From positions 15,791,729 through 15,855,728 of the forward strand of contig CP136068.1 in the NCBI GenBank assembly GCA_032622095.1: 64,000 nt of DNA. The letters run 5' to 3'. The number at the start of each line of letters is the position of its first letter. Position 1 is the first letter of the stretch. This stretch comes from Siphonodentalium dalli. Its lineage: Eukaryota > Mollusca > Scaphopoda > Gadilida > Siphonodentaliidae. Position numbers and translations under genes: made by a program. Below are positions 1-64,000 of this stretch, piece by piece. The notes under the pieces are model-generated. The model made no database searches. It was not told the DNA's origin and saw only the letters and a program-made list of their open reading frames with translations.

Positions 1-1280
1 CCGACACAATAATGCATTCATTGAAACGAAAACAAACCGTATATAAGCGTTAGTGTCAGTTCCAGTGGATACCGGATAGTCACCTAACAACCAATGAAAA
101 GAATGATAGTCCGGGTGCCAAGTCACAAATGCTAGTTTTCGCGTATATTTCTTTCTCTCAGTGATTCCGGTTGTCCAGAGAACAATTCTGAAGTATCCAC
201 CGGCTGATCTGCTGGCAGCCTTGGGAAATTTGAGATATTTGTGTTGAGGTCAAAATGGCCACCCTTGCCAAAAAAAGAGATAGTTTCTACTGGACACGAA
301 GCAGAATATAATCGCTCTAGAACAATGATTATGTGCTTAGGACCTCTTTGTGTTATATCAACTGAGTTTGTGTTAGTGGTATTTATGTACACCCCGCCAA
401 TTACACATAATCCGCTTAACTGTAGTTAATGAACATCTGAAACGGGGTTTAAAATGGAGAACTGGGGTACATGTCGGTCAAATGGTGTTCCTTCCGATAT
501 TTCGGTATACGCCGTCGATATAATCATTTGCATAATCTATATATACACCCGACAATCGCCAGTATATCATTGAGTTAAACTGAATTCTGGAGAATCCGCT
601 GATCATAACCCATATATTACATGTAATTTAAACAACCTACAACATACTCTCTGCATTATAAATGAGTTGAACTGAGTTCGCGAAATCTGCTTAATATCAT
701 TTTAGTGTGTAAACTGCCGACCGGCAGCATTTTAGGTACACTGACTAATATTCCGACCCGATGGATTAATTGTGTGGTCATGAACCGACATATCTTGCTG
801 TCCACTTCAGCATCGGATTCCCAATAATTGCCATGCTATCAAACTCGCTATAAAATTAGGGTCACAATATGTTTTTCGTCTTATTTACGTATTTATACAA
901 TATTTCTGTTGGACTAAACCACAAGATTTTTTCACCAAAGATTGTCTTGATTTCAGGCCGTCATTTTGACGGCATTCAGATATTTGAAACAACCTTCGCA
1001 AACATTATACTTTTCTGGTTATTTCCCAGTAGAAACACTCTCCTGTGGTAAAGACGGCAATTTTTATGACCGGAAAAAACTATATACGCAAAAATACATA
1101 ATAGCCAAAATAGCAGTTTGGATGTCGCACTATTATATGGCGATACTTAACACGTGGAGTTTCAGGTAGATATGACATATACAACATTAATAACATCAGG
1201 CATATACTTGTATGATTATTAGGACGTCTGCAAAGAGCCATATGCTCCGTCCGCTTTTTCGACTGACAGGTCACGTGCCA
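1..1280. other. AT-rich non-coding DNA, nothing recognised
   Basis: Open frames here are short (86 codons or fewer), overlap on both strands and show no recognisable motif or splice-compatible structure. I see no gene, RNA gene or clear repeat. Confidence 0.5.
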
Positions 1281-1302
1281 CGAAGCTCATGTCCTGCCTC
1301 CG

Positions 1303-1490
1303 CAACATCCACATAATACGGTAGGGGCCCATAAGGTAATGATGTGTCTGTCCTCACACTTCTGCCTAATATGGCAGGTTGTCTTTATATGTCAGCCCCG
1401 CACTTCTAACTAATACGGTAGGGGAACTTAAACGGAATGGTATATGTGCCCCCGCATTTCTGCCTAATACGTCAGTGGTTTATTTCGGAG
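1303..1490 (+). repeat. Degenerate ~50-bp tandem repeat
   Basis: Four imperfect units share a core like CTTCTGCCTAATACGGCAGG (around 1315, 1368, 1407 and 1460), spaced roughly 45-55 bp apart. The short open frame at 1379-1567 is explained by this repeat. From 1567 to 1780 I see nothing. Confidence 0.55.
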
Positions 1491-1779
1491 GGGTAAACGA
1501 CTCAGGCTATCACAGTGGTTGTATTGCATCACTCTTCGTTAGACACCTTGCTATGGTTACGAAGTGAGCAGTGAGCCAGACTTCCGTGAAGGAGTCATTT
1601 CGTGTCATGACGGTTTGGGAAATTGCACATTTTTTGAGTTACCGATTATATCATGCGAATATATAAACTATTTTTTTTCAACTAAATTACACATTTGACA
1701 CATCACGATTGTGTATATTCTAGTTTGCTGATAAAATAGCACTTGAACATTTTCACAAAGTATGGAATGGACCAATGAT

Positions 1780-3190
1780 GATATGTCTCCCAGTTGGGGG
1801 CTAATTTGCATATTCATGACGTCACGAAAGTACATGACCTACTTTCTCTGCATTACCCCAGTTGGGGGCTAATTTGCATATTCATGAGGTCACGTGCATG
1901 ACCTATTTGTACCGCAGTACACCAGTTGGTGGGGCTAATTAGCATAATCTGAGGTCACGTGTATGACCTAGATGTTATGAAGTACCGTAATGGAGGGGTC
2001 TACCCACGCATTTGATGACGAAAGTACATGACCTATATGTTTGGGGGTACTTAGTATATTTATGAGGACACGTAAGTGACCTATTTGTCGTACCTGACCT
2101 AGACGTTCCGCAGTAGGAGTATGGGGGCTAATTTACATATGAACTATTCGGTACGCGGTACGCTATGGACACCCGCGTATATGTGAGGTCACTTACCTGA
2201 CCTATTTATTGGGATATGAACTATTTGCTACCGCAGTTTGGGGCCACCACGCATAATGTGAGGTCACTTACCTGACCTATTGCAGTTGGGGGTTACCCAC
2301 GCATAATGTGAGGTCACAACAGTAGCTTCCGCCCTGAATATTAAAGGGAAACAATGCGCACGCGATGAATGATGGTGAGCCTCGTCCTGAATTATGTTTC
2401 TAACGTGTGTATGAACGATTTCACTCCCAACGAACAGAGTATTATCTACATGTATACCACGTGATGACCTCGCTAAATGATGGGTAGCTTCCACCCTGAA
2501 TATTAAGGGGAGACAATACGCTTGCGATGAACGATATATAAATACATATTGGGGGCAGGAGACAAGATGGATGAGCTAGAGAAACGTTACTTATTGATAA
2601 AATGTACATTAAGAGCCCGAAACTTTGAAGTTTCAAAATTGGTAAATTTTATCTTAATTCATGAAAAATTTGAAGATTTCAAAATAATTTTATTTATTTG
2701 GCATCAAAAATTTGTAGATGACTTTTTTATTATTAGTTTAAAAAAAAATAATTTATTTTTGAAAACAAATTGAGTTTTAAAAGTTTGATATTTTTTGTTT
2801 TATTTTTAAAATTTTCGTTCGAATTTTTTCTGTTTCCTTTTAACTTACACCCACTCCGAATGCCGTGTGTCCCTTTAAGAGTGCATTGTGTCCCTTTAAT
2901 ATTCACAGACTTAGTGCATTGTGTCCCTTTAATATTTAAGGCTGAAGCTACCCATCGTGATCCATTCAGGGTGAGGCTCACCATCGTTCATCGCGAGCGC
3001 ATTGTCTCCCTTTAATATTCAGGGCAGAAGCTACTGTTGTGAGCACACATTATGCGTGGGTGACCCCCAACTGCAATATGTCAGGTAAGTGACTTCACAG
3101 TATGCGTTGGTGGCCCCAAACTGCGGTAACACATAGTTCATATCCTAATAAATAGGTCAGGTAAGTGACCTCACATTATGATTACACCTA
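1780..3190. repeat. Foldback (inverted-repeat) element with AGGTCA palindromes
   Basis: The left arm (about 2188-2540) and right arm (about 2925-3182) are inverted copies. Both contain the CACGCATAATGTGAGGTCAC block and blocks with GAATATTAAAGGG. From 1780 on, the left side carries at least five inverted half-site pairs of the form AGGTCA-6 bp-TGACCT (near 1890, 1952, 2188 and 2263; 2066 is degenerate). The right arm carries TCAGGTAAGTGACCTCACAT. A TTT/AAA-rich spacer (2630-2830) and three copies of GTGTCCCTTTAA (2868-2935) lie between the arms. No coding sequence is visible, so this looks like a non-autonomous element. I found no clear target-site duplication. Confidence 0.65.
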
Positions 3191-4080
3191 CACGTAATGT
3201 CACGTATATTATTTTGTCCCCTCCCCTTCTACCCATTCTCCTATTTTGCACAATCTATTATATTTCGTTGCCATTCCGTATAAAATAATCTCTCTCTTTT
3301 CCTTCTTATGTTCACTCATACGTCCGTTTTCTTATGATTTAATGTCACCTTTGCTATTTTACCCCTATACATTCTCCATTTCATCCTTCTCTCTATATAC
3401 CATCACCATCTCATTTGATTTAATTCTACATTGTGCTTACATCAACATTCACTGTCTTCACATTATAATATATCACCCCCTCACCCCTTCTTCCAATCTC
3501 ATATTTTACCCCATCTGTTCTAATGTCTGGCCCTTTACAACCCAATGCCATGTCCAGTCCCATCTACTTCTCACCCCTCCCTCCGTTGTAATATGAATTA
3601 ATGCTACATTTGATATTTACCCACTCTACTCCCTTCAGTTTATTGGTCCATTTCCTTTCTCGCTCGGCTGAATGCTAATTTTGCTATTTTACCCCTCTGC
3701 ATCATCCATCTTATTTGAACAGCTATCTTTCACTTACCCACCATCTCATATAATTTAATGCTACTTTATGCTTACAATTCTATTCACTGTGTTCTGCCAG
3801 TCTACTAGTGTACCTCCCACACTTCTCCATCTTCTCATATCTTCCAACACACCCCACTATCTCCTATTATTTTAATTATAATTTATCCGTGCACTATAAT
3901 TTCCATTATCCTCTTCTTCGCTTCCGTGTCCTCTACTCTTGTTGTGTGTTAAATAAAATATCTACAAAATCATAAACTGAGTATTATAATAGTATTTGCT
4001 GACCCTCTCATCATCTTTATTTTACCCCCTTCTTATTACCATCCTCGTCTTCCTCTCCCACACTCAACAAACGACAACAA
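3190..4080. other. Pyrimidine-rich strand-asymmetric low-complexity DNA
   Basis: The + strand is strongly C/T biased, with runs of CCCCTTC, TTCTCC and TTTTACCCC. The 116-codon frame at 3246-3596 is made of this biased sequence (F, S, L, P, I, H rich) and shows no domain, so I do not call it a gene. Confidence 0.5.
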
Positions 4081-4101
4081 ATCAGCTCCATGCACATCTG
4101 A

Positions 4102-4252
4102 CAGAAATATTTGGTGAAAGATTGAGGGAGTGTGCAACTCAATGACTGGACGGAAGAGTATTAGCGAAAGTTGCCGTGACCAATTTAGTTGCCAGTGGAA
4201 TTAAATATCATGCTAAATGTCTCGATAGCTATTACAACGTGGCAGCAATACT
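4102..4252 (+). pseudogene. Fragment of a repetitive invertebrate ORF (low confidence)
   Basis: One frame reads through about 50 codons with a single internal TGA. It includes VTNLVASGIKYHAKCLDSYY, a pattern with spaced H and C residues (YHxKCL) that resembles a sequence found repeatedly next to transposon-like genes in cnidarians and molluscs. That resemblance is from memory. No continuation is clear on either side. The 67-codon frame at 4295-4498 may or may not belong with it. Confidence 0.3.
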
Positions 4253-4499
4253 GTATCATTAGGATAAAATACTCCTCCTCACTCAAGGCAGACGGTGCAG
4301 GGTCGAGCATACGAGGTGGCAAGGCTCATTACTGAGTGTGAATCCGCAGTAGACAAGTACAGTATAAATGGCTCAACATGTCAACGTCAACATGAAGATA
4401 GGCCAACCTTCAAGAAGACATATGTCGTGTGTCTGAACTCAACACATCAAATGACGATCTCTGGTGATCACTACAATGTCAAAACAAGTGATTTGTGAC

Positions 4500-5492
4500 A
4501 TATTATCAACGCCATTATGTTAGAGTGTAATTATGCGTATGGATGTTTAAAACCTAAAGACACGTATATGATAAAGCGAACATTTAAGTTACAAACACAT
4601 CGACATGGTTAGGCAAATGTGTTTATAAATTACAGGACCCGTTCAATACTTAATGGGTGTGTTCAATACATAAACGCAATGCTATATTACAAACCCATTA
4701 ATGTATTTAGCTAATAAGCACATGCAGGCGTGTTTGTGGCTGTTATAGATTAATTACTTGTCCATCCGTGTATGGAAGGTTTGTGTTTAGATAACGAACA
4801 TGTCAATGTGTTTATGTAAATGTGTTTAGGAAATATATTTATGGTAATGGCTATAAAGTACATTTGTATAGAGTTCGAACATACTTTGTATATGAAGCAA
4901 GAAATTTAATTTTCTATGCAGTAAGAAAAATGAGGATATTTATCATCATATTTTCTCATCGGATATTTGCTAGAAAGCGTTTCTGGAACAATAAAAGAAA
5001 ACATAGCCAAGAACATGTTTTAATTACATATAATTAGACAACAGTTATCAATTAAAATGTTTCATTTAAACTTAATATAGAATTCACATTGTGTTCTAAT
5101 ATACATTTGATCTACATACAGAAATGTGTAAGGAATGAAATTGCATGTACATGTTTACCAGCGACAGTAAGGATGTGAATTAATGTTGATGATGAAAATT
5201 GAAGTGGTATGTAATTTTCAGCCCTAACCTTTGACATATAGTGATTATTTGCTTTCGACACGTTCTGGTCAAAGTATGTTGATATATACATTCACTATTT
5301 TCACCTGGATACACGAACTATGATATATATTGTCAGCATAAATAATCCTCAAATGAGTATTTTGCGTGTGTATTGACATTCCGATACTATATACTGATAT
5401 ATTATATGACAAATATATATATGAATCATCACTTCGGTCTAATTTTCGCGTGAACACTGGGTGCCGCTTTATCACAATAAGCTGATAGATAC
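4500..5492. other. AT-rich flank of the Polinton, nothing recognised
   Basis: Only short open frames are present. It contains loose repeats of a TGTGTTTA motif (4610-4830). It is the left host flank of the Polinton; the 6 bases 5493-5498 are the target-site duplication. Confidence 0.5.
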
Positions 5493-5498
5493 ATTGAC
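5493..5498. repeat. Polinton target-site duplication, left copy (ATTGAC)
   Basis: ATTGAC directly precedes AGTAGTAC at 5499. The same six bases directly follow GTACTACT at 23180-23185. Six-base duplications are characteristic of Polinton/Maverick integrase. Confidence 0.92.
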
Positions 5499-6647
5499 AG
5501 TAGTACGGGGGGCTTGTTGGCTCCACATTTAAAAATAGATTTTGTGGCGGTAAAATTGGTTGTACTAAAATATTCCAATTTTTTTTTTCAAAACCCAAAT
5601 TATTTTCCAAAATTTTCAAAAAAAAAGTTTTTAAAAATCTCAAAAATTTATAATGAGTTTTCGGTCTCTTACTGAAAATAATCTCCGCCTATTAAATGTC
5701 GAATGTTTATAAATTATTTGCGTGTAATATCTTTTGTTATTGGCCAACTATTTTTGTTCAAACAAATTTTAAATATTTTTTCATGAAACTCTGTTAATTT
5801 TATTAATCGATGTTTAGATACCAATTATATGTGTATGGACTGGTCCGAGTCGCTGTAATTTTGGACATTGACACTCTAGGTATGAATGCATACATTCCAG
5901 TGTTTATCATCAGACGCAGTCCATACATCATATAATTGTCTCCACAATACCTGAAATAATTTGACGCCATTACTCTTACATAAATAATAAAGAGCGTTTA
6001 TTCTTTACTTCTCTATCCCCATGAAGTTATTGAGTATATGACACGTGTGCATTATCGCGAATTATAAATTTTTGAGAGGTTGTACTATTTTGAAAGCAGT
6101 CACGAGCGGACGAAGATCGTGATGCGAAATTACTACCCCGAATGAACTGACATATTCGATGGAACAAATTTTCAAATTATGTACACACACACATAATCAC
6201 ACGCGTCATTGGGGTAACACTGTATAGGTCGAAAAGAGTGACACCTTGGATAAATTTACCAAATGACTGCTATTATATCTGTTGACAGCTATGAGTGTTT
6301 CGACTAGTTTGATGTTAGCTCTCACTCGCGTGTCTGAACATCATTACCTGTTTAACGGGATATGATCGCGTAAGGTTGATAAGCTGTGTCATTGTTAGCA
6401 TTAACGCGATAATTAGTTATCAAAAATATGTATACATAATACGTACATGTGATAAGACACTCAATAATAGAAGTTGCCTTTGTGTTGTTGTTATAACAAC
6501 ATTACGTAATAACCACTTATAGACCTATTCATACTTAAGCTCATATATAATCTTATATAATGTTGCCTCATCTGTGCTAACTATGTTAGGTAGTTATGGT
6601 ATACAAATATCTATGACGAAGCTTCCTTTTATGCATGTTCAGACACG
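5499..6647 (+). repeat. Polinton left terminal inverted repeat
   Basis: The reverse complement is found at 22021-23179. Matching landmarks include AATAAAGAGCGTT (5986), the segment around the hexamer CACGAGCGGACG (6101) and the inner end GCATGTTCAGACACG (6633-6647). The outermost 150 bp is A/T-run rich. It contains TATATAA-type sequences (near 6553) but no gene. Confidence 0.93.
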
Positions 6648-6920
6648 TTTGATGTTAGCTCTCGATAGCGTATGAAACTCTGCTAATTTTATTAATCGAT
6701 ATTTAGAAATAGCTCTATACCAATTGCATGTGTGTAGCTGTTCACATTAGATTTTTTAGGTATTTATTCTCGAAAATGCCAGAGTGTTCAGAGACGTTCG
6801 ATGTTTGTTATCGCTCGCGTATGAAACTCTGTTAATTTTATTAATCGATGTTTAGAAATAGTTTTATACCAATTGTAGATGTGCAGCTGTTCACATTTGA
6901 TTTTAGGTATTTATTCGCGA
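6648..6920 (+). repeat. Direct repeats of a TIR sub-segment inside the left TIR
   Basis: Two copies of about 135 bp (6650-6780 and 6790-6920) share ATGAAACTCTGTTAATTTTA, TCGATGTTTAGAAATAG, GCAGCTGTTCACAT and GGTATTTATTCGCGAAAA. Part of the unit also occurs in the TIR at 5786-5840. They lie just upstream of the first ORF and may form its promoter region. Confidence 0.7.
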
Positions 6921-6974
6921 AAAAATATATATATTTTCATAACATATAAGTCATACTATCGACAACCTACAAAA

Positions 6975-7400
6975 ATGCTGCTGGAAACTATATTCAAATA
7001 TTTATGTTTAGGCCTAACCTCGGTGTGTCCATGTCTAAGTGATCAACACGAGTCTGAACATGAGAACAATACTGGTGAGGCTGTACCCATGTTGGATATA
7101 CATGAGAACAATACTGGTGAGGCTGTACCCATTTTGGATATCAATCAAGATGAAGACAATGGCCCTGATGACAGAGACGCTGACCAGTGGTCAGCATCCT
7201 CAGACAGTTCTTATCGGGACGTGGAGGCGGACTATTGGACCACCAGTTCCCATTCGTCGTGGTCTGATTCCGAGTCAAGCACAGACTGTTATTGCGAACG
7301 TCCCGAAGATTGGGACCGTGAACTGGAGTTGGATGCCGAATATGGATATCTGATGGATAGTGCATATTCATCAGAAGAAATGTCTGACTGTGACTGGTAG
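6975..7400 (+). CDS. Acidic protein with an internal repeat, unknown function
   Basis: This is a 141-residue protein from the ATG at 6975. The frame is open upstream to 6879, but that part reads through repeat DNA. After a hydrophobic, Cys-containing start (FKYLCLGLTSVCPCL) the protein is strongly acidic and Ser-rich. Residues ~30-60 hold two copies of ENNTGEAVP(M/I)LDI, which are also duplicated at DNA level (7058-7140). The C-terminus ends SEEMSDCDW. It is the first gene inside the left TIR, a position where small DNA viruses often keep regulatory genes. I looked for an LxCxE motif and found none. Acidic composition would suit a transcription activator, but that is inference. Confidence 0.6.
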   Translation: MLLETIFKYLCLGLTSVCPCLSDQHESEHENNTGEAVPMLDIHENNTGEAVPILDINQDEDNGPDDRDADQWSASSDSSYRDVEADYWTTSSHSSWSDSESSTDCYCERPEDWDRELELDAEYGYLMDSAYSSEEMSDCDW

Positions 7401-7952
7401 ATTTTAAAAAAAAGCAAAAAAAATCGGTAACGCTGTTGATTGAATTGTATAATGTTATATTGTTTTTGTTTATGTTATCAATAATAAATATATGTATAAT
7501 ATAATTTTCAAAATAATATTTCCCTGGGTTCTATCGTGGTTCTATCTTTGACAAGAGATTTTGTTCACTCAATCACAGACCAACGTGATAATACCCGCCC
7601 GCCCCCCACACCACAACATCCCCCAACCATCTTCACATTACTTAACCGCACCAATGATGTTATAAGAACTGTAGGGTTTTATAATATTACAGGTTGCAGT
7701 GTCATCCTGGTAATTCGTTTACACCAGTTTTTTACGTGTCTCTGAACATTAGAATGGTCCTCTGTATATTCACCGAAGATATTCGTTCCTGCCATAGCCT
7801 CTTCAACCTACACGTTCTCTTCCATCAACCTTATCAGACCACGCTTTCGACCCATATAAAGCTGCTCTACACACGCCTTCCATAACAAATGTTTACTTAT
7901 GATGTATATAAGAACTGTATAGCTACTAATAAATAGGACACAGTGAACAAAA
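7401..7952 (+). promoter_or_regulatory. Intergenic region with TATA box before the structural cluster
   Basis: There is an A/T-rich stretch after the acidic ORF with AATAAA at about 7482, a possible poly(A) signal. A candidate TATA box TATATAAG lies at 7905-7912, about 40 bp before the ATPase start codon at 7953. CATATAAAG near 7853 is a second candidate. The 69-codon frame at 7536-7745 shows nothing recognisable. This is the only long gap before nine packed + strand genes, so it is the best promoter candidate for them. Confidence 0.5.
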
Positions 7953-8638
7953 ATGGGGTCAACTAACCATAGCGCCATACCATTTGAACCTTGTTCTAGT
8001 ATTTGCATCAATGGACCAACTGGTTCTGGTAAGACGAGATGGGTCTACAGATTCCTACAAAATCTTAGTGGAATGTATTCTAGAGATCCACCTAAGAAAA
8101 TAATGTACTGTTACGGTATTTATCAAAATTTCTATGATGAAATTGAATCATCAATCGAAAATTTGGTCATGCATCAAGGATTACCTACCCAAACAGAAAT
8201 CGAAGAATTTGCTGATGGTAAACATAATATGTTAATATTAGACGACTTGATGCATCGTATTATTGACCAAAAAGAGATTGAATTACTATTTACGCAGCAA
8301 CTCATCATCGCTGTCTTTCGGTGCTATTTATTTCACAAAATTTATACGCACAAGGCAAGGCTGTGAGAACTATAGCCTTAAACACAGGATATCTAATTTT
8401 ATTCAAAAATTTGAGGGATGGATCACAAATTTCCACATTGGGTAGACAATTGTATCCCGGTAAATCTAAAGTACTCATTGATGCATACAAGGATTGTATG
8501 AAGAAACCATTTGCGTATCTTATAATAGATATGTCCCCTCACACTGAGGATAAATACAGACTACGAACAGACGTATTTCCCAACCAAGACACTATAATTT
8601 ACGTACCTACTATTATCGATTATTACGTAAGGAGTTGA
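7953..8638 (+). pseudogene. Genome-packaging ATPase (FtsK/HerA, A32-like), one frameshift
   Basis: ATPase that would pump the element's DNA into capsids, of the kind shared by Polintons, adintoviruses and giant-virus A32 proteins. The ATG at 7953 opens a frame with Walker A GPTGSGKT (residues 21-28) and Walker B NMLILDDLM (~residues 91-99). That frame ends at 8366. The conserved C-terminal half, with ISQNLYAQGK and LFKNLRDGSQ, continues in the next frame to 8638. The break lies near 8290-8330. Total length of about 228 codons is normal for the family. Both halves are well preserved, so the lesion is recent or an assembly error. Confidence 0.9.
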
Positions 8639-8892
8639 ATTTTGTCAGAATATTGACATCAACCCAATCAAGATCTCAACGAAACGCATTATTGACATCG
8701 ATAACTAATAATCAGTTGAAAGTTCTAGTCGAAATTACGGTCAATTTACTACATGAAATTTTAACAGTTACAGTTCAACAAAAAGCTAAATTACGGCGAT
8801 ATAAATCATTTGATATATTCTTGGGTGATAAATCTGTGAGCTTGTTGAGGAAAAGAAAAAGTGTGAATAATCACTCACCCGAACATCGTTGA
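8635..8892 (+). CDS. Small basic Polinton protein, no ATG start
   Basis: A frame of about 85 codons begins at the ATPase stop codon, in the context TTGA. No in-frame ATG exists at the start. The order of features is conserved in Polinton small proteins I recall: an FVR-like start, an aliphatic helix (LVEITVNLLHEI), then QKAKLRRYKSF and a Lys/Arg-rich end (LLRKRKS). Such short basic proteins sit near ATPase and integrase in many Polintons, and their role is unknown. Either TTG is used, or an ATGA stop-start overlap was lost by a single base change. Confidence 0.6.
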   Translation: MNFVRILTSTQSRSQRNALLTSITNNQLKVLVEITVNLLHEILTVTVQQKAKLRRYKSFDIFLGDKSVSLLRKRKSVNNHSPEHR

Positions 8893-8916
8893 ACCTAAAT
8901 TGAAACAGTTTTTGTG

Positions 8917-9297
8917 ATGGAGTCTATGAAGAAAACTGTTTTGATCCCGTATGAAAGATATATGATGTACACAGAAAAAAGTGAACACAAAAAAGTTTCA
9001 TCGGAGCCTGATATTGAACACAGCGACATCTCGGCAAACAATAGTAGCCATTCTGACGAAATGAATAAAGAAAGGGACCCGATGAATAATCAGATTGTTA
9101 ATACAGTTCAAGCGACTGAAACTCAGGAGGCAATCGAAAAATCAGGAGTTAACACATCTAATAATACATCGAAAAAGACACACACTAAGCAAAGAAAAAA
9201 GAAAATAAGAGAGATTAAGCGTGAAATATCTAGACCTCCGGGTATAATCGCCTGTAGACTGACTAAGATAAAGAAGAAACGTTGGATATTGCTGTGA
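8917..9297 (+). CDS. Small Polinton protein with VLIPYERY motif
   Basis: 126 residues from the ATG at 8917. The N-terminus has MKKTVLIPYERYMMYT, a hydrophobic-proline-aromatic motif that recurs in Polinton/adintovirus proteins of unknown role. The middle is polar and probably disordered (S, N, E, T rich). The C-terminus is Lys/Arg rich (KQRKKKIREIKREI) and ends with a short conserved-looking tail (RPPGI...KKKRWILL). It starts 24 nt after the previous gene and stops 5 nt before the integrase ATG. A DNA-associated core or minor virion protein is plausible, but this is inference. Confidence 0.55.
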   Translation: MESMKKTVLIPYERYMMYTEKSEHKKVSSEPDIEHSDISANNSSHSDEMNKERDPMNNQIVNTVQATETQEAIEKSGVNTSNNTSKKTHTKQRKKKIREIKREISRPPGIIACRLTKIKKKRWILL

Positions 9298-9302
9298 ACA
9301 AT

Positions 9303-10411
9303 ATGGCCGATTGGAAAGATTATTTGAGTTCTATTTATTTTAATCCGGGTCATCCTGCATCGTACTCAGGAGCTACAAAGTTGTATCAGACTGTAAAATC
9401 GGAAAATAAGCACATCATTTCCAAGCGCGAGATTGTGGCGTGGCTACAAAATCATGAAAGTTATTCCCTAACAAAAAGTGTTAGACGAAAATTCCTGAGG
9501 TCTCGTGTTATTGTAAACGCTTCTGACAGTCAATGGGATGGAGACCTCATGGATATGAATGATGTTTCCAAAGACAACGACAATTACACGTACGTGTTAA
9601 TAATGATTGACATTTTTTCTAGGAAGCTATGTTGCGAAGCTATAAAGAGAAAAACTGCAATTAATGTGATCAATGCTATGAAACATATATTTGAATGTGG
9701 AAGAACCCCTCGACTCCTCCGAACGGACCGCGGTTCGGAATTCACAAACAAACGGGTCAAAAGTTACATTCAGGGTCTTCATATATCTCAAATTTTTACG
9801 CAAAACGAAATGAAAGCCAATTATTCGGAACGAGTCATAAAAACTATAAAACATAAGATTTCACGTTATATGATAAAGCATAATAATGCTAGATATATCG
9901 ACATTCTACAAGATATTGTGAAAAGTTATAACCATACCATACATCGTTCGTTGGGTAACACCCTGACTCAATAACGATTGAGAATGAAGATGAGTCTCGC
10001 CTAGATCAGTGGTTAATAAGACAGAAGGGTGGCGTTAAAAGTAAATTGAAGAAAAAGTTCAAATACAATGTAAATGATATCGTTAGAATATCACATACCA
10101 AAGCAGTTTTTGACCGAGAATTTTCTCAGAAATGGACTGGAGAGTTGTTCAAAGTGACTAAGAAGTTTTACAGGCAGAACATACCCGTGTATACATTGAC
10201 AGATTTCTTGGATGAAGCCATTGAGGGCGCTTTCTACGAGTCAGAACTTCAAAGGGTGCGCGTTGATGACGATACAGTTTACAGAATTGATAAAATTGTC
10301 AAAAAGAGGAAACGAAAGGGTCAAACTGAAGTCATGGTGCACTGGCATTCATGGCCTGACAAATTTAATTCCTGGATTTTAGAGTCCGATGTCGCCAGAT
10401 ATCAAAATTAA
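9303..10411 (+). pseudogene. Polinton integrase (rve/DDE) with chromodomain, one frameshift
   Basis: Retroviral-type integrase that inserts the element and makes the 6-bp duplication. From the ATG at 9303 there is a Polinton-type N-terminal region (YFNPGHPASYSG, AWLQNHESYSL) followed by the catalytic core. The DDE residues are visible: D in QWDGDLMDM, D in LRTDRGSEF and E in NYSERVIKTIK. This frame stops at 9974. The neighbouring frame carries on from about 9970 through an SH3-like region (FKYNVNDIVRIS) to a chromodomain (YRIDKIVKKRKRKG, VHWHSWPDKFNSW). So there is one frame break near 9955-9972. The chromodomain would bind modified histones and guide insertion. Confidence 0.92.
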
Positions 10412-10886
10412 TAAGAGTAAGCTATCCACGGGAACCATTACAATCATGGATAATAGAACAGGTACCTTGACGAATATGTTTCAAACAGAACGCGGTCGTC
10501 TACATATGAATCTCCTTAAATGGATAGGAATTACTATTATGGCAATAACTCTGTCACTACCATTTATTTTAGTTCCAAAGAAGATACCGCGTGAGCCGGT
10601 TGACTATGAATTACTTCATACTAATATGTCACACCCCAATGATTACGAACAACACCCCTGTGGTTTCGTGAAAAAGTGGACAATACGATCAAACATTACT
10701 GTTACATTATGTAATAATCAAGGACACATTTATACAGACATTAGGCGAGTTGTGAATAACACTCCGACGATTATAAGTATTCCGTATAACCAGTGGTCTG
10801 ACTTCAAGTATATATTCAGTGATGTTGATAAAACTATAAGAGAAGAGATGAATATTGATTCTCTTTTGAAAAAAATTAGAAACTAG
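10389..10886 (+). CDS. Single-pass membrane protein with PC4-like C-terminal region
   Basis: ATG at 10389 overlaps the integrase end by 23 nt; a second ATG (10446, residue 20) may be the true start. One transmembrane helix is at residues 42-62 (LLKWIGITIMAITLSLPFIL). The rest resembles the PC4/SUB1 single-strand-DNA-binding fold: a strand pattern ITVTLCNNQGHIYTDIRR (residues 103-120), then SIPYNQWSDFKYIF (130-143), like the QW...L helix of PC4. A membrane-anchored PC4-like protein is odd, so the similarity might be structural coincidence. It is followed by the penton-like gene after 4 nt, placing it within the virion gene block. Confidence 0.55.
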   Translation: MSPDIKINKSKLSTGTITIMDNRTGTLTNMFQTERGRLHMNLLKWIGITIMAITLSLPFILVPKKIPREPVDYELLHTNMSHPNDYEQHPCGFVKKWTIRSNITVTLCNNQGHIYTDIRRVVNNTPTIISIPYNQWSDFKYIFSDVDKTIREEMNIDSLLKKIRN

Positions 10887-10890
10887 TCAT

Positions 10891-11328
10891 ATGGATAATT
10901 ATTATCTGTACCTGACTAGCGACGATTCCATTGATAAATATCCAGATAATCGTCCTCTCGACTTCACAATAGAGTTACCTGGTGTATTAATATTGGAAGG
11001 AACGTGGTTATGTTGTTTGAAAGACATAAATATAACTGATCATATAGACACGGATTTATTATATATTTGCTCGGACATATGTGGAGAATCAATAGCTTGT
11101 GACACATCATCCCCCATCCTCATGGTTATAAAGAGAGACACACGTGATACGGGTGATTGGCGGAGTTTTGAGGACTCATTCTACATAAACGTAAGGCAGG
11201 ATAAACTTCAGCGTCTCAGGATTTTTATAAGAGGCGATAAACTTTCTAAAATAAATGCAGAAAAAAGAGTGACTTGTACACTACATTTGAAGAAACATGT
11301 CGATCACGTATATTCCAAACGATATTGA
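10891..11328 (+). CDS. Penton-like minor capsid protein (single jelly roll)
   Basis: 145 residues. The N-terminus matches the Polinton/adintovirus minor capsid pattern: YYLYLTSDDSIDKYPDN, then DFTIELPG and LEGTWLCCLKDI (residues 4-46). The C-terminal part, DKLQRLRIFIRGD followed by a TCTLHLKK strand, matches the family's final strands. Related proteins form the capsid vertices; the single jelly-roll fold is family knowledge, not visible here. At 145 residues it is shorter than many relatives. It overlaps the next ORF by 32 nt. Confidence 0.75.
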   Translation: MDNYYLYLTSDDSIDKYPDNRPLDFTIELPGVLILEGTWLCCLKDINITDHIDTDLLYICSDICGESIACDTSSPILMVIKRDTRDTGDWRSFEDSFYINVRQDKLQRLRIFIRGDKLSKINAEKRVTCTLHLKKHVDHVYSKRY

Positions 11329-11620
11329 AAAGTGGAGAAAACATTTCAGGGACATGATTAATGGGAAGTTAACGCCAGATAATGAGGGTCGCTACTTTAT
11401 TGACAGAACTCAAAATAGTGATAGTGAAGAAGACGTTCTAAAACCACATATTAACGTAGTGACGCCCGTCGCGCAAGCGATTGAAATGGCTAAGGCCGAA
11501 GTTGCAGAAAATAAGTTGACACACGCACGTAAGGCGTCCAAAAAAAACAATAAGAGAGTGTTAGCTAGCGGTTTGGCTAATAATCCTAAGAAAGTGAAAA
11601 CTATATTCGATAAATCATGA
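11297..11620 (+). CDS. Small Polinton virion-type protein
   Basis: 107 residues with ATG at 11297 inside the end of the penton gene. The N-terminal WRKHFRDMINGKL and the central INVVTPVAQAIEMAKAE are patterns I recall from the small ORF just upstream of the capsid gene in other Polintons. The C-terminus is basic (KASKKNNKRVLASGLANNPKKVK). Such proteins have been compared with adenovirus minor or core proteins, but the function is not established. It ends in an ATGA overlap with the capsid gene. Confidence 0.65.
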   Translation: MSITYIPNDIEKWRKHFRDMINGKLTPDNEGRYFIDRTQNSDSEEDVLKPHINVVTPVAQAIEMAKAEVAENKLTHARKASKKNNKRVLASGLANNPKKVKTIFDKS

Positions 11621-12879
11621 ATGAATACAGACAGTACCATACCGATAAATTGGCATTATTTGAATCGCCGGCGGTTGACAGTGGAATACAATCGACAGAA
11701 TGGATAAATTACAGACCCGTGAATCAACTGACAGACACTGCAGCGTTGGAGTTCAATATTCCCGCCATGGCCACAACCTACATGGACCTCAAACGCACAT
11801 TGCTACTTCTCAAACTCAAAATAACCAAGCAAGATGGTTCGGCTCTAACCGTTAATGACGATGTGGGTCTGATAAATGCACCCCTACATTCAATATTTTC
11901 GCAGGTCGATTTGAATATACATCAAGTTCCCGTGAGTCAAGTTGGGCCGAATTATCCATACAAAGCATATTTCGATGTACTCTTAGAAACTGAACGTAAG
12001 GAACAGCTACATGGACAAGCGTTCGAAAAGGACACGGCAGGTGGTATGGACCTGGCAGATTCGAAAAGCGGGAACTCTGGCCTGTATTACAGGTCCAAAA
12101 CAACCTGTACTAGTCAAATAATGGATATTATGGGATCAATTCAGCTTGACTTCTTCCAACAGGACAAATTACTACTATATGGTCTCCCGCTCACTTTAAA
12201 ATTCTGGCAGACAAGAGATGTTTTTAGACTGATGTATGCGGGAACCACTGAGACATACAAGTTGAAAATACAGGAAGCTAATTTGAGACTAGCGACTGTG
12301 AAAGTTAACCCGGGTGTATTACTCAGTCATACTGAGTCACTCAAGAAAAGGAATGCGTGTTATCCTTTTTCAAAATCTATTATAAAGACGTATACAGTGT
12401 CAAAAGGTGCATTCAGTTTGGGAGAAGATAATCTATTTCAAGGAGACGTACCTAGTAGCTGTATTATTGGCTTAGTATCATCAAAGGCTGAAAGCGGTTC
12501 ACGCGATAAGAACCCGTTCAACTTTGCGACTTTTGGATGCAACTTCGTCGGATTTTACGTCAATGGGCAGTCTATGCCCGCCCAAGCACTACAACCGAAC
12601 TTTACCAGTAAGGAATATGTAGAAGCTTACAATACGATAATAAAAGATGTGAAACGAAAAGCCGTTCATATTACTTATGAGGATTATGCGAAAGGTTATT
12701 GCATATATAGGATAAACCCGCAAGGAATTAATCACGATAGAGTCATACCTCAGAAAGGTCACACACGCCTTGAGATTAAATTCTCATCGGCTTTAAAAGA
12801 CAATTGTACGGTAATTGTTTATGCCAAATTTCCTGCCGCTCTCAAAGTTGACGAGAGTCGTAAAGTTTGCATTGAATAA
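11617..12879 (+). CDS. Major capsid protein (double jelly-roll hexon type)
   Basis: 420 intact residues. It resembles the F54H12.2-like proteins scattered through animal genomes, which are recognised as Polinton/adintovirus major capsid proteins: LEFNIPAMATTYMDLKRTLL near residues 45-64, then PLHSIFSQVDLNIH, YPYKAYFD and a C-terminal LEIKFSSALKDNCTVIVYAKF. The double jelly-roll fold and hexon role are family knowledge. The start overlaps the previous stop as ATGA and the end overlaps the protease start as TAATG. It is the only large core gene without a frame break. Confidence 0.9.
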   Translation: MNEYRQYHTDKLALFESPAVDSGIQSTEWINYRPVNQLTDTAALEFNIPAMATTYMDLKRTLLLLKLKITKQDGSALTVNDDVGLINAPLHSIFSQVDLNIHQVPVSQVGPNYPYKAYFDVLLETERKEQLHGQAFEKDTAGGMDLADSKSGNSGLYYRSKTTCTSQIMDIMGSIQLDFFQQDKLLLYGLPLTLKFWQTRDVFRLMYAGTTETYKLKIQEANLRLATVKVNPGVLLSHTESLKKRNACYPFSKSIIKTYTVSKGAFSLGEDNLFQGDVPSSCIIGLVSSKAESGSRDKNPFNFATFGCNFVGFYVNGQSMPAQALQPNFTSKEYVEAYNTIIKDVKRKAVHITYEDYAKGYCIYRINPQGINHDRVIPQKGHTRLEIKFSSALKDNCTVIVYAKFPAALKVDESRKVCIE

Positions 12880-13324
12880 TGAATACACGCGGACTCATGA
12901 GGGCGATAAATAGTTTCACAAACCATAATGAGATAGATGTTTGTCCCGTAGACAAATTACTCTTTATATCCAATATCCCCGGATGTATATAGTTAACACT
13001 GACGAGAGTAGCCAACCTGGACGCCACTGGACATTGATGATATTCCATGAACATAAACTATCAGAGTTCTTCGACCCGATGGGGTTAAAACCCGAGTGTT
13101 ACAACGGACGATTTAAACACGTGTTGTTATTGAATGGACCTCGTCACGAGTGTAATGATTACAGATTACAGGGTTCTAATATATGCGGTCCCTATTGCAT
13201 ATACTTTGCATTCTATAAACTGTGTGGATACAGTCTAGAAAATATAATGAGGCGTTTCAGTGCCAATAATTATATGTATAATGATTTAATTATTAAGGAT
13301 TTTATGTTGAAATATATTCTGTAA
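12879..13324 (+). pseudogene. Adenain-like cysteine protease, one frameshift
   Basis: Capsid-maturation protease of the adenovirus/Polinton (C5-type) family. A short N-terminal piece from the ATG at 12879 stops at about 12992. The catalytic part lies in the neighbouring frame (12941-13324). It shows His in GRHWTLMIF, Asp in EFFDPMG, and Gln then Cys in LQGSNICGPYC, in the order expected for this family. The frame break is near 12975-12990, next to a CCCC run, so a sequencing error is possible. AATAAA at 13381-13386 is a likely poly(A) signal for the cluster. Confidence 0.85.
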
Positions 13325-13442
13325 ACGCTCTTCATTAGCGACAACGAGAGAAACACTCTTTAAATTATATTATGTATATAAATAAAATATTGTAAATACA
13401 ATCATTTATCGTTCTTATATTATCATATGTATGATTGGGAAA

Positions 13443-13445
<3 letters not shown>

Positions 13446-13482
<37 letters not shown>
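13446..13482. repeat. (AT)n microsatellite
   Basis: About 18 AT dinucleotides, followed by a G-rich stretch (13484-13525), between the convergent protease and TBP-like genes. Confidence 0.9.
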
Positions 13483-13484
<2 letters not shown>

Positions 13485-13607
13485 CTGGGTTGAGGGGCTG
13501 TGGGGGGAGGCGGGTGAGGGGTATTAGGGCTGTTGCCAAAAAAGCCAAAAACAAAGGTATGTGAGCCACCCCCTGAATGAAAAAAGATAATCGATACATA
13601 TATATAT

Positions 13608-14123
13608 TTATTCTGAAAGTAATTCAAGTTCACATATAGTAGGATATACAATATTTAACATCTGCTTTTCACTTTTAATGCCTGTAATCACAATTTTTCC
13701 ATTATGAAAGCATGTAAAATGTATTTTCTCACGTCGGAACATTGCCGCAGGGAACAGCTCTGATTCGTAAGAACATTCCATAAGTTTCACTAAAACGTTT
13801 AAGTCAAGTTTTCCATTTAACTGACAAAATGCAGACATTTTTATGGAATGTAATCTCACGCGCCAACCACATTTTTGAATATGTCGAGCGTATCGACGCA
13901 GTCGAACGCGTGTCTGTTTGACATTATCAGAACGCCCGTTAACACATATTTTACCAGTGCTAAACACGAGGCAACATCCACCGAATTTAGAATGTTTCCA
14001 TACAACTCCGCTAAACTTTTTGGAATTGTATTCAATGTTCGAACAGCCGAGTGTCAAATCCCTTAGATTAATAGAACAGTTCAAATCTGCAGAACATACG
14101 ACATTAGTTATTTGTAGCATCAT
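13608..14123 (-). CDS. TATA-binding-protein homologue encoded by the Polinton
   Basis: 171 residues, about the size of a TBP core with no N-terminal extension. Two repeats are visible (residues ~3-85 and ~92-165). Repeat 1 has NIEYNSKKFSGVV and LVFSTGKICVNG. Repeat 2 has SYESELFPAAMFR and FTCFHNGKIVITG. The four phenylalanines that kink TATA DNA in TBP have counterparts at F37, F54, F124 and F139. RRYARHIQKCGW matches the RKYARVVQKLGF helix region. An in-frame stop lies upstream, so ATG 14123 is the start. The stop codon overlaps AATAAA. It would bind TATA boxes in the nucleus and recruit host RNA polymerase II factors. It is divergent from host TBP, so not a recent host copy. Confidence 0.87.
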   Translation of the reverse strand: MMLQITNVVCSADLNCSINLRDLTLGCSNIEYNSKKFSGVVWKHSKFGGCCLVFSTGKICVNGRSDNVKQTRVRLRRYARHIQKCGWRVRLHSIKMSAFCQLNGKLDLNVLVKLMECSYESELFPAAMFRREKIHFTCFHNGKIVITGIKSEKQMLNIVYPTICELELLSE

Positions 14124-14202
14124 AGGAGTAATGTTTAGATGAATGTCTGCATCCGGTTAATCAAACATGTTCTATCACCGTTGGGGCAGCATTCCATACA
14201 TC

Positions 14203-14745
14203 TTAAGATCCTTCCTGGTTTTGGTGATCGTCGGTCAAATAGCACTGCACAGTCTGATCAATTTCAGGAATATTAGCACACAGGACGAATATAGCTCCAG
14301 CTAGTTTTTCAAATTGGTCGAATGTCGGAGATATTCCGTATTTGGTTGCACACAAATCATCTGAATGTTCAGGCAGCCAATACCTGCGAATGTCAACACG
14401 CGGGATGCCGCTCTTTATAGTAATGAAGAAATTCCCACCGATATGACGTCTCATGAATACATCGGATTCCCCGGTACGATAACTGACCACTTCTTGATGT
14501 ATACCTGATAGGTAAGATTTCAACTCTTTGAATCTCCTTAGATTTAATGTTATTCCAGATTTTGTCGGAAATTTTTGGCCTGCATAACCTTCACCGCACT
14601 CTCTTATGTGGATATACAAGTTTCCCAGGAATCGACCGTCAAATAGGAAAATGTCATTTCCTAACGGGACTAAGCATTGTGGATGGAACGCTCTCTCGTT
14701 GGTTTCATTCCGTTGGTTTCCTTCAACATCGGCTTGATCATTCAT
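14203..14745 (-). CDS. Tandem PC4/SUB1-like transcription coactivator
   Basis: 180 residues with two PC4-like units. Unit 1 (residues ~30-82): DGRFLGNLYIHIRECGEG, KFPTKSGITLNLRRFKELKS. Unit 2 (~98-165): HIGGNFFITIKSGIPRVDIR, RYWLP, ATKYGISPTFDQFEKL. The order beta strand - VDIR - (P/A)TK.GI - helix is the PC4 signature. PC4 binds single-stranded DNA and supports RNA polymerase II initiation. It lies 79 bp upstream of the TBP-like gene on the same strand, so the two may be expressed together. The start, ATG 14745, follows A-rich DNA beside a GC-rich minisatellite. Confidence 0.8.
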   Translation of the reverse strand: MNDQADVEGNQRNETNERAFHPQCLVPLGNDIFLFDGRFLGNLYIHIRECGEGYAGQKFPTKSGITLNLRRFKELKSYLSGIHQEVVSYRTGESDVFMRRHIGGNFFITIKSGIPRVDIRRYWLPEHSDDLCATKYGISPTFDQFEKLAGAIFVLCANIPEIDQTVQCYLTDDHQNQEGS

Positions 14746-14814
14746 TTTTTATTTGAACCTGGAAAATAAGAAAACAAACATTACTTATCAGTTACACACC
14801 GGGAGTACAAAGTC

Positions 14815-15020
14815 CGAAAGGAGTCCGCCCGCCCTGGGGGTCCGCCCCACGCCCCGCCCTGGGGGTCCGCACTGGGGGGTCCGGCCCCGCCCTGGGGGTC
14901 CGCACTGGGGGTCCGCCCGCCCGCCCTGGGGGTCCGCACTGGGGGGCCGCCCCCGCCCGCCCTGGGGGTCCGCACTGGGGGTCCGACTCCGCCCCGCCCT
15001 GGGGGTCCGCCCTCCCTCGC
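14815..15020. repeat. GC-rich minisatellite in the divergent promoter region
   Basis: About six units containing CCGCCCTGGGGGTCCGC alternating with ACTGGGGGTCCG, in a host and element that are otherwise AT-rich. It separates the divergently transcribed PC4-like gene (-) and the 15066 gene (+). The repeat leaves frames open on both strands; I reject those as genes. Confidence 0.85.
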
Positions 15021-15065
15021 ATACTCAATAAGAATAAGAAAATTGAGTCATTGAGTCAGTTCATT

Positions 15066-15562
15066 ATGGAGAGAATACTACCCGCAGAAATACAGGAGAA
15101 AATATACAATCAGCTAATTGACATGTCAACTATAAATCCAGAAATAAAAAAACAACTACTACACAATTGGTTTATAAGAGAAATTAAAATAATACTGAAG
15201 AATATAGATGAAGGATATTTTCCTGTACAGCGATTGAAATCTTTGATTGCGAGGTCTGAATTTGAAACTGATTTCTTACAGGATATATTGAATCAAATGT
15301 TTTCGAATCGTTGGATATTTAGAGGCGTTCCTAAAAACAAAATACATGACATTCGTGAACTTATTGGAGATAACTTTGTGAGATTTTGCAGAATACCGAG
15401 ACTGGGTTTTCAATCAGAGAAGTTTTGAAGAAATACTTAACAGAGGCGTGATTTTGGATTACATTTCTACAAGTAAATCGAAATATATTTCAGAATTAGA
15501 GAATGAATTAATATGGTCATTCGGAATAATCTGGAATTATGGTGACTCTTCGTTGAGAAAAT
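15066..15562 (+). pseudogene. Unknown Polinton protein, probably frameshifted
   Basis: From ATG 15066 a 120-residue frame ends at 15428. The next frame is open from about 15416 to a TAA near 15562 with similar composition (SFEEILNRGVILDYI, YISELENELIWSFG), suggesting one ~165-residue protein broken near 15415-15430. The start (ILPAEIQEKIYNQL) resembles the opening of F-box motifs, which would link to ubiquitin ligases. That is only a suggestion. TATAAAGAGCGTTAA (15612) follows the gene. Confidence 0.5.
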
Positions 15563-15734
15563 AAAAAAAACCATATTTGTTTTTGGTTTAAGACCGATAT
15601 AATATTATAAGTATAAAGAGCGTTAAGACTGTACTGGAGGTAAATGCAATGATAGACAAAACAACTAATTCATAACTAACCTGTATAGAATGTTTCACAC
15701 ACAGTATAGGACTAACGAATTTGTAAATGTGAAC

Positions 15735-15892
15735 TGGATTGGGTAGCATTTTATAGATCGAAAAAATGGACACCGTAGATAAATTGACCAATGACTGCCA
15801 TCGGATTATAGTAATACGTGTTCAGGCACGCTCGATGTTATCTAACATCGAACGTGTCTGAACACGCCTTAGTATAATCCGATAGCTGCCAT
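15735..15892. repeat. Internal copy of TIR sequence forming a hairpin
   Basis: 15735-15800 resembles left-TIR positions ~6222-6275 (CGAAAA..TGACACC..GGATAAATT.ACCAA.TGACTGC). It leads into an imperfect palindrome centred at 15841/15842, with arms of about 46 bp containing CGTGTTCAG, CGATGTTA and TATAATCCGAT. It sits between the convergent 15066 gene and polymerase gene. It may come from recombination with a TIR. Confidence 0.65.
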
Positions 15893-15972
15893 CGATCGAA
15901 TGTTTACACTCTCATTACAACCTTGATCAAATATAGACGATTAAATTATATAATATATATTACGTACCTCGT

Positions 15973-18795
15973 TCAATATCCATATGGCAGAGTATCCATG
16001 TTATCCTGGAGTCTGCGTTTTGTATACACAACTCGGTACTGCTTCTCCTCAGATCTGTTATATAATTTTCTTTTTCCTTTGGACCTGCATATTTTTCGAG
16101 GATTGGTTGTGGTGATGGGCACTGTACTTCTGGATTCTAACAGATCTTTAATCGTGTTGAAATTGATGAACTGTGAATTTTCAAAGTTCAAAGAGAAACC
16201 CCGAACTTTACACGTCTCTTTAGCTTTATTGGTTCTATAAGCGTAATTCTTGGGTCCTCCAGAAACAAATTCCTCGATGTATTCATCCGGGTCTAGCTCA
16301 CTAGTCAACTGTCCCAAATAGTCACCCAGTAGGGGATTAATTTGATCCTCGGTGCTGCTGAATACACAACTATCCGTGTCGTAATATAACACTCTTCTGT
16401 CCAAGGAATGAATAACTTCATATAACATTAATCGCGCGTGACACGTCGTGAACGTGGCCAAATATATGCTATTCGATGATCCACACGGCGCATAGTCATT
16501 TCTATAAGTCCACTCCATTTGAAGAATGTCATCGGTTATGACATGAAATTTTTCCATTTGTTTCATTGGATTTGAAATGAGTTGGAATAGATTGTCTTGT
16601 TCCGATTCATGGAAATATTCGGTCTGTTTGAAATTCTGGTTTTGACCCCATTTTCCCAAAAAAGAATTCAGCATCAGCTTGGATATTTGGCGTAATCCTG
16701 GATTTCTTTCGATGCTTTCTCTGTCCAGCAATATACCTTCATTGTCTTTATAGTCTGTGATGTATTTGTCCATGTCTTCGGTAGATTTTATCCAATCCGG
16801 AGGACCGCTAGCCTGCTGCTTGAACTTTAAGAATGTGTTTATATATTCAGTGAATAATCCATTTTGTTGTCCATAGTCTGACGTTTCGGTCCAATGGTAT
16901 ATTTCATATATTTTGAGAATCTTGTATCCTACTTTGATAGCTGTCTCCAGTTCAGGAATACACCAAACACCAGTCATAGCTCTCTGTTGGCACGTACACG
17001 TGCAAGGTCTTTGATTTTCATTATCAGCACAAGTCCTGCACAGTGGAAACTTCAGTTTACCGTTGGATCGATACGGTAATACTGGGTGATAGAGTCCATT
17101 AGGTGGTAAAATCTTGACTTGAGCTATTCCGAAGTAATCCTTAAGTTCTGTAATGTCATCGCCCAAAATGATTTTCGGGTGCCCAACCGGGTATCGAGCG
17201 TATTTGAGCACATTTGGATAGAGCGACGTGAAGTCAAAATAGTGTATTTTCTCACCAACGTCAGCTTTGTAGTGTAATTTAGTGGCATTTGTTCTGCCGC
17301 CGAAGAAACTGTCTCTAGGCTCTAGTCGTTCAACAATATCCAAACTAGTAATGAAATCACGAAGCTCCGGATTAGTCTTTAGGGCAGCGACGAACTCGTG
17401 TTCCCAAATGCACACATATTTCAGGCCTCGACTTTCTATATACTTCTTCTTTTTCTGTGTCAGTCCGTATAATTCATTAGGTGTCTGGTTGGTTATCGGA
17501 TTCTTGACTACGTCTCTATCGTGACTCAGACAAAGTTCACATCCATGGAATTGACATCCGTGAAATTCGAATGCCGTGTTTAACTCTTCACAATATCCAT
17601 CCAATCTGTACTTTGCACCATCGAGTTTCTTTTCACGTCCGTTCAAAGCGTGAGTTATGTGGATTTTATCTTTGAACATCATCCATTCCAGCCATTGAAT
17701 CGAACTTTTGTTGTATTGATCTTTATATGATGTCTTGGGGACGCGAGCTATCTGTGATTTGAGAAATTCTTTCTCTCGAATTTGTACGTCGTGTTCATCT
17801 TCAAGTTTTGTTTGTTGAACCCATTCACCTTTGTATAAAATCGACAAAGTTCCATCTTTACATTTAGCTGGAAGCCACGTTTTCCCGTCGGTACTTAGGC
17901 GCACTCTCCATTCCTCGTCGACGAACTTCGTTCTGAATATCCCCATACATACCGATGCGATGGTAACGTATTGGAATGGATCAACGGCACCAACCAGTTT
18001 GAACTTCATATCGCCAGAAACCTCGTCAATTACGGGTTGTATATTTCCAGTCGCGTTCATGATGTGGGTTCTGAATTTTATGCAAGCTTGTCTCAAAATA
18101 TTGACATCACTGCGACAATAATCCAATAATTCTTTCTTGAAGATGAAAACTGCATTTGTTTGAGCCGCGTGCCATTTCGTGAAGTCTTTTCGTTCAGCCA
18201 CACCCATATAGTCAGCACCGTAATATTTGGCATCCGGATAGGGTCCTTCATAATTCTGGTTGGCTGGTTTATTGAAAAAGTGCGGGAACCATCCTTTTTT
18301 CTCGCCATCAAGACCGAATGTTTTTGGTAACAGTGCCAAATTCATTGGTAGAAAGCTGAGACTGTCCAGTACTTTGATATGAAGATCTTTTTCCACATAT
18401 AGGTACATCAATTTGGATCCATTATATATAACTTTGGGTCTCAATGATTGATCAATGAGATATTCCATGAGAAAATATCCATCGTAACCCTTGAAGTTGT
18501 GAGCCAGTGCTATGAATCCCGTATGTTGTTCAGAGAATAACCATTTTCCAAACTTTTCACCGGTATCAGGACCACTAAATATAACCTCGCGGAGTCCGCA
18601 TGTATCCAGACATAAATTTCGGTCATTCTTCTTCTTCTTCGCATCACCGTCGTTACAAGCATCACATAGAGGACCGCAATTTCTACAGGTCGGTTTCGTT
18701 TCCAGCGATTCATGCATGCATTCATAGCAAGCTGTTTGGGCGACGAGGAAGTTGGGTGTATGCTGAACTTTTCCGCACCATGTTTTTAAACAGTT
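15973..18795 (-). CDS. Protein-primed DNA polymerase B, exon 2 (Exo II/III and polymerase)
   Basis: About 940 codons. The exon starts after a 3' splice site (TACTTTTCAG) at 18796, with more Cys-rich zinc-type residues before the first in-frame Met at 18717. Exo II is LAHNFKGYDGYF and Exo III is YCRSDVN. Polymerase motifs: A DFTSLYPNVLKY (~17205-17245), B KLMLNSFLGKWG (~16645-16682) and C YYDTDSCVF (~16360-16390). All catalytic Asp residues of A and C are present. This enzyme replicates the linear element from a protein primer; the terminal-protein role is family knowledge. No frame break is seen in this exon. Confidence 0.93.
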   Translation of the reverse strand, partial: NCLKTWCGKVQHTPNFLVAQTACYECMHESLETKPTCRNCGPLCDACNDGDAKKKKNDRNLCLDTCGLREVIFSGPDTGEKFGKWLFSEQHTGFIALAHNFKGYDGYFLMEYLIDQSLRPKVIYNGSKLMYLYVEKDLHIKVLDSLSFLPMNLALLPKTFGLDGEKKGWFPHFFNKPANQNYEGPYPDAKYYGADYMGVAERKDFTKWHAAQTNAVFIFKKELLDYCRSDVNILRQACIKFRTHIMNATGNIQPVIDEVSGDMKFKLVGAVDPFQYVTIASVCMGIFRTKFVDEEWRVRLSTDGKTWLPAKCKDGTLSILYKGEWVQQTKLEDEHDVQIREKEFLKSQIARVPKTSYKDQYNKSSIQWLEWMMFKDKIHITHALNGREKKLDGAKYRLDGYCEELNTAFEFHGCQFHGCELCLSHDRDVVKNPITNQTPNELYGLTQKKKKYIESRGLKYVCIWEHEFVAALKTNPELRDFITSLDIVERLEPRDSFFGGRTNATKLHYKADVGEKIHYFDFTSLYPNVLKYARYPVGHPKIILGDDITELKDYFGIAQVKILPPNGLYHPVLPYRSNGKLKFPLCRTCADNENQRPCTCTCQQRAMTGVWCIPELETAIKVGYKILKIYEIYHWTETSDYGQQNGLFTEYINTFLKFKQQASGPPDWIKSTEDMDKYITDYKDNEGILLDRESIERNPGLRQISKLMLNSFLGKWGQNQNFKQTEYFHESEQDNLFQLISNPMKQMEKFHVITDDILQMEWTYRNDYAPCGSSNSIYLATFTTCHARLMLYEVIHSLDRRVLYYDTDSCVFSSTEDQINPLLGDYLGQLTSELDPDEYIEEFVSGGPKNYAYRTNKAKETCKVRGFSLNFENSQFINFNTIKDLLESRSTVPITTTNPRKICRSKGKRKLYNRSEEKQYRVVYTKRRLQDNMDTLPYGY

Positions 18796-19899
18796 CTGAA
18801 AAGTAATAATTGAACGTTTTAACCTCTAGCTTTATTGATAATAAAAACAAAATAAACGTCTACACTTTGTCACTAATTATTTAAAAAAAATAATGTTTTT
18901 TTATAGGTTCAACGTTAATAAAGAGCGTTGACGTATTACTATTGTTTGTGGGTTGACCCTAAAATTACTCGTTCCAATCTACGTGTCAATATTAAAAATG
19001 TATGATGATCAGACCATCGACATATAGCCTGTATCGTTGACGATTCAAGCACGCAGATATCAAGTTCAATAAAGTTAAAAATTATATATTATGTTAGTTT
19101 ACCATATAACAATTACAAAGCTCTTTTCACAAAAAAATATGTTTCACATTTTTCAATGTGTCAAGAATTAAAAGTTAATTAGTCGGTTTAACAACTGTGA
19201 CTCAGTTTAGTTGAATTTTAATTTTGTGACCCTTAACTTTGGTAGAATTCAAGTATGTAATTGTTATATGGTAACCTCACACGTAGATAAAGTAACAGCT
19301 AAAGAGCGTTCCTCGATAATCTAATATAATTTTAAAAATAAAAGAGTGTCTCTACTTATACGCGCCGCTAATAAAGAGCGTTGACGTATTAATATTGTTT
19401 TGTTGGTTGACCCTAAAAATACTCGTTCCAATCTACGTGTCAATATTAAAATGTATGATGATCAGACCATCGACATATAGCCTGTATCGTTGACGATTCA
19501 CGAACTCGGATATCAAGTTCAATAAAGTTAAAAAATGATATATTATGTTAGTTTACCATATAACAATTACAATGCTCTTTTCACATAAAATATGTTACAC
19601 ATTTTTCAATGTGTCAAGAATTAAAAGTTAATTACTCGGTTTTAACATCTGTGACTCAGTTTAGTTGAATTTTAATATTGAGACCCTTAACTTTGGTCGA
19701 ATTCAAGTATGTAATTGTTGTATGGTAATCTCACACGTAGATAAAGTAAAAACTAAAGAGCGTTCCTCGATAATCTAATATAATTTAAAAAATAAAAGAG
19801 CGTCTCTACTTATACGTGCCGATAATAAAGAGCGTTACGTTATCGTGATTTCGACTGTAATGTGTTACATATATATATTACAATTAGGTTAAGACTCAC
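18796..19899 (-). other. Intron in the polymerase gene (GT-AG, 1104 bp)
   Basis: Donor CAG|GTGAGT at 19902-19894 and acceptor TACTTTTCAG|A at 18796 are canonical. The reading phase (0) is preserved across them, joining the Exo I exon to the Exo II exon inside a Cys-rich region. The intron contains two copies of a 453-bp tandem duplication. Confidence 0.8.
18900..19835 (+). repeat. 453-bp tandem duplication with AAAGAGCGTT motifs
   Basis: Copies start at AATAAAGAGCGTT 18917 and 19370, with a third partial start at 19824, a period of about 454 bp. Shared landmarks include GTTGACCCTAAAA, ATGATGATCAGACCATCGAC and TTTACCATATAACAATTACA. Divergence is a few percent. It lies within the polymerase intron. 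Confidence 0.85.
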
Positions 19900-21644
19900 C
19901 TGACACCTAGCACATTTCTTGCATATATGATCCTCTTTACAGTCCTGGCAATCCTTTGTATGTAAAGGTGAATATCCTTCTGAACATTCCAGTATATCTT
20001 GTTGAAAGGTTTCAAAGTCAAAGTAACAGAATTTAGCTCTTTCATTGTCAGTAACAGGAGGTATGGCCCTTACATAACATTCGTGTCCTGCCATTGTGTA
20101 TTTATCACGCGATCTACAAAATGTTTCTTCGCACACGTGTTGATTCGGACGTCTTTTCCGTCTCTCCATGACTTTTGTACAGTCCAAGTATTTCCACCAT
20201 TTCTCGCAAGGAGCTGTTGTTTCTTTCGAAGATCTGTCAATAGGTTTTGCTTTATGACGCACGAAACATTGATGAGACATACACGTCATGTTACAATCTG
20301 AACAATGTTCTTTGTTTTCACTTTGGTCGCATTTATCACTTTTACACACAAACAGGTGCGTTCACAATAATGCTTTCCTTTGGTTGAATAATGTTTTAAG
20401 CAATGCACACAGAAATATGCTGCACTAAAGAATCCTGTTATGGATTGAATAGCGTGAAAATGTTCATTATCAGTCAGATATAAATATATCACGGGTCTTT
20501 CTGCACCGTCTGTAGGCGCGCTGGTAATGAATTTATTACCTAGTCTAGCACTAACGACTAGTATTGTCAAATTCAGAGTGTCCTCGAATGCTTTTAGGTC
20601 TGCTAAACTGGCTGGTCTGTCTGTTGGTACACCGGCGATGTCACTAATTACTTTGGCTAATTTTCCTTGCTCAGTACGTGTTTTGGTCCTCATATGTTTG
20701 TAATAATTGATCGCTACTTTTCTGTAGTCCATGATGAGCTGTAAATTACTTCTGGTTCCTTTATTCTGGGTTATTTCTAGCCATGCATCAGGACTGCAAA
20801 TATTTAATTTACACCAACAAGTGGCGATAGCCCGAGCCATACACATATTGTCGGTATTTTCAATCGTAACGATCGATGTTTTATTTCTTAGAATATTACT
20901 TTCAGAGTGTAACGCCGTTATCCTCCGCCGTGCTCCACCTTTAGGTAACTCAATGGTGCCTATATCTATGCTGAAACTTTGATTAACAGTCAGTGTTTGG
21001 TTACTGTTCAAAACGAGTTCGATTCTGTCAATCACCGTAATAGCATTTAACGTTTGCAACGTTTGTAACGGAACTATTATGGGGTTGTCCAAACTGTCAT
21101 GGTGAATGATAACTCTGCCAAGATCATTGTCAGCCAAATTTCCACGAGCTCTTTGAATAGTGTCCTCGAACATTGAATGTAGATTCCTGTTTATGTCGAT
21201 TAACTTTTTATCTTTGTAAATTTCATCTAGTTTGATTTCATATGTTCTCTGTGTAGCCAAATTGTTTCCGAAGGTCCGTTCACTTCTTTTGCGAATGCTA
21301 TATCCGGTTATTTGATTATCAGAACTGCTGGCTGTTTGACTGTCTGATTTTATGGCTCCTTCGTCTTGATCAGGTGTATGTTCGTCTTCTCGGTTTTGTA
21401 AGCCTGATGGTCCAGCTGTATCGGGTTGTGAGTTGGTAACATCATTTTTAGGTGCATCATCTTGTCCGTATCCGATTTGGTTCGGCCATGGGTCATCTCC
21501 TGAACAAAGCGTAGATGCTTGAGCAATATCTTCATCAAGCTGATAAGCTTCTATAGCCCTGTCGTATTCTTCGATATATTGTAGAATACATTCTATCTCA
21601 TAAATTTCCTCCACTTTTAGAGGTGTCATTATTTCTTCAGCCAT
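19900..21644 (-). CDS. Polinton DNA polymerase B, exon 1 (N-terminal region and Exo I), one frameshift
   Basis: From ATG 21644. Residues ~50-120 are polar and disordered. A domain typical of Polinton polymerase N-termini follows: GGARRRITALHSES, NTDNMCMARAIA, VPTDRP. Then come a zinc-type region (YFCVHCLKHY, HYCERTC) and, in the neighbouring frame, C-x-C rich sequence and Exo I FCYFDFETFQ (~20015-20045). The frame changes near 20330-20365, so the copy is broken there. The exon ends at a canonical splice donor at 19899. With exon 2 the protein would be about 1500 residues. Confidence 0.88.
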
Positions 21645-21689
21645 TTTCGAGAATAAGTCCTGAGAAGTGATTACAACGGTGTCTATTCA

Positions 21690-22020
21690 CTATATGGGAT
21701 GAAGCTTCGTCATAGATATTTATATACCATAACCCCCGAACATAGTTAGCACGGATGAGGTAACATTATATAAGATTATATTTGAGCGTAAGTAAGAATA
21801 GGTCGATAAGTGGTTATTACGTAATGTTGTTATAACAATAACATCAAAGGTAACTTCTATTATTGAGCGTATTAGCACTTCTACGTATTATGTATACATA
21901 TTTTTGATAACTAATTATCGCGTTAATGATAACAATGACACAGCTTATCAACCTTACGTGATCATAACCCGTTAAACAACTAATGCTGTTCAGACAAGCT
22001 ATCGATATCTTAATTGAAAG
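21690..22020. repeat. Diverged second copy of a TIR segment inside the right TIR
   Basis: This resembles 22045-22335 in direct orientation (AAGCTTCGTCATAGATATTT, CATAGTTAGCACGGATGAGG, TATATAAGATTATAT, GTGGTTATTACGTAATGTTG). The right inner TIR is therefore extended by a partial tandem copy that the left end lacks. It lies just upstream of the polymerase gene. Confidence 0.8.
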
Positions 22021-23179
22021 CGTGTCTGAACATGCATAAAAGGAAGCTTCGTCATAGATATTTGTATACCATAACTACCTAACATAGTTAGCACAGATGA
22101 GGCAACATTATATAAGATTATATATGAGCTTAAGTATGAATAGGTCTATAAGTGGTTATTACGTAATGTTGTTATAACAACAACACAAAGGCAACTTCTA
22201 TTATTGAGTGTCTTATCACATGTACGTATTATGTATACCTATATTTTTGATAACTAATTATCGCGTTAATGCTAACAATGATACAGCTTATCAACCTTAC
22301 GTGATCATATCCCGTTAAACAGGTAATGATGTTCAGACACGCGAGTGAGAGCTAACATCAAACTATTCGCAACACTCATAGCTGTCAACAGATATAATAG
22401 CAGTCATTTGGTAAATTTATCCAAGGTGTCACTCTTTTCGACCTATACAGTGTTACCCCAATGACGCGTGTGATTATGTGTGTGTGTACATAATTGAAAA
22501 TTTGTTCCATCGAATATGTCAGTTCATTCGGGGTAGTAATTTCGCATCACGATCTTCGTCCGCTCGTGACTGCTTTCAAAATAGTACAACCTCTCAAAAA
22601 TTTATAATTCGCGATAATGCACACGTGTCATATACTCAATAACTTCATGGGGATAGAGAAGTACAGAATAAACGCTCTTTATTATTTATGTAAGAGTAAT
22701 GGGGTCAAATTATTTCAGGTATTGTGGAGACAATTATATGATGTATGGACTGCGTCTGATGATAAACACTGGAATGTATGCATTCATACCTATAGTGTCA
22801 ATGTCCAAAATTACAGCGACTCGGACCAGTCCATACACATATAATTGGTATAAAGCTATTTCTAAACATCGATTAATAAAATTAACAGAGTTTCATGAAA
22901 AAATATTTAAAATTTGTTTGAACAAAAATAGTTGGCCAATAACAAAAGATATTACACGCAAATAATTTATAAACATTCGACATTTAATAGGCGGAGATTA
23001 TTTTCAGTAAGAGACCGAAAACTCATTATAAATTTTTGAGATTTAAAAAAAAAACATTTTTGAAAATTTTGGAAAAAATTTTGGGTTTTGAAATTTTTTT
23101 TTGGAATATTTTAGTACAACCAATTTTACCGCCAAAAAATCTATTTTTAAATGTGGAGCCAACAAGACCCCGTACTACT
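22021..23179 (-). repeat. Polinton right terminal inverted repeat
   Basis: Inverted copy of 5499-6647, ending GTACTACT at 23179. The open frames here (62-88 codons) also follow from TIR sequence and are not genes. Confidence 0.93.
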
Positions 23180-23185
23180 ATTGAC
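23180..23185. repeat. Polinton target-site duplication, right copy (ATTGAC)
   Basis: Identical to 5493-5498 and immediately outside GTACTACT. Confidence 0.92.
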
Positions 23186-23885
23186 ATGATACATTATGTT
23201 CATATCTGGACATCATGTTTTCTGAAAATAATTATTAATGTGATATGAATTTATTACATGGATTAACATTTCAAGAAAGTGGTGGTCTACACGATAACGC
23301 TCTTTACTATTATCGTATGTTGGGGAAAGGGGCAGATATTCTTATTAAATATTATAATCACAATCGTTCAGAATGTATGTCAAAATATTTACATATCCCG
23401 TCTGTGTTACAATAGATCCTGTTTGGTGATTGGTCAACTGCCAATTGGGTCACCGGTCTATACCCAAATAACACGAAGAGTGTAACATGAACACGACATC
23501 ACAAATTGTTGATCTAATCTGACCTAATCACTAAAAGCGGTCAAAAAAATTAAAGGGCGCGCTTTTCAGCCGAATTGCATTTATATCAATCATGTTATTG
23601 TTGTGAAGTGCTTGGAAATCTTATATCGGGCTGACTTAATGTGCTACATTCGCTAGTCACATTGTGAAAATAAATAGGAATACACTCAACTTTTTATGGA
23701 AATAAATCATGAAAAGCTGTATAGATATAAAACATGAATGTGGTGGGTATGTGTGTCATTGCAGGCCATGCACACGAGTGTACATGTAGATATGAAACAC
23801 TATGTAATCCTCCGTAGGATATGGTATCATATAATATGTGATCCTCGTCTCAGGAGTCACTGGTGGCTCAATGAAGGCAGGGTCA
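23186..23885. other. Host flank right of the Polinton, nothing coding
   Basis: Contains one inverted AACGCTCTTTA (23296), the same motif as in the Polinton. No gene is recognised. Confidence 0.4.
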
Positions 23886-23953
23886 TATATCAAAATGAGA
23901 GGATATGGTGATCCCATGAAACGGGGATACCATATCCTCTCATTTTGATATGT
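23886..23953. repeat. Perfect-looking hairpin (possible MITE)
   Basis: Arms of about 28 bp, starting ATATCAAAATGAGAGGATAT, read back in reverse after a ~9-bp loop. Related GGATATGGTATC and GTGATCC pieces lie on both sides (23818-23850). From 23954 to 24487 I see nothing. Confidence 0.7.
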
Positions 23954-25189
23954 GATCCTAAAATAAGAAAATATTTGTATTAACTAAATAACGGAGATAT
24001 TTTAAGAAGTGTTTTTGACGAAATAACGGGCATATTTGGAGAAGTGTTTTAAAGATCGTAATTTAATATTAATATTTAGAACTAGAATGCACCCACTGGA
24101 GCTGCCTATACTTGCGCCCATCACACATATGGCATGTTTTGTGGTGTCTTACCAAAAACAATTTGAACCACGAGAGCTGGCCCCTCGTTTGAGAGATCGA
24201 TAACAAAATCTAGACATCAAATCTCAGTTCATCCATCGCTGAAATAGTTGTGTGTACCGACATAATATCTCTGTTATCTCAAGTTGATCTATTACACTAA
24301 TGATAGTCTTAGTAATACGTACGAGTTGTTTGACATTTTAATAGAACAACGTAGACATCGTCCATATAAAGGATGTGCAGACGATTGGTTGCCGATGATG
24401 CTATATTATATACAAATTGGGTTAAATTACTAATTTGATTAGAATGACATCAAGTGTGTATGCCATTGCAATTCAGTGACAGCAACCATTAGTCCAGGCA
24501 CATTAGGTTTCACTAGCGCAAACAATCCGGGAAAGCTGAATTTTTCAGGGATTAATAAGAACATGTTTATGAACATGATTTTTCGTTATGGTGCAAATTC
24601 TGACGAAATTCCATTAGACCATATGCGAATGCAGTCATATGTAGGCTAATTTATGGACTCAATCTTCACACATACCCGTCCATCACGGAGAAGGTGTCGA
24701 TAGATATGCGTAATTGATGCTAGAGCTTACTAACAGTCGATATTCCATAATTGTGATGACATTTATTGGCGAAGAGAGCATATAAATCGCATGGTGATTC
24801 AAAAATTTTCCTAACAAAAGAGGGCGAATAAAGATATTCAGACGACAATGAGCTAAAATATGAACATACTACTAGAACAGTGGTTAGTTCAGGACAGGAA
24901 AATGATGAGATATATTGAACCATCACCATCCTTAAGATTTTATAGCCGGAAACATAACACTACCCCCTAAAACCTACGCCATGGCTTTGAGTGTCTGAAA
25001 GGCTAAAATTCCACATAATAGTCCTGGCGTTTGACGTAACAATTGTGCAAATGGTGATAACACTATGAAACTTGGCACATAGGTTCCGTATTCACTATTA
25101 ATCATTTTCAGATGTGTAGACATCGTGGCAGATCCTTCCTTGGTAACGGTTGCTAGGCAACTATCCCACATCGAAGAAATACAAATATG

Positions 25190-25700
25190 ACTGATATTAT
25201 GGCAGTTTTAACAATCTAACCTACGTCATGCAGCATTTTTATGGTGAAAATAATATTAGTTGTTGTTCGATTGGATCTGGCTGGAAAATTACCATAGTTC
25301 TTATTACATGGGTGGTAATGGTTGCTAGGGACATACCCGAAATCGAAAAATGCCGAGCTGACTGATATTATGGTAGTTTTGACAAACTAATATAAACTAC
25401 GTCATTATCATTTTATGGTCAAACAATTGTAATAGTTATTGTTAGTGTGGGTTCGACTTTAAAAATTACTATATATTTCTGGTAACGGTTGCTAGGGACA
25501 TACCAGACATAGAAAAAATGCACACATGATTGATATTATGGTAGTTTTAACAAACTAAACTACGTCATGTAACATTTTTATATTGAAAACAATTATTATA
25601 ATTGTTGTTAGTGTGAACATGGCAGTAAAGTTGCCGTATTTGTTACCTAACGGGAGTGTAATGGTTGCTATGGACATACCCACCTTTGAAAGCATACCAT
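25190..25700. repeat. Tandem ~170-bp units in the left arm
   Basis: Three units share TGATATTATGGTAGTTTTAA, ACTACGTCAT, CATTTTTAT and GGTTGCTAGGGACATACC. Inverted relatives occur at 27830-28280. Confidence 0.7.
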
Positions 25701-25899
25701 ATGTATGAGTTTCTGGTAATTTAACTGATATAACTGTTTCATAATATGGTATGAGTTTCGGGAAATTTGCTTGATATAATTGTTTCATAATATGCCATAT
25801 TATGCTTATATTGACAATAATGCATAACTAAAGGTTATTGTGTTGTGTACTGATGAATTCTCGTGTGATTCTCGTGTGGCAAATTAGTATTGAGGTTTC

Positions 25900-27780
25900 A
25901 TTGTTGCTAGGTAACCACCTAACATTGACAAATCTTCTTTAAACTGACAGACTATTCAGTTAGTTTTATCAGAATCACATACCTGTCTGGAGTTTATTAT
26001 TGTTTCTTCCATCAATCGATTGTTGGAATACATTTTAATGAGACATGTAAACATATTGACCCACATTTATGTCGATACCACCTGAACACCCCCTGGGTTC
26101 GGACATGCGCACTACATTGACAATGGCATCCATGCAGAACACTCTATCACGGTGTTTCCTTCCTATTCATGACATAACTATATATATGTCAATACATGGT
26201 CATGAGTCATTTACAAGTCTATAGGAGCTTGTACATGAGCGTGGCCTATATAGTTCAGACTGAGATACCATGAACTACCCTTTGGAACCGGTGACCAATA
26301 CCCATTTACATGGGCAGCTATGGGCCCATTAACAACCTATATTTACTAAGGAACAGCATCCAATGACGTATCTTAACTACTGTGTCCATGTCATAGAAAG
26401 GGGCCTGGACCGATGATATACTATTTACGGTTGGTTTTATTGATTTGCCGTATATACCTGGGTACATGTCATGCGTTCATAACTATAGACACCTGTGTAT
26501 TCGCACTACATCTGGTGTTCATATGGGTCCAGGGCGTATGCATGGCTGTGGTTATAACCTAGATAGTCATGTAACATGTACATTCGTGGGATGGGTTCAT
26601 GTCTTACATATAAATGTCTGGTAATAAGGTCATAACTAAATCAGCCTGTCATAACTAAATCAGCCTGGATACATGGGCTGTCCATAGTGGCCCGTCTCAA
26701 TTTCCTACCTATGTGAGCCTGGGTCCATAGCCAAGCTATGGTGGTGCACACGGCCAATCGATGGGGACTTCCATCCTATAGGGCGTTGGTCTAAAGGCTG
26801 CAAATGGACGTACGTATATGGTATTCATATAGATACGTGGATCCATGCGCATGCATTTTGGTCCACGACTTACCAGTAGGCATGGGGTCCATGTGTCTCC
26901 TATGTATGTGGATCAGTCGATTGCCTACCAGGATATATGTGAATCTATGAAATGATTAATAACGCCGGTGCCGTAGCTTTTATTTAGGGACCTGTGTCCA
27001 TGTCCTACATATAGGCACCTGTATCCACTGCATACATCATTATAGTCACCTCCTGTGTATTAGCACTATTTAAACTTGCCTGGGTCTTTGGTGTAGATAT
27101 ATCACATATAACGAGTGGGTCCATATCTTACATATAGACAGACACCTGCTTATGCCTGGGTACAATGCAATATGGCATTCATATATCGGCATTGGTCCAT
27201 GGCCAACCTACAGTGCCATATGTGTATGGGGCTATTTATAAGGGCCCCCATCCTTAACTTTCGTATATGTGGCATCGGTCCAATATCCATATATAGGCTG
27301 GTCTGTCACAAAATTGTCTCATATGTTCATACCATATATAGAGTCCTGAATCGATGGTGCACTAATGAATTGTGCATCAGATTTGGTCTATGGTATCTTA
27401 GTACATGGCCTATCTGTGGGCACTTGGGTATTTGCACCATGTAACAGTGTCATGATCATGGTCATAGATACCATACATGTATGCTTATATGAAGCGGTCT
27501 GGTTCATGAACTATACATATCCTACGTCCATAGTCTGTATGTATGGACATGGGTCCTGTGACTATATATATGAATGGGTTCCTAACCTAACTATTGTAGG
27601 CTATGCCCATGGCTAACATATTGGTGGCTGACCCTAGCTATGTTCTTCATATATAGTAGAGTGGGTCCGTGACTTACATTATACAACTAGCTGTGTGGGT
27701 CTATGGCTTATATAACTAGTATGGCCATGCCTCATATTAAATATAAACAACAGCTATTCAACTCTCACTTTGAATTCCCG
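25900..27780. repeat. Degenerate GGGTCCATG...TACATAT repeat core
   Basis: The element's interior is built of many diverged short units around GGGTCCATGTCTTACATATA and CACCTGTGTATTAGCACTA, with irregular spacing of about 55-70 bp. Open frames here (for example 27115-27444) come from the repeat and show no domain. Confidence 0.55.
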
Positions 27781-28983
27781 ATATCTAAACTGATGGAGCA
27801 TAACGGATGATTGTACTCATATTCCGGTTAGGCTCACACTAACGACATTTATAATTGTTTTCACCATAAAAACGTTAATACTACCATAACATCAATCATA
27901 TGTGCATTTTTGTATTTTGGGTATGACCCTGGCAACAGTTACCACTCATATAATTAAGAATTATATGGTATTTTATTCTGCCAGCTCAACACTACCAACA
28001 ACCATTCTAATTGTTTTCAACATAAAAGTGCTATTAGGTGTAGTTTAGTTTGTTAAAGCTACCACAATATCAGTCATATGTGCATTTTTATATTGTGTGT
28101 GTGTCCCCTAGCAACCGTCACCCATTGTAAGTAAGAAATATGGTAATTTGTCAGTCAGGTCATAACTGACAACAATTATTTTCACCATAAAAATGCTACA
28201 CGACGTAGTTTAGTTTGTTAGAACACATATAACATCAGCCATATGCATTAATCCGATGCCGGGTAGTTGCCTAGCAACCGTTGCTAAGAAGAGCCTGTCG
28301 CAAATGTCGCCACATGTGAAAATGAGCAGTAGCATATAAGGAACATATGTGCCAAGTTTCATGCTTTTATCCCCCTTTTCACAGTTGGTGTGTTTTCTAC
28401 AACAAGCACTTGGACTAGCGGAAGAGCAAAATGTGACGAGAGCCGGTTTAGGGGATAGGGTTATGTTTTTACAAGTATTGACCACTTATCATAGGTATAG
28501 TTGCTAATCCCCAATATTATATTGCAGGAATGATATCTGTGCAGTTTTTAAAACAAATTGCTTGTGCCTACGTAGTGAATAGCCTGAGAAATTTGACATC
28601 GAATAGGACAGTTTGTCTGAAAAAATCGTAATTTTTGGGGTCATTATGTTATTTTATATCCATATCTGCGAAATTCATTCAAATCCCCCAGTTGAATTTG
28701 TATATCTGGTTCGAGAATTGTGTATTGAACAATATTGAGTACATTTGGTATATGTTTCGGCTGAAAAAATTGTTATATCATCCCATTATTCCTATAATTG
28801 TGAAAAATATAAAAGGTTTTTTTTTATGGAAAAAATTGGTTAACTCCGAAAGCTCAACTCTGATTTTAGGGGACTTTTCGTGACGCAACCGCGATGTTAT
28901 GCCCTAAATAATAAACAAAAATCAGCTTTCCCGGATTTATTTCTTTACTTGTCCCCATTCACGCCTAATGTGCCTGGACTATT

Positions 28984-29857
28984 GGCTAATCTTTGATTAA
29001 CAGTGTGTCAAATGTGAATATGCCCTTAGCGACTGATCTGTACAGTCTTCGGGAACATAACATCGGGTAGTCTATTGCGTTGATAACGCGAGAAAGCTTG
29101 TTTTCCCAGTTAATTAATAAGGCATTTTAATAATCCATGTTTCCACATTCACATTGTTCAGTGCAATTGTTTTTCCATTGAACCACGGGATCGACTGTTT
29201 GGCCGGACAGGATTTATATGCACCAGGATCTTTCGAAAATGTTTTGATCTTTCCAGAAATAAGTTCGCACCTCACTGTCTCTGCGAAAAAAAAAAGATTC
29301 CGCACTCATCTTTTCGACATGATCTCAACTCATTTCCCCGAGTTCTAAGTTACATAAATGCGAGTAATGAGGGCAAATCGCCGGCATTAGTCTTTTATGA
29401 ATCCGTCCCGTCTATTCTTAACAGTAATGGAATAGGAATGTTTGTTTCTTGGTTTCGAGTTATATTAATGGTCATAACATAATTTAGTCGCTTGAGTGCG
29501 ATAGCAAATAGTTTAGGAAATAAAACGTCAGTATGATAGTTATAACACATTAGATTTCGCGTTTTGAAAAGGAACAATTTTGCGCGTCGGACTACATTAA
29601 TTGAGGAGCGAGAGAGGCGTATGGATACGGCCTCTTTTCTGCGAGTATCAGGCTGACAGAATTCCACCAAAACATCGTTCGGCAGCAGAAAAGAGCCCGT
29701 TATTCTCATTAAACACAACAGGTAATCTGACTTTTTAATTTACTTATTATTAACATTTGTCGGAATTTATTTACACTGTCTACGGTATTCCTACGCTGCT
29801 CATTTCCACGTAATTTGACGTTACAAAGAACTAAAAACTTTGAAAGTTGGAACAATG
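28984..29857. other. No recognisable feature
   Basis: Short frames only. It may contain the 5' end of the retroelement that follows, but I could not place terminal repeats. Confidence 0.35.
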
Positions 29858-30458
29858 ACTCAGCGTCGTTTTCACACACGAGTGGCTGTGATTGGCCATT
29901 CCTTTGTTGTGCGTCTTGGTCGTTTCCTCCGACGCAGGTATGCTCGTCAGCTTGGACACAGGGTCGTTCCCGGTGATCGCTTGTATAATTATGCCAATGC
30001 ATTCAAGTTAAAAAAACATAATGGCCGGCCTCTCGATATTCAGTTTTTTGCCAAAGGTGGCAATACGTTGGCGGACGTTTCTGCCTATCTTAACCGCCTC
30101 CGAAAATTTCGGCCCCACATAATCATACTACATATCGGTGGGAACGACCAAATTACCCCAGTCTGTCGGGAGTATCACCGATGATTTTGTTGGTGAAGTT
30201 CTGAAATGCAAATCTGTCAGGATGGTTATGGCTTGCCAAGCTTTTTATCGAGTTCGGATCCATGGAGGAAAGGAACCTGCCATCTATGATAAACATGTGG
30301 ACATGCTGAACCAATATAACTCGGTTGTGCTCCCTGACAGATCTAGTTTGGTGCACACCTGGCCGGTTACAGCCAAAAGCAAAGGCATTCTTCTATGATG
30401 GCATTCATTTTAACCCCCTTGGGGAACATTTATGCCAAGGGCCTTAGGGGAGCTATTT
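29858..30458 (+). pseudogene. SGNH/GDSL-type hydrolase, frameshifted
   Basis: Esterase-like domain from an ATG near 29854. Block I is AVIGHSFVVRL, with Ser in place. Block III is LHIGGND at about residues 92-98. Block V, DGIHFNPLG, sits near 30395-30425, with the Asp and His of the catalytic set. The frame changes near 30145-30160 and again near 30385, so the copy is broken. SGNH hydrolases are known passengers of some tyrosine-recombinase retrotransposons and CR1-like LINEs. It lies about 1.1 kb upstream of the gag-like ORF of the element below and probably belongs to it. Confidence 0.75.
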
Positions 30459-30783
30459 TATTTGCATTTAACAGGGTAACCTGGTATTAATGGCACTTTT
30501 TTTCGGCTTGTGCCATGCTACAGACATTTTTCAATTTTATGCCTTTTGCACTGGCTGATATAACATCGAATCATATTCATATGACCATATAAACAAGGAT
30601 CACGATAGTTGCCTTGTATTGACTAATCACACAATGTTAGAGTTACTTCGGAAATCGCTATCATCGGGGCTTCTTCTCTTTCTCCCGTAACATACGAATA
30701 TAATTACCACTTACAGTGCCACGGTTTGATTCTCAATGTTTAGTTATTTCTCCCCTAAGGCTCCACACCTTGTAGTCATAGCC

Positions 30784-31295
30784 TGTTTACGTCCCTGCTA
30801 GGGGCACGAGGGCAACCTATAATTTGCTTTACTGTTTCCATTTTCACACCTGTTTACGCACCAATGGTGTATGCGGGTACACAATTTTATTGTGCTTTTC
30901 AGTCAACGTCTATTTACGCACCCATCGGTGTATGCGGGCACATTTTATTATTTTATTTACATTTAACCGCCTGTTTACGCACCCACGTGGTGTATGCGGG
31001 CAGACTTTATTTTTGCATGATATTGCCTGTTTACGCATCCCTGGGGTGTACTCTCAGGTGCCTAATAATTGTGTTCGCATAATAATAGTGATGGGTGGGG
31101 ATTTAGGCTGAAATTAATAATAGTGATGGTACTTTCACCCTATGTCTCAATTCAAATAATAGTGATCGTTGGGAATTTTCTCCAAAACTTATTAATCATG
31201 CTAACATTATTATTTGGCGCCTGCGGGTATACAGGCACATCGGGCTTGGCTTGTTTATTTGGTTAGGCCTGTTTACACTCAGGGATGTATGCGGG
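30784..31295 (+). repeat. Tandem ~65-bp units, each a small hairpin
   Basis: Units contain CCTGTTTACGCACC...GGTGTATGCGGGCA (30847, 30908, 30970, 31026; degenerate ones at 30784 and 31268). Within each unit ACGCACC and GGTGTATGCG can pair. They lie just before the gag-like ORF, a likely leader or promoter zone. Confidence 0.7.
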
Positions 31296-31578
31296 TTTAG
31301 TTTCAACTATTATTTCACCACACCCCCCCCCATCAACTTCATGCCATGATCATGACATGTTCTACTAAATATTCAATATATAGGTACTGGCTGTGACACC
31401 AGCATTTATACCAGGAATTCATGGTGGTTTAATCTTTACTATAATTTCATGCCGACCTATACCATCTTATTAAACCAAATGTTTGACTATCTTAACACAA
31501 TATATTGTAAATCAGGGCAATCTGTTCTCATGTATTGACCTACTTCTGCTGTGGTTAATTTTCTTTCCACAGCCTACC

Positions 31579-32532
31579 ATGCCTCCAAAGAAGAGCAGAA
31601 ATGTACAGAAGAGGGGGCGTCGTGTGGCAACAGATATAGTAAATTCCACGGCAGATGATTCTTCCAGGACGGCGCCACTGGACTTATCCCTTCCATACAC
31701 TGGGAATGATATTAGACCACAGCTTGATATCCAATCACCGGCACACAACGCACATTCTTTACCGGTACAAATACCGGTCTGGGACCTTTCCTGTTCGCAT
31801 TCAATGTCGGTGCCTACTAGAATATCAAACCCGATAGTTCTGGCACCGACTAATTCTCATATTCCGGCATATTCATCAGTTCAGGCTCCTGTGTCGGTGT
31901 ACACCTCACCGGCAACCACAAGCACATCTCGCATACATATGCCAAGATTTTCAGTGCCGAACATTCCAGTGTCTTATATCAACACTCCAGCTACATCAAC
32001 CATCCGGCCGTCCTGGACAGTTTCAAACCCGACCGTCCCAGCTCATTCGCATTCTCTAAACCCGCTTCCATGGACCTTCAACACGTACACGGATCCATCT
32101 GTCCATATGAACATTCCGTCGACCAGTGACGTTCAACCTGTGTCGAACTCTCATGCAGTTACCGGTACTGTTGCAGCCTCACATAATGAACTATCGAACA
32201 ATCATGACATTTCACATGACAATTTGCCATCACAGGTTGCCTCGGCAATCACCACAGTCATGCAGGGGGCAGGTAATACTGTCAGGGATATTACTAGTTT
32301 TCAATCAGAACTTCAGCGGGTCATCTCATCTTTCCTACATGTTGACAACAACAGTAGCCAGGGGCCAAGGGTTGATATTAATCCAAGTCCGGTTGTCCCT
32401 CTCATCCCTCATATGTCAACACCCGCTGTAGTTGGCACAGCCAATACATCATCAGCCCTCCATACGGCCACCACAGTGCCATTTTTGATCACCTCACATA
32501 TGCCCTTAAAAGTAAAAACAAATTTGGGATAA
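31579..32532 (+). CDS. Gag-like N-terminal ORF of the YR retroelement
   Basis: 318 residues from ATG 31579. The N-terminus is basic (MPPKKSRNVQKRGRR). A long Pro/Ser/Thr-rich, probably disordered region follows (S-, T-, P- and H-rich, residues ~35-270). No folded domain is recognised in it. The frame shifts near 32515 into the conserved gag C-terminal domain downstream. Confidence 0.6.
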   Translation: MPPKKSRNVQKRGRRVATDIVNSTADDSSRTAPLDLSLPYTGNDIRPQLDIQSPAHNAHSLPVQIPVWDLSCSHSMSVPTRISNPIVLAPTNSHIPAYSSVQAPVSVYTSPATTSTSRIHMPRFSVPNIPVSYINTPATSTIRPSWTVSNPTVPAHSHSLNPLPWTFNTYTDPSVHMNIPSTSDVQPVSNSHAVTGTVAASHNELSNNHDISHDNLPSQVASAITTVMQGAGNTVRDITSFQSELQRVISSFLHVDNNSSQGPRVDINPSPVVPLIPHMSTPAVVGTANTSSALHTATTVPFLITSHMPLKVKTNLG

Positions 32533-33110
32533 TGAGCCCATCAATTTGGCCATACTTCTCGCAGGCAATCAAGCAGATGAGCCGACTTGTGACCCATCTG
32601 GTCTGTCATGTGAAACTATACAGGGTCAACCTTATCCCGTGGTGTATGTCCCCAAGCCACCCCGCAAAATTACCACATTATATCAGTGGCAAAAAGCATT
32701 TAGAATTTGTATAGCCATTTATTGTCAGCGGGATAAGGATGCCACAGAGAATCTTTTGACATATTATGATCGAATTCAGAGGATGGCTGAAAGGGGTTAT
32801 GACTGGTTATTATATGACCGTGAATTCAGCGCTCTTAGAGCCACTACCTTAGACTTGCCTTGGCAAAACACCAACTGGGATCTACACGAGCGTGCTTTAC
32901 AACACAACGTCCTCCTCATCAGCAATCTGCTCCGGTCCGGGATCATTTTCAATCGGGATCGGTCATGCAGACATTTCCAAAGACCGCGTTGTATGTGCCC
33001 GTTTCGTACTGCCGAAATTTCCACCACGGTCTATTTTGCAATGGAAGTTGTCGGTTTTCCACCAATGCTTCAAATGTTTTCGTGCCAACAAAGCCATCTC
33101 CTGTGCTGCC
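32520..33110 (+). pseudogene. Gag C-terminal domain and Cys/His region
   Basis: The frame of 32546-33196 has PPRKITTLYQWQKAFRICIA and ENLLTYYDRIQRMAERGYDW, the helical domain that precedes RT in DIRS/Ngaro polyproteins. A Cys-rich segment follows in mixed frames (33000-33110). Broken by frameshifts. Confidence 0.6.
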
Positions 33111-33195
33111 CGCTTATCACGTACCCGTGCCGCCAACAACAAACCCAACCACGGGTCAAAACAATCTGCAGGCCAGCAGCCTACCAACACCCGTA

Positions 33196-34250
33196 AAGGC
33201 CCTAATTTTAAATAGGCTTTTACATGGATACGATGCGACTAAACGTGAGTTTTTAGTTCAAGGGTTTTCTGAAGGCTTTCGATTGGGTTGTCAAACAACA
33301 CCTCCACTTTTGGATTCACCCAACTTGAAATCGGCTACGGAGTTTAAATCAATATTAATGGAAATAGTTAGCGTGGAACTTCATGATGGGCGTATTGCAG
33401 GACCTTTCCTTCACAAACCGTTACCTAATTTTGTTATTTCTCCGATTGGAATAGTCCCGAAAAAGTCTCCTGGACAATTTCGCATGATCCAGCATTTATC
33501 ATATCCGGCTGGTAATTCTGTCAATGACCATATTAGGCCAGATTGGAAAACCGTTCAATACTCGTCAGTACAAACTGCTATGTCATTCATGCAACAACTT
33601 CCTCGTCATTCGTACATGGTTACTTGTGACTTGGCTCATGCGTTCCGTATGAGCCAATTTCCCATAAGGACTACCATTTACTGGGTTTTAAAGTAGACAA
33701 GCATTATTATTATGACAAGGCCCTCGTTATGGGGGCTTCCAGCAGTTGCTTTCTTTTTGAAGAGTTTAGTACTCGAGTGGATGGCTTCGTCTCATCTTGG
33801 TATGCGCTCAGTCACCCACTATCTAGACGATTTTTATTGGATTTTTCATACTAAAGAGCTTGCCACGACCTATTTACAGGCTTTCTTAACGCTCTGTGAA
33901 AAGCTAGGGGTCCCGATTGCACCAGACAAGACATGTGGTCCATCGACCTGTCTCAGTTTTCTAAGCATTGAGCTTGATACCGATCAGATGATGGCTCGCC
34001 TACCGGCCGACAAACGTTTAAAATGTCAACACTTAATATATAATTTCTTACAGCGTAATCGGGTTCTTCTCAAAGAGCTGCAGTCTTTGATTGGTCTGTT
34101 AAACTTTACATGTTCAGTAGTTCTCCCAGGCAGAGTTTTCCTGCGTAGATTAATCAACTTAACAATCGGAGTAACTAAACCTAACCATCATATTAAACTG
34201 AACCGGCAAGCTAAACAGGATCTTCACATCTGGCAACAGTTTCTTCACAA
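33196..34250 (+). pseudogene. Reverse transcriptase of the YR retroelement
   Basis: In the frame ending at 33696: FVISPIGIVPKKSPGQFRMI, then HLSYPAGNSVNDHI and CDLAHAFRMSQFP, the early RT motifs with catalytic Asp. A stop and frame changes follow (33696-33775). The MGASSSCFLFEEF stretch is in one frame, and HYLDDFYW (YxDD, codons 33820-33831) is in the frame of 33712-34431. The thumb and connection region runs to about 34240. Confidence 0.85.
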
Positions 34251-34289
34251 CTTAATGGGAAGACACTGTTTCTGGACCGTCATTGGCTC

Positions 34290-34700
34290 ACCAGCGCCAA
34301 ATTGGTATTGTACACAGATGCAGCCAGTACAATTGGCTTTGGGGCAATTTTTCAGAATCGATATATTCATGGTATTTGGCATCCAGATGAAAAACAGTAT
34401 AACATCGCCGTCATGGAGCTGTATCCCATAGTTCATTGCAGTCAAAATTTAGGGGCATTTGATGAAGAACCGTTGTGTTTTATTCTATTCTGATAATTCA
34501 GCCGTAGTATCAGTCATTAATTCACAAACATCTAAAGATAAGCATCTATTGGCTTTATTGCGCCAGCTTGTGTTATCATGTTTATTAAACAACATTCTTT
34601 TCAAAGCTAAACACCTCCCCGGTATCCACAATGTGTTAAGCGATCTCCTATCCCGTTCGCAGGTATCCGAGTTCCTGAAACAAGCGAAGCCTGGTCCCAA
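34290..34700 (+). pseudogene. RNase H domain of the YR retroelement
   Basis: LYTDAASTIGFGAIF and NIAVMELYPIV (frame of 34302-34493), then FYSDNSAVVSVINSQ and LPGIHNVLSDLLSR (frame of 34459-34764). These carry the D-E-D catalytic positions of DIRS-type RNase H. One frame change occurs near 34440-34490. Confidence 0.8.
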
Positions 34701-34724
34701 GCACCAAGAAATCATCCCGCCAGA

Positions 34725-35639
34725 TTGCTCGCTTCACACCTGGTTACGGCCACAAACATGCTGATTGGACAATCACTTTCCAAAAATTCACTTCGCCAAT
34801 ATGAGCTTGCTCGGGACAATAAAGTCACTTTCTGTTCAGCTCTCAATATCAACCAACAATGGCCAATACCATTGGATACCTTGTGTATTTTCGTGGCTTA
34901 TTTGTTTACGAAGCAATCTGCTCCAACCTCCATTGTTTCCACTCTTACAGCATTTTCATACTGGCACAAAATTAACATGCTCCCTGACAACACCCATTTA
35001 TTTTTGATAAAGAAAATCATATCTGCTACCAAAAGGCTTTGCCCGGTCATGGATATTCGGTTACCTATTACTTTGCCCCTACTTCACCAACTTATCGCGG
35101 CATTGCGTTACACCACCGATAACTCTTACGATCGTGCCTTAACAGCAGCTCTGTTTACATAAACATTTTACGCACCTGCACGCGTTGGTGAATTTTGACC
35201 CAGCACATTCACGGAGGCCTCCTCAGTAGTTCAAGTACATGACTGCTCAATTTCAACTCAATTGGCAACCATTATTTTCCGCCATTTCAAGCACAATATC
35301 CGAGGGGCACCTCATTCAATTCAAATACGGGCTCAGCCTAATGCAGTATTTTGTCCGGTTGTCACATTGCGGAATTACTTGACACATCGTCCTTTGACAG
35401 CCGGTCCTTTATTCTGTCGATCCGACCTTCGACCGGTACTTCGTCGCAATTTTGATAAAACGCTACAGCGCACACTCACCTTTTGTCAGGTCGATACTAC
35501 TGTGTTCAAAGGGCACTCTTTCCGTATTGGTGCGGCCAGTCTAGCTGCACAAATGGGTTTTTCGGATCTTCAGATCCAGCAACTCGGCCGCTGGAAAACC
35601 GATGCATTTCGTAAATATATTCGGCAAACACCTTTGTAA
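34725..35639 (+). pseudogene. Tyrosine recombinase of the YR retroelement
   Basis: The N-terminal core-binding domain (34725-35162: SLSKNSLRQYELARDNKV, VAYLF, ISATKRL) ends at a stop just before the catalytic Arg region (FYAPARVGEF, ~35167-35195). After a frame change the catalytic C-terminus is intact at 35262-35639. It has HSFRIGAASLAAQMG (H-x-x-R), LGRWKTDAFRKYIR with the Trp position and nucleophile Tyr. It would insert the circular cDNA copy. Confidence 0.85.
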
Positions 35640-36372
35640 AGCAGTTAACATGCCCATTAAATCCAACAGAAAGGGAGGTCTCTGCTTCTCTGACTTGGCA
35701 TGGGCGTCAATTGGGATGCAGCAATTTGTCTTTCGTTCGTTTGGCTTGTTTGCCCAGTCTTCTTTCATCAGTTATGATCATCAGGACCGCTGAAAGGACA
35801 ACCTTACACCTTCGATCGACAGGGCATGGGCGTTGCGACAATTATGGGTTTTACTTTCTGGTCAACTACCTCAGTCGGGGCGGATACCCCACCCATTTGT
35901 TTTCCTCATCTTTTCTTTTTATCATTTTATTTTATTAATCATCTCAATGGAGATTATTACCCTTGCCATTGTGTCCAAATTTTGATATTTAATCACATAA
36001 TATTCAAAATATCCCGGATGTACATGTATTCTCTGATCTTATAGTTCCATGTCTCGCTCCTTGTGTGGCCGCGTTGAAGTGAATCAAATCAAAGCAAATA
36101 TAAACAAAAGGCAGAGGTTTGATCCACTTCAACTGTGGCGGTTTTGTCGTCCACCTTTATGTATTTCAACTTTTGTATTTCTATATTTTACATTTTTTTA
36201 CTCTGTTTGTGTTGGGAAAAAATCTTTTTAAAACTTTAATATCATATAAATTAAAACAGAGTCCATCCGGAAACCATTGTTTCTAAATTCACTTTGTTAT
36301 CCAATGGGCCGGGATCATAAAATATGCTTCTAATGGGCAGTACTATTGCCCACCTTTGTTTTCCATGCAGTA
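35640..36372. other. 3' flank of the retroelement with an inverted repeat
   Basis: An inverted repeat with arms of about 24 bp lies at 36068-36143 (CCGCGTTGAAGTGAATCAAA / TTTGATCCACTTCAACTGTG). It may be part of the terminal structure. No gene. Confidence 0.4.
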
Positions 36373-36463
36373 TCTATTATATATTTTGGGAAATATGTCT
36401 GTCTGTCTGTTCGCCGAAAAGCAGAGGGGAAACAGCCCGGACGAAGTCGGGTCCACCAGCTAG
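36373..36463 (+). mobile_element. Miniature Helitron (91 bp)
   Basis: It starts TCTATTATATATTTTGG after A (36372) and ends CTAG (36460-36463) before T, the A|T insertion rule of Helitrons. A hairpin CCCGGACGAAGTCGGG (36436-36451) precedes the end. Both ends match the 1.17-kb element at 42490-43660. Confidence 0.8.
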
Positions 36464-38524
36464 TATATATATATATATAATAATAAAACACGAAGTTGTT
36501 GGCAGATGGACTGGTTTAGCCCGTATAAAACGAGTATTGGCTGTCTGGACATCGACGCGATCATGTCTGGTGTTTTTCGCGCCCATGTAGCTTGTGACGT
36601 CCTGATGTGCGTCATGACGTTATCGCGTCTTGATCGGTTTCCAGAAAGAAACCATTCAATATCGTTCATTTATGAACGATTTATAACCAAAATAAAACCA
36701 GATAACAATGCAAATTAAGTATAGATGTGGATTTATATTACAATTGATGCAACCTTTTCATATTATTCCGTGTACATTCTTTACAGTAAGTACTTCCGGT
36801 ATGACGTAACATATTCACGGAAGGACAGACAAATAAACAGACAGACAAATATCCGCACCGAAAACATTACTTGCGTCCAGCATGGACTGGCGCAAGTAAC
36901 AACAAAACATGGTAACATCTTCGACGTTGATTATTTCACGTAGGCCAAAGAAAAATAAACACCAGATTCGGATAACATGTCAGAAAAATGGGGTTGGTAG
37001 CTATTAATTTTTACCTTACTCGCTGTTACTCGTATTTATATTCGTGCAGTATAGTTTTAAATGAGCACACTGTAAATCGCTAACGCTGTCTGATCACGAA
37101 TTCAGAAATGACAAACATACTTTCTAAAAGTCGTATTTCCAATTGCATTCAGAAAATATCAGCTATGGTTTATATCGTGTACGAAGATAGATTTGAAGGC
37201 ACGAAGGGCATTGGTTGTAGTATATAATTAAGAAATAAATTACCAACTTATGAACATTTCCTCAAGAATATACTATTTGTACAAGTATAATGATTGTATG
37301 AATTCCATTTTAATTCGAGCCAATTCCGCTTTAGACAGAGATGAGCGGTTACTTTAAATATGACTACATGTACCTGTGGCGTGGATCGTTCTATCGTTCA
37401 ATTCAATGAATCAGTTGGTTCCAGTCCAGAAGTGCACGATAAGATCGGGAATGATTATCGTATGTTCACGTCGAGTGATATGCTATACATAACCAGAACT
37501 TGGCAAGTTTCAGCATTCCACTATTACCACATCTGTTTAATTTAATTTATGGATATTTCTGCGACTATCATTTCAATTCCAATGTCATTACCAGTGGTGG
37601 ACTCATTATAACGGATGCGTAACAGACCTGAAAAAATTGTTTTACCAATGTTCTAAACAAATAAGTATACAGAAAGTTCACGGCTTATGGTATTTATCAC
37701 TATTACGTGCAGTTTTGGAACCACACACAAGACATTCATCGACATAGAAGTTAACTACCTACTAGTTGAGGCGGACATTATGCATGTATGTCATAATTTT
37801 ATTTATACACAATACAGAAAATTTGTTAAACACTTCAATGCTATATATAACCATATTTAATGCACTAAATCGTAATGGAGGGCTATCACTGGAAATTTAA
37901 GACACATCATAGAGTTGTTTGAAGTCATGTATATGGTCTACAGATGCACGTACACTGCCGATAATTATAGGAAATATATAAATGGCTACGTCAAACTTGA
38001 ACATATAGACCTAAACGCATACAAGCAATCCATCAATAATCTAAATGTTGCGTTTAGATTTCGAGTGATGTTTAATTTGTTATCAGTGTAACCGTGCGTG
38101 ACCAACTAATAACATTGAGGAGTTGGGCCTGAAACAGTACGAGGATGTTGTCGATGAACGGTTTGGGAAAGTGAAGAGGTAATCTCCTGACGAAACCATC
38201 AGCAAAATTTTAAATACACCACAGCCGCACTAAGACATCAAGCGCAGTTCAACTGTGAAATCTTTGAAGAGTGATATGCACTTATATTCGAGACTGTATG
38301 TCGCTTGTACAATTCGAGACGGGAATCTTTCTGACTTATTTTCTCACGAGAATCAAACATATCCACCATCTCTCTCTGAAAGATGGAACGTTAAGAGTCA
38401 CTTATAAATGTGATATAGTGTCTAGAAGCATCCGTGATACAAGAAGATCAGACAGCGGGTGAAGATAGTAAAGTAGTACCGGATGTCGCGGTGCTTCAAT
38501 GCTATGCCATGTTAACAGTGCATC
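36464..38524. other. No recognisable gene
   Basis: AT-rich, short open frames only. A short (AT)n run is at 36463-36480. Confidence 0.4.
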
Positions 38525-38531
38525 ATTAACT

Positions 38532-38660
38532 AGGGCTGCCACGATGCATCGAGATTTCGATGCATCGCGATGCGCTTGCTTCGATTCGAGTTTCGATTTA
38601 TCCAAAACCATAATCGAATAGTTTCGATGCGGACTGTACCGCACCGGCCGGTGCATAAGT
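38532..38660 (+). mobile_element. hAT-like terminal fragment
   Basis: TAGGGCTGCCACGATGCATC with following palindromic CGATGCATCG sequence resembles one end of a hAT-type MITE. I did not find the opposite end, so it is a fragment at best. 38661-39679 shows nothing. Confidence 0.35.
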
Positions 38661-39679
38661 CGATCTTTTGTGATTTACTAGTGTATAAAGACACCCCTAT
38701 AATAAAAATTAAAAAGGGCTATTTTATGTACGAATTATGAAAGTATATAGCCATATCATGAATTTTTTGTGAAACGAGATCTGTTTTATTTGTTTGGATT
38801 AGGCATTGCGATACGGTAACTGTCGCCATTTTCATTGGAATTTCCCACTCTAAATATAGATGCAGTTTCGTTTGCTATCTAATTACCGCAGTGTGCAGAC
38901 GAAAGCTAACATGAGAAGAATGATTTGATAGGCTGATTTCGGTAATGCGCATACTATTGACCAATGACCTGTCCTGTTTTATAAGTCGATCGGGTAATCG
39001 GGGTCAAACACGTGACACACTCAAAATCTTTTTTCAAATGGACCTCCAGTTTGTTTTGATCTAGTTGAAGAATGAGGATTTACATTTATCAATTGCAACA
39101 AATACAAATCTGGACCTCACTTTCATGGCTTTCTTTGAAAGTTGGCACTTGAAAAATGTACAGTATGGTTTAATTTAATATTGGATCCCAGACGTACATG
39201 TACATGTTATTCAGAGATATTGGACCTGTCGACTCGCACATATACTCGACAGTCCCAAGTATGGGAATATGGCCATTATGGGGTAAATTCCGGGTAATAC
39301 GTGAACATTGAACAACATCTCTAAAAGTAAATGGTATACCATTGGAAATGTTTTTGGTAATTGATTTATTAACAGTGTTTAGCAACTTTAGTGCTGATTA
39401 GTATTTACATATCGGATACATACATAGCAGTATAGATGACAGTATCATGACATGAATGGTATTTAATTTTTCAAATAGACTTTCTGGGATACAGTGCCGC
39501 TGTCATGACTCTAAATCAGCAGACCTGTTTTTGCCGGTAACTTGCATTATTTGTCAATTTCCCTCATTGTGCAAGAATATATGTATATATTAAATAGAAT
39601 TTTAAATATACTCTTGATGCTTTCTTCGGCGTATCTGTTTTGCTAGATGACTATATGAATGTCCTAATTTCAGTCCCAA

Positions 39680-42065
39680 TTACATGTGACAGTATAGAAG
39701 ATATAATTGTTCAAGTGATTTAATTTGATCACCATTAATTTTGTCGAGTTTGTGAAATTTGAACGCCAAAAACTCCTCAGAATGAATGATGGAGATGACT
39801 ATATATCTTTGGTGGATATCGGCAACTGAAACATTTATATAAATGTTAGTGCCCCTTCTCTCCCCATCGCTGACACAAACGACACCAAATGTGGCGTCTT
39901 TAACCCTTATTATTTGATTCCGCGTATCATTGGAGAAGAACGTGTACAAATGTGGTGGAAATTATAGTGCTAAAAATATTTGTATCGGCTTTAGTGCCCA
40001 CCCTTTCCCATTCATGAATTGAATAACACCGCCTTTGACTTATCTAAACCACGTCTGTTAGACTCATTAAACTAAACAAATTATTGTCAAACGTATTGCC
40101 CACCATCTCTCAAACAACGGCACCAATTTGGAGTCTTTAAATCACACGATTAGATTCCTCATATCATGGAGAAGAATATGTATCAATTTGGTGAAAATCG
40201 GCGCTTCAAATGTTGTTTTGTATTTTGGTGCACCTCTCCCCTCCGTGCACCGTTGACTCGAACGGCGCCATAGCGTGGATATGATTATGTAAATGTTTGG
40301 TGGAAAGCGGCTGCAAAAATATTTCATCATTTTTGCTGCCCTACTCTACCCTTGACCCTAACAGTGTCACCTTAGAAAATTTTAACCCACACCATTATCT
40401 TTCTCGAAAACAGTTACCACTGTTTGAACTTTTTTGTGCCATCTAGATGGTCCCCCGTGAAGTTATATCGAACAAAGACAGACATTCGCAAATATATGCC
40501 CCAAATGTGGCGTCCTTAACCCACATGCATTTATTCCTCGTATCATTGGAAAAGAACGTATATGAATTCGATGGAAATTGGCGCTAAACATATTTGTTAT
40601 CAGTTTTTGGTGACCCTTCCCTCCCTATCCCTGAATTAAGCGCGCACTTTTGACATATTTAAACCACACAATTAGACTCAATTTGAAGATGACTATATAT
40701 AAATATATATATAAAATAGGTGGAAATCCGCGACTAAATTTTTTTTTGTCAAATTCAGCTCCCCCCCCCCAATCTCCCAGACAATACCAATTTAGCATCT
40801 TTAAATCACACGATCATTGAGAAGAATGTGTATCAATTTGGTGGAAATCGGCTCTAATTTTGTTTATCAATTTTGGTGCCCTCTCCCCTTCTCTTAACCA
40901 CTGACGCGAATTGCGCCACTTTGACAGCCTTGTAGTCATGCGCTTGAAGTTAGATAATTGGGTGGCTTAAAAACAATATACATTGTATTTCATTTCAATT
41001 TTATTATATTTTAGTGACAACACCTGGATTTAAATTAAAATTGCCCTCAAGTGAAAACTCACCTACGATGCCCTTGTGAGTGGACAACCATTCACACCAA
41101 AAGCTGTGAAAAGGCCTGCTATGTGTAGTCGAAGTTTGATTCTTTTTTCGTTCTGAAGAACACCATTTTCCCCATTGGTGTCAGTATTTCGTCATATTGT
41201 TACGATCGGAGAATCTAAAAGGCGTAAAAGCTGTGACTCACAAGAAACACACTGCGTGCAGGCAACTATAAATTGCATGCGAAGTACTCAACGTATGAGT
41301 GTTTCATCGAAAATCATTCATTGTTTACAATCGCGCACTGGGGGAAATACGTCTTCAACTTCTGACGTCATTTCCGTAGTTCTCGCAAAAATAGGGATTA
41401 GGCTCTGATTGACGTCGAGGTGGGGGGGGGGGGGGGACTAAATTTGATAAGAATTTGTTTAGTCGCCGGTCATCACCAAACACCAAGGCTAAATATGTCA
41501 AATGTGGGGCCGTTCGAGTCTATGGTGCATGGGTAATGAGAGGGACACCAAAATTTAAAAAAAATACATTCAGCGCCGATTTCCACCAAATTGATACACA
41601 TACTTCTCTGCGATACGAGCAATCGTGTGATTTAAAAACGCCACATTCGAGGCTGTTTGGTGAGAGATGGATGGGGGTGGGGCACTAAAGTTGATATAAA
41701 TTTGTTAAGTTGACGATTACCACCAAATTTAAACACAATCATCTTCATAATATCGGGTGTATACTGGATGTGGTTTAGATATGTCCAAAGTGGCACCGCT
41801 TGAATCATGAACGGGGGGGGGGGGGGCAGCAAAGCTGATACAAATATGTTTAGCACTAATTGCCATCAAATTCATACACGTTCTTCTCCAATGATACGAG
41901 GAACGAAATCATGTGTGTTCAATACGCCACATTCCGTGCCGTTTGTGTCACGGGTGGAGAGAACAGGGGCACTACCATTGATAATAATTATTTAGTCGCC
42001 GATAACCACCAAAGTTATATAGTCATTCCCATTATTTGTTCTAAGGAGTTCTGGCGGTCATATAT
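39680..42065. repeat. Inverted array of ~300-bp degenerate repeats
   Basis: Units contain CACCAAATTGATACACATTC, CTTCTCCAATGATACGAGGA, TGTGATTTAAA..CGCCACATT and GGTGGGGCACTAAA. Units at 39680-40930 run on the - strand and units at 41440-42060 on the + strand, facing each other around about 41150. The right units carry poly-G runs (41420, 41815). Short open frames here are repeat-derived. Confidence 0.65.
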
Positions 42066-42115
42066 CACAACCTGGACATATTGTGAGCGAATTAAGTGAA
42101 CAATATAGAGGATCT

Positions 42116-42252
42116 CACATGAGTTTCTATTTTATACGGAATTTATCAACCGAGTTCACTAAATTCGATTTGAGCCGAGGTTTACCGAGGCTCAAATAGA
42201 ATTTAGTGGACGAGGTTGATAAATTACGTATAAAATAGGACGAGTGTGAGAT
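42116..42252. repeat. Palindromic MITE-like hairpin
   Basis: The arms pair around 42185: ATTTTATACGGAATTTATCAACCGAG on the left with the inverse on the right, and AAATTCGATTTGAGCC against GGCTCAAATAGAATTT. A Helitron-type 3' end with hairpin and CTAG (42438-42441) lies shortly downstream. Confidence 0.7.
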
Positions 42253-42489
42253 ACTTTTTATCACATGATCAAATAAACGCGAAGCAATGCGAAATATCAA
42301 TCGAAAACAACGATAAAAACCGCAGCGATCGCAAGTCATTTGAAGAACGATGTGACGTCATCGCACGCGCTGATATTAAACGTGTCTCTTATCGAGGGGT
42401 TCACAAGAATTTAACCTGACAACGCCGGGTAACACTACTAGTATATAACAAGAAAACCAATGTCAGAAATGGTAACGCGCTCAAGATCA

Positions 42490-43660
42490 TCTATTATATA
42501 TTTTAGAAGATCTGTCTGTCTGTCTGTGTGTGTGTTCGCGATGAACTCGAAAACAGCCGAGCCGATTTCCATGAAACTTGGTATGTGGGGGTACTTTCGG
42601 CCGGGAACTGACATAGGCGTATTAATTTACCCGTGCGACGTGACCATTACCTTCACAACTCATATATCCGGATCCGGCGTGATTGTCACCCGATACAGGG
42701 AGGATAACTCTATATTCATACGTCGACGAACGTAAGCAATTTGCTGGCAATTACGAATCGTGTATTTATCCCAAAATTATAACATTTACAATATATATTG
42801 TCAATTTGCAGGCTATTAAGAATCGTGTATCTATCCCAAAATATATCATGTACAATTTCTGATATATAAATTTTGTTACAGCTGATATTCTTAGGTCTAT
42901 TGTCGATAGATTATTTTTTTTATATTCACACCACGCATAGGCTCAAGTCGTTTACAGTTACCCCACGGGTAAAAGTTCGCTAAATTATCGTCATGTTTAT
43001 GGTCTGGAATCTCACCCAAGAATCCATTTAGCTGAAATGGCTTCCTTGTACGAATCTACCGGTGGCCCCCAAGCCGACAATGCCAACAACATCGACATTG
43101 TTGAACTTTGACGGCGAGAAAATAATTAGTTATAATGCTAATTTATCTTTACGTTGAAGCTTGATAATTAATGAGCGTGTGTATATGAGGCGCGTTTATA
43201 TACTTGAGTGGAAATCAAATCGGGTAAAACTGGCGGATTTTTACGGACGAAATTTGATACATAGGGTATCTCGGTATCCGCTGGGCGGATTTCCTGGAAA
43301 TCCGCTGGGCCGATTTCCACCATTTTTGGGGTGTTGGTGTTGGAAAACTGCCAGACAGATTTTGACGAAATTTGATAATTAGTGGTAATTTTTTCCAGGG
43401 AGTGTTTTGGACGGGTCAAATCGTGGCCCCGACCCGACCTTGACCTTCAAAATGATCAATTCGAGGTCAAATTGGGTAAAACCGGATGGATTTCGACGGG
43501 TACTTTTGTCGGGTACTTTTGTCCGGGCAGTGTTTTGGACTCGTCAAATCGTGACTCCTCCTGACCTTGACCTTCAAAATGGACAATTCAAGGTCAAATC
43601 GCGCAATTCGCCGAAAAGCAGAGGGGAAACAGCCCGGACGAAGTCGGGTCCACCTGCTAG
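42490..43660 (+). mobile_element. Non-autonomous Helitron (1.17 kb)
   Basis: It begins TCTATTATATATTTTAG after A (42489) and ends CTAG (43657-43660) before T. The subterminal hairpin is CCCGGACGAAGTCGGG. It has a CTGTCTGTCTGT start region and internal repeats of GGTCAAAT.GGGTAAAA..GG type (43210-43600). No Rep/helicase is visible. Confidence 0.8.
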
Positions 43661-44290
43661 TATATTATAAACCCAAGAATGTAATTGTAGAATATAACAT
43701 ATATTGGTTTTGCGAAGGACTAACTCCGAATTCCGTTAAAATAACAATAACAACCAGCACCTAATTAACTAACCGGTGGCCGACTCGACCGTCTCCGACC
43801 ACAACCCCCAGTGGGCTGCAGAAATTTCTTTTATTTGTAATTGACATAGTTCATCACAAACCAAAAATCAACATTAATCAACGTTGATTAACGACAATAA
43901 ACGAAATTGAAATTCCCAAATTACACCTTTTACGGGACTCGGCCTCCAGCTCGCAGATTGACTTTTAATCATCTAAAAAGTCCCATTCTATAAATAAAAC
44001 TAATAAAATACCCATTGATAATGTAAGCCCCCGCGAGAAACGAGAAACGCCCCACCAGTTATACACCCGGCGCGCGTAATTAATGGCTATCTTCGAGCAT
44101 ATATCACAGTTCAGGCAAATGCAATTGTTTACACCCTAGCACAGTATAACTCTTAACCCTTTCATGATGGGAGCTGCGCTGGCTCATCATTAAACACCTT
44201 GTGCCAATGCATTCTCTTATATATGCGAGTCGACCACATGCCGCATCGCATATATAAGTTAATACCTTACCCTAACAATTTTGTGTCAAT
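43661..44290. other. No recognisable feature
   Basis: Only short frames and no motif. Confidence 0.35.
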
Positions 44291-45010
44291 ATTGTTTTAT
44301 TTTTCTGACATTGTTTAATAATTTTTAATAATTTTTTCTTACATTTTTTAACAATTTTTATCATTTTTTATATTTTTTTCTTACATTCTATAATAATAAC
44401 CATTTTTTTCTTATATTCTTTAAACAATCTTATCATTTTTTCTTATTTTTTCCTAATTTTATAAACAAATTTATAATTTGTTCTTATATTCTTCAAAATG
44501 GCTCAATCGGTGGCTCAATCGGTTAGGGGTACAACTCCAAGCCGTTTCGCCTTCCAGCGCTGGCGATAAGGGTTCAAATCCACATGTTTCCATCGTGGAC
44601 TTTGTAACTCGAAATCGTTATCTGGGAAAGTTGCCAGTTACTTGCCGATGGCCGGTGGTTTGCCGCACATGGTCGACGAGTTTATCAGCCATTGAAATCA
44701 CTGTTAGATTAGCCGTAAGTGTGCGGATTTCCTCCACCATTAAAACTGGCAATGTCGTGATATGGCCTTAGTGGCTAAAGCGACATAAAACCCCAATCAA
44801 TCAATCAATCAATCAATCTTATATTCTTCAACAATTTTATCATTTTCTCTTACATTCTTTAACAATTTTATCATTTTTTTTATCATCTTTTTACATTCTT
44901 TACTAATTGTTATAATTTTTTCTTATATTCCTGACAATTTTTATTATTTTTTATCATTATTTCTTACATTCATTTACAATTTTTTATTATTGTTTTCATT
45001 TTTTTTTACA
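44290..45010. repeat. T-rich low-complexity tract (TTTTTACAATTTTTAT type)
   Basis: Diverged repeats of TTCTTACATTCTTTAACAAT with poly-T runs, interrupted by a SINE at 44497-44816. Confidence 0.7.
44497..44816 (+). mobile_element. tRNA-derived SINE
   Basis: The 5' part is tRNA-like: TGGCTCAATCGGTTAGGGG (box A type) and GGTTCAAATCC (box B). A conserved-type body follows, then a 3' end GACATAAAACCCC plus (AATC)n. Flanked by a perfect 15-bp duplication TCTTATATTCTTCAA (44482-44496 and 44817-44831). GGCTCAATCGGT is duplicated at the start. Confidence 0.88.
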
Positions 45011-45431
45011 TTTTTTAACAATTATAAAAAATAATATAAATATGTTAGGCCAATGCCTTTTCATATTTACAAGAGAATGCATTGGCACATGGTTTTCACA
45101 AACAGTCAGGAAGCACGAGTCGTTAACGGGTTAAGGATTGTATCAGTTATTTCAAAAACTTTATCATCTTTTTAAATGTGACTAACGAGTGTGATGGTTA
45201 TTTGTAAGTCCAGTTATGGAACCTTTGCAAACAACCGTTGCTATGCACATTTAAGAAATCCTTGTTTGTATATATGCTTTATTCTCTAATCAAATTTGAC
45301 ATGAGAAAACGAAATTATATACAAAAATATGGATATGTACAAAATATACAGCGACCTCTCGAGGGTCATAATCAGCATTATCAACATCACCTTCATCATC
45401 ACACCATTTTCATCCTCAAAATAATAGTCAT

Positions 45432-45438
45432 CATTATT

Positions 45439-45468
<30 letters not shown>
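45432..45468. repeat. (ATC)n microsatellite
   Basis: About 11 ATC triplets. The Asp-run frame on the - strand is an artefact of it. The rest of 45011-46300 shows no gene. Confidence 0.9.
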
Positions 45469-45469
<1 letters not shown>

Positions 45470-46309
45470 CTACATGTAATCGTTGTCGTCGCGACCAATA
45501 TACATGGCATCTGAGATACATAAATGTAAATACAGATAAATTATTCGACAGTACTGTGAATATCGCAACGTTGTTGATATGGCATCATTGGACATAATAT
45601 ATATATCTTTGTCACACATCATTCGCAACTATCCACGGAATACAAACATTTGCTTACCTGTATTTTGAAGAGTTAGACTTACTTAAATACTTATACGTCG
45701 GTACCTAGTACTTGTACATTACGCTATGATGATAATATGGCATTTAATTGACCCGGACACTTGTTGCTGTAGTAATTCGGTTTCTAATGATGTATATTAT
45801 ATATATTCTACTTACCGTTGAGTGTGTTGTTGATTCGCAAGTTAGTGTAAAAATCCGACTCTTTGACCCTGTTTAGCGGACGCCATCTCGAACGAGTGAT
45901 TTTAACAATCGGTTTGCATCAGACCTGCGATCATAACCTGAGTTTGAACAATTTTTCTTCGGGATATATCAAATTGAAGAGTAATGACATAGCTTTCTAC
46001 CTATGTATGAGGCATTTATGTAACAAATATTATTTTTGTGTAGTTTGAACCTGTTTGTGCACTAGAAAAAATTATAAAAAATTAGGCCCGGCCAAGTTGG
46101 ATACCTTTCTATGGGATTAAGTATCATTGGGGTGGGTCAATTTTTGTTCTGGGGACCTGTGTTTATAATGTGTTTTTTTTCAACGAAATAACTTTAATAA
46201 GCTCACTATGGGCTTATTTCAGAAGAAGATAAGTTCAACATGAACCTATGTGAACTTTTACGCCCCACCATGTGAACCTAATTCCACGAGGATATGTTGG
46301 AGATAATCA

Positions 46310-47845
46310 TAGCATTACTCTGGTATACCATAGTAATACCCTATAGTACCACGGTAATATACTATGACAATACATAGTAAATTAATTTACCATGTTATTG
46401 GGTATAGTATGACTGTATTTTGGTGATATTGTCGTATATCTATATTTGCGAATGTCTGTCTGTGTTTTATAGAAATTTACAGGGGACCATCTAGATAGCA
46501 CAAAAGGGGTCTACTAGGGGTAATTTTTACGAGAAAGATAATGGTGTGGGTTAGGATTTTGTAAAGTGACGCCGTTGTTGTCAGGTATAGTTCGATATAG
46601 TTTCCACACACAAAAATATAAACCACTCAAAATCGCGCTCTTGTGTCGGGCACATGTAGCTGATATACTGCATAGCAACATTTCTTTTAAACTGAGAATA
46701 TTTCGCCAATTGATAGCGCAATGAACAGAGGAGCACCTGGACATTTCTTTAAAACATCTGTATCTTCGTGAAGATATGATACCCAGGTGTCCTCAAAATT
46801 TTAGCCTAACCAACTAGATTGATTAATACATCTCTATGTATGTAAAGCCCAACTGTCGTCTTCAAATTTTGCAAACTACTGTGCTTAGGATGTTTATGTT
46901 TCATGTCATAACGCCTGACGTACACGCATAAAATAAATACTTCTTTAACGGATTAATCGCGATAAACAAAATGGCAATTGACAAGGTGAGCCACTACTTA
47001 CATTCCATGTGTGAGAATCATGTTTTGTGATGCTATTTTAATATACAATTTGTGAGCATACGTGTAACACTTTGAGCAAGAGTAATCTCTATTCCCACCA
47101 AATATCCACAACATGCAGGGTGTTTCACATCACTTTAACCCGGGCAACGACGGGTAACCCTGCTAGTAGTACATATATACAATTAGTACAGTGATATGTG
47201 TTATAGTTATACTATGGTAATGTGTAATAGAGTACTACGGTATTGTTGGGTACAGACTATGACAGTACCCTAGTACAAGTACAACAATATTCTATAGCAA
47301 AAATTTCTCAAGTAATACTGTAGTAAATTTATCACAACTGTTGTATTACTATTACGGCAGTATCTATAATAAATATACCATGGTAGAACTATGGTAATAC
47401 GTAGTGTAATACCATAGTATTACTATAATAAGACCATAGTACGTGAACTATAGTACAAGTACAATAGAAAAGCATACGAAACTATAATTGGACTTTATAT
47501 GTGGTGCCGGTATTTCCATAGCGATGTATAGCAAAATTATAGTTGAATGTAAAATATCTTTGAAAGCGTGATCATTGTTCTATCGCGAAGCCTTACCAAT
47601 GTCATGAATCGGACATAAAAAATATAGTAATATCATAGTTGATTATAGTTATCATAGTCTAACATATCTTAACTATATGGTAAATTGGCGATTCATTAAT
47701 TATAAACATGGTGGTTATACCACAGAATACACGGCAAAATTACACATGGTAAATTAAAACCATGGCAACTATGATAAAACCATGTTCACCATAGATCAAA
47801 TATAGTAACACATGGTAACATTTCGTAATGGACGGCCCTTCGTTC
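46310..47845. repeat. Degenerate ACCATAGTAATAC array, split by a Helitron
   Basis: Short, self-complementary units (ACTATGGTAATA, TACCATAGT and variants) occupy 46310-46437 and 47168-47840. The Helitron at 46439-47166 lies between them. Confidence 0.65.
46439..47166 (+). mobile_element. Non-autonomous Helitron (728 bp)
   Basis: It starts TCTATATTTGCGAATGTCTG after A and ends CTAG (47163-47166) before T. The hairpin is CCCGGGCAACGACGGGT just upstream of the end. A related 5' end lies inverted at about 40440-40492. No ORF of note. Confidence 0.78.
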
Positions 47846-48306
47846 CCTTTTGGTATGGTATCATTTATTAAATGTATGAAATTTTGCACGGACCGTTAAA
47901 CATATCTGTGATAGTATTAGTTTGAGTTTTGAATGTCATGGTCGGATTCGTCATCTCCTAGATGTTTCCGTAAACCAGGTTTAATCCACCATCTGGCAGT
48001 TAGATCCACGATTTAAAACAGATACCGCAGTTTTAAGTGACATTCGTCATTTATGATGTAAACCTGGTCCACTCGGATCCGTGGTTTATCAGTAGTATTT
48101 TTACCCGAAGTTAAATAATGGTTCTTGCAGAATGCAGACAGCCGTGATTGTGTTAACATAGTCGCTATATTGCAGTTTGGAATCGCGATTTATATAATAT
48201 ATATTTTTGTGGTAATTGTGGCCTCGAAGAGATAGATTATCTTTATCCGTTGGGTGAAAATTCTGTTACATACGTATTTTGACGCATCTATGACTGTATA
48301 TCCCAG
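47846..48306 (+). other. Intron or upstream sequence of the receptor-like gene
   Basis: No coding feature. It ends in the 3' splice site TATATCCCAG at 48306. Confidence 0.4.
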
Positions 48307-48627
48307 GCTGTCCGGCGCCACCAGTCGGATTGAATGTTAGCAATATCACAGACTCGTCCGCCACGATCGGATGGCAACCGGGGAACAACCTTAACAACAA
48401 CAATGCTGAACAATATTTCCTGGTACATATACGGACTGAATCCACCGATTGGGAGCAGGTTTCAAGGATAGAAGGCACCTCTGGAAAGTGGATACAAATT
48501 CAAGTCAACAACTTCACTGATGAGACCGCATACCTTGTGAAGGTTGTGGCTATGAATGAGTACCCTTCACACAATAGCTGTGGAAATAGCGCTACCCTCT
48601 CATTATTCACAACAATTGCAACTCAAG
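48307..48627 (+). CDS. Host receptor-like gene, fibronectin type III exon
   Basis: The exon lies between acceptor CCCAG (48302-48306) and donor AAG|GTATGT (48628). It encodes one FN3 domain: CPAPPVGLNVSNITDS, then the strand with Trp (ATIGWQPG), and TAYLVKVVAMNEY near the C-terminal strands. The exon starts and ends in phase 1, the usual arrangement for FN3 exons. FN3 domains serve extracellular recognition. Upstream exons are not seen in the window. The exact receptor family is unknown to me. Confidence 0.85.
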
Positions 48628-48846
48628 GTATGTATTCGGACAGTATGCACCCTGACGGCGATGATTGCGTCGAGTGCTTGTTATATATATCAATTATATA
48701 TATTTCCACGATCGCATGTATGCCCTTGTATTGGCCTTGGAACCAAATTCACCACTTTAGTACATTAGTTGTGCATTCCTAACTAATTTAGAAGCTTCGG
48801 ATCAGTATACGATGTTTCTTTTTAAAACAATTCAAATTCATTGTAG

Positions 48847-49049
48847 ACGCCCCATGTGAATTGTTAGTCGAAGATGTTATCAGCCAAAATGCCAGTCATG
48901 ACAGTCATCATCAACGACATCAACCAATTTATTCGGCATCAAATATCCGAGTAAAGTTCCAGACATCATTGTGTTTTGTCGATAAGGCAATTTTGGTTGG
49001 AGTGGTGACTATATTAAGTTCAATGCCTACATGTACCTATGTGATATGA
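48847..49049 (+). CDS. Possible alternative terminal exon
   Basis: Acceptor TTGTAG at 48846 and a phase-1-compatible frame of about 66 codons to TGA (49047-49049), beginning DAPCELL. If used after the FN3 exon it would end the protein before the membrane segment, giving a soluble form. No domain is seen and the acceptor is weak, so it may be non-coding. Confidence 0.25.
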
Positions 49050-49170
49050 ATGGCTTCCGAAATTTTTCATAACATCTACATAACCCACCACACTGACCTA
49101 ATGTAAACACATTTCACGTATCGCATACACGTACATATAGGTAATTGTTTTGTTCTGTCACATCTAAAAG

Positions 49171-49284
49171 AATTAGGGGACACTGCATCCATAATATCGG
49201 TCGCCGGACTAGCTGGAGTGGTTGTTGGTGCTGTGGTATTTGTTGCCTTCGTCTTCGTTGCTGGTGTCATCTTTGGTGTCAGAA
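49171..49284 (+). CDS. Host receptor-like gene, transmembrane exon
   Basis: Acceptor TCTAAAAG (49170) and donor A|GTAAGT (49285). Phase 1 matches the FN3 exon. It encodes LGDTASIISVAGLAGVVVG, then AVVFVAFVFVAGVIFG, one transmembrane helix of about 25 residues with GxxxG-like spacing. Confidence 0.78.
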
Positions 49285-52082
49285 GTAAGTTGCTCACATG
49301 CGTTATATAGATTATAATAGTGTGCTATTATGTAGCTATACATGTATATCTATTTTAGTTTATATTTCTAAACTGTTTACATTATGTATGCTCGCCGCGG
49401 TAAGCGTGATAGTTTTGGTATTCCGTTACATTATAGGGATGGGGCCGGATTATCTCAGTTAGGGGTGTCCATGACTTTGTAATTTCCAAGTGAACAACTC
49501 ATCTTGAACCAGACCGAATCACACGTTTAACACTTCCATTTGTACCATCCCCTGATGTTTTCCCTAACATGCCTATATGGTAGGTTATTCTGAATGGATC
49601 AGTAGTCTAATTGTGGCCACTATAACCATGGGGTTCTACTGAGTCGACAATGGTTCGACACAGAATGAGAACAGTTGGAGATCTGAACCTGATAACTTCC
49701 AGGCAAATTGACACCCCGATTTATTGTTCTTAAATTAATTAGCAGTTCTGACTGGCCACGGGAGTGTAAGGGCCCGGTGTAAGGATATTTCGAATTCTGA
49801 CCATGAAACTTGCAAATTCCTAGCATCTAGACTCTCCTTATAAGCTTTCCAAGTGCTTAGAAATTAGGGTGTGCGTCCGCTACTCGACATTTACCGCGTT
49901 TCCGATAAATGCTAAGCCGCATTATCGAAAATGCTATGTTTCATTTGCGATAATTGCTCAGAAAAAGAATAAATCTTTACAAAATCGTAAGTTTTTAACT
50001 TTCAGAGAATTTTGCTCAAAGAAATAATTGGTACATATGACTGGTCAGTTTTAGCGATGTTGTATGAGTCACCATAATTTAGACAAGTGTATGGAATGCA
50101 AGGTAATAAACATTTATCACCTGGATTGTTGTGGGGTTTTTTGTGTGCAAACACTCCGCACAAAAATAAATTTGTCTGAACAAAGTATCTCTAAATCTTG
50201 TGCAAACAAATATATTTAAGTATGCACTATTATGTTCCTCTGGTTATTAGTTGTTCCAATACATTCCGTTGTAAGTGATGGCAAATGTGTTATGTAAATA
50301 TTGCTATATTTCTGTTTTCGAGATGCTACTTTTCTTACTTCACATAAGTAAATATCGCCTAGAAAATTGGTGCAAAAATCCAGAAGAGTCTGAGTGGTTT
50401 GTCAACGTCCATGTATGTTATGATTCAAGATCTGTATACATAGCACCATAACATTGGTAAATCATTAAAGAGAGGTAATTTGGTCATTGAAAAGACCGCG
50501 AAGTGTCCCTTACACACAGACGACCCCTACTCCCACATGCCCTCATCGTCCCCACTTTCTACCTCGGGTTCTTCGTCCCACCTTTCCCAGCGCGGCTCGG
50601 ATATGTCGGCGGCCTCGACTTCCGCGTCTTCCGAACGGTCCTCTCGTCAATTTTGCTCTGCTTGTGCCGGCCGCAGTTTCGAAAGAACGCCGGCAGAGAT
50701 GGTGAGGCTGTGGGTCCGGCTTTCTCGACGTGGCCTTCGTGCTCGGGAGGTGGGCGGGTCCTTCTCGTTCAGGCCTGGCTTCCGCATTGGCCCCGACAAG
50801 TGTTTGTTTGGTGTGACTGTAATATACATGTATAGACAGGAGACGATATTTACGTTTGTATATGCAAAGTGTGTATAGCTTCCTACGGGATATGGTGTGC
50901 CGACACATGCGTGCTCGTGTCGTGGCAACAGAAAGAGTGTACTTCGCACCGATTGATATTAGCCTGTGTCCACAGGTTTCGTGATGTAGGAACTGTGCAT
51001 ATGGCTTGAAGTTAATTGCGACGGAATATAAATGAAATGGGATATTCCTGCAATATTACACACCGCTGTACCTCATTGGCTTATAAATCATATTTGCAGT
51101 GTGATATAATGTATGCTCGATATACACCTATCGCAATATAACTGTTTTATGTAAAGTATAATGACCGAGTGCAGTGTCTCGGGTCTCGCAAAGCGACCAC
51201 GTGTGATTATTTGTGTCTCAGACACTTCGCGATGTCATTATCTGACACGATGTAATTTATGCCATGTTTTGCCTGTCCATTTTGTTTGTTGTTGGGTGCG
51301 TTTTCAATTGTTATTTTAGAGTATACACGATTACTCGTCTTTCTTCTCATTTTATTATTCGTAGATATATCCAACCCTGGTCTAGTGGCCTTGCTAATTT
51401 GTTATGACGTTGGTTCCTGCTGCATTGCTGTGATGCTGGTAGTAGGGCAAACTGATGCCATTACGAAACAGGAACGTTATTTTTCCGAAGTTGTCATTTT
51501 CCCCGAGTATGAAATCCGAGCCATTTGAGAAAATGCCAGAGCCTTTGTATATATTTGACAAATTTAATAATGGCTGCGCTGGTGTTTGCAAAACGACGCA
51601 ACTACCCATCTTGATTATAGTTTAAAATATTTCGCAACATATGTTTTTCAATGTTTGATACACATAATGGCTTTTTCTGGATATGTTCAGATAATCCTAA
51701 CCCCGTGAAAATGACAACTTTTAAATAAATAACTGTACTTGTTATTAACAGCATGTATCAAGACTCATAGGGTCATAGCACATTGACATGCCCACTTGAA
51801 TAGGGGTGATGTATTTTAGTTTACCTTGACTTAATTTAGAAATTATGATATAGTATTTGTGATGCGCATGTCTCCTGTCAGCCTTTTTATTGATTCAATC
51901 ATAATAAAATATCATGGTTTTACATTGTTGATTACTTGTTACTCAACCTTTGAATACAAACCGCGCAACAAATTATCACTCAGCATGGTGAGTAGAGATT
52001 TTAATCAACAAGATGTTCAGTGTATTATATATAGCAATACAATATTATGATATGCTAGCAGCTCAAAACAACTCATTTTCAG
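49285..52082 (+). other. Intron of the receptor-like gene
   Basis: 2.8 kb between donor GTAAGT and acceptor CATTTTCAG. It contains a GC-rich island (50500-50800) described in findings. Hydrophobic frame 51259-51528 has no supporting splice structure. Confidence 0.6.
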
Positions 52083-52110
52083 GAAAAAAGAAACCAGAAC
52101 ATGTCGAACT
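52083..52110 (+). CDS. Host receptor-like gene, stop-transfer mini-exon
   Basis: 28 bases between TTTTCAG and donor GTGAGT. In the carried-over phase it encodes basic residues then PEHVE, i.e. a stop-transfer cluster right after the membrane helix. It ends in phase 2, matching the next exon. Confidence 0.72.
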
Positions 52111-54058
52111 GTGAGTATACGTGTATATTTCTATGAACGAATATGCCAGTCGTTGTCAGTACAACTCTACCATGAATATCTGCACGAACATTGCAATGTA
52201 CATTGTCATTTAAGAACACGTTTCTTACTCGGAGAAGCTACGATGAAAGCATTTGGCACGAGCATATTAGTCAAATTAGGATATTGGTTTAGTTTACTCC
52301 ACAACTGACCATTCGTCACGAAAACATATCAAGATAGTGTTACATTTTATACAAATACACAAACGGGCCATATTAGATTAAACGATACTGTCACACTATG
52401 ATTCCATTTTAACAAAGATGTAAGCAATTAACAACAGACTCGAGCTCTATCCTTCCGCAATGGCACAAGTGCTGTATCAACAACCCAATTAGCTCAGTAT
52501 CGTTCTGGGTTTACTCACCCGTCTTATAATCCACACATTAAAAAATCACACGCTCACAAGGTTTATTTAAGCACATATACGTCTTGATTTGTCATGTGAG
52601 ATGATGCTTTTATTTTATATTTTCGGTTTCTTGGCTGAGGCGAACGTCATGCCCGTCACTTGACGGCAACGCGGTACGCATGCAGCATACGTTCCGCATG
52701 ACTTTGTAAATATGGAACAGAAATAACACCGTATTTCTAAGAACAAACGTGTAACCAAATTAAAAAACTGACTACATACCATTCTACATATTTAGTATAA
52801 TGTCGACGGGAGTGAAAGAGGCTGTTCGATTGTTTGCGTTGTTTATGCAAGTTTGTTGTCGTGGGCGTATGGTAAAATGAGTTTAAGATACATTTCAAAG
52901 ACATATTAAATATAGAGAATCTCCAACGAGTTATGTTGGGATATAACATTTTATTAAACGAGTTTGATAAAATCTTATATCCTAACATAACGAGTTGAAG
53001 ATTTTGTATATCACATGAAAAAAACTAGAGCTTTATGCATTTTTAATAAATCAAAATCTTTAAAAGAATCTGGAAAATGCATGTAAAATGCATACATGCA
53101 CAGCATTGGCTGAGACGCCTCACAACCGTATACGACAGTATTGCGCGATCTGGCTTACGACGAAAAATATAGTCCCCAATGTGTCTCATTGTTTTTGTGC
53201 CTATTTTCGTTAGTGCAACGAAGTTGGACAATAATTAAACTTTAATGAACAAAGCAATACTTTTGCAATGTCCGTTATTGGAGTCAAGTGCGGCTTTTCG
53301 AAATATTATTAATCCGCGCAGTAATTGTTTTTTTGGCGCGATGGAGGGAACTAGTGAGATATAAGGAAATATGTAATGTCTTTTAAAATGATATAATATC
53401 GGTTTCATGTGATTAAATACCTATTTCTTTACCGATATTTCGAACTGATATGTTACGACTCAGCCACTACAACCATTTGAGAAATATTCTGAAAATATTC
53501 AATATCAACATATATATATGACCTTTCGCAGAACACGACGTCTGAACTGCGTAAAATGTAAACAAACAGTCCTTTATAGACAAACAAACGAGATACACTT
53601 TATCTAATGTATACTAAACAGTGCGTTGTGTTCTGGCAACTGTATTACTAAATGTATTGAGATGCTTGTGTTGAGCAAGATAATTCGCTACGAGGCTTAT
53701 CACAGTGTTTCAAATCACAGTTTCTTTTGATTTTCCTTACCTATGGTATTATTTCTTAGCAGTTTTGTTTAATTTAAAGTTGAAACTGTTGGTGCATATA
53801 AATGTATACTTTAGTCATAAGCTGTCAATCTGCGGAATACTGTAAAACTATTCGCTGTCACACACTGAAATTAATGTTATTTCTCGATGACCTAAATTTC
53901 TAAATTAATTTCCACTACATAAATTAGATATAAACAATTCGACCCTTCCTCCGATGTAAAAGGGACTTTCGATGTTCTATTATAATTCCTTAGTGTAGGA
54001 ATGCCATGCTAATAACTATATTGCTAACTACCAGTGAAGAAATCAGCAAGACTTGTGA
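52111..54058 (+). other. Intron, 5' portion, with one palindrome
   Basis: Holds an inverted repeat at 52914-53008 with arms of about 42 bp (AACGAGTTATGTTGGGATAT and its inverse). Otherwise AT-rich with no gene. Confidence 0.5.
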
Positions 54059-54767
54059 TAACATTTGGGACATGACAATCTGTGGGATGGGATGGGATAT
54101 GGGACAAAACGACAATCTGCGGGACAGAATTTCAAATTGCGTGGGACGGCCGATATCCCGATGAATACAAGGCGTAGGGGGCTCATTTTGGTGTCTAACG
54201 AAAGGCCCACATTCGCCCTATCCACACATATTAACTCCGCCACTGACCGGACACCAGAAGTTGCATTATTTGATCGACAACTGACCTAACATTGGGTGGA
54301 ATTTGGGATAGAATGACAATCTGCGGGACAGGATTTTCAAATTGCGTGGGACGGCCGATATCTCGAGGAATACAGCGCGTAGAGGGCTCCTTTTGGTGTC
54401 TAACGAAAGGTCCACATTCGCCCTATCCACACATATTAACCACGCCACTGACCGGACACCGGAAGCTACATTATTCAGTCGACAACTGACCTAACATAAA
54501 ATGCCACAAACACGAAAAACTGCGTTCGACATTAATGTTTAGAATTTAGATTTCTCGATGAATACGCTAGCAAACAACAAGTTTTAGGTATCAAATAACG
54601 CAGTGGAATACTGTGCATTCGTTTTTAGCTACAATATGGCTGTTTTAGTGCGAATATTGTAATGGCGAACACGCAAACACGCGCCGATAAAACAGCTAAA
54701 AATGGACTCCATGTTTACAATTACAGGATCGATTTCAGCTGGTATATTCAATATAATGGGGCGTATG

Positions 54768-56084
54768 TAGGGCCCTGCGAACCGTTCGAGGTTCGGTTCG
54801 GTTCGAAACCGCTGTGATGATTCGGTCCGGTTCGAAACCTTAAACGGGATTCGTTTTTATCGAACCTTTTCTTTAGTCCCGCAAAATGGGCAAATTTTGC
54901 GTACTGGGAATTGTTTATTGATTATATACCGTATATTAATTGGTTTACATACAACTGTGTGATACTATGATTTTATGTTTACATTGGACATAATTACTTT
55001 GATCATTACTCGGGCGGGGTAACTGGGTGATATTTCATTGAACTGGTCTTTGGCATAACTTTATTCCGCTCCCGCAAAACGGTCCAGTCGGACATGTCAA
55101 ATTCGTGATAATTAATTAGTAAAACTATAACATTTCTATCTCAGTCAAAGTTCTACCTCGTCAAAGTTTGTTTTATTCTCCATATAACTTTACTAATAGA
55201 CATAATTATACCTAACAAACGAGACAATAAGTTATGATTATTGATGAATACAGATCGAACAAGCTTTTTTGAATTCTGTAAACTGGCTGAAAGTGAATAG
55301 GTATTTCCGGCAGCATTCTGTGTCAACAATTGGAGTCAACCAATCACAGTGAGGAGAAGGTGTGGCCATTGTTTATCAGCATAAATGATTGACATGATTA
55401 TGTAACCCGATGTGCTTTGTCTTGTGACACTTAATTGCTACAACGCGACGTCGGCACGCTTTGATCTTTGTCATGTGTTGTCGCAGTTACAGATTGACGA
55501 GTCTGTTAATAGTTACCGAGTTATGCCACGTGGCGTGTTCATGCTGTCAGTGTGTTAGGAGTTCAATGCGTCGTTTATCGCGTTGTTTACATTCTACATA
55601 TGTACTACTGGAAGCTTGACCGATGATTCAATCAGACATCTGTCTCACTTACTGTTAGAATAAGTAATAAGTTATGATTTTTCATGAGTGATGCTCAGTG
55701 AGCGGACGCGGGTATATACGGAGAATGATAATCGGATATTTGTTTTAATCGGGGTTATGTAATATAATGTATGGACATAAACGGAACATAAAATCAACGT
55801 TTTATCGGATTGTCATTCATCTCCAATATAAAATAATTCTTCAACATGTAATTATCTTATATCGTATACGATAAATTTGTATATAACACGTTGATTGTAC
55901 TATTATAATGATTCACATACGTTCTAACTGGCTACTAGTATTATGAGTACGTCGCTTGGACTCTCTTCAATGACACGGTCGGTAATTGGGTTCGAGGTTC
56001 GAGATTCGGTTCGATTCGAAACCAAGACGATGATTCGGTTTCAAGGTTCGGTTCGACCTAAATTATAAGGTTCGCAGGGCCCTA
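54768..56084. mobile_element. hAT-like element nested in the foldback left arm
   Basis: Inverted ends TAGGGCCCTGCGAACC / GGTTCGCAGGGCCCTA with an 8-bp duplication GGCGTATG (54760-54767 and 56085-56092). The uninterrupted right arm shows the empty site near 59700. Subterminal GGTTCGGTTCGAAACC repeats are at both ends. No transposase ORF in 1.3 kb. Confidence 0.9.
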
Positions 56085-56379
56085 GGCGTATGGTATATCA
56101 AAATGTAGGATTAGACACAGGGAATGTATTTTTGTTTAAATGGGTCTACCAGGCGGTGAAATTGTTGCAGAAATTCGCTCCAAGATATTCGCACTTATTT
56201 TTATTTCAGTTGTGACTAAAAGCCCAGATGCCGGAGCCCGGCGACTAAAAGCCAAGTTACAAAATAGATCAACTTGTTTGAACGAATGAATATGTCAATG
56301 GTAAGACTATTCAAAAGAATATTCAAATCAAATAGTGTTTATAGACTTAAAAACTTATGTGTCCGCCATTCATATGCAG

Positions 56380-57795
56380 TGGAGGTTCTCATATTATCTG
56401 CCAGTCATACGCGGGGGAGGTTCTCATATGAACATATTATCTGCCAGTCATACGCGGTGGAGGTTCATATCACCGCCGGTCATACGCGAGGGAATTTCTC
56501 ATATTATCCTCCGGTCATACGCGGGGGAGGTTCTGATATGAACATATTATCCGCCGGTCATACGCGGTGGAGGTTAATATTATCCACCGGTCATACGCGA
56601 GGGAGGTTCTCATATTATCCTCCGGTCATACGTTGCGGAGGTTCTCATATGAACATATTATCCGCCGGTCATACGCGAGGGAGGTTCTCATATTATCCAC
56701 CGGTCATACGCGAGGGAGGTTCTCATATTATCCTCCGCTCATACGTAGGGGAGGTTCTCATATGAACATATTATCTGCCGGTAATACGCGGTGGAGGTTC
56801 ATATTATCCGCCGGTCATACGCGAGGGAGGTTCTCATATTATCCTCCGGTCATACGTGGGGGAGGTTCTCATATGAACATATGATCCGCCGGTCATACGC
56901 GGTGGAGGTTCATATTATCCACCGGTCATACGCGGTGGAGGTTCTCATATGAACATATTATCCGCCGGTCATATGCGAGGGAGGTTCTCATATTATCCAC
57001 CGGTCATACGCGAGGGAGGTTCTCATATTATCCTCCAGTCATACGTGGGGAGGTTCTCATATTATCCTCCGGTCATACGTAGGGGAGGTTCTCATATGAA
57101 CATATTATCCACCGGTCATAAGCGGTGGAGGTTCTCATATGAACATAGTATCCACCGGTCATACACGAGGGAGGTTCTCATATTATCCTCCGGTCATATG
57201 TTGGGGAGGTTCTCATATGAACATATTATCCGCCGGTCATACGCAAGGGAGGTTCTCATATGAACATATTATCCGCCGGTCATACGCAGGGGAGGTTCTC
57301 ATATGAACATATTATCCGCCGGTCAAATGCGGGGGAGGTTCTCATATTATCCGCCGGTCATACGCGGTGGAGGTTTATATTATCCGATGGTCATACGCAA
57401 GGGAGGTTCTCATATTAACTGCGGTCATTCGCGGGGGGGGGGGGGGGGGGGGTTCTCATATTATCTGCCGGTCATATGCGGGGGAGGTTCTCATATGAAA
57501 ATATCATCCGACGGTCATTCGCGGTGAAGGTTTATATTATCTGCCAGTCATACGCAATGGAGGTTCTCATATTATACGCCGGTCATACGCGGGGGAGGTT
57601 TGCATATGAACATATCATCTGCCGATCATACGCAGTGGAGGTTCTCATATTATCCTCATTTGATTTGAGGTAATATGAGAACCTCCCTCGCGTATGACCG
57701 GCAGATAATATGAACCTCCACCGCGTATGACCGGCGGATAATATGTTCATATGAGAACCTCCCCTACGTATGACCGGGGGATAATATGGTCATAT
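56380..57795. repeat. Satellite of the foldback arm (GGTCATACGCGGGGGAGGTT)
   Basis: About thirty units of 32-46 bp built from GTCATACGCGNGGGAGGTTC, TCATATGAACATATTATCCG and CCGGTCAT. The orientation flips at about 57660. Long open frames here and in the right arm are repeat artefacts. A poly-G run (57432-57452) interrupts one unit. Confidence 0.9.
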
Positions 57796-57799
57796 GAGA

Positions 57800-57985
57800 C
57801 AGGGTTGGGGTAATCGTAATCAGTAATTGTAATCAAAGTAATCGATTACAAAATTTTGAGTAATCATCTGTAATCAGTAATCATGACATTTCTTGATTAC
57901 AAGTAATCGTAATCGTAATCGATTACTTTCAAATGTACCTGTAATCATGATTACATTTTGATTACTTTTTGATTACTTTTACTAA
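57800..57985. repeat. TAATC-rich segment near the palindrome apex
   Basis: Begins ACAGGGTTGGGGTAATCGTA and continues with many GTAATC/GATTAC words. It resembles the end of a hAT-type MITE, but I could not find its partner. 57986-58670 shows no gene. Confidence 0.5.
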
Positions 57986-58674
57986 AATATCCATATGGAT
58001 GGCTATTGGGTACTCATAGTCTCATACTGTGGTACTATGGAGTGTCCAAATATACATACAACATATTAGAAAGTTAATACAATGTTGTCATGTCTTATGT
58101 TAGTGGTACAGTGTGTATGTTCATTCTGGCAGGTGACACAGATAACAACACACAATTGTTGAATACATCATGAATAGCAATAAACTTGTGATACAGACAA
58201 ATGAAATGTTCTAATATGAATCAATAGGGTAGCCAACTTCAATTCAGACTAAATTGAATTGGGACTGTTGCAGACACTGGCTGTAAAGTCACACTGGTAC
58301 AATGAGCTAATTAACTGAACAAAGAAGGTGTGAAGTACATCGGTAGACCTAATTAGCTGGTTTGTCATTTACTGCACCCATGGAGTTAAGCCTAATTTAA
58401 TCCTCGTCAGGATTAACAACGGATGATCATCAAATAAATCTTAACGTTATCTTCATCGTGTTGGGTATTGAATCTAACAGAACTTCATGCAAATATTATA
58501 TAATTGTTTCTGGTGATATTTTCATAAATATTATGCGTTCGTTTGAATGCATGTCAGAAAATTAAAAATATATTAAAAATTATTTACATAAATAAATACA
58601 AATAAAACATAATGTATTCCCAATAAGTTGGTGCATAACTTCATGATGAAACCTTTCCAATACATGTAAATATG

Positions 58675-59425
58675 AGAACCTCCCTCGCGTATGACCGGAG
58701 GATAATATGAGAACCTCCCTCGCGTATGACCGGCGGATAATATGTTCATATGAGAACCTCCCCCGCGTATGACCAGCGGATAATATGTTCATATGAGAAC
58801 CTCCCTCGCGTATGACCAGAGGATAATATGAGAACCTCCACCACGTATGACTGGAGGATAATATGAGAACCTCCCTCGCATATGACCGGCGGATAATATG
58901 TTCATATGAGAACCTCCACCGCGTATGACCGGCGGATAATATGTTCATATGAGAACCTCCCCTACATATAACCGGTGGATAATATGAACCTCCACCGTGT
59001 ATGACCGGCGGATAATATGTTCATATGAGAACCTCCCCTACGTATGACCGGATGATAATATGAGAACCTCCCTCGCATATGACTGGTGGATAATATGAGA
59101 ACCTCCCTCGCGTATGACCGGCGGATAATATGTTCATATGAGAAACTCCGCAACGTATGACCGGAGGATAATATGAGAACCTCCCTCGCGTATGACCGGT
59201 GGATAATATGAACCTCCACCGTGTATGACCGGCGGATAATATGTTCATATCAGAACCTCCCCCGCGTATGACCGGAGGATAATATGAGAACTTCCCTCGC
59301 GTATGACCGGCGGATAATATGAACCTCCACCGCGTATGACCGGCAGATAATATATTCATATGAGAACCTCCCCCGCGTATGACCTTCAGATAATATGAGA
59401 ACCTCCACCGCATATGAATGGCGGA
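58675..59425. repeat. Satellite of the foldback right arm (inverted)
   Basis: About twenty units of AACCTCCNNCGCGTATGACC with GGCGGATAATATGTTCATAT, the reverse complement of the left-arm satellite. Confidence 0.9.
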
Positions 59426-60444
59426 CACATAAGTTGTTAAGTCTATAAACACTATTGTGATTTGAATATTCTTTTGAATAATCTTACCATTGACATATTC
59501 ATTCGTTCAAACCAGTTGATCTATTTTGTAACTTGGCTTTTAGTCGCCGGGCTCCGACATCTGGGCTTTTAGTCACAACTGAAATACAAATAAGTGCGAA
59601 TATCTTGGAGCGAATTTCTGCAACAATTTCACCGCCTGGTGGGACCCATTTAAAAAGAATACATTCCCTGTGTCTAATCCTACATTTTGATATACTATAC
59701 GCCCCATTCTATTGAATATACCAGCTGAAATCGATCCTGTAATTGTAAACATCTAGTCTATTTTTAGCTGTTTTATCGGCGCGTGTTTGCGTGTTCGCCA
59801 TTACAATATTCGCACTAAAACAGCCATATTGTAGCTAAAAACGAATGCACAGTATTCCACTGCGTTATTTGATACCCAAAACTTGTTGCATTTTATGTTA
59901 GGTCAGTTGTCGACCGAATAATGTAACTTCTGGTGTCCGGTCAGTGGCGGGGTTAATATGTGTTGATAGGGCGAATGTGGACCTTTCGTGAGACACCAAA
60001 AGGAGCCCTCTACGCGCTGTATTCCTCGAGATATCGGCCGTCCCACGCAATTTGAAAATCCTGTCCCGCAGATTGTCATTCTATCCCAAATTCCACCCCA
60101 TGTTAGATCAGTTGTCGATCAAATAATGCAACTTCTGGTGTCCGGTCAGTGGCGGGTTTAATATGTGTGGATAGGGTGAATGTGGGTCTTTCGTTAGACA
60201 CCAAAATGAGCCCCATACGCCTTGTATTCCTCGAGATATCGGCCGTCCCGCAGATTGTCGTTTTGTCCCATATCCCACCCCATCCCGCAGATTGTCATGT
60301 CCCTAACATTTGCAAAGAATTGAAACAAGGAAATGAAACTAACAATTTTCACCATAGCCGAAATATAACAAGAACACGCGTTATAACTAACTAATCTTAA
60401 AACAACATGGCTCATTCGAGGGGTTAAAATATAGAGTTATATAT

Positions 60445-60592
60445 AGAATACACCCATAGTAGCCGAGAATAACAAATTTTCACCACGAGTGGTATTGTGG
60501 TTTTAACCACGAGCCTTTGGCGAGTGGTTAAAACCACAATTCCACGAGTGGTGATTATTTTTTATTCTCGGCTACTATGGGTGTATTTTGTT
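60445..60592. repeat. Palindromic MITE-like hairpin
   Basis: Arms of about 70 bp begin ATACACCCATAGTAGCCGAG and end at the inverse. The loop is near GAGCCTTTGGCGAG (60520). Related CTATGGGTATAA pieces occur at 61195-61345, so a larger element may extend there. Confidence 0.8.
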
Positions 60593-62092
60593 TATACCAT
60601 AATTATTATTCTTCGGTCGCTTCGTAAATGTATTGCTACTGAGCTACTCTGTGGTGAATGTTAACATGTATGTGCACCGAGTGACCCAAATATGTTAAGC
60701 TATCATGAATGTGGGTCACGCGTAGTAATACATATTTCTAGGAAATTCGGTGATCCGCCACTTTCTTGGGCATCAGTCAGCTGATGTGAACACACATTCA
60801 GATTTCCCACATTGCAGAAACCATTAACAATCTATACGTTGTAGTCAAAATGTAAGCCGTCGTTCGCTTTAAACACGGAAAGGCAGACGAACACGTGCGT
60901 TTGTTTTGTTTACATTTTCAACAGCTATCGCCGACCTGTATAAAACGTGTACATTGTCGGTGCATGCACCTAGCATAAAACATCTTTAAACTAACTTTAA
61001 TGTGTCATTTTTTGACAAGTAAACCCAGTAAATGGAATTGGATAGTATATATCTGTGTGTTTAGACCACTTATCGCATTTCAGTGTGTTTTGTGTCGGAA
61101 AAATTGTGTATTTACTTCGCGAAGCGGGCGTGACGAAAAATTGGGCTAAATTTCGACAGCGAGGTCACCAGAGGTCAAATGACGGGTCGTTCTACTATGG
61201 GTATAAACTTTTAACACATAAATTGCCGTTGAAACATTTACACAACAGTATAAATTTATACCAATAGTAGGAATCGTTATACCCACAGTAGGGTGTAAAG
61301 ATGAAATTTACAAAACAGGTGTTATACACACAGTAGCATAGCCAATTATGGTATAAAAATGCACGAAATATTCATATACTGTCTTTATTTGCTCTGACAT
61401 ATACTTGTCATGGTCACAGGAATTGTCCAGCGGTTTTCAGTTCTTCGCACATAAGTGAAATAATCACTCTTTATTACTACCATATCAGGAAATGTAGTTG
61501 GCAATTTTTTCCAAAATAAAATAACTGAAAAAATAAGTAAATAGTCGACTACCGGTCTACAATGATCAGCACGAGATTATGCTTGGAAAATCAATTAGTC
61601 AGATCAATTTAACCCACTTTTGTCCACAAAGTTCAAGTGATACTGTTTGATACATGAGATTTCGAGTTTGGAAACTTAATATCGATATTAGATATTCCCA
61701 ATATACGTACGTATATATATATGTTGTTGATCATATTTAATATAAACAAGCAATCAGATACAAATTACACATATCATATACGTAGATACACATGTTGGCA
61801 CTGGAGAAATAACAAAAGTTGTCGATATTATCAGAGGTCATCCGGAATGTCATTACTAGTAAATGCAAGAAGTGGATTCGTAAATTATTATGATATGCAC
61901 CGCGTCGACTGGAGAACGGTCACTATTTCGGATAATTTGGGATACGATCCTCTTGGCGTATTATTAAGTGTTGCTGCTGGTGTGGCTGTTGGAGTGAATA
62001 TGGTCGCGCATTACGCAATACGTGTATCATATTTGTGAGATGAGTATGGAGCCCTCCGCTAATCTCACTTATTATCTCTGCTAATTTGACAG
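60593..62092 (+). other. Intron, 3' portion
   Basis: A 105-codon frame at 61721-62038 contains a hydrophobic stretch, but splice and phase support are lacking. It ends at acceptor TTTGACAG (62092). Confidence 0.5.
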
Positions 62093-62196
62093 TCGATCAG
62101 AAACTAGTGAATTAAATGAGGCGAGGAAACATGCCAATTATGCCGACTATGCAAGTGGAACTAACAACTACTATGAAGAAATGTTTGACCCAGCGG
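62093..62196 (+). CDS. Host receptor-like gene, cytoplasmic tail exon
   Basis: Acceptor TTTGACAG and donor CGG|GTGAGT (62197). The phase fits the mini-exon at 52083-52110. It encodes RSETSELNEARKHANYADYA then SGTNNYYEEMFDPAG, hydrophilic with several Tyr residues that could be phosphorylated. It ends in phase 1; the gene continues beyond. Confidence 0.78.
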
Positions 62197-62369
62197 GTGA
62201 GTTTATATCAAAATGTATTTACTCAAAACCAATTTCGAATCAGTTGTATTTAGTTCGGTATAATTTATGTACACAATGTAAAAATCATCAGTCAGTCAGC
62301 CGGAAAGTATAAGCGTCATTTTTTAAATTGCATACGCCTGTTTTTAAAAAAACAACGTAATATGTTATT

Positions 62370-62725
62370 GGTCTAGCCGTCCGTCCGTCTGTCCGTCCGT
62401 CCTTTTGCCTGTTTCGTTTCCGGATGATAACTGTAGAAGTCTGAACTAAATGGAGTTAAATTTGGTATGTGTATTTACTAGCACAACATACAGGTCAAAT
62501 TCGAATTTAGGTTCCGCCAATGTTTACCAGAGTTACGACCATTTTTGTTTCAATTTTCACTTAATATTCGTTTCCTGATAATAACTTTAGCAAGTCTGAA
62601 TTGAATGGACTGAAATTCGGTATGTGAGTGTACTAGCATAAAAGACAGGCGAAGTTGGCATTTGGGTTCTGTGTGCCTATTTTCACCTGAGTTATGGCCC
62701 ATTGTTTATATAACAAAGGGCGTAT
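62370..62725 (+). repeat. Two ~170-bp direct repeat units
   Basis: The units share TCGTTTCC.GATAATAACT, AGTCTGAA.T.AATGGA, GGTATGTG..T.TACTAGCA and ACCAGAGTTACG..C. A (GTCC)n run is at 62380-62403. Confidence 0.7.
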
Positions 62726-62799
62726 TTTGCCACGCCCTAGCATTGATCTTGTTATAGCTTGAACAACCATTAAACGTATACATGAATATACATATAATG

Positions 62800-63172
62800 G
62801 TAAATCAGTCCATCATTAGACCGAACTCATTATCTATATGTTACAGAGTTTGCGTTACTTATGCATATGACCATAATATAATTATACGCCTAATGTCAAA
62901 TTTGACGATCGTAAAACCGAACTTATCATATATATTATATAGAGTTATCGTTACTGATATGTATACCCATGATGTGTAATCCGACGACCGTAAAACCGAA
63001 CTCTTTATATATATTATATAGAGTTATCGTTACTGATATGTATACCCATGATGTGTAATCCGACGACCGTAAAACCAAACTCTTTATATATATTATATAG
63101 AGTTATCGTTACTAATACATATACACATAACGTATAATCCGACGACCGTAAATCCGAACTCATTATATATAA
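62800..63172 (+). repeat. ~82-bp tandem repeat (four to five units)
   Basis: Units contain TATATAGAGTTATCGTTACT, GATATGTATACCCATGATGT and AATCCGACGACCGTAAAACC. The last three are nearly identical. Confidence 0.9.
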
Positions 63173-63173
63173 T

Positions 63174-64000
63174 ACTACCCGATGAACCCGACGTTGTCCG
63201 GGCTATTCAAAAACCAAATTTCAAGTCGATAGCTCCACCCGTTTCCGAGATCTGGTCTGCGCAATCGCGAAGCTGGCGTCGCACGGGCTCGGCGACCCGA
63301 TAAAATTCGTATCCGGGGCAAGATACATTCACATACCAAATTTCAAGTCGATAGCTCCACCCGTTTCCGAAATCTCGACTGCGCATGCGCTGCACGGGCG
63401 TCGCACGGGCTCGCCAATACGGCAACGACACCGCCTGGTCAAACTACACACACGTACCAAGTTTCGTCCCGATCGGTCGAGAATCGTAGATTTGTATTAA
63501 TGACAGACAAACAGACAGACTGATAGAGGTCTTCAAAATATATATGAGACTAGCCGATGAGCCCGACGTTGTCCGGGCTATTCAAAAACCAAATTTCAAG
63601 TCGATAGCTCCACCCGTTTCCGAGATCTCGTCTGCGCATGCGCGAAGCTGGCGTCGCACGTACTCGGCGACCCGATAAAATTCGTATCCGGGGCAAGATA
63701 CATTCACATAGCAAATTTCAAGTCGATAGCTCCACCCGTTTCCGAGATATCGTCTGTGCATGCACGAAGCTGGCGTCGCACGGGCTCGGCGACCCGATAA
63801 AATTCGTATCCGGGGCAAGATACATTCACATAGCAAATTTCAAGTCGATAGGTCCACCCGTTTCCGAGATCTCGTCTGCGCATGCGCGAAGCTGGCGCCG
63901 CACGGGCTCGCCAATACGACAACGTCCACCGCCTGGTCAAACTACACACACGTACCAAGTTTCGCCCCGATCGGTCGAGAATCGTAGATTTGTATAAATG
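63174..64000 (-). mobile_element. Head-to-tail Helitrons with internal tandem units
   Basis: On the - strand, a 3' end with hairpin (CCCGGACAACGTCGGG) and CTAG (63550-63553) is directly followed by TCTCATATATATTTTGAAG, a 5' end of a second copy whose own degenerate 3' end is at about 63174. Internal ~120-bp units (AAATTTCAAGTCGATAGCTC...GGCAAGATACATTCACATA) repeat twice in one copy and three times in the other. Frames on either strand are repeat artefacts. The second copy runs off the window. Confidence 0.72.

Follow-up and report, generated by a model that had tools for sequence, protein, structure and literature searches.

The window, a 64,000-nucleotide stretch of contig CP136068.1 from the scaphopod mollusc Siphonodentalium dalli, holds a 17.7-kb element that is a Polinton (Maverick). 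Two adjacent minus-strand genes, one encoding a TATA-binding protein (TBP) homologue and the other a PC4-like protein, sit between its protease candidate and its family B DNA polymerase (PolB), inside the terminal inverted repeats (TIRs). The features of the element, in window coordinates, are as follows.

5493..5498, no strand: left 6-bp target site duplication (TSD) ATTGAC, a direct repeat outside the TIR
5499..6676, plus strand: left TIR, from the TIR alignment
7953..8638, plus strand: probable packaging ATPase, split over two overlapping ORFs, with P-loop matches in the first ORF only
9282..10411, plus strand: integrase (rve; INT) with a C-terminal chromodomain, in two ORFs (PF00665, PF00385)
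10891..11328, plus strand: capsid-cluster ORF of 145 aa, a putative minor capsid protein judging only by its position
11617..12879, plus strand: major capsid protein (MCP) candidate of 420 aa, recognised from homologues, with no Pfam match
12941..13324, plus strand: adenovirus-type protease candidate (PF00770, E 0.021, below cut-off)
13608..14123, minus strand: TBP-like gene, 171 aa, two TBP lobes (PF00352, PDB and Foldseek matches, residue map)
14203..14745, minus strand: PC4-like gene, 180 aa, two PC4 units of which the second is weak (PF02229, PC4 in PDB)
15051..15428, plus strand: small ORF between PC4 and PolB, present in other copies too
15973..18717, minus strand: main part of PolB (PF03175, E 4e-52)
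19840..21644, minus strand: two ORFs upstream of PolB, from the ORF list, with no Pfam match
21989..23179, minus strand: right TIR, from the TIR alignment
23180..23185, no strand: right 6-bp TSD ATTGAC, a direct repeat outside the TIR

The integrase ORFs were identified by Pfam through the rve domain (PF00665, E 1.7e-13) and the chromodomain (PF00385, E 1.4e-7). The first ATPase ORF (7953-8366) gave a ResIII match at E 8e-4 and other AAA matches, all below the Pfam cut-offs, and the second (8321-8638) gave no Pfam match. Homologues of the MCP candidate number 53 and come from metagenomes and from bivalves, including Mytilus, Saccostrea, Pinctada, Argopecten and Pecten; four of the bivalve proteins carry the name F54H12.2-like, which we take to mark Polinton capsids. 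Neither Pfam nor a further profile comparison returned a profile match for the candidate; the MCP alignment was built on 40 of the 53 homologues. The 145-aa ORF had no profile match either; in 17 copies, the window counted, 60% or more of its length is present, and three of these copies contain stops. No Pfam family scored above cut-off on the small ORF at 15051-15428. The polymerase is presumably protein-primed, as its family suggests, and the two ORFs at 19840-21644 are probably its N-terminal region, given their position and their Cys/His-rich appearance.

The TIRs are ~1.2 kb long and share 1144 identities across 1193 aligned columns. Half of their mismatches (16 of 32) are packed into the 56 bases of 5579-5634, where 14 are A/T, one is A/G and one is G/T, and this stretch includes a run of seven T facing seven A in the right TIR. 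With the mismatches so clustered and so biased to A/T, divergence of the TIRs does not serve well as a clock. The original prediction had described the two genes as cargo inside the TIRs of a dated insertion; their place inside TIRs flanked by a TSD holds, and the TIRs do not allow a precise date. Elsewhere in the window, two plus-strand matches lie ~1 kb apart, one to a reverse transcriptase (33712-34428, E 8e-4) and one to a tyrosine recombinase (35262-35636, E 0.0036), both below cut-off; together they are possibly a DIRS-like retroelement.

The minus-strand ORF at 13608-14123 encodes a two-lobed TBP. PF00352 matches it in two stretches with E 2.3e-31 (107.9 bits against a cut-off of 22.9), and its best PDB match is the TBP of E. 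cuniculi (E 2.6e-22). TBPs account for 35 of the 36 PDB matches up to E 10, the remaining one standing at E 7.1. An AlphaFold2 (AF2) model with 61 sequences as input reached a mean pLDDT of 91.3, and all 44 Foldseek matches of this model at E <=0.001 were TBPs or TBP-containing entries; matching to TBPs gave E 1.8e-15 and moderate TM-scores of about 0.66, with an rmsd of about 4.4. The four DNA-kinking phenylalanines are found at F37, F54, F124 and F139. Profile, model and residue map thus bear out the original prediction of a TBP core homologue that retains all four. The copy in the window is itself slightly shortened: its gene measures 513 nt against 522 nt in nearly all other scored copies (the best 150 of 458 candidates), and it lacks three residues of the first C-lobe strand, equivalent to human 255-257, which are present in 20 of 20 fetched copies. 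The window's own TBP may therefore be impaired through these three missing residues.

The neighbouring protein matches PF02229 in two stretches at E 1.5e-11 (44.1 bits against a cut-off of 25). Scored alone, the N-terminal 94 aa remain above the cut-off with 29.2 bits, and the C-terminal 96 aa fall below it with 17.6 bits (E 0.0027). The second unit holds DIRRYW...KYGIS...FEKL, resembling DIREYW...RKGIS...WSQLK of the PDB PC4 chain, and the PDB match of the whole protein is to a PC4 named as a transcriptional coactivator (E 0.023). Its AF2 model is poor (pLDDT 36.9). Of the two-unit PC4-like protein first proposed, the whole-protein match and the first unit are therefore firm, and the second unit is weak. 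A third PC4-like protein, suspected by eye at 10389-10886, was rejected, as it had no PF02229 match; a profile comparison with the PC4 protein also gave no match, in a comparison insensitive enough that PC4 unit 1 against unit 2 receives just 1% probability. Directly upstream of PC4, at 14770-15030, lies a G+C-rich minisatellite-like tract of GGGGGTCCGC-type units, seen by eye and poorly conserved between copies.

Copies of both genes are abundant in the host genome (2.23 Gb in 9 contigs). The best 150 of 458 TBP candidates show 94-100% identity, and all 150 are full length or one residue short, with a stop in 5; among the best 150 of 620 PC4 candidates 6 have a stop. Both lists are ordered by score and hence enriched in intact copies. 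When the two are compared by eye for contig C1, a PC4 match lies 84-87 bp from 18 of 20 TBP matches, and the other two have no partner among the PC4 matches listed. We fetched 20 copies with about 5 kb on each side, picked from the 150 scored to span the range and including two loci with closely spaced TBP matches. PC4 adjoins TBP in all 20, and is uninterrupted and stop-free in 16; the four damaged copies carry an insertion (L014), only 131 aa (L026) or a stop (L012 and L019). On the far side of TBP, all 20 copies hold pieces of the protease and capsid ORFs; beyond PC4, 18 of the 20 hold PolB pieces, the exceptions being L010 and L014. At two loci, TBP, PC4 and the small ORF recur as tandem units, three at a spacing of about 2.77 kb in L022 (1833-8515) and two at about 2.87 kb in L023 (3895-7908). 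A further search with a relative of the window TBP (P0033) revealed no second TBP-bearing family, the best match reaching 51% among the best 150 of 426 candidates, many of them at loci already found with the window TBP.

Between subfamilies, pN/pS was 0.27-0.31 for PC4, 0.21-0.25 for the capsid gene, 0.16-0.23 for PolB and 0.20-0.38 for TBP; the TBP values, like the TBP stop count, are underestimated, since similarity to TBP was the criterion for finding the copies and the other genes played no part in it. Within groups, TBP gave 0.16 in A, 0.87 in B and 0.90 in C, the groups having been set by eye after the fetched copies were viewed. B and C consist of near-identical copies with few changes, for which drift of inserted copies is expected. 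The genes have been under purifying selection between subfamilies, and the element has been amplified with the gene pair kept.

Outside this genome, a database of 5.8 billion proteins yielded 60 homologues of the TBP with 39-58% identity, from 78 candidates, and these mostly keep its length and interface residues. Those with a species name are proteins of Mercenaria mercenaria and two from bacterial metagenome-assembled genomes (MAGs), of Candidatus Thiodiazotropha taylori and Sedimenticola sp. Both bacteria belong to bivalve symbiont groups, so host DNA in the bin is the likely source. A 9776-bp contig of the Sedimenticola sp. MAG lists both a TBP (P0044, ABW072_02025; 46% identical to that of the window) and a capsid protein (P0081, ABW072_02035; 43%), a link that rests on the locus tags and on the same contig size in both listings. 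By eye, no other pair of equal contig size was seen across the 60 TBP and 53 capsid rows, whose remaining contigs are mostly short. Judged from these records, a TBP gene and a capsid gene stand close together in a second, diverged element. No homologue of the PC4 protein was found outside the host genome at E <= 1. Of the gene pair, which the original prediction proposed to look for in other elements, relatives elsewhere were thus found for TBP, alongside a capsid gene on one MAG contig, and not for PC4.

Searches of IMG/VR returned no relative of the TBP or the capsid, each used as a single sequence and as an alignment, or of PolB used as a single sequence, and the GTDB contigs held no relative of the TBP or the capsid. 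With a mixed TBP alignment as the query, three loci (L029-L031) were found on large viral contigs that look like giant viruses when judged by eye. On one of these, a 132-kb IMG/VR contig that is probably a giant virus, the TBP gene (L031, 5935-6594) is flanked by large ORFs resembling RNA polymerase subunits, again by eye.

The origin of the TBP was addressed with a tree of 28 family rows, i.e. the window and 27 of the 60 homologues, hand-picked to spread over the list. The family forms one clade (100/100) on a long stem, apart from host, human and giant-virus TBPs. A placement together with human TBP is rejected (p-AU 0.016). Placements with archaea (p-AU 0.10) and with the TBPs of the three large viral contigs (p-AU 0.18) are not rejected, although the tree does not show the latter. 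The animal TBP-like factor TBPL1/TRF2 appears as a possible sister (90/88), a placing that is unsure because long branches meet there and an assumed TBPL1 sequence was used. In that sequence, kinking phenylalanines that the family keeps are lost. From the host we recovered the N-lobe of TBP, encoded by an exon on contig C6 (155354090-155354272) with a second, short exon nearby. It is canonical, being identical to human TBP at 71 of 81 positions and to the element TBP at 27 of 79. In a tree with 15 family rows (the window and 14 of the 60 homologues), the family excludes the host TBP at 100/99.

These results bear on a single recent capture of the host TBP as the source of the gene. That the element protein is a recognisable TBP by both profile and structure match would suit such an origin; the low identity to the canonical host protein, its exclusion from the family and the rejected grouping with human TBP all speak against it and leave it with a negligible probability. 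As far as the N-lobe of the host TBP is concerned, recent capture is refuted on these sequence comparisons. A tree with host, archaeal and giant-virus TBPs, as proposed along with the original prediction, gives the gene many relatives in a single clade rather than a recent host ancestor.

The residues at the functional surfaces were compared across 61 family members. The kinking phenylalanines, in a numbering that we partly presume, are kept at F197 in 53 (Tyr in 6 more), F214 in 58, F288 in 59 and F305 in 50. In place of the usual N-lobe stirrup stands a nearly invariant W-x-H-x-x-I-G-G-x-C, and in 58 of 61 the C-lobe residue Asn257, which we take to contact DNA, has become Thr. Taken from the alignment, these changes suggest a different DNA preference or different regulators. 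The N-lobe regulatory residues R235 and R239 are retained in 61 and 58 members, and the glutamates E284 (C.L3.2) and E286 (C.L3.4) in 56 and 55; in human TBP both glutamates contact TFIIB, as stated in PMC7221094. No TFIIB or polymerase-subunit profile was matched in the scanned ORFs of the element, a search that a very divergent TFIIB could escape. Retention of the glutamates, of R235/R239 and of the phenylalanines, together with the lack of a recognised TFIIB or polymerase, points to the use of host TFIIB and RNA polymerase II (Pol II).

Among 12 regions upstream of genes, no shared k-mer rose above shuffles (P 0.16, 0.28 and 0.42 for 6-, 7- and 8-mers), two of the 12 start positions, those of INT and of the small ORF at 15051, having been set a few nucleotides past the ATG. 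The motif WATAAGAG occurs seven times in the whole window, and six of these lie on the plus strand of the 9.2-15.2 kb part of the element (9204, 10410, 10835, 11226, 11549 and 15173). Four of the six precede INT, the 145-aa ORF, a 107-aa ORF and the MCP by about 55-105 nt. At least seven occurrences were seen in 15 of 100 whole-window shuffles, the motif was picked after looking, and the k-mer test gave P 0.28; it is a possible late promoter motif, as a lead only.

Both genes belong to the element, they encode a TBP and a PC4-like protein, and the TBP retains its interface residues. The original prediction, in which the pair together steers RNA polymerase II to promoters of the element, is partly supported. 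The explanation that we favour, and consider reasonably probable, is that this Polinton lineage carries a promoter-recognition factor as a standing gene and with it recruits host TFIIB and Pol II to promoters of its own; here promoter specificity, TFIIB binding and the role of PC4 are what we infer. The element TBP would bind and bend element promoters and would probably have its own sequence preference, since the kinking phenylalanines are kept and several residues that face the groove or form the N-lobe stirrup differ. It would then bind host TFIIB via the two conserved C-lobe stirrup glutamates, and TFIIB so bound would bring in host Pol II. The tandem PC4 protein is most likely a built-in dimer on single-stranded DNA, which could open element promoters or coat the strands displaced during protein-primed replication; the data are compatible with either role. 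A broader version, to which we give somewhat less than even odds, holds that an animal Polinton lineage acquired its own core-promoter factor before it diversified into the forms now present in bivalves and metagenome samples and has carried it ever since, and that a changed DNA preference combined with host TFIIB would give a 17.7-kb element private Pol II promoters, which a fused PC4 pair would open.

PC4 may instead serve as a single-strand binding protein for protein-primed replication and have no part in transcription, with TBP acting alone on promoters or bending DNA for replication or packaging. In favour of this, the element encodes a PolB, its scanned ORFs contain no other recognised single-strand binding protein, PC4 folds bind single-stranded DNA in general, and TBP and PC4 may have no joint function, since 60 homologues were found for TBP and none for PC4. 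Against it, the PC4 matched in PDB bears the name of a transcriptional coactivator and the two genes adjoin in 20 of 20 copies, although in a single genome common descent could by itself account for such adjacency. We regard this as a substantial minority possibility.

The remaining alternatives concern TBP itself. It could be an inhibitor that sequesters host TFIIB or sits on host promoters and so damps host or antiviral transcription, with no role at element promoters; the retained TFIIB-contact glutamates (56 and 55 of 61), the replaced N-lobe stirrup and the absence of a significant promoter motif would all fit, but a pure TFIIB decoy would not need the DNA-facing phenylalanines that most of the 61 members keep, and we think this unlikely. 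Less probable still is a relic or passenger gene with no present function in the element. The three-residue deletion in the window copy and the weak constraint among near-identical copies (pN/pS 0.87 in B and 0.90 in C) would be expected of such a gene, yet pN/pS between subfamilies is 0.20-0.38, a value lowered by ascertainment bias, and the 60 homologues mostly keep their length and interface residues.

Polintons stand near the root of several eukaryotic DNA virus groups, and we are aware of no description of the way in which they regulate their transcription. This small element, which has a canonical-looking TBP and neither a TFIIB nor a polymerase that could be recognised, would be a minimal case of viral Pol II redirection at the first step. 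Its TBP family tests how far a TBP can drift from its usual partners and still work, and the gene offers a marker for tracing this Polinton lineage.

In the literature retrieved for polinton, Maverick or adintovirus, mostly non-subscription, TBP is not described as Polinton cargo in the text available. By term search, PMC11071308, PMC3671162, PMC10328495, PMC10120064, PMC8097293 and PMC4028283, all Polinton/Maverick-related, contain neither TATA nor TBP, and the four of them searched for PC4 lack it as well; in PMC12220804 the matches are unrelated. TATA-binding proteins are mentioned, in PMC10675990, for algal elements of putative mirusvirus origin, which are not Polintons. The claim that TBP and PC4 fall outside the standard Polinton gene lists agrees with these sources, none of which names TBP as Polinton cargo, nor PC4 in the part of them where it was sought. 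The TBP-PC4 pair is a real and unusual Polinton gene pair, its TBP drawn from a diverse family and the pair kept in the sampled copies.

With Polintons/Mavericks and adintoviruses the window element shares TIRs, a 6-bp TSD, PolB, an rve integrase with a chromodomain, candidates for capsid, protease and ATPase, and its size of 17.7 kb; it differs in carrying TBP and PC4 genes. Its PC4-like protein resembles PC4/SUB1 in matching PF02229 above the cut-off over the whole chain, and differs in having two units per chain, the second below the cut-off when scored alone. Giant viruses and African swine fever virus are far larger than the element. Their TBPs, including B263R of the latter, share with it a virus-borne TBP fold, as the structural matches in BFVD also indicate (PMC7221094, PMC5825884). 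According to PMC7221094, however, viral TBPs usually have a viral TFIIB alongside, their C.L3.2 glutamate is conserved in about 40% and their N-lobe signature is lost, whereas in the element no TFIIB was found and its family keeps this glutamate in 56 of 61 members as well as R235/R239. The herpesvirus TBP mimics, such as ORF24 of KSHV, resemble the element in the working logic proposed for it, being DNA virus proteins that mimic TBP and bring host Pol II to viral late promoters (PMC12529657, PMC4893493); the element differs from them in being a small Polinton whose protein is a two-lobed TBP recognisable by sequence, with the TFIIB-contact residues retained.
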